DNA of 64,000 nt, taken from assembly GCA_031763025.1 (NCBI GenBank), contig JASSKH010000023.1, positions 1,302,001-1,366,000 on the forward strand. Reading direction: 5' to 3'. The position numbers and the translations under genes are program-made. Of this stretch, positions 1 through 64,000 are shown piece after piece. The notes beneath the pieces are model-generated. The model was given only the letters and a program-made list of their open reading frames with translations. It was not told the origin of the DNA and searched no databases. The DNA comes from Macrocystis pyrifera (taxonomy: Eukaryota > Sar > Phaeophyceae > Laminariales > Laminariaceae). How positions within the stretch are numbered: position 1 is the first letter of the stretch; every line of letters starts with the position of its first letter.

Positions 1-624
1 CGTAGCAAGATAACCTTCTGGCGATTTTTTGCCTATGATACTGGCAATGGTGGCAGAGAACCAGCATACGTGGAACCGGACTCGCCTCGTGCACTAGGCA
101 CCAAGTGTTCCCAGAGAAGCACACTCCCCTCCACACCCAACGTAACTGCGGCCACTGACGACATGGCACCGTCGGTTTTTGACTCTACCCTCGAGTATTC
201 AACGGAGCGGATGGTACTGGTCTGGCAGCCCCTCTCCTATTTGTTGCAGCGGTCACCCTCGTGTTTTGTCGTTGACGATGTATCATGTTCTTGCGCGGAG
301 CAGTATATGATGGCTGAAAAGGCTCGCCATTTTCAGTACCACGACGTAGCGGAGCGGTTTAAGTCCTCGTCAGACCCACGCGAGCGCGAACGTCTCGGTT
401 GAGGCGTGCTAATTTCGACTGTGCTATCTGGGACTGCGTTCGGGCAGACGCCGTCCTTGCTGGTACTTTCGCAAACTTCTCGCAGAACCCGGCCATGAAG
501 CAACATCTATTGAGCGCTGGCACCAAATTTACGGCTGAAGCCAGCCCTTTTGACCGTGTGAGGCATCGGTCTCCGGGTGGACGACCCCGAGGCTTAAGAC
601 CTCTCTCGGTAGCGTGGGAAACAT

Positions 625-1699
625 TTGCTCGGGAAAGCTCTTTCCACCGTTCTCGATATCTTCCGCTCAAGTGAGGCCGGGTTGGCACACCCCGCCCCTT
701 CTCATCAATTTTTCACTCCGACTACGCCTGACAGAATTCATGAGATTTCGCTAGCGCTGCCCCGCCCTTTGGCCGTGACCCGCGCATGCCCAGGTCCTTC
801 CTTGGAGTTTTCGACTAGTTTTTGTGACGCGCCCGCTGATCACAGCCCCGAGGTCTTGGATGTCGCCCCCAGTGGCAACCCCTCCCTCGCGCTGCCAGAA
901 CACGGACCTTGCTTCGTCGGGGGCACCATTGCCCTCGACGACGCCTCTTTCACAACCAAAATCGCGATTCACAGCGGAGCTGGCGTTCTTGAACCTTTTG
1001 GTTGCGTGCCACTTCTTGACACTGGCTCCCGACAGACTTGTAATCGACGAGATGTTTTGGACCGCATGCGTTCGGTTGGTGCGGCATCCATCGCGTGCGA
1101 GAAGAAATGCGCCCCTCGTTCTTGGGGGGGTGGCGAACCGGGACCCTCTGAAGACTTCGACGAATGTGCGCCTGAGCGTCCAATTGTTTAAAAAAATTCC
1201 TACGTGCTCCCTCGCAGTTTGGGCCTGGGCGGTTCTCCCCTCAGTGATGCAGCATGCAGTACTTCTGGGACGCGACAGCTGGATGCGTTTTAGTAGCCGC
1301 TCCTATCGCTCTCTGCCACCTCGGCCGTCAGACCAACGCGTTTTTGGCGAGCTGGAGTTAGTCCATCACGCCCCTACAGACGTGTCTGCGTACGCCATTG
1401 ACCCCGCCGCTTCGGGTGGAGGCTTCCATTTATATTACGAGGGCGTTACAGTCGTCACCCTGTCCGACGATCCCCAACTGGTTGCGGTCAACTTGGTTCG
1501 CCGCGATGGCTCCCTGGCTCTCCCCAGACCCTACTTGGTCGACATCATGCCCCCGCCCGACCTACCTTCGGTCGAGAAGCACTTCGTCGCCTCCGGACGA
1601 CAGGCTCTTCCCCTCGTGGGAGTGGCGGCTCTCGAACCGGGGAATATCCTCGGCGTCGCCCACGCCCCACTACTGAGCGTCCCGTTGGACGTTTTGTAG
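625..1699 (+). pseudogene. Gypsy gag-protease segment with DTG active site
   Basis: The frame of 625-1191 contains LLDTGSRQT, with the aspartic protease catalytic Asp-Thr-Gly at 1018-1026. Homologous reading continues in the frame of 824-1699, so a frameshift lies near 1100. The second part carries SVMQHAVLLGRDSWMRF, a typical distal protease strand with the hydrophobic-LGRD signature, then a long linker towards RT. This would process the polyprotein in the virus-like particle. Upstream, 1-624 shows only weak overlapping frames in which I recognise no zinc-knuckle gag. The reading is broken, so no functional product is expected. Confidence 0.75.
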
Positions 1700-2254
1700 C
1701 AGGACAACCGGGCCCCCAACCCTCCCTCCGGTCTCTCTAGGATGCCTCCGGTCTCGGCAGTTACAGCGTCACCCCTCGCAGCTCCAGCCTCGCCCTCGCC
1801 TGCACTCTTTGAGCGTTTGAGCCCAGAAAAGCGCGCTTAGTTCCTGCGCGTCTGGGCACGTTTGCCTTTACACCTGCAGGAGGTGGCGTTTGACCTTCAC
1901 GGCACGAACTGAACCCCTGAGGAGGCGTTGTACGATAGAGGTTCACGCTATTTTTTCTGGGGCTCCGCACTTGAGGAGCTGCATACCACACATGAAAACT
2001 GACTTCAGCAAAAGTCAAATTGCATCTCGACGAATAATCGCGTGGTCCAAGTACACCAAAACGTCATTTTTCGAACAAGATTTGACCTTCCGACGATTTT
2101 GGGTTAAGGAACCTCGTCACTCAGAGAACATTTTAGCGGAAAGGTGCTACCTCTATCGTAGAACGCGTCTGAAGCCATCGAACAGCTGGGGGATGTTCTC
2201 GGCGAATATCCGGACGTTTTCTCGAAGTCCAAGTCGGATTTTTGTACCTTCTCG
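1700..2254 (+). other. Protease-RT linker remnant
   Basis: No intact frame spans this stretch. Fragments such as SPALFERLSPEKRA (about 1796-1840) and a segment running into the RT N-terminus suggest decayed polyprotein linker with several stops and frameshifts. No separate gene was seen. Confidence 0.5.
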
Positions 2255-2989
2255 TTGATGTCGTTCGTGATTTCGGGCCCGGAAGAAAGCGCTCCTGTCA
2301 TGCCCAGGCCGCACCGCACCAATCCCATCCTGGTCCAGGACGTGGAGGCCACCTTGGATCAGTACCTCGCGGCAGGCCTGATCCAGCACTCGACCTCTCC
2401 GTACTCGAGCCCGCTGGTGGTCATCCCGAAGAAGTCTGGAGGCGTTTGGATCACCGTAAACTACCAGACACTCAACCAGATCAGCAGCCTCAGCCAGCTG
2501 CCTATTCCTCGCGAAGACCAAGTCCTCGATTCCCTCGGGAAGGGACGGGTGCTTTCCCTCTTCGATTTGGTCTCGTCGTTCCACCAGATTACTGCGCACA
2601 AGGACACCGTCCCAGTCACGGCGTTTTGCACTCCCACGGGCCTCTACGAGAGGCTCGTCATGCCCCGAGGCAGCAGTGCTTCGCCCGGCTGCTTCGTCAA
2701 GGCGATTAACGAAGTCAATAAAGGTCTGGCACAGGTGGTGGCCTTCCTCGATGATGTGATCGTTTTCGACTCTAATCCGACGGCCCGCGTCAAGATGATA
2801 CGAGCCCTCTTCGAACGCCTGTGCAATCACAACCTCAAGCTCTCCCCCTCGAAAGCTCGCCTTGGCGCTACGGACGCCAATTTTCTGGGCCACTCCATTT
2901 TGCCCGCGGGTATACGCCCAAATGCGGACCAACTTTCGGCTTTGATGAAAATACCCATACCCAAGAACCTGAAGCAGGTCCGTCGCTGA
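2255..2989 (+). pseudogene. Gypsy reverse transcriptase domain
   Basis: This is the longest clean domain of the element, about 244 residues. Fingers and palm are recognisable: GLIQHSTSPYSSPLVVIPKK, then a motif reading GVWITVNYQTLNQI (usually R-[IVM]-x-x-[DN]-[YF]-R/K), then FDLVSSFHQI (catalytic Asp, motif A), and FLDDVIVF at 2744-2767 with the two catalytic Asp codons at 2750-2755. The thumb begins with NLKLSPSKARLGATDANFLGH. It would copy genomic RNA into cDNA inside the particle. The frame shifts at about 2985, and the connection domain continues in another frame to 3117. It belongs with the RNase H and integrase downstream. Confidence 0.95.
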
Positions 2990-3620
2990 TGGGCAGCGTA
3001 GAATATTATCACAAATGCCTGTCCAACCTGTCTAAAAGGATCCGCCCTCTCACCGCCCGTATCCGTAAACGGGTCAAGTACGTCTTTACGCCGACTATGG
3101 AAGTTACCGTCCGCTAGATCCTCGCCGAGCTCGCTGCCCCACCGATTTTGGTCTTCCCTGACTGGGACGCCTTAGCCGACGGCTCCCGCCCCTTCCACGT
3201 GTACTGCAACGCCTGCATACACAGTTTTGAGGCAGCGCTCGAACAAGAACAACCGGACGGCTCGATCCGGCCCAATGCTTATATCAGCCGCGCTACACCC
3301 GATTCCGAGAGGCACTGGACCCGGTTGGAGCTGGAAGCTCTGGCAGCATTCTCTGGGCCATTAAACGACTCCGACGTTACCTATGGGGCACGAAGTTTCG
3401 AATATTATCGGACCACAAGGCCCTTGAGAGCATCGGCAAGGTAGAGGACCACAACGCGCGAGTACTGCGGAGGCTCGAGTTCCTCACCGCGTTCGACTAC
3501 ATCCTCGAGTACCGAAAGGGCAGCGCAAACGGAAAAGCTGATTTTCTTCCCCGCTTGCCGGGGCCGCTACCGAACACGACCGCAGTGGGTCTAGCAGCCT
3601 CACTCCCGTCGAGGACGGTG
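2990..3620 (+). pseudogene. Gypsy RT connection and RNase H, frameshifted
   Basis: The connection segment reads GSVEYYHKCLSNLSKRIRPL in the frame ending at a stop at 3115. RNase H resumes at 3148 with ILVFPDWD-type sequence and SRPFHVYCNACI. The residue at 3208-3210 is Asn where this family normally has the first catalytic Asp (YCDAC). A second frameshift lies near 3350. After it DHKALESI and the terminal EYRKGSANGKADFLPRLP (about 3410-3570) are readable in a different frame. The mutated catalytic residue plus two shifts make the domain inactive. Confidence 0.88.
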
Positions 3621-4276
3621 ATATCTTCCTCATCTAAGCCTGCGGAGTTCGCACTCGCTCTTCGCCGACCCCTGGTGTCGGTTTGAGTGGGCTGCAGCGA
3701 GGATCGTCGCCCGGCGCACTTCCCCCTCGACGAGCACTTTACAGGGGGAAGATCCCGCCGTGATCCCTGATCCGGCCGCGTCTGCTCCTTTGCCGCCCGA
3801 CAACCTGGTGCCTCTGAACATCTTGTCGTCTTCAGGCCGCATCTCCACTCGGACGCGCCGTCGAAGAGCCGCTGCCGCTGGCACCAAGCCGCCTGCTGTT
3901 GATTATGGCTTCGGACCCGGCGGGGCCCCTAGACCATCCGTCCAGCGTGCCATCACCCCGCCGCGAGCCCCACGGCCGCCACCGTCCGCACCCGTCGTTA
4001 TGGCACTGGCTCCTGCCGCGTCGTCGATCCCGGTGGTACCCACCGTCCGACCGCGACCGCGCCGAGCCCGTGGGAACTCCTCTTTTAGCGCTTCCGCCGC
4101 TAACTTACGCACCGCCCGTCACCACGACCGATTTGGACGTCCGCACGATTTGGACGTCCGCAGCGCAGTTGCCGAATTTCAGTTTGGTGATTCCCCAGCG
4201 CGCTATTCGCACGCCGACTGGGTTCGGGAACAACAGGCCAAGCCCGCATGCAATGCCGCCATGTGCTACATAGCCC
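3621..4276 (+). pseudogene. Proline/alanine-rich RNase H-integrase linker
   Basis: The frame of 3760-4368 is rich in Pro, Ala, Arg and Ser and contains DYGFGPGGAPRPS. It lacks a recognisable catalytic motif. It lies between the RNase H end and the integrase zinc-binding region, so it most likely encodes the low-complexity tether seen in this gypsy lineage. The other frames over this GC-rich stretch are shadows. Confidence 0.6.
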
Positions 4277-5550
4277 TTGGCCGGCCGGACGTTTTGCCCG
4301 CCGACTTTTTTGTCGTGTTCCCCTTCCCACCAGCGCCCTCCCTTTTCGGAGGTCCAGGAGCTGGCTAACAAAGGCCGCTTGCACGCCACCGACGCGGGCA
4401 TCGTTCTACTCGTCCGACAGCCGCCCTCCCCCCCTGCATCGGACACACAACGCCCGATGGGTCGTACGACCTGTTTATTGAACGACGAGCCTATTCACAT
4501 TTGTGTGTCGCTGCCCATGCGCCCTTGGGTCATGCAGGGTTGCCACTTCACAGCCTCCTCCCAACAAGGGACCGCGCGCACCCTACGTATGCTCGAACGT
4601 GTCTACTGGTGGATCGGTATGAGAATCTGCACCCGGTGGTGGTTACGCAACTGCTTGAAGTGTCAAGCACGAAAAACGTCGCGGCAGACGGTCAGGTGGT
4701 CCACCCTCAGGTTGCCTTTGCGACAAAGGCCCGGCATCACCGTCAGCATCGACTATTTCGGCCCTCTCCCGGTGACGCGTCGAGGAAATACCTACATCTT
4801 GCTTGTCACTGATCGTTTCAGCCCCCGGGACGACATGTACGCCGTCACAGCGGCAGAATTCACCGCTGAGGGCACGGCTAACACTCTCAGCAACCGCTAT
4901 ATCTTCTTCTCGGGGGTGAGGGGGTGACCGCGTAGCATCCTCTCTGACAATCCAGTTCTGCTCCAATCTTTCGCACGCCGTTTTCTCACCTTCTCGGGGT
5001 TCGAAAATTTTCCACCAGCTCCTTTCACCCAAATGGCAACCGTGGGGTAGAACGTGTGAACCAGACGATGGCCCCGATGCTGGCAACGGTCGGTAATGAG
5101 CTCCAAATTGACTGGGATGAACAGCTCCCTCATGTCGAATTTGCGTACAACAAATCCGTCAGCGCCGCCACGAGTTTGCCTCCCAACGAGGTCCATATGG
5201 GTTGGCTGCTACGCCTCCCTCTCACGTTTTTCGAGCGTGCTGACGTCGCCGGCCACGAGAGCTTGGGCCGCGATCACCTCGCCTACTGCAACCTGGCGAC
5301 GGACCGCCAGCAGCGTGCGTACGATATTGTTCGCGAACACTACGCGCTCACTGTTGCTCGCGTGAACCGCCGCAACTCCACCCTTTCCGACGCTCTGCGT
5401 CCAGTCCCCAAATTTGTCGTTGGCGGCTGGGCGTGGATGCACAATACGGCGGCCACCATCCGCGAGGGCGCGAAGCCCGACAAGGACGCCTAGGTCCTTA
5501 AGGACAAACTCTCACTAAACTGGACGGGTCCCTACAAGTCCTCGCAGTTG
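4277..5550 (+). pseudogene. Gypsy integrase (zinc-binding and DDE core), interrupted
   Basis: The zinc-binding region holds the Cys pair CLKC near 4650. The first His is in a degenerate GCHFTASSQQGTARTL, where this family usually has two His residues. The catalytic core starts with VSIDYFGPLPV (Asp codon at 4751-4753). After a stop near 4925 the second Asp is in ILSDN (4946-4948), and the Glu lies in HPNGNRGVERVNQT (gaa at 5050-5052). The DDE triad is therefore present, but in broken frames. The frame of 5056-5493 gives the core C-terminus (VEFAYNKSVSAATSLPPNEV) and the GGWAW-type C-terminal fold. LSLNWTGPYK follows after the stop at 5493. Confidence 0.9.
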
Positions 5551-5749
5551 TCCCCTGCTCCTCAGCGGACACTCCGGACATATCTCCTCTCGGAGCAAAG
5601 CTACCCTGTTTGGATCTTCCTTCCGATATGCCCGGCGCTGGTGCCCGCCGGCGCGTATCACTTCAACGCTGCAAGCCCAGTGACAACCCCCACGACCGTG
5701 GCGACATGCCGAAGTAGTTGCCGGCGGGGTTGACGCAATACGACAATAC

Positions 5750-6382
5750 GTGCTCAACAACTTCTCCAAGAAATCCCCTCCGTACCACGTCACCCAGGAT
5801 GACGTGGCGACCCCTCTTCAACGACTCGAAGTAGAAAAGATCACCGGACAGCAATCGGTCAGAGGTCGAGGTGGCGTCATCGCGGTGATGTACGAGACTC
5901 ACCGGACAGGACTATCTCGTCCATCCTGGGAACGGGAAATGGACCTTCAGCTTTCTCGCCACAAAAGTTTGTGCTACTGGGCCGGCACCCCGAACCAGTA
6001 CCGCCAAACCAACCGCCTGTACCGCCGAATGAGAATCGGCGCGGCACAACGGCAGCTCTCTCGGAATAACGGCGAGCGGTTTCTGGCACCCGGCTACGGC
6101 TGCGTATCGCACGCCGATTGGCTTCGCCGATATAGCAACACTGTGCGTCCCAACGGGGCCCACATTTGGTACAAGGGCGACGACGCTCTGTCGTGGCTCG
6201 GGAAAATCAGCGCGACTACGCCAACGGATGGAGTATATTTGGTTCGATGTTTGGACGACCCGGGACCGATCAAACACCTTCCTTCTCCCGCGCGCTATAC
6301 GACTTCGACGAGAGCTGTACGAGGTTATTGTTGTCTGCAAATTCGCTTGGCTAGCGTGTTTGCACGGGGGGGTCCAGCGTGA
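5750..6382 (+). pseudogene. Gypsy C-terminal chromodomain-like region and tail
   Basis: The 210-residue frame reads LQRLEVEKITGQQSVRGRGG, followed by VMYETHRTGLSRPSWEREMDL. This matches the chromodomain layout of gypsy integrase tails, with an initial VEKI strand and a W-x(n)-SWE-type strand. A basic tail (NRLYRRMRIGAAQR) and a segment with HIWYKGDDALSWLGKISA follow, which I read as a second small Tudor/chromo-like barrel. Chromodomains can direct integration to modified chromatin. The order after integrase supports this call. The frame itself is intact for 210 residues, but it is separated from the integrase by stops. Confidence 0.75.
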
Positions 6383-6420
6383 CGTAGATGAATCTCGAGG
6401 CGCCGCCGTGGATAGCTGAC

Positions 6421-6795
6421 TTTCGCTTCTCTGCCGCACTCGATATCTATTTTTTCTTGTCATTTTCCTGGATTTCGGGGAGTGGTTTTTCTTCTTCCTG
6501 ACGTTTTCCGAGTTTTCGGGTCGGAGGTATTTTTCTGCTCGGTGTGTTTCTGGCTTGGTTTTTCGTGGACTGGGTTAGGGATGGTTCTTACGTATTTTGT
6601 CCTGCATATCCCTCCGCTCAGTGTCGGGGCTGGTCTGGGTAATCGGGCAACTCATTTGTCGCACAGGACGTGTTTCCAGGGTGGTGGGCTGAGTGCAGGT
6701 GGTTCTTGGCCCATTCCATGTTATTTTTCTTCTCGTTTTGGGTATTCACTTTTCGCTTTTCCATGCAACTTCCTCGCCCTCTCCCCCGTTGCGGG
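6421..6795 (+). other. Unassigned T-rich spacer after gypsy element
   Basis: This stretch could contain the start of a gypsy 3' LTR, but no second copy exists in the window to test it. A 156-codon frame (6482-6952) rich in Phe, Leu and Ser has no recognisable domain and overlaps a known repeat at its end. I do not call it a gene. Confidence 0.4.
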
Positions 6796-7312
6796 TGGCA
6801 CGGCGACCGCTTTAGTTGACGATTTATTCCTGTCCCGTAGGGCTAGGCCTTCCTTTCTTCGTTTTTTTATGTACCTTGTCGGCTTCGTTGCCTCGCTGTT
6901 TAGAGATGTGGGAGTGGGCTTTGAGGAGACGCATCTTCGACTGGTGTGCTAGTTCGTGGAATCGGGATTTCCGCGAACTTTCCATAATTATGAATACGCG
7001 GCTCATCAGAGTGCACTAGTGTTATCATAATTACCAGTGTTCAAGTATTAGGATTGTATCTGTACTACTTGGGAGGCGTATCGTAGATGCAAAACAAGGG
7101 GTCGGCTCTTAGTCTCCGCGTGCACGAAAGGAATAATGCTGCTCTTCTTCTATCTCTATGCAAATAACACATGTGAGTACCAACGAGTACCGACTTAATA
7201 GGCAAACCTGTCCAGGGATATAAAGTGTCCCGACCTTGATCTTAACACAGTACGAAACAAGCAAAGCAGGCTCACCATCTACCCACGCCATCTTTGTTAA
7301 GGGTTATCAGTA
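6796..7312 (-). repeat. Dispersed repeat L, copy 1 (RNase H-like C-terminus)
   Basis: Read on the minus strand, this matches 41757-42350 and, in part, 27325-27590. The shared backbone includes TGTTAAGATCAA, then GGACACTTT, then CGGTACTCGTTGGTACT and GAGGCAACGAAGCCG. A short minus-strand frame (6824-7006) reads HSHISKQRGNEADKVHK. This resembles the C-terminal H..GNE-AD motif of the RNase H domains carried by some retroelements. The unit is probably the 3' part of a retroelement, truncated here. Confidence 0.65.
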
Positions 7313-7314
7313 GA

Positions 7315-7410
7315 AGAAACGAAGAGAACTAAACCAAATGAAAATCACAGAGGATCAAGCACAAAAAAGACATAAAAAACCAAAAGAAGACCAAGGAAGA
7401 CCACGTTCGT
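7315..7410 (-). repeat. LINE 3' UTR fragment
   Basis: The minus strand carries the motif CGAACGTGGTCTTCCTTGGT and a downstream GATCCTCTGTGATTTTCAT. Both recur in LINE 3' regions at about 16720 and 49390. The fragment abuts the foldback element that starts near 7437. Confidence 0.55.
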
Positions 7411-7436
7411 GCTGTTTCTTTAGTTCGCTATTTTTT

Positions 7437-8042
7437 TAGGTGTCTGCCACATCTCCTGAGGGCGGCACGACATATTTTTCTCTTATCATTCCTTCTTCTT
7501 TTCCTTTTTGATTTGCTTCATTGCTTTCTGTTTTAACTTTTGTTATTGTTTTATGGGCCTTGTTTTATTGTTTCCTTTTGAAATATATATATTGTGGAAT
7601 GTGTATGTCGTGCCTGTCGTATCCAGTATGATGACATGGCATTGCGTTGTTTACTATGACAATGTGTGCGTTCCTCACATTGAACCGTTCTTTCTACCCG
7701 TTGACACCCATCACAACCAGTGTCCGTGCCGATTCTTCGATACTACTAATCGAGAGATACAAGTTCACAAGGCTACGCCACAGCAGCGAAACTGCATATT
7801 TACGTATGGATGCAGTAAGCACAGCAGTAGACAATGCAATGCCATGTCATCATTCTAGGTATGACAGGAACGACATACATTTTCTATGAAGGACAGAAAA
7901 CGAAAGAAAACAACGAAGAATAAAAAAAATGAAAAAAAAAAAAAAACAAATCGGAAGAGAAAAAGCAAAAAACAAAGGCTAAAACGTGTCTTGGAGGTGG
8001 CAGACACTTGAAAAAAATGTGCTAAAGAAAACAAAACCACCA
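7437..8042. mobile_element. Foldback element A, copy 1 (long inverted repeat)
   Basis: The left arm begins TGTCTGCCACATCTCC, the right arm ends as its complement (GGTGGCAGACACTTGAAAA). The arms mirror each other across CATGGCATTGCGTTG at about 7637 and CAATGCAATGCCATG at about 7831. Between the arms is the centre motif CACATTGAACCGTTCTTTC. No protein is encoded. At least seven full or half copies occur in this window, so it is a non-autonomous foldback family. The inner arm is shortened on the left side. Confidence 0.8.
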
Positions 8043-8059
8043 CTTTACATTTAACAGAG

Positions 8060-8280
8060 TAAGACTAATAGCCAAGGGAAACTAACAGTGTATCTCTGTG
8101 GCGTAGTTTTGTGACCACGTAACTTGTACCTGGTAACTCTCTAGGATGGAAGAATCGGCACGTACACTGGTTGACAATGTGCTGGATGTCGACGGGTAGA
8201 AAGTAATGTTTTATGTCAAGAACACACAGACAGGTCATATAACCAGAGTACGGAGGAAGACTGAGACTCATGGGAAATAA
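8060..8280 (-). repeat. Foldback element A, partial arm
   Basis: The text reads GTATCTCTGTGGCGTAGTTT, then GAAGAATCGGCACG, then GATGTCGACGGGTAGAAAG. This is one inner arm plus the centre of family A in the orientation opposite to the preceding right arm. The outer arm with the CACTTGAAAA end is missing. Confidence 0.75.
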
Positions 8281-8305
8281 CAAGCCAAAGGGCTTGCTAA
8301 AATGA

Positions 8306-8455
8306 GCGTGTGACTGTCTTCGCAGGCCTCACGGCTTCGGAAAAGAAGACAGAGACAATCAATGCTTCTACGAACACCAGACCAAACAACCCTCGCCTCA
8401 CCGCTCGTCATTGAAGCAGCAGAACAGAGGATAAACAGACGGCCCAGTTCTTGAA
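8306..8455 (+). pseudogene. LINE RT fragment (post-YADD region)
   Basis: The sequence ACTGTCTTCG..GGCCTCACGGCTTCGG..AAGACAGAGACAAT matches 59355-59500 of the larger LINE copy, which lies directly after its YADE box. The readable peptide is TVFAGLTASEKKTETINAST, followed by TEDKQTAQFL. It is truncated at both ends. Confidence 0.75.
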
Positions 8456-8524
8456 CGAGCCGTGGCTGCAGCTTGATAGTGAATCGTTCCGGGGGTTTTG
8501 GTTGTTGTGCCTAATGTCGACCAC

Positions 8525-8551
8525 CCGACCCGAACCCTAACCCTAACCCGA
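8525..8551. repeat. Short CCCTAA telomere-like tract
   Basis: Two to three units of CCCTAA (TTAGGG on the other strand) lie inside a CCGAACCCTAACCCTAACCC context. The tract is too short to be a telomere end. Confidence 0.6.
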
Positions 8552-8566
8552 GCGCTATGGGGTAAC

Positions 8567-8695
8567 CAGTGCTTGGATACTGTGGCTTGTGAAATCTCCC
8601 GTTTGATTCGGCCGGCTTGGATGCTGTGCTTGGGAAGGCTCTAGGCTGATTTGACCGGCTCGGGATGCTGTGGCTTAGGAAAACTCTATTAACAG
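8567..8695. repeat. Tandem repeat, about 58-bp unit, 2-3 copies
   Basis: GCTTGGATACTGTGGCTTG recurs as GCTTGGATGCTGTGCTTGG and CTCGGGATGCTGTGGCTTAG. The spacers TTTGATTCGGCC and TGATTTGACCGG are also related. No coding potential is evident. Confidence 0.65.
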
Positions 8696-8798
8696 GTTTA
8701 TTGGGCCGCTTACCAAACACCCCTTAGCCAATCAAAGTGCGTAAATAGCCTACCTTGGGAAGATCGATTCTCTGGGATCTGGGGGCAACCACCACTAC

Positions 8799-9256
8799 TG
8801 TCTTGAACAAAGATGTCGGGAGACAGCACTTTTTCCCCTTGACATAACCGTCAAGGCCAACGTATTGGCAGACAGCCTTGACAGCCAAACCCGGGGACGA
8901 TAGGAAAAATCCCCGTTCTTCCGGAAACGCCTGAAAATATTGTCGAAAGTCGTGTGTGTTTTTCTGTATTTTTATTTTTTCGGCATTCTGATACATTTTC
9001 GGGTCCGATCTAAAGAAAAACACTATTGAATCGCAGAATCTCGATATTTTAATATATTATATAGGCTCCATATAAAACACGAGTAAAAAAGCTGCACGTA
9101 AAAATAAAAAATAGGAGTTTTTCTACACATGTAATGAGGATTTTTCTGCCAGAGGGGGTAGGGAGCATATGCATTGACAGATGGATTTGCCTTCGACAGT
9201 CTTGACAGACAGACAGCTTGACATTGACATGTCTCCTGACATCTTTGGTCTTGAAC
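8799..9256. mobile_element. Miniature inverted-repeat element O, copy 1
   Basis: The left end reads TCTTGAACAAAGATGTCGGG followed by AGACA. The right end complement reads TTCAAGACCAAAGATGTCAG followed by GAGACA. The termini therefore share about 20 bases. The interior repeats CTTGACAG/CTTGACAT motifs on both strands and carries no gene. A second copy with the same ends lies at 18131-18310, and loosely related internal motifs occur at 14280-14640. Confidence 0.7.
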
Positions 9257-9257
9257 C

Positions 9258-9440
9258 TAGTAGGACCTGATTTCAAATATCCGGGTACCCGGCGGGTATA
9301 CCCGGACGGGTCCTACCCGTTTGACGGGTAGGGTCCGAGTTCATTACCCGCGGGTTTTCGGAGCCTGCGGGTAATTGAGCTGTCGGATACCGGGTACCCG
9401 GGTACCCGGGCCCCCGCGGGTTTTTGGGTGCCCACGGGGA
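9258..9440. repeat. Degenerate GGGTACCCG array, probable hAT subterminal repeats
   Basis: About a dozen CGGGTA/TACCCG motifs occur on both strands, including the palindromic GGGTACCCGGGTACCCGGG near 9393. hAT transposons often carry clusters of short transposase-binding motifs just inside their ends. This array sits about 170 bases before an acidic reading frame, as a hAT 5' end would. The match is by architecture only. Confidence 0.5.
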
Positions 9441-9614
9441 ATTGATATTCCCGGTTCATTACTCCTGCACAATTTCTTTGGGGAACCCTTTCGAAACACG
9501 CACTCTGAGTCACACCAGCAAACCACACATACCATCAACTTGCTACATTCAACACCGAAAGGCGACGCGCGCGGCACACGCCAGTATCGTCACGCGGCAC
9601 CACCAGCTGAGCAC

Positions 9615-10060
9615 AATGGGCCAGGAGGCCAGTGATCCTGGCGGGGTCTATGAGGAAACTGAATTGCTGCTGGCGGGCGATCTTGCTGAGAATCCCGCCG
9701 AAAGTTTAAAAGGCGCCTCTGCCAAGCGCCCTCGAAAGCGATGCAGGATGCGGACAGCAGCAGCGATGACAGCGAATATTCTTCAGGCCCTGGCTTTGAC
9801 AACAGCAGCAGTAGATAATCTGAGGAGGAAGATAACGAGGACTTCGTCGAAGAGGTACCAGCGCACGCGGGAATTCCGAAGGCCAATGACAGGGGTTCGG
9901 GGGCTGCGGGCGAAGCTACTACCGGTGCGCCAGCCCAAGCCCAAGGAGCCGTTCCCGCGCGCCAAAAAGCACAGGTTGCTTCTGGTCCGGCAAACAGCAG
10001 TGGCAAGCAGGTCGTGGGGGGAGCCTCCCCGGCATCCAGCAAGAAGACTCCCGGTTGTTT
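9615..10060 (+). pseudogene. Acidic N-terminal ORF, candidate hAT-type transposase start
   Basis: Translation from 9615 gives MGQEASDPGGVYEETELLL, followed by a basic KRPRKRCRM. After a one-base shift near 9750 it gives MQDADSSSDDSEYSSG, a stop, then SEEEDNEDFVEEVPAHAG and a Gly/Ala/Pro-rich tail ending SSKKTPGCL near 10060. Acidic, Ser-rich leaders are common ahead of BED fingers in transposases, but no zinc finger or RNase H fold is visible before the sequence turns into unrelated DNA. The minus-strand 371-codon frame over the same bases looks like a shadow. I infer a truncated hAT relative from the upstream array. Confidence 0.4.
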
Positions 10061-11277
10061 ATATGCTATATACAACACGCTTCGCTCCGCGGGCGGCGTA
10101 GGCCGCCCGCTACGCTCGCTCAGGAAGGAAAAGTACATCAAATAATGCGAAGCGGACAGGGGTCCATGACTGAATAAAGTTTTTTTTATGATTGATTGTA
10201 GTTGCAAACTGGCGACTTGATGATGCCAAGAGTCCCGCCGCCGTGCTTCAGGAGAAAGCAGAGCTCGGACGCCACATACGCTTCGCGTCGCGGGCGGTTT
10301 TCCGCTATGCTCGCTCACATGCCGTACGTACGTACATACCCCAGGTAGGGTACTTATTTTCTTCTTTCGGTATGTTCTATGTCTGTACTCGTATGTACGA
10401 AAGATAAAGCACAGCACGGCACAGCAGCACCCCAAAAACAATGAAAATGAAACCGACAATTGCGGAAAGAAAAAAAAATCCCCGTCCCCTCTTGTGAAAT
10501 ATTTTCCTGCCTGATTGGAACACCTTACACCGGTCAAAAAGAAAAAAAGCAAAAAATCAAACAGCAGAGCTTCTCTCTCAGCCTCGTACACCGCCCGCCC
10601 CTCTCGCGACCATCTCGAAACCGATTCAGTTCGCGTAAAGCTTTCCTCCATCTCTTCCACAGCGAGCCCCGTCGCCCGCTTCGCGTGAAGCCCGGTGCTC
10701 ACCATGGACCTCGTTCGCCAGCTCGACGATGTTGGTGCTCAGACTGCCTCACGCTCTCTGTTACTTTTAGTTTCGTCGCAAAAATAAGCACCACTTGACT
10801 TTTATTTTTCTTATCAAAACGATCCTTATATACTCGTACATAGTATAACCGGACTCACACCAAGAGGCCAGACAGAGTCCATTCATGCTTCCCTCGTGTC
10901 TCGAGGCGCACGCGACGCCTAGCCACGAAAACGGCGACTGAGCTCCTTGCAACCCCCCCTCTACCCGCTAGCACCCGCTGACACCCGCGACGGTGCCGCG
11001 CTCGCACGCGGAACTGTGCTTGAAGAACACGCACGCACTCGAAACGAAGAAGAAAAGAAGGAAAGAAGGACTGAAAGTGCAAAGAGAAATGGAGAAAACA
11101 AAAGACCCGCTGGAAAGGTCTGGCAAGTAATAAAAGGAGGTGATTTCCAAGTGGGAGCTCTGAGAGGCCAGGGATGTACCAACTAAGTACGCTCAGAGAG
11201 TGAGATATCTATAAGTAGTTCTATGGTAATTCCGCATTAATATGATACAACCGTTAAGGCTTGAAATTCCGCATCAG
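10061..11277. other. No convincing gene; GC-rich hairpin near 10080
   Basis: The stretch near 10080-10125 contains a GCGGGCGGCGTAGGCCGCCCGC palindromic core flanked by CTTCGCTC/GCTCGCTC. A related CGCTTCGCG...GCTATGCTCGCTCA motif recurs near 10278-10315. The rest has short frames without recognisable domains. Confidence 0.4.
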
Positions 11278-12113
11278 GTCACTTCTTATGCAGTCGGAAA
11301 CATGGATTGAAAAAACCGGTGCCCGATCAGAGACAAAAAATAGCAATTTTATGCAGTTGAAAAAGCGCCTTTTCAATCCAAGATTTTTCGATTGTGATTT
11401 CCAACTGGACCAGACAGTAGAGAAAATTGATATTTTCGATCCAACTCGCGCCATCGGATTCATGATTCGGAAATGTTAGAATGCCCCGCCGCATACTCGT
11501 ACGAGTATCACCCACCCACACAACAACACGACGTACGACACGACCCCACACCACAACCTCGGCGACGCTGGCTTGGCTGCTGTCACTTTTGCTATGCTCG
11601 GCGCGAGTCGGCGTGATACATCCTTATCTACGCCCCTCAGCAGCACGTGACAGCACCCGATAGCCGCAGTGCGCGGTATCGATTACCTTTCGCCAACTGC
11701 TGCGATGGCTGTAGCTTTGGCGACTCTCGAGAAATCCAGCGCCGCCATGGCCTCGAGGACGAGATGGAGGAGAACGCCCCGCGTATGACGCTCACACGCT
11801 TCTCGAAGCAGAAGCGAGACATCAGCATGTATGTATGGGTTGGCGCGGCTGCTGGAAGAGGAAGACCTCTTTGACCCCACGAGCATTACGTACGGCGAAG
11901 CAGTTTCGAACCGACTTCAGCCTGCCCTACCCTTTACTTGGAGCTGAAAGTCACTCCCCTACTCTTACGTCTAACGTCTCCAGAAAAAACACAAAAACTG
12001 TATTCGATCCGACGGATTATAAGCAGGGTAGCTATTCCCAATCCAGTTTGAAAAATAACCGATCGGAAACCGGCTTGTTCAATCTTACTTTCTGACTGCA
12101 TAAGAATTGACCT
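11278..12113. repeat. 836-bp segment bounded by inverted repeats (J)
   Basis: The left end GTCACTTCTTATGCAGTCGG..ATTGAAAAAACCGGT is mirrored by the complement of the right end, GTCAATTCTTATGCAGTCAG..ATTGAACAAGCCGGT. About 45 bases are clearly similar, and the likeness extends inward to CCCGATC/TCCGATC. The segment encloses GC-rich sequence (11480-11960) in which I recognise no transposase. It could be a non-autonomous DNA transposon or two opposed copies of one repeat. Confidence 0.55.
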
Positions 12114-13700
12114 CACAGCAGTTATCCACACGGCAGTTCTGCTTTTACTTACTCTGGACACAGCGGATTGTAATTCAGCAGTATTTACACCGTCAACCAA
12201 TAGTTAGTTGATGAAATTGCTACTTCCCGATATCCGGTACGTAGTGGATCGGAAAACGTTCACAGCAGTCCTCCAAGCGGGAGACCGTCAACCATCGCCC
12301 CAATCGTACATATTTTCACACTTTTTTTTGCGAGTTCAAACCCATAATATCACGCCAGCGCAATGCAGTAACACGACGAGGCAAATTTAGGCCGCTTGTG
12401 CATCGAATCAGCATTAAAAACTGTCCGTACTCGTCGTTTCGTCGTACAGCAGCATTACCAGTGTTGGGGATTGCCTCCGAAAATAGTACCGATCAATTCT
12501 TGAAAGAGATTGCCCGAAAAAAGTTAATCTTGATCTTTTCGGTAATCTTGGCGGAGGAAGGCAATCTCAATCTCGATCTCAATCTTGATCTGTAGCGCGC
12601 CAAATTTCAAGCGATTTTGATATTTTGTAGTCGTGGTTCCTGTATTCTAGGACATTTATGTTGCTGTACGCTCAAAATGCATCGGTTCTCAATTCAGCAA
12701 CGATATAGACCACTAATAATAATAAATATATATAATACAAGGGGGGATTCGCCGGGGCGGGCAGACGCCCGCCTGCGGCTCCGCGCATGCCCATAAGGGC
12801 TGAGAGTACCGGGATCGAGGCTGTTAGTGCGACAGTACTGCCAAGGGGTGCATATTAAAAAAAAAAATTGAGCAACTGAAAAGTCCCGGGGAAAACCCTG
12901 CAAATTTCATGTCCTTTTTCGCAGTGGTTCACGAGATACGACCTTCGGACGATTTATCCATTTTTGGCTGGCCCAGCTCGTACGTACGAGACGCTCGGCG
13001 TCCGTGCAGTATATTCCGCATGCAGATAGATACAAAACAATTATTAGTGGGCAGCAGTCGATCGATTTTTATCGACAGTACGAAGCGCCGGCGACTACGT
13101 TGGTGCAGCAAGCTCACAACAGCAAACACCAGCAGCAAGCACCAGCAGCATAGCGTACAGGTACGTATCATAAGAATACTACGCTGGCACGAGACCTCTG
13201 CCGAGACACAAAAAAAAATGTCAATTGCGAGACGGTACTCGTACAACTTCCGAAGCAGAGATGGGTCCGTATTTCAGCTTTAACGCGGAGACACATCACC
13301 GAGAGGAGTTGACTTGCATATTTACCATGCTAACGGGAGTTAGTACCAAAAACGTATTCCAGGCAAAGCACTGCAGCAGCAAGAGCAGCAGCAAAACAGG
13401 ATAGTAGCCGCACATACATAGTAGCAGCAACGGAGCAGCGGATGAGCAGCGGGCGCGGCAGCAGCAGCAGCACAGCAACAGAACCAGCACATCATGCAGG
13501 CCCGAGGCTGCCCCTGGCACAACAGTCGGGACAGGGGAGCTCGATGGCGCACGAGGAGGAAGAAGCACGACGTCGTCGTCGTACCTCGTCGTAACCAGTA
13601 CATGTTCATGACTTAAAGTTTTGCTTGGGAGTTACACGATAAAAAAGAAAAGCGCCTTCACAATACAATTTAAACTCCACCCCTCATGTGATATGCTGGT
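12114..13700. other. Gene-free mosaic with simple repeats
   Basis: The stretch contains a short AATCTCAATCTCGATCTCAA-type microsatellite at about 12560-12592. CAGCAG-rich tracts lie at about 13110-13160 and 13370-13480. The frames over the CAG tracts are low-complexity artefacts. No promoter or exon structure could be supported. Confidence 0.5.
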
Positions 13701-13703
13701 GCC

Positions 13704-13737
13704 CAATGGCAATGACGAGTACTCGTCATTGCCATTG
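13704..13737. repeat. Perfect 34-bp palindrome
   Basis: CAATGGCAATGACGAGT is followed directly by its exact reverse complement with no spacer. Partial copies of GCAATG/CATTGCC continue to about 13800 (GATGGGAATGACTATCATCCCC). It has cruciform potential. No adjacent gene could be linked to it. Confidence 0.9.
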
Positions 13738-13800
13738 CTGATGCCTGATGGGAATGACTATCATCCCCATTGATGGCATTTTTTGCCATTGCTGCTGCCT

Positions 13801-15599
13801 GCTGCGTGTAAACAAAAAGCCAAAATCATAGACACCGGTTGTGCTTCCGCCACTGTACCCCTCCTCCCGCGGCGTGGACTCATCCCATTCGGTCGAAACT
13901 CAAGCCCCCGTCTTCTCTGTCTCACGGAGCCTGGTGGCCCGGCGTGCACAGCAGCCGAAGACGATCGTAACGCTCGTTTCCCGACCATACGCTAGCCTAC
14001 GAACCTCAACATATTTGCGTTAAACTCGTGCTTTCACACGTGATACAGCCCGAATCGGAATTTCGACACACGTTTCTGGAACGCCCAACCCTCAACGCAC
14101 AAGCAACGGCGGAGTATGAGACTGGCCACGCCAGCCCATATTCCCCACACTCTTGCCGCCATGAGCTGTCGAAAGCCGCGGAGGATTCGGCCTCTCCCGT
14201 TTCGGCCAAAGGAGAAGAGGTTCAATCTGGGTGCCGGCATCAAAAACAGAAAATCTTACCGTCACGAGCGAGCATAGATCTGATGTCGGCTGACAGCACA
14301 TTTGCCCCTTGACAGCCGTCAAGGACATCCCAATGCTGAAAACTATCATTTTTCAGGAGAGGGTTTGACGGGTCAAAGGCGGGCCTGACGGGGCAAAGGT
14401 AGACCGCCAAACGTATTGGTCCCCAGACTGATAAATAAAGTATCGACCACTCAACTCGTCCATCTCACAGCTGATGTTTTAATATATAAAGCTCCAGCAA
14501 GAAATGAGCAGAGCACACCCGGCCACAGCTGTCAAAAACATCCTAATGACAAAAACTACAATATTTTGAAAGAGGGTTTGACGGGCCAAGAGTAGGCCTG
14601 ACGGGGCAAAGGTAGGCCGACAACCAAATTATTCGACCACGAGGCTTTCATAAATCAAGTATCAACCACTCAACTGGTCCCACTCATAGCTGACGTATTC
14701 ACACCCCGACAGCCGGCAGCCAGCGCACGGCGCAAGTATGCCCGAGGCCGCCCTCGACACAGTCGGGAACGGGAAACATGATAAGGCAATTTCGTCCCGT
14801 GAGGTGAACCTCATCTCGCGCTAGCACGAACAACGCAATAAAATACGTCTAACAAACGCTGAGGAGCGCTTAGAACACAGGGCCAACAATATCCTATATA
14901 TATCTATTATATATTACTGCTGTAGGAGTGCATGAGTCGCAGTATCCATCCGCATTATGTTAAGGAAAGGTGTACAGCAGGGTGTAACATTTCATCTGAA
15001 CACAAAATAGACATCAAAGCAAAATGTGATAACAAGGTATCAGTATCATTATGCACCCCACAGCAGCGCAAGAGCGCAAGGCGCACAGACACGTACTAGA
15101 ACACCACCCACAGCGCAGTTTCTTGCAAAATATCTGGTTGGTGAGTATTATTATTGTTCATTAGTCATGTTCCATTCGCTGCTGGTACATCGTATTGTAT
15201 ACTGGCTTGCCACTCCCCACACCCAACACACATAAAACACAACAAGCGGAATCGCTACAGCAAGGAGGCAAATACACATACATACACGTAGACATCTGTG
15301 CATGATGGTGCCTGGGTACAATTGTGGTTTGTGTGTGTAGAGCAGGGGAGATGGGCGGGGAGACGCGTTTTAAAGGGGTTTCCAGTGATATGGTAAGGCG
15401 TTATTCGGGCGGGATCCAAAATATTGAGATTTAAAGATAGAATCAACCAATCATCGATTCTCAATCTAGATTGAAATATCGGCCGTCAAAACCACCAACT
15501 CAACCTCGAGATTTTCCAAAAGATTGCAATCTTTTCGGGGCAATTCAATCCCAATCCCCATCACTGCCCAGCATTGCACACTATCTTCCACCCAAATTT
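13801..15599. other. Gene-free region with family O-like fragments
   Basis: At 14280-14420 and 14510-14640 there are two related blocks sharing GAGAGGGTTTGACGGG(T/C)C and GCCTGACGGGGCAAAGGTAG. Both lie near family O-style CCCCTTGACAGCCGTCAAGG. They look like internal parts of the same miniature-element family. The remaining frames show no domain. Confidence 0.5.
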
Positions 15600-15807
15600 T
15601 ATTCTTCGTGGCACTGAAATAGGGAGAAAAAACATAAAAAATAATGCCGGGTACCCGGTACCCGAATACCCGACGAAAAAAAAACGGGTACCCGGGTACC
15701 CGGTCGTAAAAATGGCATTACCCAGGGGATAGGGTAGGGTCCGGGCTCCCAAATTTGGCGGGTACCCGTTTGTGGCGGGTACCCGCAGGGTCCAACCTCT
15801 ACTAGGG
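15600..15807. repeat. Degenerate GGGTACCCG array, probable hAT 3' end
   Basis: GCCGGGTACCCGGTACCCGA, later GGGTACCCGGGTACCCGG, then GGCGGGTACCCG twice, end at CAGGGTCCAACCTCTACTA. The motif matches the array at 9258-9440, and both arrays lie next to a GGACC/GGTCC-containing edge. A LINE fragment starts at once on the right, consistent with an insertion boundary. Confidence 0.45.
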
Positions 15808-16800
15808 GGTATTATCCACAAAAACTCTGACCTCCCGCTCGAAATCGGCCGAAGGATAGATCTCAAACGGACATGCCCGAAACGGTTTGGCCCCGAGTTG
15901 TATGATAGGACAACCGCCCCGCTTAGCCTGAAAGTCCGAATGCCGAAGGCCGAGGTGATTGAGACCCTGCGGTACGGATGTGCGACGGACCCTCAGAGCG
16001 GAACACTTTGCCAAGCTTTGAACGGCTCACCAAGTCCTCTTGCGAGTCATTGGCTTCCAGCGCCGGCTTTGTACTGATCACGCCACTCTCTCTCGTACGC
16101 GAAGGCCCTCAAGATGACACGTTGCGAGGGCATCGAAACGGCTATCTGTGGCTCTTTTTCGCGGGGGCCGGGGCGCGGCAAAGCAAGGAGCAATTTTTTA
16201 CCCAGTCTGCAATGTTCGGGACAGTGGCTGGCTGGCAGAACCCGAGACCTGGCGGACAGTTTACGAATCGACATAGATACATAGTCGAAAACCTCATAAG
16301 TTAAGTGAGTTCCAAGCCATCGAAGGGTCAACGTAACACTCCTTAGTGTTGAAGTTGAGACCGCGCTGTGGTCCACTGCAGCAAAAAAAAAGCGGAGAAG
16401 TGGAACCGGGGGTCCTTGAAGCAGCGGAACGGTTCATGGTGAGGTGGCACGAGGATGAGGCACAGCTGAGAAGGCAGCGCCGCGCATCCGCCGTGGGTGG
16501 TGCCCAAGGGAATGGCGGGAGGGAGAGCAACAGGAGGAGTGGAAGAAACCACGACCAAGGCAAAAAATGCGGGGAGGGGGGGCAACAGGAGGAATAGAAG
16601 GGAAACCGCGGTGGAAGAAAGTAGGAAAGAGGCGGCAGACAGGGTAGAACATAATCAGGCTGCCTAGTGTGTAGAACATGTGTATGCTACTCGTGCCGCC
16701 AACTACTGCGGCTGGGTTGAACGTGGTCCTCCTTTGTCTTAATTTTCTTTTGGCGCTTCATCTTCCGTGCTATCGCTACTTTCATATTTTGTTTTACTCG
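15808..16800 (+). pseudogene. LINE (non-LTR) C-terminal domain and 3' region, 5' truncated
   Basis: The text starts with IIHKNSDLPLEIGRRIDLKR (15808 on) and reads LYDRTTAPLSLKVRMPKAEV. It continues with frameshifts through RYGCATDPQSGTL, VLLRVIGFQR-like sequence, and CEGIETAICGSFSRGPGRGK. Further down come a degenerate KAEKWNRGSLKQRNGS and the basic RRQRRASAVGGAQGNGGRES. Parallel copies lie at 43186 and 60895. The C-terminal RRLFFAG motif of those copies corresponds to the RxLxWLGH segment of other LINEs. The copy lacks the endonuclease and RT core, the usual result of 5' truncation. Confidence 0.85.
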
Positions 16801-16826
16801 TCCTTATTCTAGGCTGAATCTTGGGA

Positions 16827-17480
16827 GAGCCGAAAACGGAAAACAGAACTAGCATGCACTTCTGTTTTTCGTATATCTAGCTTCGTCTTTTCTTGTCTCA
16901 CGGTGCTTTGTGTGAGTATGCCGGGGTTTTGTTTGAATTGAGGACGTTGGAGGGAGGAGTTACCGCAATATTTGAATTCGGTGGACACACAGCAGCACAC
17001 GGTGCCCACGCATCCTTTTTGGTACCGACGGGAAACATGGGGCTTGTTTTCGCAGACTCGCGCTTGCTGGACTGATTTGGTTTCCTGCGACGAAGGGTCC
17101 GTAAGCTTGGCAGTCTGCTGCAGCATCAAGGAGCTGTGCGTTGACATTACTGAAAACTCCAGAACACTACGACAACCGCCAAGAGCATGCGGTGTAGTCG
17201 GTTGTTCGCCATCACTAGAGCTTAGAATCACCAGCTACCGCTATATGCCAGGATACCGTGTCAGAGATACCGAATAGTACAGCAATATTACCAGTAGCGA
17301 TGTGTACAAGTACTAGGCCCGCCACGTTATGCCTCCTGTGTGGGATTTTAAACCAATTTCGGCCAGCTCTGGGATCGGTTTCGTCTGGCTGGGCCATATC
17401 TGATCGAAATGCAGAAAATTGTTTTGAGATTTCTTTTTTTTTTTCGCCATCGACAATATTCCAAAGCTTATCACAGTGAC
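16827..17480 (+). repeat. Dispersed repeat E, copy 1
   Basis: This is similar over about 600 bases to 23095-22330 on the other strand. Shared landmarks are GCATGCACTTCTGTTTTTCG, GGAGGGAGGAGTTACCGCAA, GGCAGTCTGCTGCAGCATCA and CTAGGCCCGCCACG. In both copies it is followed by a GGGAC array, so the array belongs to the element. The short frames, such as 16809-17231 minus, align between copies but contain stops, and I recognise no domain. Confidence 0.75.
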
Positions 17481-17790
17481 TGAGAAACGTGACGGGACGG
17501 GACGGGACAGATTTGACTCGTTTGGCGGGGGAAACAAAATGAAAACGGGACTGGACGGGACGGTAAAATGAGGACATAAAACGTTGGCGGGACGGGACAG
17601 GACGGGACAGCGGGTGCAAAGGTTCTCGACGGGACGGGACGGTAAAAGTCAACGGGGCTGATTTTCACGACGGGACGGGTTTTCCCCTCGGCGGGACGGG
17701 ACGGTAATTTTCTTTTTCTTCGGCGGGGCGGGACGGTGAATATCTTTTTCTCGGCTGAACGGGACGGTAAATATGTTTCTCTTCTTTGCC
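17481..17790. repeat. GGGAC-rich degenerate array
   Basis: Around twenty-five CGGGAC or GACGG motifs occur, many as GACGGGACGGTAAA, separated by 10-25 bases of varied AT-rich sequence. This short-motif, irregular-spacing layout resembles subterminal transposase-binding clusters of hAT transposons rather than a simple microsatellite. Frames across it are low-complexity shadows. Confidence 0.65.
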
Positions 17791-18130
17791 GCCGCAAGGT
17801 CGGCGCGGTTGTATGTGAAAAAATTTCCCACACACTGCTGGTTCCGCCAAGGGAGCCGTCCCGACGCAGACGTTTTTCTTCTCGACCCGCAGCCCAAGCT
17901 CCGAGAAGTGCTGCCGCTACACGGGCGACGTCTTCTGATTTCTTCCCATCCCTCCCTCAAGCACTGTTGTTGTGTCGCCAGCTCAAGGAGGCTGTTCTGA
18001 TGGTTGTGCTTGCGCTGTGTTACTGGTGGTTGTGGAGGTGGACGTGGTGGCGGCGGCGGTTGTGATTCTTGTGCCGCTGCTGGTCGATCGACCCCGCCCG
18101 TGAGATAGGCATCCATGGCGTCCGTGCCGG
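17791..18130. other. Gene-free spacer
   Basis: A minus-strand frame (17649-18191) contains a Pro-run PPPPRPPPQPPVTQRKHNH from GGTGG/GGCGGC sequence. No domain is present and it overlaps the GGGAC array, so I treat it as non-coding. Confidence 0.4.
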
Positions 18131-18310
18131 TCACACCAAAGATATTAGGAGACAGAACTTTCACCCCTTGACAGCAACTTTGCATTGACATGCTTTGACT
18201 GACACCGAACTACTAGGTTTTAATGTGTATAACACTCGCCGCTACATCCTTGACAGCGACGTTTTGCGTCCCGCTTGATGACATGTCTCCTGGCATCGTT
18301 TTGGGCCACA
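18131..18310. mobile_element. Miniature inverted-repeat element O, copy 2
   Basis: The left end is CACACCAAAGATATTAGGAG. The complement of the right end is GTGGCCCAAAACGATGCCAG followed by GAGACATG. The ends and the internal CTTGACAG motifs match copy 1 at 8799-9256, but at 180 bases this is a shorter derivative. Confidence 0.65.
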
Positions 18311-18570
18311 CTAGTACTGGTGTGACCGTGAGTTGAGTGGTCTCTGTGCTGCTTGTGTGTGGTGGCGAGCCTGTGGCAGGTGTTGTGTTATAATACTGCC
18401 TTCAGTTGCGAGTGGAGATATGAAGTATTAATATGAAGATTCATAAAAAAAATGAAAAGAAACAACACCACCAGTTATATACACTTACTATTGGTAGTAA
18501 TTTTCATTCTTTTTCGTAGATTGTAATATTTGTACGTACCTTTATTTGAAAGTATAAATATCTAAAACAC

Positions 18571-20750
18571 CCTGGACAGAAGACAATAGTTCAACAATAG
18601 TCTATTAATAGATTCCTATTGCAATTGACTGTCAATTGCGGTCCCTAATTCCAGTTAATTGAAAGGCGTCGAGCTCTATTATCCCGACAATTTCTATTAA
18701 GTGACCCCTGCCTGGCTCTATAGGCAGTCTCCGTAATCAATGGTCTGGACAATTCCAAATATTGGACCTTCTACTAAATAATTTGTCCGGCCAATTCCAA
18801 AAGACAGACTGTCTCCTGAATCAATTGTCTCGACAATTCCAATCGATAGTCAGCCCCCTGAAATAGTTGTCCAGACAATTTCAATTAGTAGACTGACGCC
18901 AAAGTTATTTGTCCCGACAACTCCACTCGATAGACTATCTCCCAGATCAATTGGCCCGACAATTGCAATTTATACACAGTCTCCAAAATCAATTGTCAGG
19001 ATTATTTCAATCAGCAGACTGCTTTTTAAATCAATTGTCCGGGCAATTCCGATTAATAGACGGTAGGCAAAATTAATTACCCCGACAATTTCGACGATCA
19101 CCAAATCTTCAAAAATTACCTCAGACACTGCCATTGGTGGGCAGTCTCCTAAATCAACTGCCCGTACATTTCAAAATAGCAGCGCATACGGATTTTTTTC
19201 TTTCGTGAACTCTTTGTTTAATGATATACATGTGAGCACATGGGCTAGGCGGTATAAACATTTCCTACGTGCGGATATAAAATACAAAGCTGAAGTTGGG
19301 GTGTCCTGCCCTTTTCTGCTTATGCCTTGGACAATAGAGACCTATCAATAGACTATTATTGCCCCTACAGCAGAGTCACGAAGTTGTCTATTAAATGGAA
19401 TTGTCCGGGCAAGTGATGTCGTAGATTGTCTAGCAATTGAAATTGTGTAGACAATTGATCTTGGATACTGTCTAATAATTGGATTTATTCGGATAATTGA
19501 TATTGGGTACTGCCTAACAATTGGAATTGTCCGGACAAATAACTTTGGAGACTCTCTGTCAATTGAAGTTGCTCTCACAATTGATTTCAGAGACTGTCGA
19601 TTAATTGGAATTGTCTGAACAATTGATTTTGGGTGCTTTTCAATAGTTGGAGGAATTATCCAGACCAATGAGCTCGGAGACTGCCTATCGATTGAAATTG
19701 TCCTGGCGAATGATTAAACAGGCTGTCTATTAATTGGAATTGCTTGAACGATTGATTTCGGGCGATTTACTACATGAATTGGACTTGTCGGGGCAACTGC
19801 TTTGAGAGGCCGTGCGTTAATTGGAATTGTCTGGGCAATGGGTTTCGGAAGCGATCTACTAATTGGAATTGTCATGACTATCGAGTTTCAGAGGGCTCTG
19901 TTGTTGAAAGCTGGCAGCTACTTGTAGAGTTATATTTGATTTGGTCAGTACACAACAGTAGTACCACCATGCTAGCATTGTCTCTACATCAGGATCGGGA
20001 ACTTCCCTCTATACGCAATTATTTGCAAGGTCCTATATTGTGCCATACCATGATACTACGTAGTAGTATCAATTTAATGGGGAGTATACAATAAACTACT
20101 GCTGTAGGTACACGGCCGTCATGACGTTTATCGAGCAATTGATTTCTTGCGTGGCATCTGAAAAGAATTGTGCGGACAGTTCCAACTACTTTCTAATCGC
20201 CGAAGTCCGTTTGGACAATTCCATTTAATTGACAGCACCCGAAATCGGTTGTGCGGACAATTTCAGTTAATAAGCAGCAGCTGAAATCAAATGTTCAGAC
20301 AGATCCAATTAATAGACATCTCCCGATTCAATTGTCTGAACAATTTCAGTTACTAGTGGACAACACTCGAAATAAAATTTCTGGGCAATTCCAAGTATTG
20401 GATCAGCACCCGAAATCAATACGCTGAATAATTCCTATTAATTAGCAGTCTGCGCAACAAATTGTAGGGACAATTCCAATTATAGACAACACTCGAAACC
20501 TATTACTCGCATAATTCCAACTAGTAGATGATATTCGAACTCAATTGCCTGGACAACTCCAATTCATAGACAATCGCCGAAAACAATTGTCTGGCCAACT
20601 TCAATTAATGGGCAATCGCCGAAATCAATTGTATGGACAATTTTAATTAATAGACAGTCACCAAAAACAATTGTCAAGACAAAGCAATTAACACCCATCC
20701 TCCTGATCAATTGTGGACACAATAGACTATTGAAATAGTAAGTGTCCAGG
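18571..20750. repeat. Three-block array of 42-bp units in +/-/+ orientation
   Basis: Each unit holds an imperfect dyad close to AATTGTCCGGACAATT plus CAATTAATAGAC(A)GTC. Starts of the dyad near 18782, 18824, 18866, 18908, 18950, 18992 and 19034 show a period of 42. Block 1 (about 18585-19185) reads one way, block 2 (about 19341-19915) is reversed, and block 3 (about 20136-20740) is forward again. The outer ends share CCTGGACA (18571-18578, complement at 20743-20750), followed inward by CAATAGTCTATT. A related terminus CCTTGGACAATAG lies at 19325. No protein is encoded. The ends suggest one or two foldback elements whose long arms are built of tandem subrepeats. Confidence 0.85.
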
Positions 20751-21004
20751 AGGATGTAAAAAAAAAAAGGAAAAAAAAAAGGGAATTTCTGCTAAAAAAA
20801 AAAAGTAAATGTGGTGCGCAGCAATTTCATACCAGGTTTTGTATAAGATGAAGACGATAAAAATACGCCAACTGTGAGTTCGACTAGTTAATAATTGAAT
20901 ACTTTATACCCAATTTTGCCAGCTGGGTAATACGCCTACAACAACTGCTGTTCTATACGTATTTCATTTATAGATGGGAGTAGTTGTGCACAATTTTTTC
21001 ATTT
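20751..21004. other. A-rich stretch and small repeat N
   Basis: An A-rich tract at about 20757-20806 is followed by ATACGCCAACTGTGAGTTCG and GCTGGGTAATACGCCT. These two motifs recur at about 58755-58820, so this is another dispersed short repeat. No gene was seen. Confidence 0.5.
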
Positions 21005-21890
21005 ATTTTTTTATTTTTTTATTATCACTTTTACTTTCCAGCCCACTCGTACGTAGGAGGTTTTACCCTCGACGATCTTCTGGACAAGCCGTGGTCACGG
21101 GTGTTGTCCCTATTGATAATTATTCTTGCATGTGGCAGAGGCAAGCACTTCAATCGATGTCAACCGACTGGTAAAGCATGAGCTTCGAGCTCGAAAGAGC
21201 TGATGATGAAAGAGATGGCACTCCAAGGCCTTGTCGTTGATTATTGCGGTCTCGCAGAGGAGACAGGTGGGGAGAGAAGGAGAGTGGGCGAGTGTGCGTT
21301 GTGCACGTGTGTCGCATCTCGATCTAGAACTCAAAACAAAAATACTGCAGAGGGACCCCGGACCCTCGAAATGCAGTGTAACCTCAAAACTAAAACAAGC
21401 AAAACTCGGGAGAACTCAGCCTGTTTTTCGGGGTTCTACAGTTCCACCGCGTACTGAACCGTAACAAGTAATCCCGCATTCTGAACAAACTGCTACTCGT
21501 ATGACAGCTCAGTGTACTGTTGTACTCTACGAACTATATCAACAGATGACTAGCTATGTCCCGACAGCGAACCGATAGGCTACTGACTACTGTTATTGTT
21601 GTTGTGTAGCAACTGAATACTGCCAACGCTGCTGTTGCGTAACAACGTAGCTATCCTTAATAGTCCCTTCTCGCCCCCTGTACGTGCCTTTATTTTTTGT
21701 CGCGCATAGGGTTCAGCATTCCCACTGGTGATCGATTTTCATCGAATGTAGCTAACTCACGCTCTCGCGCTTTCCTCATATCAATGCAAGAAAAAGTCCC
21801 TATGAGCATGCACTCGGTGAGATTTGAACCCACGAAATTTATCTTGATAGACACGCGCACCACCTACTACCAAGCCACCGGGGACGCCGG
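21005..21890 (-). mobile_element. tRNA-derived SINE, copy 1, split by a 560-bp insertion
   Basis: On the minus strand the head has an A box (TGGCTTGGTAGTAGG, 21863-21877) and a B box (GGGTTCAAATC, 21821-21831). The B box sits in a five-pair T-arm, GTGGG-TTCAAAT-CTCAC. The acceptor pairing is degenerate, so this is not a working tRNA. The body runs through CTACATTCGATGAAAATCGA and GAACCCTATGCGCGAC, then breaks near 21667. It resumes at about 21110 with GACCACGGCTTGTCCAGAAG and ends GGGCTGGAAAGTAAAAGTGA plus an A-rich tail (about 21005-21030). The second copy at 23888-24165 is uninterrupted and proves the join. SINEs are mobilised by a partner LINE. Confidence 0.85.
21108..21668. mobile_element. 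560-bp insertion inside SINE copy 1
   Basis: The SINE text stops at GTTGTCCCT and restarts at CCCTTCTCGCCC, so the intervening DNA is an insertion with a possible short CCCT or CCT duplication. Its edges are TATTGATAATTATTC and, on the complement, CTATTAAGGATA, only weakly inverted. Short frames (21203-21457) show no domain. Confidence 0.6.
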
Positions 21891-22074
21891 CCTTATCTAT
21901 CCACAATTTACAGTAACACATGCATTTATATAGGAATTACTATTGAAGTTTGGTACAACTCGAAGTTTCTTGATTATTTCGTAATTCGTGGTGGAAATGG
22001 ATGAGAGCATGCGACCACACAACGAGTGTTTCTTTTAGGGGAAGAGGCAAGTTATGTCCGCCGGAGGCGGTGTC

Positions 22075-22330
22075 ACGACGGGACGGAACGATAATTTCCT
22101 ACGGGAGAGATTTTATCGGCGGGACACGGGACGGCAATTTTTCGGTGTCACGGCGGGACGGGACGATAATTTCGTAATTTCCAACAGGAGAGATTTTATA
22201 GGCGGGACGGGACGGTAAGCGACGACGGTCAGGGATTTTGTCGGCGGGACGGGACGGCGGGACCATTTTGACGGTGGTTTTACCGTCCCGTCCCGTCGGT
22301 ACCGTCGTTACCGTCCCGCCGAAAATACCG
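22075..22330. repeat. GGGAC array with internal inversion
   Basis: GGCGGGACGGGACGG-type motifs run in the + direction from 22075 to about 22263. They flip to TTTTACCGTCCCGTCCCG from about 22277 to 22325. The array therefore has a palindromic centre near 22268. It attaches to repeat E copy 2 as the matching array attaches to copy 1. Confidence 0.75.
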
Positions 22331-23095
22331 TGATAAGCCTTGTAGTATTCGATAAATCGGATCTGGCACAAAATTCCTCCCGGATCTCTCTCGCACAAAC
22401 CTTGTTTTGTTTTACGGTTTCGGCTCCCATAAGAGTGTCGATCGGAAATGGCCTGGCCAGACGAAACCAGACACCAGTTCTGTACTGTCCTAGAGATGGC
22501 CGAAACTGGCTGTGAACCCCACACAGACAGGAGGAATACCCGTGGCGGGCCTAATACTTGTACATATCATCGCTACTACTGCAGCAGTATTACAGCAGCT
22601 GTACTCTCGGTATCTCTAACACAGCTTACCGGCATATAGCCGTAGCTAGAGACTCCAAGCGCCAGTGATGGCGAGCAACCGACCACACCCCATATCCTTG
22701 GCGGTTGTCTTGGTGTTCTTGAGCTTTCAGCAATGTCAACGCACGGCTGCTTGATGCTGCAGCAGACTGCCAAGCTTGGGAACCCTTCGTCGAAGGAAGC
22801 CAACCCGGTCCAGGAAGCTCGAGTCTGCGAACGCAAGCCCCATGATACCCGGCGGGTACCAAACAGGATGCGTGGCGCCGTGTACTGCTATGTGTCCGCC
22901 GAATTCAAATCTTATTGCGGTATCTCCTCCCTCCAACAACGTCCTCCCAACTCAAATGAAACCCCGGCATACTTACATAAAACACCTTAAGATAGGAAAA
23001 GAGGAAACTCGATATACGAATTTGGGCCATACGAAAAACAGAAGTGCATGCCAGTTCTGTTTTCCGGTTTCGGCTCCCACAAGATTCAGTATAAT
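22331..23095 (-). repeat. Dispersed repeat E, copy 2
   Basis: This is the reverse-oriented counterpart of 16827-17480. On the minus strand it begins with CGGAAAACAGAACTGGCATG, passes GGCAGTCTGCTGCAGCATCA and ends beside the GGGAC array. The frame 22733-22990 (MSTHGCLMLQQTAKLGNPSS) aligns with a minus-strand frame of copy 1 (MSTHSSLMLQQTAKLTDPSS). The similarity is as good in non-coding parts, so a protein is not demonstrated. Confidence 0.75.
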
Positions 23096-23214
23096 AATAA
23101 CCAAATAACAGTCAGCCTTTCGTACGAAGGGAGTTATGCGGCGTCGGTGGAAAACGAGTCTGCTTTTTTGCTTGTTTCATACCTGGTATTATCTGACAAA
23201 ATCTCTCCGGGGGT

Positions 23215-23400
23215 GGAGCATAGTTGACGAACGCAGGACGGAGACGGTAGACAAAGTAGCAAGGTACTAGACCGACTAGTAAGGAGAACCTGGCTTCGCT
23301 ACTCGTCGAACCACAAACTGCTGGGGCTACTGGAGGGTGCTATGTGCTTCGGTTTGCCTTTTATTTCCCTTGGTTCCTAGTCTTACTCTGTTTACGGTAT
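23215..23400 (+). repeat. LINE 3' UTR-type repeat (B)
   Basis: CATAGTTGACGAACGCAGGA, later GTAGCAAGGTACTAG, then GAGAACCTGGCTTCGCTACT, and ending CCTAGTCTTACTCTGTTTAC. The same block occurs after the LINE at 49556 and reversed at 24455, 28190, 29765 and 30165. It seems to be the far 3' end of the window's LINE family or a partner sequence. Confidence 0.65.
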
Positions 23401-23422
23401 ATGTATTGGTTGGATCTGTATT

Positions 23423-23705
23423 AGGGTCGATCTTAAGGAGGACTGTTTTTTACTTTTTTTCAGTATTTTCGGTATCTTTCGGTTTCTTCCCATAGGAAAA
23501 TGGAAAATTTCGGGAAAATACAGAAAAAACTTTAAGACACTCCTCGTTAAGATTGACCTAGGGTCGACCTAGGATTGTTTTTTTTGTTTTTTTTTATGTG
23601 TTTTCGGTATTTTTCGGTTTGTTCCTATAGGAAAATACCTAAATTTCAGGAAAATACCGAAAAAAACTTAACAACACTCCACGTTAAGATTGACCTGGGG
23701 TCGAC
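23423..23705. repeat. Two tandem small palindromic elements (F)
   Basis: Unit 1 (23423-23562) starts GGGTCGATCTTAAGGAGGAC. It ends with the near-complement ACACTCCTCGTTAAGATTGA, with TTTCGGTATTTTTCGG/ACCGAAAAA-type arms around CCATAGGAAAATGG. Unit 2 (23563-23705) repeats the pattern. A third truncated head lies at 23712-23800. They are hairpin-forming miniature elements about 140 bases long. Confidence 0.7.
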
Positions 23706-23802
23706 ATACAGCAGGAGGACTGTTTTATGTCAGTAGGACTGTTTTATGTGTCTTTTCAGTGTTTTCAGTTATTTTTTTCGGTTTTTTCCTTGTATTTTCG
23801 GT

Positions 23803-24207
23803 ACAAAACTACGCCACATCGATACTACGTTGCCACGTATGCAGTAAGCACAGCGGACACTGCAATGCCATGTCATCATAATACTCAAGATCAATTTCGT
23901 GGGTTCAAATCTCAGAGAGTGCATGCTCGTAGGGACTGTTTCTTGCAAAAAAAAAGTTGATAAGCGGAAAGCGCGAGAAGAGCGTGAGTTAGCTACATTC
24001 GATGAAAATCGACGAGCAGTGGGAATGCTGAACCCTATGCGCGACAAAACACAAAGGCACGTACCGTGGGGGAGAAGGGACGACACCTGTGACCACGGCT
24101 TGTCCAGAAGATCGTCGAGGGTAAAACCTCCTACGAGTGGGCTGGAAAGTAAAAGTGATGATGAAAACAAAAAACAACAAGTATGGCAGGCACGACATAC
24201 ACTTTCT

Positions 24208-24241
<34 letters not shown>

Positions 24242-24440
24242 TCTTCACATTAAATGGAACAGAGAAACGAAAGAAAACAAAGGAAAACAAAAACAAAGAC
24301 GTCGATAGAAAAACAGAGAAAATATATATATATAAATAATAGAAGAGACAAACTACTACTGTCGTCGTGCCCCTCCGCAGGGGATGTGGCAGACGCTTGA
24401 AAATAACGAGTCGGGAAAAAGAAAAAAAACGAAACACCAC
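23803..24440 (+). mobile_element. Foldback element A half-copy, interrupted by a SINE
   Basis: The inner arm AAACTACGCCACATCGATAC..GCAATGCCATGTCATCATA stops at about 23880. It resumes at about 24181 with TATGGCAGGCACGACATACA and ends with GGGATGTGGCAGACGCTTGA near 24400. The two halves join in order in every other copy, so the SINE at 23888-24165 inserted here later. A (TTG)11-type microsatellite occupies about 24208-24241. Confidence 0.75.
23888..24165 (+). mobile_element. tRNA-derived SINE, copy 2, 5' truncated
   Basis: The copy starts at AGATCAATTTCGTGGGTTCA, so it keeps the B box (about 23901-23911) but has lost the A box. The body matches copy 1 through GTGAGTTAGCTACATTCGAT, GCTGAACCCTATGCGCGACA, GTGACCACGGCTTGTCCAGA and the terminal GTGGGCTGGAAAGTAAAAGT. 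This copy is continuous and defines the true SINE body. Confidence 0.85.
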
Positions 24441-24454
24441 TATTAATATTAATA

Positions 24455-24960
24455 CTTACTTGTAAACCAGAGTAAGACTAAGAACCAAGGGAAAATACCA
24501 GGCAAACCAAAGCACAAAGCACCCTCCAGGTAGCGGCAGCAGTTTGTGGTACGAGCAGCATAGGCAGGTTTTCCCCACCATTATTTGTCGGCCTGGTGCC
24601 TTGCTACCCTGTCTGCTATATCTTTCCTACTTTCGTGCACCGCAGTTTCCCTTCTACTCCTCCTGCCCCCCCTCCCCCCATTCCCTTGGACACCACCCAC
24701 GGCAGATGCGCGGCGCTGCCTACTCAGCTCAGCCTAATTCTCGGGTCACCTCACCATGAATCGTTCGGCCTCTTCGAGGATCCTCCGGTACCACTTCCCC
24801 GGCTCTTTTGCTGCAGTGGACCACAGCAGTGCGGCTTTAACTCCAAACACCAAGGGGGCAAGTTCCGTTGACCCTTCGGTGGCTCGGAACTCCCTAAGGT
24901 TTTCGACTACGCATCTATGCATCTATGTCAAGTCTTAAATTGTCCGCCAGGTCTCGTAGC
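24455..24960 (-). pseudogene. LINE 3' end (minus strand)
   Basis: On the minus strand the reading is FRATEGSTELAPLVFGVKAALL-like, then KEPGKWYRRILEEAERFMVR, then RQRRASAVGGVQGNGG. The 3' UTR block follows (GTAGCAAGGCACCAGGCCGA...CTTAGTCTTACTCTGGTTTA). It is an extreme 5' truncation, typical of LINE remnants. Its UTR end touches foldback A at about 24440. Confidence 0.8.
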
Positions 24961-24974
24961 GTCAGTATCTTTAG

Positions 24975-25255
24975 TATCTCTGTGTGTTCTTCACTTGAAA
25001 CCATTCCTTCTACTCGTCGACATCCAGCACTACTACCAGTGTCCGTGCCGATTGTTCAATCCTAGAGTTTTACAAGTTCTGTGGTCACAAAACTACGCCA
25101 CGCAGATACTCCCGATTGTTCTGCAGTAAGCAGAGTAGACAACGCAATGCCATATCATCACTATGCACGACATATACATTCTATTAATTAGAGACAACGA
25201 AAGGAAACAAAAAATACAAAAAAAACACAAGGAAGGCAAAAAACACATCATCAAA
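24975..25255 (+). repeat. Foldback element A, half copy
   Basis: GTGTGTTCTTCACTTGAAAC, then GACATCCAGCACTACTACCA, then CAAAACTACGCCACGCAGAT, GCAATGCCATATCATCA and GCACGACATATACATTCTAT. It lies directly after the LINE 3' end on the same DNA. The outermost terminus with GGGATGTGGCAGACACTTGA is missing. Confidence 0.75.
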
Positions 25256-25266
25256 GATAAGGGTTT

Positions 25267-25417
25267 TTGCCAAAATCAGGTATACCTGGCCACTTTCGTG
25301 CCAAAAACAGTTACATACTGAATTCAACTACAAAACACACGCCAGGAGCCCTGCTATTGGCCGAGCTGACATTGTAACTGATTTTGGCACGAAAAGGCCA
25401 AGGTACACCTGATTTTT
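25267..25417. mobile_element. Miniature inverted-repeat element H (150 bp)
   Basis: The left arm GCCAAAATCAGGTATACCTG..CACTTTCGTGCCAAAAACAG is mirrored by the right arm TGTAACTGATTTTGGCACGA..GGCCAAGGTACACCTGATTT. The arms run about 48 bases with few mismatches. Related loose motifs (CTGATTTTGGC) recur at 25438-25452 and 26075-26125. Confidence 0.8.
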
Positions 25418-25588
25418 TCTACTCTGTCTAGCTTTCAACTGATTTTGGCGAACTGAACCAATCAGAGAGGCCATACGTACACTGCTGTGTTTTCTCTCCG
25501 TACGCGTCTGCCCTCCCTCGGTTGAAATTCTTCTGTATTGACGTATTAACTCTGTAGTCGTACGTCGTACGTAAAAGTACGTATATAC

Positions 25589-25945
25589 ATGCATACATGC
25601 GTACGCTGGTTTCACTGTTTGTCCTTTGGGGTGTGCGATGTGCTTCAGTTCGTCGTTGTGTGTACTCTGTTGTCTTCTATGTTCACAACAGTCTTTACAG
25701 CACCATGGACACTCGGTGTTTCGTCTGCGCCACCCCGCGTCGAGGTGGTCTCAGGTTTGGTACGGCAAGATAATTTCGTGCTTAGCAGGCGGTTCCGCGA
25801 GGACGGTCTGGAAGCTTTAAAGCTGTCAACGGGGGGGGGCGCCAGAGTAAATACTCTAGGCGCTGCCGCCGTGGCGAAACAAACGAAGCATATTAATAGC
25901 GACTCTTTGCAGGTCCAAGTGGAGCCCGTGGTACCTACACCCTGA
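25589..25945 (+). CDS. Unrecognised 118-codon reading frame
   Basis: The frame includes APWTLGVSSAPPRVEVVSGL and LSRRFREDGLEALKLSTGGG. Codon texture is more GC-balanced than the neighbours, and a second ATG at 25680 is in frame. No domain, splice signal or homologous copy in the window supports a function. It may be a fragment of a host or element gene, or chance. Confidence 0.25.
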   Translation: MHTCVRWFHCLSFGVCDVLQFVVVCTLLSSMFTTVFTAPWTLGVSSAPPRVEVVSGLVRQDNFVLSRRFREDGLEALKLSTGGGARVNTLGAAAVAKQTKHINSDSLQVQVEPVVPTP

Positions 25946-26139
25946 AGAAAACAAACAATTCAGATTTTGGAGGTCATATGACACGCTTAATGCTTTAGGC
26001 GCATTCTTTTTTGACCGGATTGTCATGGACATTACACCGCTCGTGGCGCGCGTTTTTTACTTGGTTTTAGAATGTACCTGATTTTGGCTCAAACGGATCA
26101 GGTATAACTGATTTTGGCATTTGCCCAAGATAAAAAGAA

Positions 26140-26650
26140 AAGAAAAAAAAAATTGTCGTGCCTCTCCGAAGGAGATGTGGCAGACACTAAAAAACAAATC
26201 GTGCTGTTTCTTCAGCTCGCTCTTTTTGAAGTTTCTGCCACATCTCCTGCGGAGAGGTAGAGAGGTACGATAGTTTTTTTTTTTTCCTTCCTTCTCTCCT
26301 TTACCTATCTCCTTCGATATGTTTTCTTTTTTTCTTTGTACTTGTATTTCCTTGTTTTCTTTCGTTTTATCTCTTTCATAGAAAATGTATGTGGTGCATA
26401 TCATATCCAGCATGATGGCATGGTATCGCCTTGTGTACTATTAATACTGCTGTTACAGCAGTTGTGCTTATTTGTTATTCATACTTACCAGTAGTACCTC
26501 TGCCGGTGGCGCAGTTTTGTGACCACAGCATTTGGTTTAACCCCTTCAGTACCGCAGTCCCGATTTGGGGACAAACCAGTCTAATTCCAAGTGATTTGTC
26601 CCCAAAACGGGACTGCGGTACTAAAAGGGTTGACGTGAAGAACACACACA
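26140..26650 (-). repeat. Foldback element A variant carrying palindrome C
   Basis: The outer end is doubled here: TGCCTCTCCGAAGGAGATGTGGCAGACACT and, inverted, GTTTCTGCCACATCTCCTGC (26155-26260). The arm follows through TATCATATCCAGCATGATGG and GGTGGCGCAGTTTTGTGACC. At 26539-26632 lies a 94-bp palindrome: ACCCCTTCAGTACCGCAGTC, GGGGACAAACCAG, and back to GACTGCGGTACTAAAAGGGT. The element ends GACGTGAAGAACACACACAC. The same palindrome, in the same place of an A copy, occurs at 30052-30143. Confidence 0.75.
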
Positions 26651-27324
26651 CTACCACGTACTATTATTAATAATACGAGCTGGGCCAGCCGAGGTAGGTG
26701 CTGATTGGGTGGTTGATCGGCGATGCCCCGCTCAATAATACACATTAATTGGGATGTGATTTTTTTGCACCGTGCGTGTTGATCATGCACCAGCCAAGAA
26801 ACGGAAGACTCGTTTTTTTTTATTTGCTCTAGGGTTATGACCGATACATCGATCCGAAAAAATACGAAAACGGCCATTACTTGTAGTTGTTGTTGTCTTC
26901 ACATTATATCGTCCTTTCTACCCACCTTCATCAGTACACCCAGTATATGTCCTGATTCCTTATCCTAGAGAGATACTGATTGCGTGGTCACAGACTGTGA
27001 GACAGAGGAAGAAAATAAAAACAAAACAATAATAATCGCAAATTCAAGTGTCAAGCACGTGAAATGCCTGCGTACCGGGTACGAGAACACAACAACACAA
27101 GCAAGACCAAACAAATAAGAGCATGCCTGGAAAAAAACAAGAACCAAAAAGGCGAATTCTCCGTGTGTTTGCACATGCGGTTCGAGAAATGACGTTTAAT
27201 TATCGGATCGAAACTCCCAAAATTGAGCGGGGCATCGCAGAAAAACCCAAATTTATCGTAATTACTTGTTGTATGTATGAAAATCGTGTTTTGGCTATTA
27301 TATCTCTTGATGGGCCTCGACGCC

Positions 27325-27590
27325 ACTTGTTAAGATCAAGCATGTGCGGGACACTTTGTACACCTGGACAGGTCTGGCTATTAAGTCGGTACTCGTTGGT
27401 ACTTACTTACGTGTGTTGTTTTCTTAGCGATAGAAGAAGAGTAGCTTTATTCCTTTCCTGCACGGGGAGACTGAGACCAAGCTCGTGCGTCTCTGGGAAA
27501 TCCCTGGTTTTCCATCTAAGGTACGTCTTCCAAGTACTACAAATATGTTCCTAGTGCCTGAACCCAGGTAATTACTGGGCTTTCAACCTC
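27325..27590 (+). repeat. Dispersed repeat L, copy 3
   Basis: TGTTAAGATCAAGCATGTGC, GACACTTTGTACACCTGGAC, TAAGTCGGTACTCGTTGGTA and GATAGAAGAAGAGTAGCTTT match 7310-7020 (minus) and 41757-42130. The RNase H-like end of copies 1 and 2 is not present here. Confidence 0.65.
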
Positions 27591-27942
27591 ATATCAAGCA
27601 ATATCATAACATTGGGCAATGAAAGTACTATCGATATTTTCCTAGGCTAGGGTCTTCAGCTACGCCTCCACCAATTTTCGCCTGGATCGAGAACGGCGAT
27701 TTTGTGCGAATTTTATGTTGAAAAAATGGCGTTTTTGAGTTTCCGCCAATAACTCGTCGAGATCGAGTCTAAATATAAAAATGTCTCAATTTTAATGTGC
27801 TTTTTTTTTGCGCGTGCCGTGTGCTGTCCGGGTCAGTGCCTCTAAATTTCCAAGTTCAAAGTCGCAGTGGTTCACCAGATACGACCTTCGGATGGTTTAT
27901 CATTTTTTTTGGCTGGCCCAGCTCGTACATACAGAGTAATAA
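27591..27942. other. Gene-free AT-rich spacer
   Basis: The text AGTGGTTCACCAGATACGAC..TTTGGCTGGCCCAGCTCGTA (27861-27928) is also present at 12920-12985, so part of this is a further short dispersed repeat. No coding region is supported. Confidence 0.45.
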
Positions 27943-28188
27943 GACTACTTCTTATCGGAGAGCTTTTTATCCAAAATTTCCATGTTTTTTCGGCGCAATT
28001 TTTCGTTCTTCCAGATTTTCCCGATTTTTTTTCCAAATAGGTGAAATTTAAAAATACACGATTTTTGTGCGTCTAGAGAATTTCTCGAATAGTGACAGAA
28101 CGCCACAGTTTATTGATTCGTACATATCTCAAATAGTTTCAAAACTTTGAAAAATTTGGAAAAAAGCTCCCCGATAAGAATAGACCCA
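27943..28188. mobile_element. Miniature inverted-repeat element G, copy 1
   Basis: Left end CTTCTTATCGGAGAGCTTTT and right end AAAAAGCTCCCCGATAAGAA are inverted copies, with CCAAAATTTCC/GAAAAATTTGG just inside. The 246-bp AT-rich interior is non-coding. A second copy of the same size is at 41813-42065. Confidence 0.8.
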
Positions 28189-28189
28189 T

Positions 28190-28580
28190 AAGAACCAAGG
28201 GAAAAAACAAGCAAGCCAAATAACAAAACACCCTCCAGGTAGTCGCAGCAGTTTGTTGTGGTACGAGTAGCATACTACAAAATTTTCTCCCTACTACTGC
28301 AGTAGGCGGTCTGGTACCTTGGAACCCTCTCTACGGTCTCTGTCCTGCGTTCGTCAACTATGCCCCACCCCCGGAGAGGATGTGCCAGACAATACGACAC
28401 AAACTAAGCTGCTACTACGGGGGACTATAGTAGATAGGGCCAAGTAATGCCAGTAAAAACAGTGAAGGATACAGGTTTTTATGTTTATCATAGGTCCTAT
28501 TAACTATGGCCCCCCGTAATAGCAGGCTCGTCATCCACCCACGACACACGACTCCTTTCGTAAGGACAAGGAGCAAAAAA
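28190..28580 (-). repeat. LINE 3' UTR repeat split by MITE D
   Basis: On the minus strand this is the B block (TGACGAACGCAGGACAGAG, CCCTTGGTTCTTATGGG). It continues into AGTCGTGTGTCGTGGGTGGA beyond an insertion at 28412-28522. Copies at 49500-49560 and 30305-30340 show the uninterrupted join GACACAAAC..GCAGGCTCGTCAT. Confidence 0.65.
28412..28522. mobile_element. MITE D, copy 1
   Basis: CTACTACGGGGGACTATAGT at the left and AACTATGGCCCCCCGTAATA at the right form terminal inverted repeats around ATACAGGTTTTTATG. The element sits inside a LINE-type UTR. Family D has about nine full or half copies in this window, about 110 bp each, with ends close to TATTACGGGGG(A/T)CCATAG. If the element proper starts at CGGGGG, the duplicated target is TA. 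Confidence 0.85.
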
Positions 28581-29160
28581 TATAGACCAAGGGAATGAAA
28601 ATTACGGAGGATCAAGCGCGAAAAACTAAAGAAGACAAAAGAAGACCACGTTCGAACCAGCTGCAATAGTTGGCGGCACGAGTTTCATAGCCATGTTCTA
28701 CTTACCAGTTGGCCTGGTGAGTTGCTACCCTGTCTGCCATCTCCTTCTTCCTACTTTCGTCCTCCACTGTTTTTCTTCTACTCCTCCTATTGCCCCCCCC
28801 CTCCCCGGATTCCCTTGGTTGGGTTTCATTGCACTACTCTTTATGCCCCCCCTCCTCCCATCTCCTTGGGCAACACCTACCGTAGGTAGTGGTACGGCGG
28901 ATTCCCGGCGCTGTCTACTCAGCTGTGCCTCATCCTCGTATCCCCTCACCACAAATCGTTCGGCTGCTTCAAGGGCCCTCCGGTACCACTTCCCGGCCTT
29001 GAAAGTTTTGGCTGCAGTGGACCACACCGCGGTCTGAACTCTAAACACGAAGGGAGAGTGTTCCGTTGACCCTCCGGTGGCTCGGAACTCCCTAACCTAA
29101 GGTCTTCGACTATGTATGCATCTATTCCAAGTCTTGAACTGTCCGATAAGTCTCGGGTCT
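28581..29160 (-). pseudogene. LINE 3' end (minus strand)
   Basis: Reading the minus strand gives ATEGSTEHSPFVFRVQTAVW, then KTFKAGKWYRRALEAAERFVV and RRGYEDEAQLSRQRRESAVP. The UTR follows with AACATGGCTATGAAACTCGT, CGAACGTGGTCTTCTTTTGT and GATCCTCCGTAATTTTCATT. It is collinear with the other LINE 3' ends and truncated before the RT. Confidence 0.8.
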
Positions 29161-29164
29161 GCTT

Positions 29165-29680
29165 GGTGTGTGTTCTTCACATTAAAAAAAAACCTTATTT
29201 CTATTATTACGGGGCACCATAGTTCACAGGACCTACAGTACACACAAAAACGTGTTTACTATGGACCCCCGTAATAATACCAGTCGACATACAGCACAAA
29301 AAATTCTAGAGAGTCACACGTTATGTGGCCACGAAACTACGCCACAGACAGAGATACGTACATCGCGATGCAGTAACTGCTGTCATATCCAGTATGATCA
29401 CATGACATTGCATTGTCTACCGTGCTTGCTGCACACGTAACAATGTAGTCACTTGTATCTCTCTAGGATTGAAGAATCGGCACGGCCACTGCTTGTGCTG
29501 GATGTCGACGGGTACAAAGAACGGGACGAACACGCACAGCAGTATGTAGAGCAAACAACGCTGCCGTGTCATCATACTGAATACGATGGACATGACATAC
29601 ACATTCTATAAATTAGAGATAACAAACGCAAACTAAAGTAGAAAGCAAAGAAACAAGTCAAATAGGGAAATAAAGATAAA
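29165..29680 (+). repeat. Foldback element A copies with MITE D insertion
   Basis: GTGTGTTCTTCACATT begins the centre of A and is cut by MITE D (29201-29279). It continues with CAGTCGACATACAGCACAAA. The arm goes to about 29375, then the opposite arm returns (TCATATCCAGTATGATCACA..AGGATTGAAGAATCGGCACG) to the centre near 29520, and a final outer arm runs to about 29680. It is a rearranged or doubly inserted copy. Confidence 0.65.
29201..29279. mobile_element. MITE D, copy 2 (shortened)
   Basis: CTATTATTACGGGGCACCAT at the left, TTTACTATGGACCCCCGTAA at the right, 79 bases long. It interrupts foldback element A at its centre. Confidence 0.8.
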
Positions 29681-29764
29681 ATATACATATGTCGTGCCTC
29701 CCTCAGGAGATGTTGCAGACACTTCAAAAATAGCGAGACAAAGGAATGGCACCACTACATACTG

Positions 29765-30350
29765 CATACAGAGTAAAAACGAAGGGAATTAGCGAGCAAG
29801 CCGAAGAACAGGACAATTTCCAGGTAGCCGCAGCTGTTTGTGGTACGGGTAGCACAGTATGATGGTCAGGTTCTCCCTACTATTAATAGGCGGTCTGGTA
29901 CCTTGCTACCCTGTCTGCGGTCCCCATCCTGCGTTCGTCAACTATGCTGTGGTGTAAGTTTGTGACCATGTAACTTGTATACGTATCTCTAGCGATGAAG
30001 AATCGGCACGGACATTGGTTGTGCTGGATGTCGACGGGTAGAAGAACGGTTAACCCCTTGAGTACTGGAGTCCCGTTTTGGGGACAAACCAGTCAATTTC
30101 CAAGTAGTTTGTCCCCAAAACGGGACCGCCGTCCTGAAAAGGTTGACGTGAAGAACACAGACATACGAAGCGCCCTCCAGGTAGCCGTAGCGGTTTGTGG
30201 CACGAGTGCATGCCAAGGTTCTCCCTAGTAGTAGGTCTGGTACCTTGCTACTGTTGTCTACTGCCGTCTCTGTCGTGCGTTCGTCATATATGCCCCACCC
30301 CCCGAGAGGACGCGTCACACAATAGGGAACGAGCAAAGCAGGCTGGTACG
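29765..30350 (-). repeat. LINE UTR repeats B with foldback A/palindrome C fragment
   Basis: Two minus-strand B blocks (29765-29960 and 30165-30350) share CTACCTGGAGG/CTACCTGGAAA and the TGCTACTCGTACCAC-type box. Between them lies an A inner arm (GAAGAATCGGCACGGACATT), with palindrome C at 30052-30143 and the A terminus GACGTGAAGAACACAG. Confidence 0.6.
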
Positions 30351-31014
30351 GGATGGTATACCACAGCTCGTTATAATAGTACCGTTTCCCTTCGGGACGG
30401 GTATGATACTGCTGTGAGCACTATTTTGCACAACAGCAGCAGTTTAAGTGGATTGCTTTCTTCAATGGAGATTGTTTTTTTTTACGGCCTGTCTGTGTCG
30501 TGACCAGGGTTTCAAGTGTGCTAAACGTGAGAACACCATCACCATAAAAATTAAATGTATCTTTGGACAACATTTTCATATCCCTCAGCCTAATTGGCCC
30601 GCTCCTTCGCACGCGCTCTCGTTTTCACTTCCTTCTTGTCGGTTCCCCTTTCCCCCCGTCCCAAATACACAAACTGATTTTCGCACTTGCGCTATTTGTC
30701 TGAAAAACAAAAATTATCGCCCAGCGTGAATTTAATCCGTCTCTTCCCCACCAGTTGACGCTCTGTCTCCCTCGTCCTTCGTCTTCGAGTATATCTAGTC
30801 CCCTGCCGGCGCAGTTAGACTGCTTTACCATAGTAGTTTGGCCTGTGGTGGCACCTTCCTGCGCGAACGGACATTCCGATTGATAGGGCTGTGAGTTGGC
30901 TGACTAATAGTCGTTAATAGTCGTCAGCTAATACGGGGGTCCACAGTTAACGGGACCAAATTTTGTTCGTAAAAATAGGTAAATACAAGGCTTTCCTTCG
31001 GAGTGGGTATTCCG
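30351..31014. other. Gene-free spacer with a half MITE D
   Basis: A half copy of MITE D lies at about 30930-30990 (ATACGGGGGTCCACAGTTAA). The frame 30448-30729 contains TCAICLKNKN but lacks a second metal-binding half. No gene is called. Confidence 0.45.
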
Positions 31015-31248
31015 TCGTTTCTTGTACAAATACATTTAGTTTGGTTGGCTTTGGGCTATGACGCCAATTGCAGTTTTGGTTGGCTTTGGGCTTTAACGCC
31101 AATTGCAGTTGTATTGCAATTGGGGTAATAGCCCAAAGCCAACCTAACTAAATGTTATGACGCCAATTGCAGTTACATTGCCAGTTATATTGCAATTGGG
31201 GCAATACCCAAAGCCAACCAAACTAAATGTATTTGTGTAAGAAACGGT
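31015..31248. mobile_element. Inverted-repeat element I with about 60-bp arms
   Basis: Left arm: CGTTTCTTGTACAAATACAT, then TTAGTTTGGTTGGCTTTGGG. The right arm is the complement, ending AAGCCAACCAAACTAAATGT and ATTTGTGTAAGAAACGG. Internal copies of GGTTGGCTTTGGGCTTTAACGC show nested duplication. The CCAATTGCAGTTGTATTGCAATTGG hairpin sits between. No coding is seen. Confidence 0.8.
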
Positions 31249-31351
31249 GAAGGATGTAATAATCGCGTTTATTTGTGAATGTAATGTGAAACGTAAGATC
31301 GGGTGACGCAAGAGTAAGAATGGCATTCGTCTAATAATAAGGATAACATAT

Positions 31352-32161
31352 TATTAGGTATGGCGATTGGCGTGTATACCAGCTCGTAGCTGGTGTGTAC
31401 GCCTAGACTCGATTGCCGATGGCCGGTCAATACACAGTCAAAATAAATGTTCGAGGCAAACGTACAGCCACTGTTAGGTGACTTGTACGAGAAGCTTCAA
31501 TAGAAGAGAAGAAGATGTGGTGACCCCAAGCCACAGTGATGATTCATTTGCTCAGCTGGAAGCTGATGATGGTGAGCAAAAGTAGAGTGAGCTCAAAGGG
31601 GAGCGATGCGCGTGTGCACTCACTGCTCGAAACAAAGGACGACCCCTACAAATTCGTTCAAAAAACAAAAATAGGGAAATACCCTGGCATTCAGTTCAAT
31701 ATACAAACAACACGGAGACCCGCAATTCTACTGCTAAAAACAATAAAACTTGGGGTACGTACTCATGACCCTCTTGTAGCCTATATTGTTACTTCAACCA
31801 CAACTAAAACTATGCTACTGGTCCCGACGGGATACTGAAGATACCCTGTCCATTATTTACCAGTGTGCACGCACCAGGTACTGCTGTACATGTGTGCTGC
31901 TGGCTGTAGATTCTGTACGTACGTAATACAGTAGATCCACGATGCGCTGCTTGTTATTGAGACCTATTATTATGCAATATGCACGAGTGCACAGCAGTAG
32001 ATATTATTGTAAGACTGCTGCTGCTGTATACTGCTACAGTAATACTACTCACAGACTGGAAAACTGTCCGCGGTACTTAGAAATGCGTAAATGTATACCA
32101 GATGACGCAAGTGTTATCGAGTAACGACTATGATGGCTACTGACAAGTATCATCCTTAATA
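31352..32161 (-). repeat. Copia 3' LTR (left-hand copy)
   Basis: It starts TATTAGGTATGGCG and ends CATCCTTAATA on the + strand. It is offset from the other LTR by 5355 bases throughout. Two long stretches (31536-31838 and 31942-32124) translate identically in both copies, and I found no difference in the raw text I compared. The + strand frames in it are artefacts of the repeat. Confidence 0.93.
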
Positions 32162-32172
32162 CCTCCTCCCGT
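32162..32172 (-). promoter_or_regulatory. Candidate polypurine tract of copia element
   Basis: The minus strand reads AACGGGAGGAGG directly before the 3' LTR. A purine run at this position is where plus-strand DNA synthesis is primed. Confidence 0.65.
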
Positions 32173-33513
32173 TAAGCATACACTTTCTTACTCTGCGTTA
32201 CATGCTAAAATTTCTCCAAAAGAAACACATGCAACATCAAGTGGTGATGTTGCTATTGGGAACAAACACTATGTACCATGATGTACCTACCGCATGAGAT
32301 CCAAGGAGTGGATTCAACACGTACAGGACAACAAAATAACCGAACATAGAATCGTTCTGTTCTTCTATACTGTTGTAACACCTGCTTGTATGAGATGGGT
32401 GTGTACCTAAATTATGGTTGCTACAGGAGTACCTGGTAGCCTTGTGTTATGCAGCAGCGACTAGATGATACTGGCTTCTGCTGTAATAGGTGTCATCCCT
32501 AATACGACCCCTCGATGCGTTAACACATCGAACTGAACTGGATTTTGAAATTCAACTCTGGAACAATGTACTCGTTGCTTCTGCGTTACATGCCATACTT
32601 CAAAAATGCACGCAACAAGGCCATAATTGTTGCGGTGAAAGTATTCAACTTAAACTACTGAGAGCCAACTCATTCTGCTAGAATACCCGGGGGGTTACAC
32701 AAAACTAGCTGATGTAAAATATCCAGCTCTGCTACTTTTCTGCACATGTTATGCAAGCTTAGCTACCAGTCCAAGAATCATCAAACCGTGAACTACATTC
32801 CAGTCAGTTAAACGACAAAGGAATACTAAATATGTGCAGTAGTCTAAAATAGTAAATTTGTTCATCATTCCGCAACAAGAATAGGAGTGAACAAACTATT
32901 AACGTTCCTGCCGCCCACAATACAAACAAAGGAACATGTTTTGGATTCTGCCAGCTTAACGCTGTAACAAGACATACTGTTATCAGAGACATCCCCCTCG
33001 TGTGTGCTAATCTCCTGTTTGGACTCATCTAGGTGGAAAGTTCTCCTGTCATACATCCTGAAGCTCCGGAGATGACGTACTCTTTTCAACTACACATTCG
33101 AACCTAATGATTCGACTTGGTTACAATGCACCCTTACTTGGTACTGACTGCACTTTATCTTTAATATTGCACAACACCGGTCATTGTACTGCACTGTAGG
33201 GAAGATGGACGGGATGCGCTACCAATGAATGCAAAAGATCCAGTGATCAGTTCGTTGACCCATGGAAATGAAATTCTTATCCGCCCCGTACAAATTGAAC
33301 ATGCGACAACCTACAGCTTCGGTAAGGGAGACAATACAGTTCACGCTTCCAGTGGCTTGACCTTGTTGGTGTAGACGACGGTGGCCGTCCGATGTGCTTG
33401 GTCCGTCATTCCTTGCTTAGGACTTGAGGCTCAACTTATGTTGAAGTTGGAGAGGTAGTCTTTTACTTTCCCTCAAAACTGATTGTCGTCTTAGCTCCGC
33501 CTCCACTTGTTAA
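32173..33513. other. Copia interior, non-coding
   Basis: No recognisable pol domain in any frame. Short frames such as 32804-33089 minus overlap and have no motif. This is where the RT C-terminus and 3' untranslated region would have been. Confidence 0.5.
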
Positions 33514-33777
33514 TTAAGCAGTCAGTGTCTGCTTCTTGGTCCCGATGTTGATGGGCTCTCCGTCCAGCAAGAAGAGGATTCCTGAAGTTGGCTTGCGGTT
33601 GTACACGAAGGCCGTTGTCGCCAGTGGTTCTTGATCGTCCTGTGTCGATGCCGCAGATCCTGTCCCGGGGTTTGCCCGTGGTTGTCCTTCCGCTATCGTG
33701 AGCGTGTGGACCTCCTTCAGCTGACGGTTTGTCTCTGTCTGTGTTCTCTGGTTTGGGCTCGGCTCGTGTGGAGGCAC
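33514..33777 (-). pseudogene. Copia RNase H-type remnant
   Basis: The minus frame reads TTAFVYNRKPTSGILFLLDG, then EPINIGTKKQTLTA before the stop. This fits the copia RNase H segment with (T/S)SGxLFLL-G-PI-xxxKKQxxTA-x-STxEAE. The STxEAE box itself is lost after the stop. The first 45 residues are Ser/Thr/Gln-rich linker. Confidence 0.6.
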
Positions 33778-33839
33778 GAGTCAGACACAGCCCTCAAGAA
33801 GCTGACACCACCCCTGGTGAAGCAGGCGGTGATCCAGCT

Positions 33840-34085
33840 GATGATCTATCTGGTGATCCCAGATGATGTTGATCCAGTGATCCCAGACGTGCATGCTCCG
33901 TTGATCCCAGACGCTGATGCTCCGATGATCCCAGACGATGATGATCCAGCTGATTCAGATGATCTGGTGATCCCAGATGATGTTGATCCAGTGATCCCAG
34001 ACGTGGATGCTCCGGTGATCCCAGACGCTGATGTCGCGATGATCCCAGATGATGATGTCACGATTATCCCAGATAGATATTGATG
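33840..34085. repeat. Coding-type minisatellite, GATGATCCAGTGATCCCAGA unit
   Basis: About ten 24-bp-scale units of (G/T)ATGATCC..GTGATCCCAGACG occur. The minus frame gives a tandem SGITGST/SGIIGAS peptide, and the plus frame gives VIPDDVD repeats. Element polarity is minus, so the Ser/Gly/Ile-rich reading is the relevant one. It fits the low-complexity linker between integrase and RT of copia polyproteins. Confidence 0.65.
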
Positions 34086-34348
34086 CTCCGATGACCCCAG
34101 ATGTCGATGATCCGATGATCCCGGGTGAGGCTGCTCCGGGAATGAATGGCATCGTAGTGTTTCGGTGGGGATTTTGATCACCCAGTGTTCCTCCTCCGAG
34201 ATCCGAAAAGGGTCTCTATTGGTGTAGGCGAAATCCACACACGTGTCCGGGGGGTCTTCCCCCGATGCCCTCTTGGCGTGCATGCTGTCGAAGGTCTCCT
34301 CGACGCTTGGATTGTGTACCGTACTGGCGGTCTCATGATGCGATGCAT

Positions 34349-35092
34349 TCAGTGTGACTCCAGCCAGAGTGGAAGATTCAGCCCCCCGGGCGAAGCAGCA
34401 GATGCGTCCCAGGGTGAAAATGAAGATGTAGCTCCTGATGATGATGACGACACTCCAGCTTGTTGCGGTAGTGTTCTAGTCTCTGATGATGGCGTTCCGG
34501 TCCCTGATGAGGAACCTTTAGTCCTTGGTGATGGTGTTCCGGCCCCTAGTGAGGATATTCCAGCTCCCGTCGATGATGCTCCGGCTGTTGTTGTCGATGA
34601 CGTGTCCTCTTCCAGAAGGTTGCTTGCGGACGGCTTCTCGTCGTCGTTGACCGGAGGTGATATCGCGCTCAGTACAGCGCCGTGACTTTGCGGCGGGTAA
34701 CGTTCCGAGTCGTCGTGAGATGTAGTCTTGTGTACAGAACACCACTTCTGCTTAGCTTCATCGTTGGATCCTGCCTTGATCTTGGAAGGTTCCTTGTTGC
34801 ACTTGTTGACTAGTTCTTGAAGAGCCCGCTGACCATCCCGGCACGTACAAGTCGAGTAGTCAGCAATTACCCTGTCAAAAGACGCCTGAGCTCCCGTGCC
34901 GGTCGTTTCTTCGGTTGGTCGGGGTTTCCCTCTGATCAGGCTTGCAACCTCTAGGCGCGCGACGCTGAGCACTGCCGCCAGCCTCTTGCGCCAATCGCGA
35001 AAATCCCCTGGTTTGTCGCCGTCGGACTTCGTCGGTCCTTTGATAGCATTGGCGAGGTTGCCGCTGTTGTTGTTGAAAGCTGAGTCCCCCAT
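34349..35092 (-). pseudogene. Copia gag, internally deleted and fused to a Ser/Thr linker
   Basis: A 247-residue frame starts MGDSAFNNNSGNLANAIKGP. It then has DFRDWRKRLAAVLSVARLEV, a typical gag N-terminal helical region. The text jumps from IADYSTCTC to DGQRALQELVNKCNK, then to KAGSNDEAKQKWCSVHKTTS. That last part is the KxKxWC-x-H spacer usually found after the CCHC knuckle, but the knuckle itself is missing. From about residue 155 the frame turns into an SSTGAGISSLGAGTPSPRTK-type Ser/Thr/Gly linker. At least two deletions, and a join to later polyprotein, are inferred. The start codon lies about 1.6 kb after the primer site. Confidence 0.8.
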
Positions 35093-36695
35093 GATGATTA
35101 GTACTTGGCCAGGCGGTCTTGTAGGATACTACGCCAGCAGTACCGTATGTACAGCAGTATCTCTTGGAGTGGCTGCCGCACAATGCTCGGGAATCCCGAG
35201 GCTTTTAATTTGTCGTACGTGCGTATGATACAGCAGTACAATACTCGACTTTGGGTCGAGATTTTAGAGTCCCACACTAGCTTCGTATGAGAAATATGGC
35301 ACGAGGTGAAATGTACACACACCTTCAACAACGCAGTGATGCTCGCTGGGTATCTCGCATAGATGAAACAGTCCTGACTGCAGTAGTACGGTAGCAGTTG
35401 ATAGCAGACGCCTATCTATGCGGGACCCTCTGGATGCGCGCAGTGTAACTGATACCGCTCACTTTACGTTTGAAGTTGGTGTTGTACTTATATGATTCTA
35501 CAGCAGTAGTACGGGTAGTGCACTCAGGTACAGTCTTAGTAGTACGTAGCTACCAGTACTGCTGTGTGAATAACTTGTCGTATCCTCCTCGCAGAAACTA
35601 TTGAAAAATAGTTCTCGTTCCAACAAACAGTCGTGTGGGGTCACAGACCTACGTGAAGTGCTAGTGACGACTGCAAAAAAAATAATCTCTGTGGGGCCGA
35701 CGACCCTCTTGGAAATTTATAGAAGTTCAGCGCTCCTTTGACTAATATCAGAATACTTGTCGGGAGTTAACTTTTATGTCGCTGTAGTAACGACTGTCAT
35801 GTAATCTCTCTGGGGTCGACGACCCTCTTGGAAATTTATAGAAGTTCAGCGCTCCTTTAACAGATAGCAGAATGCTTATCGGGAGTTAACTTCTATGCCG
35901 CTGTTGCTCAGAGTGACTGAGGCTTATGATCCACGAAATGGACTACACTAGACAGAGCTCCTTAACCCCAGCGGTGCTGTGGGTTGTGGCGAAGTTGTCC
36001 TTGACAGCGTACAGCAGAATCTTACTCGACGCGTTGATCGAGGTTTTTGTATTTTCTAGGCTCCCTCGCATTGGAAGGTCCTGTCAGAAAATGGTGAAGT
36101 CAGGGACTCCTTTGACAGACAGCTATCACGCTTGTCGGGAGTTTGCTTCTATACCGCTGTTGCTCAGAGTGACTGAGGCTTACGATCCACGAAATGGACT
36201 ACGCTCAGCAGAGCTCCTAACTTTCAGGCGTGCTGGGTTGTGTGGATGTGGAGTTGCTGTTGAGCAGCGTACAGCGGTTACACTCGAGTTTTGCTCGAGA
36301 TTATTGGTCTTCGTCTATGAAAAGACAAAGGGGAGCAGGTGAGATTTTCACAGCTCCTTACGCGGTGGTGCTCTGTGGGTGTCTCTATCGTAGTTACAGC
36401 AGTTTGACTACAACAGCAGTAGTGAACTACAGCAGTAGTAGAATGCCCTACGCAGGACCCTCTTAGAAGCACGCGGTGTCCGTACCACGTGTCACTCACG
36501 TTTCAACGAAGTATGTAGATCTTCGATGTTTGGTTCCTCTCGTCGTGGAAGAAGCTCCCTTTTTCGTACGTAGCAGCAGGTTTCTTGATCTAGAAAAAGT
36601 CCAGTCCTCCTCCTGCTGTATAGCGAGCAGTAGCAGTTCAGGGTGGCGGTCTTGGGCCACCGTTGCTAGTAGCTTGCCGCGTTTACGCGTTCCGA
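35093..36695 (-). other. Copia 5' leader with internal duplications
   Basis: GACGACCCTCTTGGAAATTT..AGTTCAGCGCTCCTTT occurs at 35699 and again at 35818, a period of 119 bases. CCGCTGTTGCTCAGAGTGAC..GATCCACGAAATGGACTAC occurs at 35897 and 36152. The leader of about 1.6 kb is unusually long. No protein motif is seen. Confidence 0.6.
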
Positions 36696-36706
36696 GGCTC
36701 ATAACC
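36696..36706 (-). promoter_or_regulatory. Primer-binding site, half-tRNA-iMet type
   Basis: The minus strand immediately after the 5' LTR is GGTTATGAGCC. It is complementary to GGCTCATAACC, the anticodon stem-loop of eukaryotic initiator tRNA-Met. Copia elements of Drosophila use such an internal tRNA-iMet fragment as primer. The 11-base exact match at the exact expected position is strong. Confidence 0.85.
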
Positions 36707-37516
36707 TATTAGGTATGGCGATTGGCGTGTATACCAGCTCGTAGCTGGTGTGTACGCCTAGACTCGATTGCCGATGGCCGGTCAATACACAGTCAAAATA
36801 AATGTTCGAGGCAAACGTACAGCCACTGTTAGGTGACTTGTACGAGAAGCTTCAATAGAAGAGAAGAAGATGTGGTGACCCCAAGCCACAGTGATGATTC
36901 ATTTGCTCAGCTGGAAGCTGATGATGGTGAGCAAAAGTAGAGTGAGCTCAAAGGGGAGCGATGCGCGTGTGCACTCACTGCTCGAAACAAAGGACGACCC
37001 CTACAAATTCGTTCAAAAAACAAAAATAGGGAAATACCCTGGCATTCAGTTCAATATACAAACAACACGGAGACCCGCAATTCTACTGCTAAAAACAATA
37101 AAACTTGGGGTACGTACTCATGACCCTCTTGTAGCCTATATTGTTACTTCAACCACAACTAAAACTATGCTACTGGTCCCGACGGGATACTGAAGATACC
37201 CTGTCCATTATTTACCAGTGTGCACGCACCAGGTACTGCTGTACATGTGTGCTGCTGGCTGTAGATTCTGTACGTACGTAATACAGTAGATCCACGATGC
37301 GCTGCTTGTTATTGAGACCTATTATTATGCAATATGCACGAGTGCACAGCAGTAGATATTATTGTAAGACTGCTGCTGCTGTATACTGCTACAGTAATAC
37401 TACTCACAGACTGGAAAACTGTCCGCGGTACTTAGAAATGCGTAAATGTATACCAGATGACGCAAGTGTTATCGAGTAACGACTATGATGGCTACTGACA
37501 AGTATCATCCTTAATA
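36707..37516 (-). repeat. Copia 5' LTR (right-hand copy)
   Basis: Same sequence as 31352-32161 at a constant offset of 5355, with TATTA...TAATA ends. Transcription should start here on the minus strand. Confidence 0.93.
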
Positions 37517-37839
37517 CATATTTCATCAGTCCGGGGAGAGAGTGGAGTAGTGCATGGCATGTGGATGATATACAACATACAGGCAGTTGTTTCAAGGAAG
37601 GTTCGGGACAGAGGGGAAAGCAGCAGTGCCGGCAACGACAACGGTTATGGAAATGTTGTATAGTTGCTGGGCGGCCGCGATTTCGATTTAGCCAGCATAG
37701 GAGTTTGGATGAGACATGGTATGTAAATAGTCTTCCAGGCTGCTGTAGTAACGAGGCGGGAGGCCCAGAATGTGGATATGTCTGATGTTGAACCCGTTGG
37801 GTATGTGTAGGGAGAAATAGTCGTGATTTTGGGAAATGT

Positions 37840-38075
37840 GGGAACAATTTGTTGCCTCTCATTCGTTCTGGATGGAGACAATCTGCTTGGCGTCCTGCTT
37901 CGGAATTCCGCGAAGCCCTGGAGCAGGCGAAATGGAAGGGAGTCTTTTTGCGCTTGATGATGATGTCTCCGTCTTTGATGGTGGAGTCCGTCAGGCGGCA
38001 GTTGTAGCACTTGCCACCGACCTGGTCGAAGTAAACAGGGTGCGCGGGGCGGGAGTGGCGTGCAGGAAATGGCGG
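37840..38075 (-). CDS. Candidate exon with a C-x2-C-x21-H-x2-C finger
   Basis: The minus strand reads HPVYFDQVGGKCYNCRLTDS, then TIKDGDIIIKRKKTPFHFAC, then SRASRNSEAGRQ. The first Cys is at 38007-38009 and the last at 37924-37926. The spacing resembles half of a LIM or PARP-type zinc finger, but I cannot name the family. A long C/T tract (about 38075-38110) precedes it, with ACCAG just before GTCGGTGGC as a possible acceptor. Codon third positions are mostly G/C, unlike the surrounding repeats. The sequence then runs to a stop beyond recognisable similarity. The copia element inserted only about 320 bases downstream. Confidence 0.45.
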
Positions 38076-38149
38076 GGGAGGGGGGGGAAGGGGGGGGGGG
38101 GGGGCAGAGTTCATTATTTGTACTGCTCTACAGCGGCACAACAGCAGTA

Positions 38150-39205
38150 CGTAATCGCTTGCTATACGACGGCAGCAGCAGCAGCAGAGGCAGCAAGTAC
38201 ATGCGTAAAACGCAGCAGGAAAACGGCCAAAACATTTTTTTAACGTACCAAAACGGCCATTTGGGTGCAAAAACGACCAAGAAAAACAGTAATCCGAATA
38301 CATAAGAACAATCAGTGGATATTGAGCCAGCATTAGCAGTATCAGCAGCAGCAGCAGCAGCCGCAACGGCTTCGAGCAGTGGTTGCGGCAGCATTAGAAA
38401 CATTAGCAGCAGCAGAAGCAGCAATGGATCGCCGCAGCGTTGGCAGCAGTAGCGGCATAGCAAAGATATGATGAAAAAGAAGAAACAAAGTATGTACCCT
38501 GGTATGCCGCGACCGCAAAAACTACGGAATTTCATTGGCGAAACAAAAATATGTACACACAAATGACCAGCATGATGTACAACGCAGCAGCAGCACCACA
38601 GCAGCGTAGCAGCTACATGGAAAGAACGAAGCCCAAAAAAACGAGAAAAAACAGTACGTACGCAAAATGCAGCAGCAAAATGACCAAAATATTTTTTCCA
38701 GGTACCCAAACGACCATTTAGGTACAAAAACGATCAAGAAAAACAATAATCCGAGTACATGCGAACATCCAGTGAATATTGCGGCAGCATTATTATTAGC
38801 ATTAGCAGCAGCAGCAGCAGCAGCAGCAACGGATCGCCGCAACGTTGGCTGCAGCAGCAGCAGCATAGCAACGATATGAAAAGGAGGAAGAAAAAAACTA
38901 TGTACCCTGGTCGGCCGCAATCGCAAAACGTACGGTAATTATTGACGATACAGAAATATGTACACACACACGAGTGTAATACACACACGAATCACGTCCC
39001 AGCATGATGTACGGCAACAACGCAGCAACACCACTTAAAAAATCGTTGACGATACAGAAATATGTACACACGCACAAGTGCACACAAATCATGTCCAGCA
39101 TGATGTGTACGGGAACAACGCAGCAGCGCCACAAAACGACAAAACGACCAAGAAACACAATTATCCGAGTACATACGAACATTCAGTGAATATTGCGGCA
39201 CCACT

Positions 39206-39239
<34 letters not shown>

Positions 39240-39991
39240 GCAACGGATCGCCACAGCGTTGGCAGCAGCAGCAGCAGCATAGCAACGATATGAATAGAAG
39301 GAAGAAAAAAAGTATGTACCCCGAGTCCGTCCGAAAAGTATTTTTGGTACCTCACTATAGATAGACCCACCCCCGCATGCTGTACGGCAACAACGCAGCA
39401 GCAGCAGCATAGCAATACGAAAAGAACCAAGCTAAAATACGAGAAAAAGTAGTTCGTACGCAAAATGCAGGAGCAAAACGACCAAAATATGTTTTTTTTA
39501 CGGATAAAAAAAAACATTTGGGTACAAAAACGGCCAACAAAAACAATAATCTGCGTTGGCAGCAGCAACATAGCAACGATATGAAAATAAGGAAGAAGAA
39601 AACTATGTACCCTGGCATGCCGCGATCGCAAAACCTACGGAAATTCAGTGACGATACAGAAATATGTACACACACAAGTGCAGCATGATGTACAGCAACA
39701 ACGCAGCAGCATCACAGCAGCAGCAAGCAGCAGCATAGCAACGATAGGAAAAAAAATCAAGCCAAAAACGAGAAAAAGCAGTATGTACGCAAAATGCAGG
39801 AGCAAAACGACAAAAATATTTTTCACGTATCAAAAGAACCATTTGGGTACAAAAACGACCAATAAAAACAATAATCCGAGTACATACGAACATTCAGTGG
39901 ATATTGCGGCAGCATTAGCAGCAGAAGCAGCTACAGCATTAGCAGCAGCAGAAGCTGCAATGAATCGCCGCAGCGTTGGCAGCAGCAGCGT

Positions 39992-40026
<35 letters not shown>

Positions 40027-40310
40027 CAACGATATGAAAATATGGAAGAAAAAAAGCATGATGTACCCTATTAATAGTATGCCGCCATCGCGAAACCCAC
40101 GGAATTTTATTGACGATCCGAAAATATGTACACTTCCAGCATGACGCACGGCAACAACGCAGCAGCAGCAAGTGCACAGCAGCAGCAAGTGCACAGGAGC
40201 AGCAGGTGCACAGCAGCAGCACTCATGGCGTGGCGCTGACAGCAGCAGCAGCAGCAGCAGCAGCCGAAACGAGCAACGGGGGTACGTAGGGTCACCAAAA
40301 CATGCACACA
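38150..40310. repeat. About five tandem copies of a 410-bp CAG-rich unit
   Basis: The landmark GATCGCCGCAGCGTTGGCAG followed by a (CAG)n run and CATAGCAACGATATGAA recurs near 38430, 38829, 39247, 39553 and 39965. That is a period of about 400-418, with one shortened unit. Other landmarks are ACGATACAGAAATATGTACA and CATTTGGGTACAAAAACGAC..AATAATCCGAGTACATACGAA. The CAG runs vary in length between units. The minus-strand Leu/Cys-run frames are artefacts. The array appears to be an intron or inter-exon spacer of the flanking cysteine-rich exons. Confidence 0.85.
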
Positions 40311-40629
40311 TAGAAATCGTGCGCACCGAAAATGCACCACAGTAGCAGCAGCACTCACATCGTTCGGTGCAGCGGTGACGGCGACAGCTGAATCTTTCGT
40401 TGCTTCGTTCACGTCCCGCAAACAGTTGTGCATGTGCGCGTTCGCGTGCACTGTGTAAGAGGAGCCGACGCAACGCACGAAGGGGAAAGAACGAGAGCAT
40501 GGATGAGTCCAAAAAATAATAAACGCTTTGAGGTAGGTTTGTATGCAAAAAGGCAATTGAAAACCCCAAAAAAACGTACTGGCAACAGACAGCATTCAAC
40601 AATAGACCCAAGACACTCACCACTGTCAG

Positions 40630-40795
40630 CAGTCTCGAGGGAGTACGAGACAGTCCCTTCCTTGATCGGGCGAGCACATAACTCGCAGTTGGTTGCCCAA
40701 TACAGGATGATCCCGCCACCATCGCACATGAGATCCTCGCAGGTGGCGAAGGTCACGTTTTTGCCACCAGGCGCGGAGTTCTTGGGCAAGTAAGT
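40630..40795 (-). CDS. Candidate cysteine-rich exon with GTGAGT donor
   Basis: The minus strand reads PKNSAPGGKNVTFATCEDLM, then CDGGGIILYWATNCELCARP and IKEGTVSYSLETADS. It has four Cys, including a C-x2-C pair. Codons are strongly G/C-ending. A consensus-like donor (CAGTG|GTGAGTG) follows at about 40630, and a pyrimidine-containing CTTACTTACTTGCCCAAG precedes it as a possible acceptor. It may be the first half of a metal-binding module completed in the downstream exon at 37840-38075, but the phases of the two predicted junctions do not agree. Another exon or another acceptor may exist. The function is unknown. Confidence 0.5.
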
Positions 40796-41224
40796 AAGTG
40801 CTGGTCCGTGCACCGGTCGCAAACAACAGTCGGCACCAGGTCGGTCTTTGTCGTTGCCGCTCTCTTGCCAGAGGGCGAGGACCACGCGCCTCTCGACGAG
40901 GGGGAGGTGAGCTTAGGGGGCGTGGAGAAGGGAGAGGCGGGGGTTGCAGCACCAGCAGGTTCGCCACCGACAGCAGCAAGCAGCTTGGCCGCCTACAGCT
41001 GCATCTAGATGCCGTTCGTCGAAGGCGAGACGCCTCTTCTAGGCGTTGCGCGAAGAGCTGTCTATGGGTTGCAGTTTGCGAAGAAAGAAGAAAGGTTGTT
41101 TGGCTGTTTGGCTGTTCGGCTGTTTCAAAGCAGAAGGACTGTTTGCGAAGAGCTGTCTATCAGTCGGTCTGTCTGCCAAGAGCTAGCAAGTGACAACGAC
41201 CTCAAAAATCGTAATTATAGTTGT
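40796..41224 (-). other. GC-rich sequence upstream of candidate exon
   Basis: The region encodes low-complexity Pro/Arg/Gly frames on the minus strand and Gly/Ala frames on the plus strand. It could hold a 5' exon or promoter of the candidate gene. GCGAAGAGCTGTCTAT occurs twice (about 41049 and 41143). Nothing is certain. Confidence 0.3.
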
Positions 41225-41702
41225 ATCTATATAGGTTTTTATGTACACCATAGGTCCTATTAACTATGGACCCCCGTAATAGTTATTAGTCGGCTAGGTA
41301 TTGTATTTAGTGGCGGCGGTGCCAACTATCCAACTATTGTCACATTTTGGTTTCCTTGCTTGTGGGAAGGTTTGTTTGGTATGGGGTACGTATTTTCCAG
41401 CATCTCCAAGTAGAAGTACTACCACAGCTGTTAATAGTTGGCAACTAATCCAATACGACTGAGGGTCTAAGATGGTATTTGCTATTACGCGGGACCATAG
41501 TAAATAGGACCAAATATTTTTACTACGGAGGACGATAGTAAATAGGACATACGGTACACACAAAAACCTATATATTTTGCTCGTTTTACTAACAATTATA
41601 ATGGTCCTATTTACTATTGTCCATCGTAATAGTAAAAAAAGGTAAATATATAGGTTTTTGTGTGTAGAGTAGGTCCTACTTACTATGATCCTGCGTAATA
41701 GC
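41225..41702. mobile_element. Cluster of nested MITE D copies
   Basis: A half copy (41225-41284, ending ACTATGGACCCCCGTAATAG). A double-headed copy (41482-41580, GCTATTACGCGGGACCATAG then TACTACGGAGGACGATAGTA). A further copy (41601-41702, ACTATTGTCCATCGTAATAG...TACTATGATCCTGCGTAATA). The arrangement is best explained by MITEs inserting into or recombining with each other. Confidence 0.8.
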
Positions 41703-41756
41703 TCAATTATCAACTGTTCTTGGATCGCTGCATCGCTGGCGAGGAAAAATCTATTC

Positions 41757-42350
41757 TCTATTGTTAAGATCAGGCAGGCGGGACACTTTGTATTCCTGGA
41801 CTAGTTATTAAGGTTCGTTCTTACCGGAGAGCTTTTTTCCAGGATGTCCAAAGTTTGAAAAAAAATAAAAAAAATAATTGGAGATACGTATCAATATACG
41901 GAGGCGTTCTGTCAATATTCGTGAAATCCTCCAGAAGCAAAAAAACATGTTTGTTAGCTTTCACATATATATCTTTGGTAAGACTCAAGAAAATCCGGAA
42001 GATTGCAAAATTGCTCGAAAAAACCATGGAAATTATGGATAAAACGCTCTCCAATAAGAATGACCCTGCTCGCTGGTACTCACGTGTCTTGGTTGCATAA
42101 AGATAGAAGATCAGCTTTATTGTTTAAGGCCGTATTATAACACTAGCTAGCCCACTCTGATGGGCCGTATATGCAGATTTATGGGAAATTCATGGATACC
42201 CCGATTCCACGAACTAGAACATGAGTAGAAGATGCGGCTCTTCAAAACCCACTGCCACACCTTTGAACGGCGAGGCAACGAAGCCGGCAAAGTACGTAAA
42301 ATAAATGAAAGCAAGACCTAGCAGCCTTAAGGGGCAGGAATAAACCGTCA
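41757..42350 (+). repeat. Dispersed repeat L, copy 2, interrupted by MITE G
   Basis: TTGTTAAGATCAGGCAGGCG..GGACTAGTTATTAAG is followed, after the insertion at 41813-42065, by GCTCGCTGGTACTCACGTGT..GATAGAAGATCAGCTTTATT. It then has GATTCCACGAACTAGAACAT and GCGAGGCAACGAAGCCGGCA. It is collinear with copy 1 (minus, 7312-6796) and carries the same degraded RNase H-like tail. Confidence 0.75.
41813..42065. mobile_element. Miniature inverted-repeat element G, copy 2
   Basis: Left GTTCGTTCTTACCGGAGAGC, right GCTCTCCAATAAGAATGACC. It is 253 bases long, close to copy 1, and AT-rich inside. It splits repeat L at a place where copies 1 and 3 are continuous. Confidence 0.85.
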
Positions 42351-43185
42351 ATGAAAGCCATCGTCATGCCATCCGTACGGGGGGGAAGAATAGGAAGAAG
42401 ATGCATCTAAAAGCAAAAAGTGATTACCACAAACGAGAAGAAAAATAACACAGAAGCACATGGTCAAACGACCAAGAAGCGCAGCGGAGTAAACAACATC
42501 AGTCAGCGAGGGAACCATATACATACCTCTTGGAGTTAGTGACGACCTCGGGGACGGTGGGATCTTCTTCACCCGAGCATTTCTCATTGAAGGCAGTATC
42601 ATACCACTATGTTCCTGTCGTAAAAGAGGTCCCAGTCTGTTGTTGTCTATGTTATTTTGGGTCTTATTTCACTGGTAGTCTGCTACTGCGTGCCGCACGA
42701 GTATTTACCCTTACGGCAAAATGTAACACCAGCAAGAGACCTCCAAACGGGAACGGCATGTCCATATTTCTGGTGCATCCTCATAAGTCCGATACACTGG
42801 GACGAACTCAAAGTTTCCTGTCGTGATCAAAACCAGAGATAAATCTAGCCAATTTATACACACTTTGACTGTAGAACGAAGCCAAATAGTGTATGTTTTG
42901 CCTCCGGCGGCGCCTTCAAGGGAATCCTCCGGAAGCGCCCCCGGCACCTCCAGCGGGGCCCCCTCGGCCGGGACAAGCTTTTATGGCGTACGACAAACTA
43001 GTTGACTAAAGTCAGTTCGTTGGGTGGCTCTGCCAGCAAAATGGGAACTCCAGCCAACTCACAGCCCGACCGATTGAGCATCCCGCTCTGGCGCTGCAAG
43101 CCCTACAGACGCGCGAATCGTAGGTGTCGGTGCCTGACGCACGACGTACTGCCATGCCTCAGGCCAACAATCAATATTTCTACTA
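42351..43185. other. Unassigned stretch
   Basis: No recognised repeat or gene. Short frames (42530-42826 plus and 42823-43005 plus, with APSRESSGSAPGTSSGAPSA) show no domain. Confidence 0.4.
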
Positions 43186-43970
43186 TTGGATTTTTGGAAA
43201 AAAATTGAAGGGCTCTCAGAACTTTTCTTTTTAACGAAAAACCGCAATTTACTCGACGGTTCTGTCACAAACACATATAGACGCCTCGGGATACCACCGC
43301 TCGTCATCGACGCAGCAGGCCAGAGGTATAAGCAGACGGTCCAGTTCTTATACCTAGATGACATTATCCACGAAAACGCTGACCTCTTGCTCGAAATCGA
43401 CCGACGCACCCGTCTTATGTGAGCATGCCTCAAACGGTTCGGCCCGGAGCTGTATGATAGGATGACCGCCCCCCCTAGCCTGAAAGTCCGAATGCTGAAG
43501 GCCGAGGTGATTGAGACCCTGCTGTACGGGTGTGTGACGTGGACCCTCAGAGAGGTCACTTTGCCACGCTTCGAACGGCTCACCACCAAGTCCTGTTGCG
43601 GGTCATTGGCTTCCAGCGCCGACTTCCTCAGGTTGACCATACCATCCTCTCGTACGCGAAGGTCCTCCAGATGACACGTTGCGAGAGCATCGAAACGGCC
43701 ATTCGCAAAGAGTGGCTCTTCTTTGCGGGGGGGATGGCACGGCAAAGCAAGGAGCGATTACCCAGTCGAGTAATGTTCAGGACGATGGCTCGTGGGGAGA
43801 ACCAGAGATCTGGCGGACAGTTTAAGACTTGGCATAGATGCATAGTCGAAGACCTTAGGGAGTTCCGAGCCACTGAAGGGTCAACGGAACTTGCCCCCTT
43901 GGTGTTTGGATTTGAGACCGCGCTGTGGTCCACTGCTGCAAAAAAATGGGGAAGTGGTACCGGGGGATGC
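43186..43970 (+). pseudogene. LINE C-terminal domain, left part of an interrupted copy
   Basis: QRYKQTVQFLYLDDIIHENA at about 43324, then LLEIDRRTRLM. Next are SLKVRMLKAEVIETLLYGCV and a CESIETAIRKEWLFFAGGMA box. It ends with FRATEGSTELAPLVFGFETA and LWSTAAKKWGSGTG at 43970. The reading is collinear with other LINE copies. It stops mid-domain exactly where the 5.1-kb element Tpn1 starts, and resumes at 49092. Stops and shifts are fewer than in the copy at 15808, so this insertion is younger. Confidence 0.88.
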
Positions 43971-44284
43971 GGCCGCACTCTCATGGTCTTTCCTGATCGC
44001 CCATAAGGTTCTGGTCGAAAAATATAATGATCTATTGGTATTCATTTCAGTGTTTTAAACGGTTCTTATGTTTACGCCTAGAGTAGTTTTTTTTTTTTGC
44101 CAAGTACCAAAGCATCCTGATTGGGTGCTCCCATAAGGCTCCCATAAGGTTTGGCCAATCAACAGCACTATTCGCGCGGCGAGATCAATATGCGCGGCGC
44201 GATTAGGCTGGCATGCTGCATGCTGCCGCCATCCTCTGCCTGTGAGCCTGAAACAAGGCGCGGGTACGATACAAACTCAGATGC

Positions 44285-44400
44285 TTGCAGCAACTCAAAG
44301 GTGAAGAGGCGCTGGGCAAGCTGGTGGTGGTGGAGGTGCATTGTGGGTATTCAGCTGGTGGTGCTGGTGGGGACACAAAACCTCGGCGTGACGGGATGAA
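44285..44400 (+). pseudogene. Tpn1 conserved coding segment (LQQ-K-G motif)
   Basis: MQQLKGEEALGKLVVVEVHC aligns with the LQQHKGTAGLRKLLVIELFD segment of Tpn2 (minus strand, 56963-57226) at the same distance from the end. Conservation is better at the amino-acid level than for the flanking DNA. Upstream residues are frame-shifted here. The function is unknown. Confidence 0.45.
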
Positions 44401-45777
44401 AACCTATATATACCAGGTAGTCACCAGGGAGCGCTTCCAGATTCCGTGTGCAAGGCCTGCACGGCAGAGGGGGGGGCTTCTATGTACGAAGGTGCGCGTG
44501 TAAGTTGTCGTGTTGTGTCACATGCTGCTTGTGTGCTCCCTGGAGATACGAGTAATCTACCATCTACGAGTGTCGCCTGTTGGTGCAGAAATTTTATACC
44601 TGGTACCTAAAAGAGTACTGCACCACAACAAAACTGCTGTACCGTAGGTACTATTAGTTCTGCTGCTGTTGTTTATTCGTACCTACCTGATGTCCGAGCA
44701 CCACAGGAGTCCCTCCCGCAGATCTCTAAGACTGCTTGTGCCGTACGGGCTTCACAAGGGCATCTGTGCTCGTACCACAACAGCAGCAGTTGTCTGAATT
44801 TTTCACGCCTCCCGTACTGACTGCACGTAGATACTAGTACCAGTGTGCGCAGGCGAGGTACTGCTGCTTTACCAGGTACTGACTGCTGTAAGAGAATGTT
44901 GCCTACGAGGGAGGCACCTGTTTGGTGCGTCACAACTTGCACGGCTGCCGTGTGCCGGTCGCAACCTGCGCAGCAATCCCTCCAGTAGATAGCTGTCGCC
45001 TGTGCCCCACGAGCTCTCTCTACACTTTACCTACCATTACACAAGGCAGCAGCCGTGGTCTGCATTGTTTTTCTATGGTTGGGAGATGCGTTTTTATGAA
45101 GAAAGCGCAGAGGAATTCGAGGCGGTAGAGCAGGCCCTCCGCCACAAGGTCAGGAGTCAAGACCATGTAGACCGAAAAAACGAGTGGCATCGCTTTTTTC
45201 ATACCTACCGAAGGTTAGCTTCAACGGTATACGTGAAATTCACGTCGGGTGCGAGACTTGATCCCATATAAGTTCGTCGAGTGCCGTGTTGCCAAGTGAA
45301 TATACGGCCGCAACGTGGCAAGGATTTTTATTGGGTTTCCCGTCAAGTAAGTTGTCACTGCTGTTCCGCACAACCTATGACGTTGCCACTGCTGTTTTGT
45401 CCTATTCTTGTTCGTTGCTACCTCTATCAGGATGATCCCGTCATCATGAGCATGATGAGATCTTCTTCCGAGATATAATAGCATCGGCGGCCCATTTGGT
45501 GGGCCAATCTGGTTGAAGACCCAGCAATCTTTGCTGAGGGACGAAGCGAGAAAGGCCGCACGTCAAGGCTGACTGACAGACTGATTCCGATGGCCTGCCA
45601 ATACAGTATCCAGGCAAGGGAGTATTTTGCGGCTGGCTTTCTAATGTATCAGCGTGCTTGCAGTACAAATGGTGCAGAAGAGTGTATATGCATCTGCTCG
45701 CATGCAGGGAGATTCTATGGCCACTCTTGATCACACCACGATCTTGATATTGCTGACGTAGGGTGTGGGGGGGTGTG

Positions 45778-45886
45778 CTATTACGGGGGACCATAGTAAA
45801 TAGGACCAAATATTGTGAGTAAAAACAGCGAAATATATAGGTTTTGTGTGTACGGTAGGTCCTATTTAATATGTTCCCTCGTAATA
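45778..45886. mobile_element. MITE D, copy inside Tpn1
   Basis: CTATTACGGGGGACCATAGT at the left and ATATGTTCCCTCGTAATA at the right, with ATATATAGGTTTTGTGTGTA inside. It is a complete 109-bp copy. Confidence 0.88.
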
Positions 45887-46296
45887 AATATCATGAATGG
45901 TCGTAGTCGTACGACCATAGACCCTCGCATCCCTATCATGCAGGGACGGAGCATAACTTTCAAGGGGGGGGTATGAGCAGCTGGTACACGGGGCCATGCA
46001 GGAATAGTTTGATCGAGTGCTGGATATGGTGCCACTGACTTAATCAGTGTTTTTGTTCCGACATTGACACGCAATATTTGCTATCGCCTGAATAGGTTGT
46101 ACTCACCCGTGTGAAATAATCGTCTTCGTACTGTTGGGCAACGCCAAGTATCCGAACTGGATTTCCACAATATCTGACTGTGACGTTGGGGCCCAATCCA
46201 GTTATCGTAGCAGGATGCCAAAGGCGCGGGAGGTATTGAAGAATTATGTCACGATAGAATCAATGCTACTACGCAGTCGTGGAGGTTGATGCATAC

Positions 46297-46580
46297 TGTG
46301 ATATGGGTGGAGTATTCATGGGAGTTCTGTCTCTCTCTCTCCTTTAGTCTCCCTTTCAGTGGTTGTTCTCAGCGAACACCCCCTCGTCGTAGTATTTGGG
46401 TCTTATTACGAGGTGTGTGGGGATCTATAGCCTCATTTCTTTCGTTACGAATAGCCGCATCTTCGATCACCTTTTTCCTGGCCGTTTGGGATGAACTTTG
46501 ACATCACCCTCCGACCATTTTGTGGTCTGCATATACGACTATTCAGGGTGGGCTAATGTGATATGGGTGGAGTATTCATG
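46297..46580. repeat. Direct repeat TGTGATATGGGTGGAGTATT, 260 bp apart
   Basis: TGTGATATGGGTGGAGTATT plus CATGGG occurs at 46297 and at 46557. The sequence after the second copy (AGTCTCACGAATACGAGAAT, GCGGATATTCCGTTAGTCGA twice in variant form) has the texture of an LTR. No partner was found, so a solo or truncated LTR is only a possibility. Confidence 0.5.
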
Positions 46581-47199
46581 GGCTATAGATATAGATAATA
46601 CGTTGCAGTCTTGTAGTCTCACGAATACGAGAATAATCCAAAGAATGGATTAACCCGGCGGATATTCCGTTAGTCGAGAGTATCGTTCTTTTAGGAATGT
46701 TCCCTAGGGCGGATAGCCCGTTAGACGAGAGTAATGTTCCTTGACGCAGATAGGACTACGAAGTGAGAAGTTCTTATACTAGCAGAAGAACGATCGGTAG
46801 CCATAGGAAAGTTCTGTAGGAGTACATCAGATAAGAGGAATTTAGGAGAGCTTGTGGCATGGGGTGGGACGAGTATATCTGGGCGTCGAGTCCCGCCCCC
46901 CTACCTCTCACTTCTCTAACAGAGCACCTCCTCAGCTCTCGCCATCAATAAGAAGATCTAAATCAGAAGAAGCGAAGCACTGCTTTCCAGCTGCCAGAAC
47001 CACCTGCGTCCCTTTACCACTACCCTTACCACTACCCTAGAGCGGTCTCCGCTTCACAATACCCCTCGAGCAGGGCTGTTTCGCTTCCGTTTTACTCGAG
47101 TCGCCTGCCGCCCTAGTAAAACATACCGGCCACCCCTCTAAGCCCAGCACCACTTTAATGACGCTCGTCGTACCGACGGAGCTCTGTACACTTTCCTAA

Positions 47200-48540
47200 T
47201 CCGTCATTGAGGTGTACGATGTCGTCGCCGATATGGAAGCCGATAAATATTGCGGTGGTCGTCTCGATAATGAGCAACAAGGCCGGCCACCTTGAGGCGT
47301 ACTGTTAAAACATCGAACGAAACCTATCCCGTTTTCTTCAGTTCTGGGTGCTCGAGCGAGGCCCTATACCGTTCTGGTAATGTATTTACTGTTTTTGGGC
47401 TAGCATGACACGTGCTACCCACATCCCGCGCCCCACGGGTGATGACGCAGGCATCAGCAGGGAAGCGCTAAGGTCCGTTCGAGAGAAATATGAGCCCACC
47501 AGGACAAGCTGCGCGCTCCCGTGGATAGTGGAGGTCCCGCAGGCGCCACGCGTGGTATCGATCGACGACGACCTTCAGTATAAACAGATAGTATGCAGAA
47601 CATCAAGCTGTTCGAGATTAGGGGACACAAGAGTATTGCTGTGCAGTCTTCAATGACATCGGTGTCTTGGCACGTTTGCCCGCACGTCGTATCAACTGGA
47701 TATTTTATAACAGTGGGGGCATAAAAATAACACCAGAATCAGTTGTTTGGATCACAAGGTGGGAGGGCACATTCACTGCTGTGTACCAGACGAGCGTTGT
47801 CGCGACTTAAGACAGTCGTCGGAGAAGAACGTCATTTGTAAATTCAGTCGGCAGTGCGAGTTGGATGCGCCTGAGACGAAATACATCAGGCGGGCTTCAA
47901 TTCTGGCCGGTCGCACAAGCACTAGTAGTGTGTGTCAAGTGCAGGCAATTGGATAGTACTACTCAGATCAAACTATATGATGTACGACGCGTGCAACGTG
48001 CACACTGACTCGTTATGTTTCAAGCAGATATCATAGGTTTTAGCCGACCTTATTTTACCCCTTTGAGAACAAGATGATGATGGTATTTTCTTGTGTTGCG
48101 CATTCTTCCAATCAACGTTTTCACGTGCCTTGGTTGTTTCGCACGAATTGTAGGTATACTCTCATGCAATTACACCCGACACTTTCAGTCGGCGCACAGC
48201 GTCCAAGAGCGGGGTGCGCTTGAGCTATATGCGAAGATAATTTTTTTGTTTGTATGCTTCGGGGGGCTGTGGGAGCAGTGATCAACGCAGACTGCTTCTG
48301 CGCGGTTCAACCAAATAGAATTCACGACTGCTACTATTGTCGAGGGGCAAACCATTAAGAATGTCAAAACATGATACCACATTATGGGACAAAGAAATTA
48401 CTTGATATTGTCTATATGTACCACGTACAAGAGAAGATGCGCATTTTTGTGTTTCTATCTTACATAGCCTTCCACCTGCACGTACTCGTTTAAGCTTCAT
48501 TCCACTCGGTCGGCAAAGCTGCTCACTCACGGTGAGTGTG
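47200..48540 (+). pseudogene. Tpn1 main conserved region, putative multi-exon transposon gene
   Basis: This region aligns with Tpn2 54570-53240 (minus) throughout. Shared peptides include YDVVADMEA (NDVVADMEA in Tpn2) and MSNKAGHLEAYC (LSNRAGHLEAYC). MTRATHIPRPTGDDAGI pairs with MTRPSHV..LTGGNAGI, and VEVPQAPRV with VEAPQVPLV. APETKYIRRASILA pairs with TPETKCVRRAAILA. A splice-donor-like CTCACG|GTGAGTG at 48525-48537 matches CTCACG|GTAAGTA in Tpn2. The frame is broken by several stops. No known transposase motif was found. Confidence 0.55.
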
Positions 48541-49091
48541 TTCGTGATGTTGCCACATCAAACATCGACTAATTTCAAATTCCAAGAAGAAAGGGAAGAA
48601 GACCTATCTATCTATACAGGCAGAGCGAAATAAGAAAGAGAGAGTGAACATCATATCTGCTGTATGCGAGTAAATGGCCCCCAAAGCAAGTACTGCAGCA
48701 GTAATATAAAGAAAAATGAGGCAAGGCTGCACATGCGGTATGTAGGCCTTGTGCGCTCGTAAGAAAAAAGGACGGAAACAAAACTAAATTCTGCTGCACT
48801 CAAAACACACCAGTACCACGGCAAATGCGAGCGCAACTCGAGATGGCTTGCAACGAGACAAGTCCCATGCGTTAGCTCAAGATGGCCCGCTTCTGCAGAT
48901 ACCGGGGTTGTGGAAATCGGTAACGTACAGCTCTCGCAATCGGTAATGCAAAAACACGACTATTTCATGCAGACACTCGTAAAATATTGGGAGCCTGTAC
49001 ACACCGCTGCGTTTTGTTTGGAATTATTTTTGGCGCTTTGCGCCAAATGAGTTTAATTGCCCATAGGAGGTAAGACCATGAAAGTGCGGCC

Positions 49092-49560
49092 AGGAAGCAG
49101 CCGCACGGCTCATGGTGAGATGGCACGAGGCTGAGGCTGAGCTGAGTAGGCAGCGGCGCGCATCCGCCATGGGTAGTGTCCAAGGGAATTGGGGGAGGGG
49201 GGGCAACAGGAGGAGTGGAAGAAAACCCGACCAATGGAATGCGGAGACGGGGGGGGAACAGGAGTAGAAGGGAAACTGCAGTGGACGAAAGTAGGAGGGA
49301 GATGGCAGACAGGGTAGCAAGGCACCGGGAAGACTAGCAAGTAGAACATGCCTATACTACTCGTGCCATCAACTGGTGCAGCTGGTTCGAACGTGGTCTT
49401 CCTTTGTCTTCATTTTGTTTTTGTTTTTTCTTGCGCTGATCCTCTGTGATTTTCACTTTATTTCTTTCTCTTCCTTTCTTCGATTGCTAAGCCTAATTGA
49501 AGGAGTCGGGTGGCGTGGGTGTATGACGAGCCTGCTGTGTTTGTTTCGTACTGTCTGACG
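49092..49560 (+). pseudogene. LINE 3' end, right part of the copy split by Tpn1
   Basis: AGGAAGCAGCCGCACGGCTC resumes the LINE text that stopped at 43970. It is followed by MVRWHEAEA-like and RRQRRASAMGSVQGNWGRG-like reading, and then the 3' UTR (GTAGAACATGCCTATACTAC, GGTTCGAACGTGGTCTTCCT, GATCCTCTGTGATTTTCACT). The order matches 15808-16800. Confidence 0.85.
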
Positions 49561-49780
49561 CCGAGAGGGCGGGCATAGTTGACAAACGCAGGACCGTAGC
49601 GGCAGCCAGGGTAGCAAGGTACCAGGCGGACTAACAGGGAGAACCTGGCTATGCTACTCGTACCACGAACTGCTGCCGCTACCTGGAGGATGCTTTGTGC
49701 TTTGGTTTGCCTGTTATTCTTCCTTGGTTCTTGGTCTTATTCTGTTTACGATGAGTTGTGGTGTTTTTATTATTTTTCTT
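49556..49780 (+). repeat. LINE 3' UTR-type repeat B
   Basis: GACGCCGAGAGGGCGGGCAT, TTGACAAACGCAGGACCGTA, GAGAACCTGGCTATGCTACT and CCTTGGTTCTTGGTCTTATT. It continues directly into foldback element A, the same order (B then A) seen inverted at 24600-24360. Confidence 0.7.
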
Positions 49781-49796
49781 TTTTTTTCAGTTCGTT

Positions 49797-50485
49797 ATTT
49801 CCAAGTGTCTGTCACATCCCCTGCGGGGGCGCACGACAGTTTGTTTCTTAGACTTCTTTCTTATTTATTCTCTTTCGATTTGTTATTGTTTTTTCTTTGG
49901 TTAACTTCGTTTATTTATTTCTTGGAATGTGTGTGTCGTGCCTGTTGTATCCATTATGATTGAACATGGCATTGCGTTGCCCACTGCTGCTGTACTTACT
50001 GCATACCTGGTACGTTGCAACGTAGTATCTCTGTGGCGTAGCTTTGTGACCACACAACTTGTATCTCTTCTAGGGTTGAAGAATCGGCACGGACACTGGT
50101 TGTGCTCGATTTGTGCGTGTTCTTCACATTAAACCGTTCTTTCTACCCGTCGACATCCAGCACAACCAGTGTCCGTGCCGATTATTAAATCCTATTAATA
50201 GAAGAGGTACAAGTTATGCGGTCACAAAGGTACGCCACAGAGATACTACGTACGTTGCCTAGAATGCAGTAGCCACAGCAGCAATGGGCAATGCAAGGTC
50301 ATGTCACCATACTGGATACGATAGGCACGACATACACATTCCATGAAATAGAGAAACGAAACGAAACAAAGAAAAAAACGAAAACAAAATCAAAGACAAA
50401 TCGAAAGAGAAAAAGAAACAAGAAGAAATATAAGAAACAAACTGTCGTGCCCCCCACGCAGGGGATGTGGCAGACACTTGAAAAA
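49797..50485. mobile_element. Foldback element A, most complete copy
   Basis: Left arm from CAAGTGTCTGTCACATCCCC and GAATGTGTGTGTCGTGCCTG to GAAGAATCGGCACGGACACT and GGTTGTGCTC. Centre TGTTCTTCACATTAAACCGT and TCGACATCCAGCACAACC. The right arm mirrors back through AGTGTCCGTGCCGATTATTA and GGCACGACATACACATTCCA to GGGGATGTGGCAGACACTTG. Arms are about 300 bases and the symmetry centre is near 50141. There is no coding capacity. It defines the family. Confidence 0.85.
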
Positions 50486-51320
50486 AACGAGCTCGACGGG
50501 TAGAAAGTACGGTTTGATGTGAAGAATACACACACACTTCCCTTACTTTTCCGATATCTTTCTTGAGTAGTTTTTCGTTTTCTCCCGTGTCGTGTTGACA
50601 GTTGGACTGTTCGTCCGTAGTCCCACTTCTGAGGACGTTATGAATTTCTATCAAACCTCTTCAAAATCCATTATCTCTGGTCCCACCTCTGACAAACAGA
50701 GTCTACTGGTCTTATTATTTTATATTATTTATTTTTTTTGAAGCTGAGCCAGAAAAAACTGATTGGCTGCTCCAAACATTAGCCTATTAATAGGACTCTG
50801 GAGAAACGGCAAATTGTTCCTGAACGCTCTGGACAAACTCCGGGGTGCATTCTGATGAATGTACCGGTGTTTTGGACTCTCCCGCTGAGTAAAACGCGTA
50901 TCTGGTACATTCGTCCGAAAAACTTGGTTCCTGGAGCCCAGAAATAATCTCCCGTACCAGTAGTAGTTGGTCTATGATACCCCGAGTGCCATTTTTTTTG
51001 TAATTTTCGTGTCTTTTCAAGAGGACAGACCCTGTGTACATAAAGTGAACGAAAAAATAAGAAGAAAGCGAAGTCACACTCTACCATGTCAGAATTGAGA
51101 ACAAAGAAGCTTTGTGAAAAATGAAATACCATGTTTTTTCCCAGTTTTTGTTATACACACTTGATTTTAGTGCACCCGCTATGTCTGGCACGCAACAAAG
51201 AACGGGAGGATCATTTTTTTCCCGTACCCTTGTTGTGAAGAAAATAAGTACGTAGGAGATCTTGCCTTTGTTTGTCAAGCTGAAACTTATGGAAACCCAA
51301 AACAGGAAAACAAAGCAGGA
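50486..51320. other. Gene-free stretch with a possible A tail
   Basis: GACGGGTAGAAAGTACGGTTTG and GTGAAGAATACACACACA (50491-50535) are another short A centre. A minus-strand frame of about 115 codons (50779-51132) reads QSFFVLNSDMVECDFAFFLF and YQIRVLLSGRVQNTGTFIRM. No domain could be recognised. Confidence 0.4.
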
Positions 51321-51324
51321 TATC

Positions 51325-51575
51325 CGTTAGGCCGAATCTTCTAAGACGAGCGTTTCGAGCCGTAAGTCGGACTGAAAAATCTGCGAAAACCATTTGTCTT
51401 AATCCACTTTTTGCGCCTTAGCGCGTCTCTGATTCGTCTTAGCGCGTCTTAGATTCGTCTCGGCACGTGTTAGATTCGTCTTGGCACGTCTTAGAGTCGT
51501 CTTAGCACGTCTTAGGTTCCTCTAGGCACGTCTAAGATTCGCAGATTCGTCTTGGCAGCACTAAGACAGACTTTA
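51325..51575. repeat. Repeat M copy 1 with CGTCTTAGATTCGTCTTGGC minisatellite
   Basis: It starts TAGGCCGAATCTTCTAAGAC. From about 51415 there are eight or more units of about 22 bases, (G/C)CGTCTTAGATTCGTCTTGGCA with substitutions. Copy 2 lies reversed at 57850-57680. The plus strand reads R-L-R-F-V type nonsense and is not coding. Confidence 0.75.
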
Positions 51576-51591
51576 TGTCGAAAAATTGCAG

Positions 51592-51703
51592 TTATTACGG
51601 GGGGCCATACTTAACAGGACCTATGGTGTACGTAAAAAACCTAAATATTAAACTATTTTTACTAACAAAATTTGGTCCCGTTAACTATGGACCCCCGTAA
51701 TAG
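51592..51703. mobile_element. MITE D, complete copy
   Basis: TTATTACGGGGGGCCATACT at the left, TTAACTATGGACCCCCGTAA at the right. It encloses ACCTATGGTGTACGTAAAAA and GGTCCCGTTAAC-type subterminal text. Confidence 0.88.
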
Positions 51704-52624
51704 TTCAACAGGGTACGGGTTCATCAATACAGCAACCACACAGCAATGTAAAGCGGCAGTAAATACACGGCAATAGTACATCAAGCTATCAAGCTACCTG
51801 ATAAGTGCGAATATTACGTATATTGATAGTTGGAACGGTATTATTACGTACTCGTGGTAGCTCCTTGTTTTTTTAGTTGGCATTCGACTAGACAACAACG
51901 TGTAAGAGTACATATTTATAGTTGATGCCAGGTAGTACCTGGTGTATTTGAACATGTGTACTTGTACATTAGTAAATACGTACCCATAGTTTGAGGGAAA
52001 GCTCCGAAATCGCATTGCGAATAAAAGGCACCAAGCAAGGTACTCGTACTTGGTTTTATTGTATCGATCGGGTTTTTTCTACGAGTACGAATAGCATACA
52101 TACTGAATATCGTACCGTCAGTGGCCGTGGATACCAACACACTCAAAAATATACTTGTACGTAATAATACTATCAATAACAACCTAGGAAACCGCCCACG
52201 GAACCAGAAGGCAGAAGGAGAGAGCTGCAGGTGTCTAAACTATCCCGTTTAAAGAACACGTCGCTATGTTACTGGTACTGATGTACCATCCACGGTGTAA
52301 AAATACCAACGAACTCGCGCAAATAAAACTATACGATATTGTTTTCTTTCTTGCTGTAATGAAGCCCGAACGAAACCGAGACTGCTCACGGAATACAGAA
52401 AAAAGAGCAGCAATAATTGTCCTATATTATGCGTCCAAGAGTACGCAGTATGTTACCTGGTACTGATGTACCACGGTAGTCGTCCTATACTATGTCGTTC
52501 AACGAATACGTTGCAACCTGGCACTGATGTACCACCCACGGTGTAAGAATACCAACAACAGAAGATTTTATTTTGCACAGACCACTATTACATAATAATA
52601 AAACTACTACCGGCGCGAAGTACC
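51704..52624. other. Unassigned AT-rich region
   Basis: Short frames only. GGTACTGATGTACCATCCACGG (52274) recurs as GTACTGATGTACCACGG (52463) and GCACTGATGTACCACCCACG (52519). These are three related units of unclear nature. No gene was seen. Confidence 0.4.
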
Positions 52625-52677
52625 GTATGTACGGCCGCACGCCCATGGTCTTACCTGGAGCCGGCAATTAAATTAAA

Positions 52678-52696
52678 TTGGCGCGAAGCGCCAAAA
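52678..52696. repeat. Subterminal hairpin of Tpn2
   Basis: TTGGCGCGAAGCGCCAA, a short-loop hairpin 46 bases inside the terminus. Tpn1 has TTGGCGCTTTGCGCCAA at 49030-49047, at the same distance from its end. The pairing arms are conserved while the loop differs, which suggests a functional structure. Confidence 0.75.
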
Positions 52697-53239
52697 ACGA
52701 GGGAGCAAAGCGACCAAAGATTGTTTTCGCCGATAGGCGATTTTTTTTTTTTTTCGTATTGCGGTGGGTACAGGCTTCGTCTGTCTGTAACTAAAAAAGT
52801 TGTGTTTTTGTAATACTCATTGCGAGAGCTGTACCTGACCGATTTCCACACACTCGATATCTACAGAAGCGGACGATCGTAGGCTAACGCGTGGAACTTG
52901 TTTCGCTGGGAAAATGGTCTTGAGTTGGTCACTGTCGGAGTGCTGCTATGGTCTTGGTGATGTTTTGGGGGCGGGGTTATTTCGTTTGTTTGTAGTTTGA
53001 CTTCGTTTTCTGTGAACGCACACGGCCTACGGCATGTATCGGACAAACTCGCTTTCTCTATCTATCTACTGGCGGTACTGGCCGACAAGACGAGTACTAC
53101 TGCTTTTGGGTCTGTTTACCTTGATATTCTCCATCTATTATATACACTTCTTTCTTCTCGCCTTTCCTCTGGATGTTTTCAATAGATCAGACGATGTTTT
53201 TCTGCAGCGACCGGTTCAGTTTGCCTATGATAATTCCAC

Positions 53240-54570
53240 GAGCACTTACTTACCGTGAGGAAGCAGCTAGCCTGGCCGGGTGAAGTCAATAATTATTAAG
53301 TACGTGCAGGTGGAAGAACGTGCCCATGGGAAGTCATCACCGGGTTTACAGGTGTGCGCATCGTATCTTCTCTTGCACCTAAATCGAGTAGGTTCTCAAA
53401 CAAAACGTATTTCCATTACGCTCGTGAGTCCTCGTTGGGGGCAACACGCGAAAACAGTCTTCGTCGCTCACTGCTCCTACAGCCCCCCGAAACATATAAA
53501 CCCAACAAGTTCTTCGCATATATCTCAAATGCATTCCGCTCTCAGAAGCTGTGCACCGCATGCAAGTGTCAGATGTAGTTTGCAAGGACAGCATCTACAT
53601 TTCTTGCGGAATAATCAAGACACGTGAACCATACATATGTTGATGAACAGTATGCCCAACACAAGAATACAACCATCCTCGCAACATCAACGAAGTAAAA
53701 ACTTCGCCTACAAGCGGTGGCAGAATCTATTCCTGAAGCATATCGAGACAAAAAAAACAGTGCACATGCTGCACGCATCGTGCACCACTTGGTTTAATCT
53801 GAACAGTATTATTCGGGCCGCCCGCGCTCCACGTGCGCCATCATCGTGGGCTAGAATTGCAGCCCGCCTGACACATTTCGTCTCGGGCGTATAAACTCGC
53901 ACTCCCCACTGAATTTCCAGTTTTCGTTTGTCTCTTTCGGATGCTTAAAAGTCCCGGGAAAGCTCGTCGGGTGCACAGCACTTGATACACCTTCCACCCT
54001 CGTGCTGCTGCCAAAAGTGATTCTGATGGTCTTTCTATGCTCCTACTGCCATCTAATACCCCCCGGCAAACCCCCGAAAATCTGGATGGCATTGACGATA
54101 GCACAGCTACCCTCTGCACCCCCCTGGTCTCGGGCAGTTTGATGTTCTGCATACTATCTGTTCATCCTGAAGGTCATCAGCGATTCAAGCAAAGCCTTTG
54201 CCACGAGTGGTACTTGCGGGGCCTCCACTACCGACGAAAGCGCGGCAGTTGGTCTTGATGGGTGCACCTTTTGCGCAAACAGCCCTTGGCGGTTCCCTGG
54301 TGTTAATGTGACCGTGATGCCTGCGTTACCACCCGTGAGACGTCAAACGTGGGAAGGACGTGTCATTTAGCCCAAATGCCGCAAGAAAATTACGGGAATT
54401 GTACAGGCCCTCACGCGAGCATCTGAAACTTTAAAACACGAAAACGGGCTGGGTTTCACTTGCTGTTTGAACAGTACGCCTCGAGGTGGCCGGCCCTGTT
54501 GCTCAAACTGGGGACAACGACGTTCTTTACCGCTTCCATATCCGCGACGACATCGTTCTCCTTCAGTTTC
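53240..54570 (-). pseudogene. Tpn2 main conserved region, putative multi-exon transposon gene
   Basis: Minus-strand counterpart of Tpn1 47200-48540. Readable pieces include ENDVVADMEAVKNVVVPSLS, NRAGHLEAYCSNSK (stop at 54456), then TAALSSVVEAPQVPLVAKAL. A frame from 54152 starts MQNIKLPETRGVQRVAVLSS, and TPETKCVRRAAILAHDDGAR follows near 53890. A donor-like CTCACG|GTAAGTAAG lies at 53253. Several frames are needed, so this copy is decayed or heavily spliced. A 37-base candidate intron, GTGAAACCC...TTTCAG, sits at about 54424-54460. I recognise no RNase H-fold or zinc-finger motif. Confidence 0.5.
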
Positions 54571-55213
54571 GCACCAGTGCAGCTACCCTCCGGCACGTGT
54601 GAACATAGCGACACCCGTCCCGTTCCAGTGTTATGTCTACATCGTCTTGGCGCCCGCCCTACTGAAGGAGGGGCTGTTTCACTACCGCGAAGGTTTATGG
54701 CAAAGGGTCGCCTTCGCGAAGTCTTCTGCACGGAATTTTGAAAAATAGTTATTCGCCAATCCTAAAACATGCAAACTACTGCCGGCGCCGTGGCAAAGTA
54801 GGATACTGAATCGCATGGAAATCTCCAGGCGCATCCAGGCGCATGCACACTCCGGCCGACGGTGGTGGCAGGGGAAACAAGAGTCACGGTACTTATAACA
54901 CGGCACTCAGTACAACAAAAACTACACCCATATCGCCGGTACTGCTGATTCATAAACGGCACGACCTGCCGTACCCTACCTACTGCTTTGGCACTGCACC
55001 AAAAGGCACAACGGTAGGCTTATAGTTCACAGAGATGGTGTGCAGCGTCAGTCACCACGAACAAGTAGGTAGAGGTTGGGGTAAAATAAACGGCTAATTT
55101 ACCCTCAAAGCTTGGTACAAGTGCGCAAAAACGGCGACGAAAAGAAGTACCGGTGACTACTACTTAGTCCCAGTGCTGCTCACCTGAATCGAGATTTCCT
55201 CCCTACCCTCTCC

Positions 55214-55468
55214 ATGGAAAACCCCGGCGTTCGCGTTAACACCAATGGGCCCTTGCTCTCTGTCGCCGTTCGGGATTCACCCATCGTGCACGCCTGCCCC
55301 CCCCCCCCCTCGCCCCACCTCCACACCTGCGACGACTCGTGTGGGTTCAGCGCTGAGAGCTACGGCACCGTGGGGTGTTTCACCCAGGAAGTGAATCCGG
55401 CGGCGAGGCGAGTTCCCTCTGCCCCATCTCCGTCGCTCGTAGCTCACTCGCCGCGCCGGGCGGTGTAG
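55214..55468 (+). CDS. Unrecognised 84-codon frame inside Tpn2
   Basis: MENPGVRVNTNGPLLSVAVR, then PIVHACPPPPSPHLHTCDDS and GFSAESYGTVGCFTQEV. It is a Pro/Cys/Ser-rich short frame on the strand opposite to the conserved Tpn2 region. GGATTGAGCGTACAACCCTC is repeated just downstream (55555-55590). A part of a captured gene or chance. Confidence 0.25.
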   Translation: MENPGVRVNTNGPLLSVAVRDSPIVHACPPPPSPHLHTCDDSCGFSAESYGTVGCFTQEVNPAARRVPSAPSPSLVAHSPRRAV

Positions 55469-56962
55469 TGTCCTTTCCTGTCCGGCAAGACGAGCACTTT
55501 CGCAGTTGGCGTTTTCACCACGGCGTGCGGTTCCGGACTTGGGTCTTGCCATGGGGTTGAGCGTACAACCCTCGGGATTGAGCGTACAACCCTCACCACC
55601 CTCACCCGGCGGGCCTGTCCTTGCGCCGACTCTCATGCAGGACTATTGCTCACTACTGGTTAGTTTGTAGTCTTCCGTCAGCGGATTGACTCCCTCAGCA
55701 AGCAACGCCAGTGTTGTTCCTCCTGCTCTCTTTCCGCCGTCTCCGCCGCTGCAAGGACATCGCTTTCGGCTGCGTGCAAGACAATCGCACGACAAACACA
55801 ACGTGTACGCCGCAAGCGTGCGACACCACTTTAGCATATCTTATTTTCTTATTTCGGGTCAGGCTCTATTTCTTTTCATGTGGGACGGGGTGTGTCCTAC
55901 TCAACTTCCAGTGTAAATAATGCCACATCCTTATCTTTGTCAAAAACTCGAGCCTGAAGCTATAAACTTCTGTCGCGTACTGTAGTTGTTTTTTCTGGTG
56001 TCAGCATACCGCCTGGTGTTGTACTCTTTCTAGAGTGAAAGAGAGGCGCGAATGCCAAGAGAAAAACGAACAACAGTTGTTACATCGTCAGTGCCAGCAG
56101 TACCGCCAGTACCACCACCCCTCCCCATAGCTCTCAACATGATTTCAAACGCCACTCATCGTTCGACTAATCGTACCAAAACGCACAGCGCGAAAATGGT
56201 ACCGATCACTGCTCCTGTCAGTGCTGCTGCTGTAGGTACATATACGACCAGTGTGGTGCCCAATAACTACGATATGTGTTGGATGGACTGCTGCGCAAGT
56301 CTAAACCGGTGCACAGCCGGGAGCGTTTAGCGATGAGGCCAAGAGGTGCCTCGCAGGCAGTTCTTCTCACGCCTATTAATGCTACTGCTGTAGTATGACA
56401 GGGCTGTAACTCTACATCCCACTCTGGATGGAAATATAAGGAATTTTTCGTACCCATATCAATGTGTACACGCTACCTATATTATCCGCTCAGAACGGTA
56501 CCGGGTGACAAATTCGAGCTGTACATGAGTACCAGGCATGGCTACAACAACATGCAGCTGCTGCTGCTGTGCGGGAAGGTGCGAGTACAGACAAATAGGC
56601 GAAGCTTGTAGGGTGCAGGCAATAGGGGTCAATCCTGCCCAAGTAGTAGCGCACCAAGAGGTAGAGTCCGTACAGCAGTACCAGGTACCTACTGCTCTAC
56701 CTGGTACCTGGTAGGTCGGAGGAAACCTCTACAGCAGCAGTGCTCGACGTACATACTCTGCATTTATCGCCACTCTTGTACAACAAGACGACACTACAGT
56801 AACAGGCACCTGGTGTATAGACGTCTCCTCCGTTGTATCGGTCCCGGAGGCAAGCTGATGGCGCTCCATTGGAGCAGTCTCTCCCGCCCGACGACCAAGT
56901 TCCGCCTGCCTGCCGTACGTAGCAGGCTCTCATACTGCGACCGCCAAGGGCCATCTCTATCG

Positions 56963-57226
56963 TCATCTCAGCTGATTACCCATCCTGGGAAGATCAAACA
57001 ACTCAATCACCAGTAGCTTTCTCAGCCCTGCTGTACCTTTGTGCTGCTGCAAGCCGGCAATTCGGTTCCTACATCCCTCTGGCCGCGTTAGAGCACTACA
57101 GCTGAGACGGTCGTCCTCTCGAGTTGACCACTTTTGGAATAAATGCGGTGCAAACAGAGCGTGGACGACGGACGGGATGATGGGTTCCACCGCCACATAC
57201 TCCCCGTAATGCTCTCCATTGGTCAC
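56963..57226 (-). CDS. Tpn2 first conserved reading frame (unknown function)
   Basis: The frame reads MTNGEHYGEYVAVEPIIPSV, then VHALFAPHLFQKWSTREDDR and LQQHKGTAGLRKLLVIELFD, ending LPRMGNQLR. The start codon is 144 bases inside the transposon end. The part from LQQ to IEL matches Tpn1 at the same place in another broken frame. GGATGG|GTAATC near the end could be a donor. At 87 residues it is too short for a transposase catalytic domain. A DNA-binding first exon is possible but not shown. Confidence 0.45.
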   Translation of the reverse strand: MTNGEHYGEYVAVEPIIPSVVHALFAPHLFQKWSTREDDRLSCSALTRPEGCRNRIAGLQQHKGTAGLRKLLVIELFDLPRMGNQLR

Positions 57227-57377
57227 ATCCCTCCGGTACTATGGGGTGTACTATGGGAACACCCTCAACAGGCGTTTTTTTGTATTTCTGTTATTGGTCA
57301 AGAAAACAAAAATTTAACGCTGATTGGTCTGTACTATGGGGCTCCAGGTAAGACCATGGGCGTGCCGCCGTATGTAC

Positions 57378-57679
57378 TTGTTGGTGCTTGGATGGTGCAG
57401 TGTGGAGTGTGATGATGTGTGGTGTGGTGTGTTTGGCGGGAACTTTGGTTGTGTACTAGATGGGAAGAGAGAGATCAAAGAAAGATTATTTTTTTATTTT
57501 TCAAAATAATAATGCCATACTCGAAAATCCGGGGGACCGGGTTCGATGTCCCCGGTGACAGGGAAAAACGCATGGAGGCCCTAAAAAGAAGGTTCGAAAG
57601 AAGCAAGTTGGAGTAGTCGATTCAACTGCCGTCCTTGCTGTGTTTCCGTCTATTTCCACAGCTCGCTGTGGTCGTGTCG
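57378..57679. other. Spacer between Tpn2 and repeat M
   Basis: No domain. The frame 57419-57616 reads GTGFDVPGDREKRMEALKRR, short and basic, unrecognised. Confidence 0.35.
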
Positions 57680-57850
57680 ACCCCCTAAGACGCCTCGACC
57701 GGCGCCTGGTGCGCTCTACGACGAATCTAAACGTGACAAGACGAATCTAAGACGTGCCAAGACGCGATATAGCGAGTAAGACGTGCCTCTCTCTGAGAAA
57801 CGGAGTAAGACGAATTTTAAGACACATCTTAGAAGATTGGGCCTAATATC
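57680..57850. repeat. Repeat M copy 2 (reverse)
   Basis: On the minus strand it begins TAGGCCCAATCTTCTAAGAT and has CGTCTTAC/CGTCTTGGCACGTCTTAG units like 51325-51575. The unit number is lower. Confidence 0.65.
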
Positions 57851-57877
57851 TATTCATCTTGTAGAAAACCCAGGGTA

Positions 57878-58189
57878 TGCCGTCGGTAGAAAAGCTGAGC
57901 CATTTCGGTCACACTTGCAACAACTACAGAGGGATTTCGCTTGTTGCCCACGCAGGCAAACTTTTGTTGAAAATCGTCGCGTCTCGCCTCAGCAACTACT
58001 ACTGCGAAACAGAGGGATTACTCCCGGAGGAACAATCAATGCGGATTCCGCCCGCACGATCAACGATTAATATGTTGTCCGTCGTGCGCCGGTTTCAAGA
58101 CCTCGGACGACAGGAGGAAATCCCCCCGTACGTGTGCTCTATCGATCAGCAAAAAGCGTACGACTCTGTGAACCGAGAGCTGCTAGCAG
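57878..58189 (+). pseudogene. LINE reverse transcriptase, N-terminal part
   Basis: HTCNNYRGISLVAHAGKLLL, KIVASRLSNYYCETEGLLPE, then EQSMRIPPARSTINMLSVVR and YVCSIDQQKAYDSVNRELL. These are RT motifs 1-3 of non-LTR elements: NYRGIS, the E-Q-x-G-F-R-x-x-R-S box in mutated form, and the D-x-x-K-A-Y-D-S-V catalytic Asp box. The endonuclease domain is absent upstream. The frame is intact for about 104 residues, then stops where a foldback element has inserted. Confidence 0.92.
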
Positions 58190-58617
58190 CTGTGTATGTG
58201 TTCTTCACATTAAACCGTTCTTTCTACCCGCCGGCATCGAGCACACCCAGTGTCCGTGCCGATTCCTCAAACCTAGAGAGATAAACGTTCTGTGGTCACA
58301 CAACTACTCCACATACTACATTGTTACAGTTTGCAGTAAGCACAGTAAACGATGCAATGCCGTGTCATCATATCAGGGTACTGGATACCAGGGAACTGGA
58401 ACTGGATGTCACAGGCACAACATACATATTCTCTGAAAGAGAGAATACGAAAAGAAATAACGGAAAGAGTAAAACAAAAACAAAGAACCGAAAAAAATGG
58501 AAAGATAAAAAAGAAGAAAAAATACAACACTGAACAAAAATCAATAATTGTCGTGCCTACTCGCAGGGGATGTGGCAGGCATTTGAAAGAAGCGTGCTAA
58601 AAAAAAAAAAAAAAAAA
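58190..58617 (+). mobile_element. Foldback element A half copy inserted in the LINE
   Basis: GTGTTCTTCACATTAAACCG, GTGTCCGTGCCGATTCCTCA, TGCAATGCCGTGTCATCATA, ACAGGCACAACATACATATT and the end GGGGATGTGGCAGGCATTTG, followed by an A run. It separates the LINE RT motifs A and B. Confidence 0.85.
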
Positions 58618-58735
58618 CTATTATTACGTGGGTCCATAGTTAACGGGACCAAATTTTGTTAGTAAAAATAGGTAAATATATAGGTTTTTATGTATACCAT
58701 AGGTCCTATTAACTATGTACCCCGGTAATAATAGT
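58618..58735. mobile_element. MITE D, complete copy next to foldback A
   Basis: CTATTATTACGTGGGTCCAT at the left, TATGTACCCCGGTAATAATA at the right, with TTAGTAAAAATAGGTAAATA and TTTTTATGTATACCATAGGT inside. It is a full copy flanked by an A tract. Confidence 0.88.
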
Positions 58736-58964
58736 TTTTTATAAATTTTGGAATACGTCAGCTGTGAGTTCGACTGATCAAATAGTTGATACTCAACCCT
58801 GCAAGCTGCGTAATACGCCTCGTCTATATTCCATTTTTACCGAATTTTACAAGTATTGTGATAAACCGAGCGCGCGTGTTCTATATGTGATTCCTTGTCA
58901 ATCATATAGTTATAAACAGAATGAGACTAAGAACCAAGGGAAAAATAAAACGAAAACGAAGAAC
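58736..58964. repeat. Repeat N and a B fragment between LINE halves
   Basis: ATACGTCAGCTGTGAGTTCG..AAGCTGCGTAATACGCCT matches 20865-20940. At 58918-58950 AGAATGAGACTAAGAACCAAGG is the first part of the reversed UTR repeat B. Both are parts of the composite insertion. Confidence 0.6.
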
Positions 58965-59690
58965 TGGGGAGTACTCACATGCTTAGGCGTACCAACCAAG
59001 ATGCTGGCAATTATCCGTAAAATCCACGAAGGCATGCGAGCTCGCGTGCGTACGGATGACGGCGACCACTCGGGGATGGCTTGATGTCACGCAGGGGCTG
59101 CGGCAAGGCTGCGTGCTATCACCGTTATTGTTCAACGTGTTCTTCGTTGCGGCACTTACGCCGTACTGGTACGCTTCAGCCAAGACGAAGCCATCGTAAG
59201 GGATTTGGCTCAACTCGGTGATGCTGACGTAGTCGGAATAGAGGAGCAGGAGCCGTTGGCGTGCGTGCGAAAGGCTGTATGAGGCATGTTGTACGCCGAT
59301 GAGGCAAGAATTGTCTCCATGGGCTCGCATAATTGATGACAGTCAGTCGTCGTGACTGTCTTCGAAGCAGCAGGCCTCACGGTTTAGGAAAAGAAGACAG
59401 AGACAATGCGTCTACGAACACCACACCATAACCCTCGCACCACCGCTCGGCATCGAAGCAGCAGGCCAGAGTTATATACAGACGGCCCAGTTTTTATACC
59501 CATAATCATAGGCGGCATTATCCACGAAAACGCTGACCCCTTGCTCGAAATCGACCGAAGGATCCGTCTCATACGGGCATGCCTCAAACGGTCGGCCCGG
59601 AGTTGTACGATAGGACGACCACTCCGCTTGGACGAAAGTCCGAATGCTGTAGGTCGAGGTGATTGAGACCCTGCTGTACAGATGTGATGG
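58965..59690 (+). pseudogene. LINE reverse transcriptase, palm and C-terminal part
   Basis: The text resumes with [20 protein letters not shown] and [13 protein letters not shown] shifted reading gives LRQGCVLSPLLFNVFF (motif B), with ALVRFSQDEAIV-like text after it. GMLYADEARIVSM at 59283-59320 is the catalytic YADD box with its second Asp changed to Glu. Next are SKKTETMRLRT-like and QTAQFLYP-like pieces. The C-terminal domain breaks off at about 59690. With 57878-58189 this makes one LINE copy, split by about 775 bases. Confidence 0.9.
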
Positions 59691-60890
59691 GTGATGTGGT
59701 GATACAAAAAGCGTTCTCCGAGCAGGGATATTTACTTGCCGGCTAGGAGGCAGCTCGATACCAACCCATGCAGCTCGATACCACCCATGGTGGTGCTCCG
59801 TCCCACTTACCCTCGCGGCCTTCTTGGACCCATTCTGGGCCTGTTCGCGCCACAAACCGCAACTCTACTGCACTGGTCTGACCTGTGGCCATGTTGGCTC
59901 CCACATGCTGGTTGTAATACTGCTGGTCCATGCCAGCTTCTGTGCTCGTCTCCGTTTCTCGACAGGCCAGGTGTTGAGGTTGTAGGGCGGGTCTCAGAGT
60001 ATTCGGACTGCTCTTGGCCAGGGAAAAACTTGGGTGTACATCCGCACTCCGTCCGTCTGAGGTTTGATTTCCTGGAGGCGTGTTGACCTGGGCATTCCTC
60101 ATCATCGTCCCCTTTTGTTTGGTCGACTGACAGCTCGGCATAGATCCTGTCTTTGCCCCGCATGTCAGCGTCCCTGGCAATCCTTTTCAAGGCAACCGTC
60201 CTCGTTCGGCATCAATCCATTGTCTATCGGGCCTCTCGACGTCTACCTTGGCAATGCCCTGTAGCACCAAACCGCTGTAACATCTCCCCCAGCTTGGTGG
60301 CGCAAGCCAACAACGCGGCAAGACGGGCGGTGCGTACGCTAGAGCTTCGTACAGGGAAAACCTTGGTCCGTAAATACCGAATAAGATACCGACCAGGGCT
60401 TTGTTTACTCCACTTTCTAACCGAAACTGACTATCTGTTCTTGCTGTATAGTTTGTAAAACGGCTACTGCCACGGCAACGGGGCCTTACTCTTTGCACTT
60501 TATCGACTTCTCTGCCTCAACCCTTCGCTTTACCCCCTTCCTCACTTCCTAGACCGTCAGTTTTTCCTAGTCGTTGTCCGGGAACCCAACGCGCCAGTAG
60601 GGCGAGCAAAAGTCATAGACCTGTCCTACCCGGTCCATCTGCTTATCACCTACCGCGTGGGACCTGGCCACTGTCGTTACTATCGCATATAGAGTTAGCG
60701 CTTCGCTTCTACTCAGGAGCGTACGCTTCTTCGGGCGGGCGGTCGTCTAAGTTTTCTCCGCGTCGGGGGGGTTCAAGTTCCACAGGGCGTGGAAGGTGTC
60801 TAGCTGTAAAGGGGTAAAACTGTCTAGGTATTCTGCTTCCGTGACCCAGCCCGAGGAGACCCCGTCTAGGTATCTTCCCCTACATTCCCA
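59691..60890. other. Unrecognised coding-like stretch between LINE copies
   Basis: A minus-strand frame (59743-60180) reads MPGTLTCGAKTGSMPSCQST, NQTSDGRSADVHPSFSLAKS and GMDQQYYNQHVGANMATGQT. Its composition (Gln, Ser, Thr, Pro) would suit a gag-like or linker protein. I recognise no motif. ACCGAACCGCTGTAACA at about 60913 repeats ACCAAACCGCTGTAACA at 60267, so 60267-60913 may be a tandem or inserted unit of about 646 bases. Confidence 0.35.
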
Positions 60891-60924
60891 ACGGGTTGTC
60901 CCTGTTTTAAACACCGAACCGCTG

Positions 60925-61240
60925 TAACAGTGGACCCTCAGAGCGGAACACTTTGCCATGCTTCGAACGGCTCACCACCAAGTCCTTTTGCAAGTCATTG
61001 GCTTCCAGCGCCGACTTCGTACTGACCACGCCACCCTCTCGTACACGAAGGCCCTCAACATGAAACGTTGCGAGAGCATCGAAACGACCATCGGTAAACG
61101 GCGGCTCTTCTTCGCGGGGGCCGTGGGGGCCGTGGCATGGCAATACAAGAAGTGATCGCCCAGTCGAGTAATATTCGGGACGATGGCTGGCTGGCAGAAC
61201 CAGAGACCTGGCGAACAGTTCAAGACTTGGCATGGACAGT
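60925..61240 (+). pseudogene. LINE C-terminal fragment
   Basis: WTLRAEHFAMLRTAHHQVLL is read across a shift at about 60950. Then VIGFQRRLRTDHATLSYTKA, LNMKRCESIETTIGKRRLFF and AGAVG follow in the open frame 60958-61155. After that come RVMFGTMAGWQNQRPGEQFK and TWHGQCW. Compared with 43186 the ATEGSTELAP end is missing, because the text changes to a CGGTATTTT array at 61240. Confidence 0.85.
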
Positions 61241-61440
61241 GTTGGATACCGGACGGTCGGTATTTTTCAAGATACCGTTCATCAAAAACAAGTACGACTG
61301 TATTTTTCCCGGTATTTTCTAGTATTGCACAAATCTATTACCGGTATTTTGCTTCGGTATTTCTAGGTATTCCAGAACATCGATCCCGATATAGATACCG
61401 AAGTTGTCTCGGTATTATTTCCGTATTCAGGGCAATCGCG
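61240..61440. repeat. Degenerate CGGTATTTT array
   Basis: GGTCGGTATTTTTCAAGATA, TTTCCCGGTATTTTCTAGTA, TTACCGGTATTTTGCTTCGG and ATAGATACCGAAGTTGTCTC are examples. About ten CGGTAT/ATACCG motifs occur on both strands. The style matches the GGGTACCCG and GGGAC arrays. Likely another hAT-type subterminal cluster interrupting the LINE. Confidence 0.5.
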
Positions 61441-61890
61441 TCCGCCTCACCGTTGTACAGCTGTGTACCCGTTTATATACTCGTCGATACCCAGCACGCT
61501 GCACACGCAGCGTACGTGCTCTGCTTCTTTATTCTAGAGAGAGACGAAATCTCAACAAAAAAAAGGAATATCCTCAGTTTCTAAACTGAGTCTCAGCTGC
61601 GGTAATTGCAAACTTGTCTGTCTGTCCACATGGCTTATCTTTTTGAACTCTTTCCAAAGGTCGATATATAAGGTCGTTACATATGATATTCGTACGAAGT
61701 ATTCTACCCTTACGGACCTCATATACTAAAACATACCATACCACCAGGCAAATTTAACCATATAATATATCCACGACACCGTACCATCATACTACACCAA
61801 GGTATCAAACCGTACCATTATACCAACACCACCAACAACCAACATATCATATCCCATACCGTGGTTTTTCCACATATTTTATCAAACCGT
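61441..61890. other. Gene-free AT-rich stretch
   Basis: CCAAGGTATCAAACCGTACC and related ATACCATA/CGTACCAT text suggest low-complexity DNA. No frame of note. Confidence 0.5.
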
Positions 61891-62095
61891 ATATCATCAT
61901 ATCACATCCAGTACACAAGAGCATACGTTGAAGGTCCAGGGTGATGAGATGATAAGTGAGGTGAAGCTGCAAGCATCATATCACATCAAGACTCAAGTAC
62001 ACAAGAGCATACGTTGAAGGTGCGAGGTGTTAAGGGGATAGGTGAGGTGATGGTGCAAGGTGGTGAGGGGATATGTGAGGAGGTGAAGGTTCAAA
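61891..62095. repeat. Tandem duplication CATCATATCACATC..CATACGTTGAAGG
   Basis: CATCATATCACATCCAGTAC, ACAAGAGCATACGTTGAAGG at 61895-61940 recurs at 61975-62022 with CATCATATCACATCAAGACT and ACACAAGAGCATACGTTGAA. It is followed by GGTGAGG-type purine repeats. Confidence 0.7.
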
Positions 62096-62119
62096 GCAGG
62101 GTTCTACACTATTTGACCT

Positions 62120-62490
62120 TGTCATGGGCATGTCGTGGCATTGCCATGGTACCGCCCATGGCATACCATGGCATCACCACGGCATCCCATGGTGTGGCAT
62201 AAGATTCCATGGCACGCCGTGGGGGTTGCCATGACATGCCATGGGTAGTACCATGGCAACCCCCGCGGCTACCGCCACGGCACTCCATGGCAATCCCACG
62301 GCATGTCATGGCAACCCCCACGGCACCCCAATGTCCACGGCACCTAGGTTAGGGTTGGGGTTAGGGTTAGGGATAGGGTTAGGGTTAGGGTCCCATGGTA
62401 TGCCGTGGAGGCCCGTGGAAGGTTTCGTGGTATGCCGTGGAAGATGCCGTGGAAGGTTTTGCCGCAGGTGGTGCCACGGCATGCCCCGGC
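62120..62490. repeat. CCATGGCA/TGCCGTGG array around a telomere-like tract
   Basis: More than twenty CCATGG, CCACGGCA or GCCGTGG motifs. Left of 62346 they mostly read CACGGCA/CATGGCA, right of 62390 they read GGTATGCCGTGG/CCGTGGAAGG, so the array is largely inverted about the tract. All frames over it are low-complexity. Confidence 0.8.
62346..62390 (+). repeat. Interstitial TTAGGG tract
   Basis: AGGTTAGGGTTGGGGTTAGG and GTTAGGGATAGGGTTAGGGT: about seven TTAGGG-type units, two of them variant. TTAGGG is the telomere repeat of many eukaryotic groups. The tract lies within the window and not at a sequence end, so it is interstitial. Confidence 0.85.
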
Positions 62491-62803
62491 ATGTTGCGAA
62501 AAAAGACAATAATGTACATACCTCGTTCAAAGGGAGAGCGATGGCACCAGGGAGCAGCAGCAGCCGCAACGGCAACAGCAGCCTCAGCAGCCATGTCTGC
62601 AACAGCAGCAGCAGGACCAAGTGGGTCCGCTAAGCGCTTGCGACGATCGCCCCGAAGAACAATAGCAACAGCAGGGCCAAGTGGGTCTGCGAGGCGCTCT
62701 CCGCAGAAGCGGTTGTGGCGGGTACCGCTAGGTAGATACACACCACCTTGTATAGCGTAGGGTACCTACGCTCGGTCTGGAGCCACCGGTCCAAAACATC
62801 TGT
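62491..62803. other. CAG-rich spacer
   Basis: AGCAGCAGCAGCCGCAACGG and a duplicated GGACCAAGTGGGTCCGC / GGGCCAAGTGGGTCTGC (about 62612 and 62672), 60 bases apart. Ala-rich frames on both strands are artefacts. Confidence 0.5.
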
Positions 62804-63790
62804 CTAGAAGCCTTCGCCTTTGAGGGGGCCTTTTCGCAGTAGCGCGAAATCTCGGCCTCCGTCTTTGTTCTGCTTCCGTTGAATCAGGGCCCTCTCATGC
62901 AATGAAACCGCGCCCAATGTTTCCTCTTTTCCTTCTTCGTCGGAGGAATCCTCGGCGTCTCCAAACATCTCGGCGAACAGCAACCTCGAATCATCCACCT
63001 ACTTATTGTGGTCCACTAGACGAGAACTCCGACCAGCTGCTCTGTCCGTGGTGGCCGCACTGGCCTGCCCTCGGTGTCTGGCATGGCGCCGTCTATGATG
63101 GGCAGGGAGCGAGTGATGACGTCCACCGTTGCAGCTAATTAAGCCGACGGTAGTCGAGTTTCTCCGAGTCGCCGCTTCCCTTCAGCTGTTTTGTGCGAGG
63201 GTCGCAGGATGCGATCTTTTGAGCATTCGTGTTTCTCAAAGATGTTCCAAAGTTTTTGAACATGACGTCCGCCGCTTTCCTCATATGGGGAGATATCTCG
63301 AGGTCGGCGGCCTGGAACTCAATGGTGGAGTGGAGCATTGAAGACAGCACGGGCATCAAGCTATTGGTAATGAAGTTATAACCTCGCCAGACGGTGACAG
63401 CAGCAGTCGCGAATTTCTTGAGAACCAAGGCTTTGGTGTTGGCCTAGTCGATGGCGTTGTAGTCGATGCTTGGCTTGTTTGGCTTGTTCTATATCCACAA
63501 AATTGTTTGCTCGATGGAGAGTCGTCGGAGCCCACCGCCTGATTATAATACGAACTCCATCGAGTCGCGCATGACAGAGGCATATTATTTTTCTTACCGA
63601 GCGCCTGGCAATCCCGTTCACAGATAATGGTCGCCCGGAAACAACGACACAGCAATAGGAGCACACAAAACGAGGGAGTAGGCCCTGCCTGAAAGAATGC
63701 CTGAATGACCTTTTCTGAAACAGCGTGCCTGAACGCCCTTTTTGTGCCTATTAAGCCTATCTTCTGCGAGGCAAAGCAAGGCATGTCAAA
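62804..63790 (-). pseudogene. hAT-type transposase fragment
   Basis: On the minus strand and over several frames the order is: LSCATRWSSYYNQAVG (63590-63540), the conserved TRWxSxY box of hAT transposases. Then VLKKFATAAVTVWRGYNFIT, NSLMPVLSSMLHSTIEFQAA, and ISPHMRKAADVMFKNF with CDPRTKQL (63428-63135). Lastly DDSRLLFAEMFGDAEDSSDE at 62998. This is the C-terminal half of the RNase H-like core before the hATC dimerisation region. Stops and shifts near 63540, 63430 and 63130 make it a pseudogene. The N-terminal BED finger should lie towards or beyond the right edge. Confidence 0.8.
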
Positions 63791-64000
63791 ACGACGAAAA
63801 CGGCACTAAAAAATCACGCCGTTAGGTGGGAGTTCCCAAAATTTGGGGAACGGGGGTTATTTTCACAACCCACAGACAACCGACAATAATACAGAAAAGA
63901 TCCACAGCGCACAGCCCACACCCAACGCACACCGTAACGCCACAGCTCGGCTAGAAGCCAGATCAGGTTGCCGTTGGAGATACCACGATGCCTAGCACCA
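63791..64000 (-). other. Probable hAT leader or flank at window edge
   Basis: On the minus strand this is GTGCGTTGGGTGTGGGCTGT-type GT-rich DNA, followed by a run into the transposase fragment. No start codon or zinc finger could be placed with confidence. Confidence 0.3.

What the first reader, a model, noticed from the sequence alone, without database searches (positions are those of the whole stretch)
52633..57369. Unassigned 4.7-kb DNA transposon with 30-bp TIRs and a perfect 8-bp target duplication
Seen: 29/30 matching terminal inverted repeats beginning GGC(C/G)GCACGCCCATGG, flanked by GTATGTAC on both sides. Known: 8-bp duplications are produced by hAT, P, Merlin and a few rarer superfamilies, and the nTnnnnAn pattern is typical of hAT. 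Inference: the TIR start and the absence of any transposase motif I can recognise do not fit hAT neatly, so this may be a new family, possibly with a spliced transposase gene.
Basis: partly seen in the sequence, partly recalled or inferred. Interest (0 to 1): 0.85.

Follow-up and report, generated by a model that had tools for sequence, protein, structure and literature searches.

The report
Gene-less kelp DNA transposon, 4.7 kb
It is a real, once-mobile DNA transposon found in many copies in what appears to be the giant kelp genome, but no gene can be found in it, so it was probably moved by a transposase made elsewhere; its superfamily is still unassigned.

Summary
Window 52633-57369 is 4,737 bp with 29/30 terminal inverted repeats and GTATGTAC on both sides. 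The window lies in a 537-Mb, 223-contig assembly whose statistics match the published Macrocystis pyrifera genome. The TIR occurs 363 times there (reversed control 0). Among the 100 places listed, all 25 inward pairs join one GGCC and one GGCG end; 14 are 4.2-5.3 kb. Of 23 distinct copies with both flanks read, 10 carry an exact 8-bp duplication, 4 carry 7 of 8, and 9 carry none.

I find no gene in it. The longest open stretch of the 12-copy majority sequence is shuffle-like, six-frame Pfam finds nothing credible, and a roughly 70%-identical sister family, also in this window (43971-49091), shows no codon pattern against it. Best reading: a long non-autonomous TIR transposon moved in trans. 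The superfamily stays open. GG ends plus 8-bp duplications look like Merlin, but no Merlin domain was found in the genome. hAT domains are abundant, but none of those listed lies within 12 kb inward of a listed TIR, and the hAT target motif is absent. The KDZ test was uninformative and the Mutator search did not complete. The "spliced transposase gene" idea is not supported.

The parts
52625..52632 (+). left copy of the 8-bp target-site duplication, GTATGTAC
   Evidence: sequence
52633..52662 (+). left terminal inverted repeat (GGCC type)
   Evidence: 30-mer found 363 times genome-wide with up to 2 mismatches, both end types together
52633..57369 (+). whole element, 4,737 bp, no gene detected
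   Evidence: 12 copies with both TIRs; open stretches like shuffles; six-frame Pfam
53450..54585 (+). approximate stretch (majority-sequence positions 818-1953) that is 69.5% identical to the sister family, without codon phase
   Evidence: window position is my conversion and may be off by some tens of bases because of indels
57340..57369 (-). right terminal inverted repeat (GGCG type)
57370..57377 (+). right copy of the 8-bp target-site duplication, GTATGTAC
   Evidence: sequence
43971..49091 (-). sister-family element, 5,121 bp, 24-nt TIRs at 92% (GGCCGCACTTTC left / GGCCGCACTCTC right), no evident target duplication here
   Evidence: exact sister TIRs listed at 100 places

Best explanation
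The finding is one copy of a multi-copy, non-autonomous class II (TIR) DNA transposon. Shown: fixed ends, copies at many unrelated sites, 8-bp duplications at many of them, no detectable coding sequence, and a diverged sister family with the same end architecture. Inferred: a transposase encoded elsewhere binds the roughly 30-bp ends, excises the element and joins it to staggered cuts 8 bp apart. The amplification looks like a burst that left copies about 2% from their common sequence. The superfamily of that transposase is not settled. My odds: KDZ (Zisupton-like) 0.35, an atypical hAT 0.3, Merlin 0.1, another or undescribed superfamily 0.25. The KDZ lean rests on KDZ being the abundant 8-bp-duplication group reported for the brown alga Ectocarpus, not on a test here.
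For: TIR 363 times, control 0. 25 of 25 inward pairs among the listed places are one left plus one right end; 14 are 4.2-5.3 kb, 3 about 10.95 kb, 7 are 18.2-18.4 kb, 1 is 1,158 bp. The 10.95- and 18.3-kb forms fit the 4.7-kb element with one or two LTR-type insertions (direct repeats of 256 and 480 bp; element matches interrupted at 1746-1750 and 988-994). Exact 8-bp duplications in 10 of 23 distinct copies, 7 of 8 in 4, none in 9. 1.6-3.7% substitutions from the majority, 755 singleton against 140 shared variants, i.e. a star-like burst. No coding. Sister family: 69.5% over 1,176 columns, mismatches by phase 95/85/81, 5 of 29 gaps a multiple of three; no local phase excess (178 and 307 of 500 shuffles reach the observed value); two of five sister copies usable for the test have exact 8-bp duplications.
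Against: No autonomous partner with these ends was found, so movement in trans is inferred. 9 of 23 copies show no duplication. Uniform phase among the young copies says little, since copies decay neutrally whether or not the ancestor coded; the sister comparison is the stronger test but covers only the stretches that still align. Pfam cannot show a gene of an undescribed family.
Confidence: 0.88

Rival explanations
1. The element is autonomous and carries a multi-exon transposase gene (Zisupton genes can have 18-31 exons).
For: 4.7 kb is long for a gene-less element; Zisupton genes of many exons are reported (passages of PMC9297572).
Against: No Pfam domain, KDZ included, in any of six frames although a decayed reverse transcriptase next door is detected; open stretches like shuffles; no codon phase against the sister family.
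Confidence: 0.05
2. A hAT element (non-autonomous), mobilised by one of the genome's hAT transposases.
For: 8-bp duplications; hAT dimerisation domain PF05699 is abundant in the genome (150 matches scored of 317 candidates, all over the cut-off).
Against: nTnnnnAn in 2 of 10 exact duplications; ends start GGCCG, not the YARNG-type hAT start (recalled, no call). By coordinates compared by eye, none of the 150 listed hAT matches lies within 12 kb inward of any of the 100 + 100 listed TIR places; those lists are partial.
Confidence: 0.3
3. A Merlin-type element.
For: Merlin has conserved 5'-GG ends, TIRs of 24-462 bp and 8- or 9-bp duplications (passages of PMC8101967); all three are met here.
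Against: No DDE_Tnp_IS1595 (PF12762) match in the genome, though the control rang in only 1 of 14 genomes (Haloferax volcanii) and the search reads exon by exon.
Confidence: 0.1
4. Chance inverted repeat or assembly artefact.
For: None found.
Against: 363 genome-wide TIR matches with 0 in the reversed control; 12 copies with both ends; duplications at unrelated sites.
Confidence: 0.01

Closest known systems
KDZ (Kyakuja-Dileera-Zisupton) giant and non-autonomous elements of the brown alga Ectocarpus
   Same: Brown alga; Zisupton and Dileera make 8-bp duplications (PMC12730594 passages). KDZ is 1.80% of the Ectocarpus genome and several giant families there carry no transposase homologue (PMC12477816 passages).
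   Different: No KDZ domain in the element or by six-frame search of the genome (where the control also rang nowhere, so uninformative). Kyakuja has CA..TG ends without TIRs and 7-bp duplications. The Ectocarpus end sequences were not seen.
Merlin / IS1595-type DNA transposons
   Same: GG ends, TIR of at least 24 bp, 8-bp duplications.
   Different: No transposase in the element; no PF12762 match in this genome.
hAT non-autonomous elements
   Same: 8-bp duplications, short TIRs; hAT domains abundant in the genome.
   Different: Different terminal bases (recalled rule), no nTnnnnAn preference (2 of 10), no hAT domain inside.
MITEs
   Same: Non-coding, TIRs, many similar copies.
   Different: About 4.7 kb rather than a few hundred bp (size rule recalled); one 1,158-bp internally deleted form was seen.

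Membership tests
class II TIR DNA transposon (non-autonomous) | terminal inverted repeats at fixed ends in many copies | tested here: met
class II TIR DNA transposon (non-autonomous) | target-site duplication of fixed length | tested here: met
   8 bp: exact in 10 of 23, 7 of 8 in 4, none in 9
class II TIR DNA transposon (non-autonomous) | no transposase coding capacity | tested here: met
   limited to Pfam families and open-frame statistics
class II TIR DNA transposon (non-autonomous) | autonomous partner with the same ends | tested here: inconclusive
hAT | 8-bp duplication with nTnnnnAn | tested here: not met
   length met; motif in 2 of 10
hAT | hAT transposase with C-terminal dimerisation domain in the element | tested here: not met
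   in the genome abundant
Merlin | 5'-GG ends, TIR 24-462 bp, 8-9 bp duplication | tested here: met
   definition from PMC8101967 passages
Merlin | IS1595-type DDE domain | tested here: not met
   not in element, no match in genome (control rang in 1 of 14)
KDZ | 8-bp duplication (Zisupton, Dileera) | tested here: met
   definition from PMC12730594 passages
KDZ | KDZ transposase domain | tested here: inconclusive
   none in element; genome search found 0 but its control rang nowhere
Mutator-like | MULE transposase in the genome or element | tested here: inconclusive
   none in the element; genome search with PF10551 did not complete
P, Novosib | their transposases in the genome | not tested
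   no genome search made; Pfam scan of the element negative

The most novel reading that the evidence does not exclude
An old lineage of 4-6 kb gene-less transposons, split into at least two families about 30% apart that both keep long shared non-coding blocks and 8-bp duplications, moved by a transposase superfamily not yet described in brown algae. The conserved non-coding interior would then be something the transposition or host process needs, not just stuffing.
Probability: 0.12. Interest if true: 0.7.

Novelty: new member of a known kind. Interest (0 to 1): 0.35.

Why it matters
It adds a defined, dated, multi-copy family with exact ends and duplications to the repeat map of a brown alga, a group whose DNA transposons are often unclassified (51 'DNA/Unknown' families in Ectocarpus, PMC12477816 passage). 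Its open point is testable: which 8-bp-duplication transposase uses GGCCGCAC ends. The two families with long shared non-coding interiors are a good test of whether such interiors are under constraint or are just what is left of a lost gene-bearing ancestor.

Tried and rejected
Genes inside the element: open stretches, ten ORFs against Pfam, six frames with stops as X, codon phase among copies (weak test) and between families: all negative. The two matches below cut-off, Viral_DNA_bp E 0.53 in the element and YHS E 0.0076 in a sister stretch, I take as chance.

Longer autonomous forms: the 10.95- and 18.3-kb pairs looked promising but fit the 4.7-kb element with nested LTR-type insertions. Copy L079 departs from the family at base 100, but the sequence that follows contains reverse-transcriptase/integrase-like frames (my reading of the ORFs) and no second TIR in the 5.3 kb read. 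Three 5.65-kb pairs with CTCTC at both ends proved 86% identical to the window's sister element in the 1.2 kb read, again without a credible domain. L021/L023 leave the family at base 623 and show no second TIR in 10 kb; segmental duplicates by shared flank.

Genome searches: KDZ PF18758 0 matches, control nowhere; Merlin PF12762 0; hAT PF05699 abundant. No Rfam family in the window and no match among phages. Paper searches listed nothing that names this element; they see open-licence PMC full text only.

The count of 470 is not a sister count: with 2 mismatches that pattern also accepts the GGCC ends of the first family. Only the 100 listed exact places are surely sister ends. In one search the pair L103/L104 was dropped because my stretch stopped short of the element. 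In the 23-copy count L024 was dropped as a duplicate of L022, three C220 copies with identical flanks were counted once, and four further pairs were unusable (three left ends not found in the stretch fetched, one at its very edge).

Full report
Observation. The TIR core is not expected by chance in the window (0 in 100 shuffles).

Source. The window is C204:1302001-1366000 of an unnamed assembly of 537,376,219 bp in 223 contigs. Contig C196 is 13,669,674 bp long, which is the published N50 of the giant kelp Macrocystis pyrifera genome; that paper gives 537 Mb and 35 scaffolds plus 188 contigs (PMC10498591, passages).

Family. The first 130 bp gave 40 scored matches of 424 candidates, the last 130 bp 41 matches of 207 candidates (40 scored). 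The 30-bp TIR occurs 363 times, reversed control 0. Of the 100 places listed (60 GGCC, 40 GGCG), 25 inward pairs lie within 25 kb. All join unlike ends: 14 are 4.2-5.3 kb, 3 about 10.95 kb, 7 about 18.3 kb, 1 is 1,158 bp. The two long classes fit the element plus nested LTR-type insertions, and some are passive duplicates of one insertion (shared flanks). Twelve copies with both ends are 93.9-99.1% identical to each other and 1.6-3.7% from their majority; 755 variants are singletons and 140 shared, a star-like burst.

Target duplication. Of 23 distinct copies with both flanks read, 10 have exact 8-bp duplications, 4 match at 7 of 8, 9 do not. Two of the nine (L029, L094/L095) match if shifted by one base. 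In element orientation position 4 is T in 8 of 10 exact duplications (binomial 0.0004 at p=0.25, 0.003 at p=0.33); I chose this position after looking, so it is a lead. nTnnnnAn holds in 2 of 10.

No gene found; the longest stop-free stretch of the majority sequence is 143 codons; shuffles average 144.7 and 96 of 200 reach 143; ten ORFs, no Pfam family up to E 1; six frames with stops as X, only Viral_DNA_bp at E 0.53 (7.8 bits, cut-off 25). The method works on decayed DNA: the reverse transcriptase beside the element rings at 5.2e-12.

Sister family. The window holds a second, older relative at 43971-49091 on the minus strand. It aligns in blocks, the longest 69.5% over 1,176 columns. Mismatches fall evenly over the three phases (95, 85, 81), 5 of 29 gaps are multiples of three, and no local window shows excess phase. 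Six-frame Pfam of 44101-49067 is empty. Exact sister TIRs are listed at 100 places, making 17 inward pairs: 13 of 4.3-5.1 kb and one of 9.35 kb with unlike ends, three of 5.65 kb with like ends. Two of five copies usable for the test have exact 8-bp duplications; the window's own sister copy has none evident. So two gene-less families with the same architecture exist side by side.

Which transposase? Merlin fits the ends best on paper (PMC8101967 passages), but PF12762 finds nothing in the genome. KDZ makes 8-bp duplications (PMC12730594 passages) and is prominent in Ectocarpus, where entirely non-autonomous giant families are reported (PMC12477816 passages). The Pfam KDZ model found nothing, but its control also rang nowhere, and Zisupton genes can have 18-31 exons (PMC9297572 passages), so this is no evidence of absence. 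hAT domains are plentiful and one lies in the window at 62684-62803, but none of the 150 listed is within 12 kb inward of a listed TIR (compared by eye). PF10551 (Mutator) did not complete. I lean slightly to KDZ on ecology of the group, not on a direct test.

Verdict. A real, well-bounded, long non-autonomous DNA transposon family, ordinary in kind, with its superfamily open.

Noticed in passing
window 43971-49091 (- strand): A second, diverged element of the same architecture (sister family), about 70% identical in blocks and likewise without detectable genes.
   Followed up: yes
L035 (G000:C212, element bases 1-521): A 520-bp insertion consisting only of the left end, with an exact 8-bp duplication (AGCAACTG) and no right TIR: one-ended insertion, or a deletion ending exactly at the element's edge.
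   Followed up: partly
G000:C200:13853319-13853384 (L083) and G000:C191:13760937-13760988 (L100): In each family one case of two elements head to tail with exactly 6 bp between left and right end. The 8 bases before the second element (2 of them from the first element's end) match its far flank at 7 of 8 and 6 of 8. Unexplained; perhaps insertion overlapping an existing end.
   Followed up: partly
L044 (G000:C198:6066621-6066700): Left TIR present twice, 50 bp apart, with the 8-bp duplication outside the outer one.
   Followed up: no
L062-L065, L067, L068, L071-L074: 10 of the 20 stretches lie on ten different small contigs but share one insertion flank: a single insertion multiplied with a larger repeat (or redundant contigs).
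   Followed up: no
window 62684-62803 (- strand): hAT transposase C-terminal fragment (PF05699, 8e-07).
   Followed up: partly
window 57877-58284 (+ strand): Decayed reverse transcriptase fragment (PF00078) just right of the element.
   Followed up: partly
window 51417-51541 and 57720-57764: Tandem repeats of a similar 21-bp unit on both sides of the element in opposite orientation (orientation and similarity).
   Followed up: no
window 62347-62391: 7.5 copies of GGTTAG, a telomere-like hexamer inside the contig.
   Followed up: no
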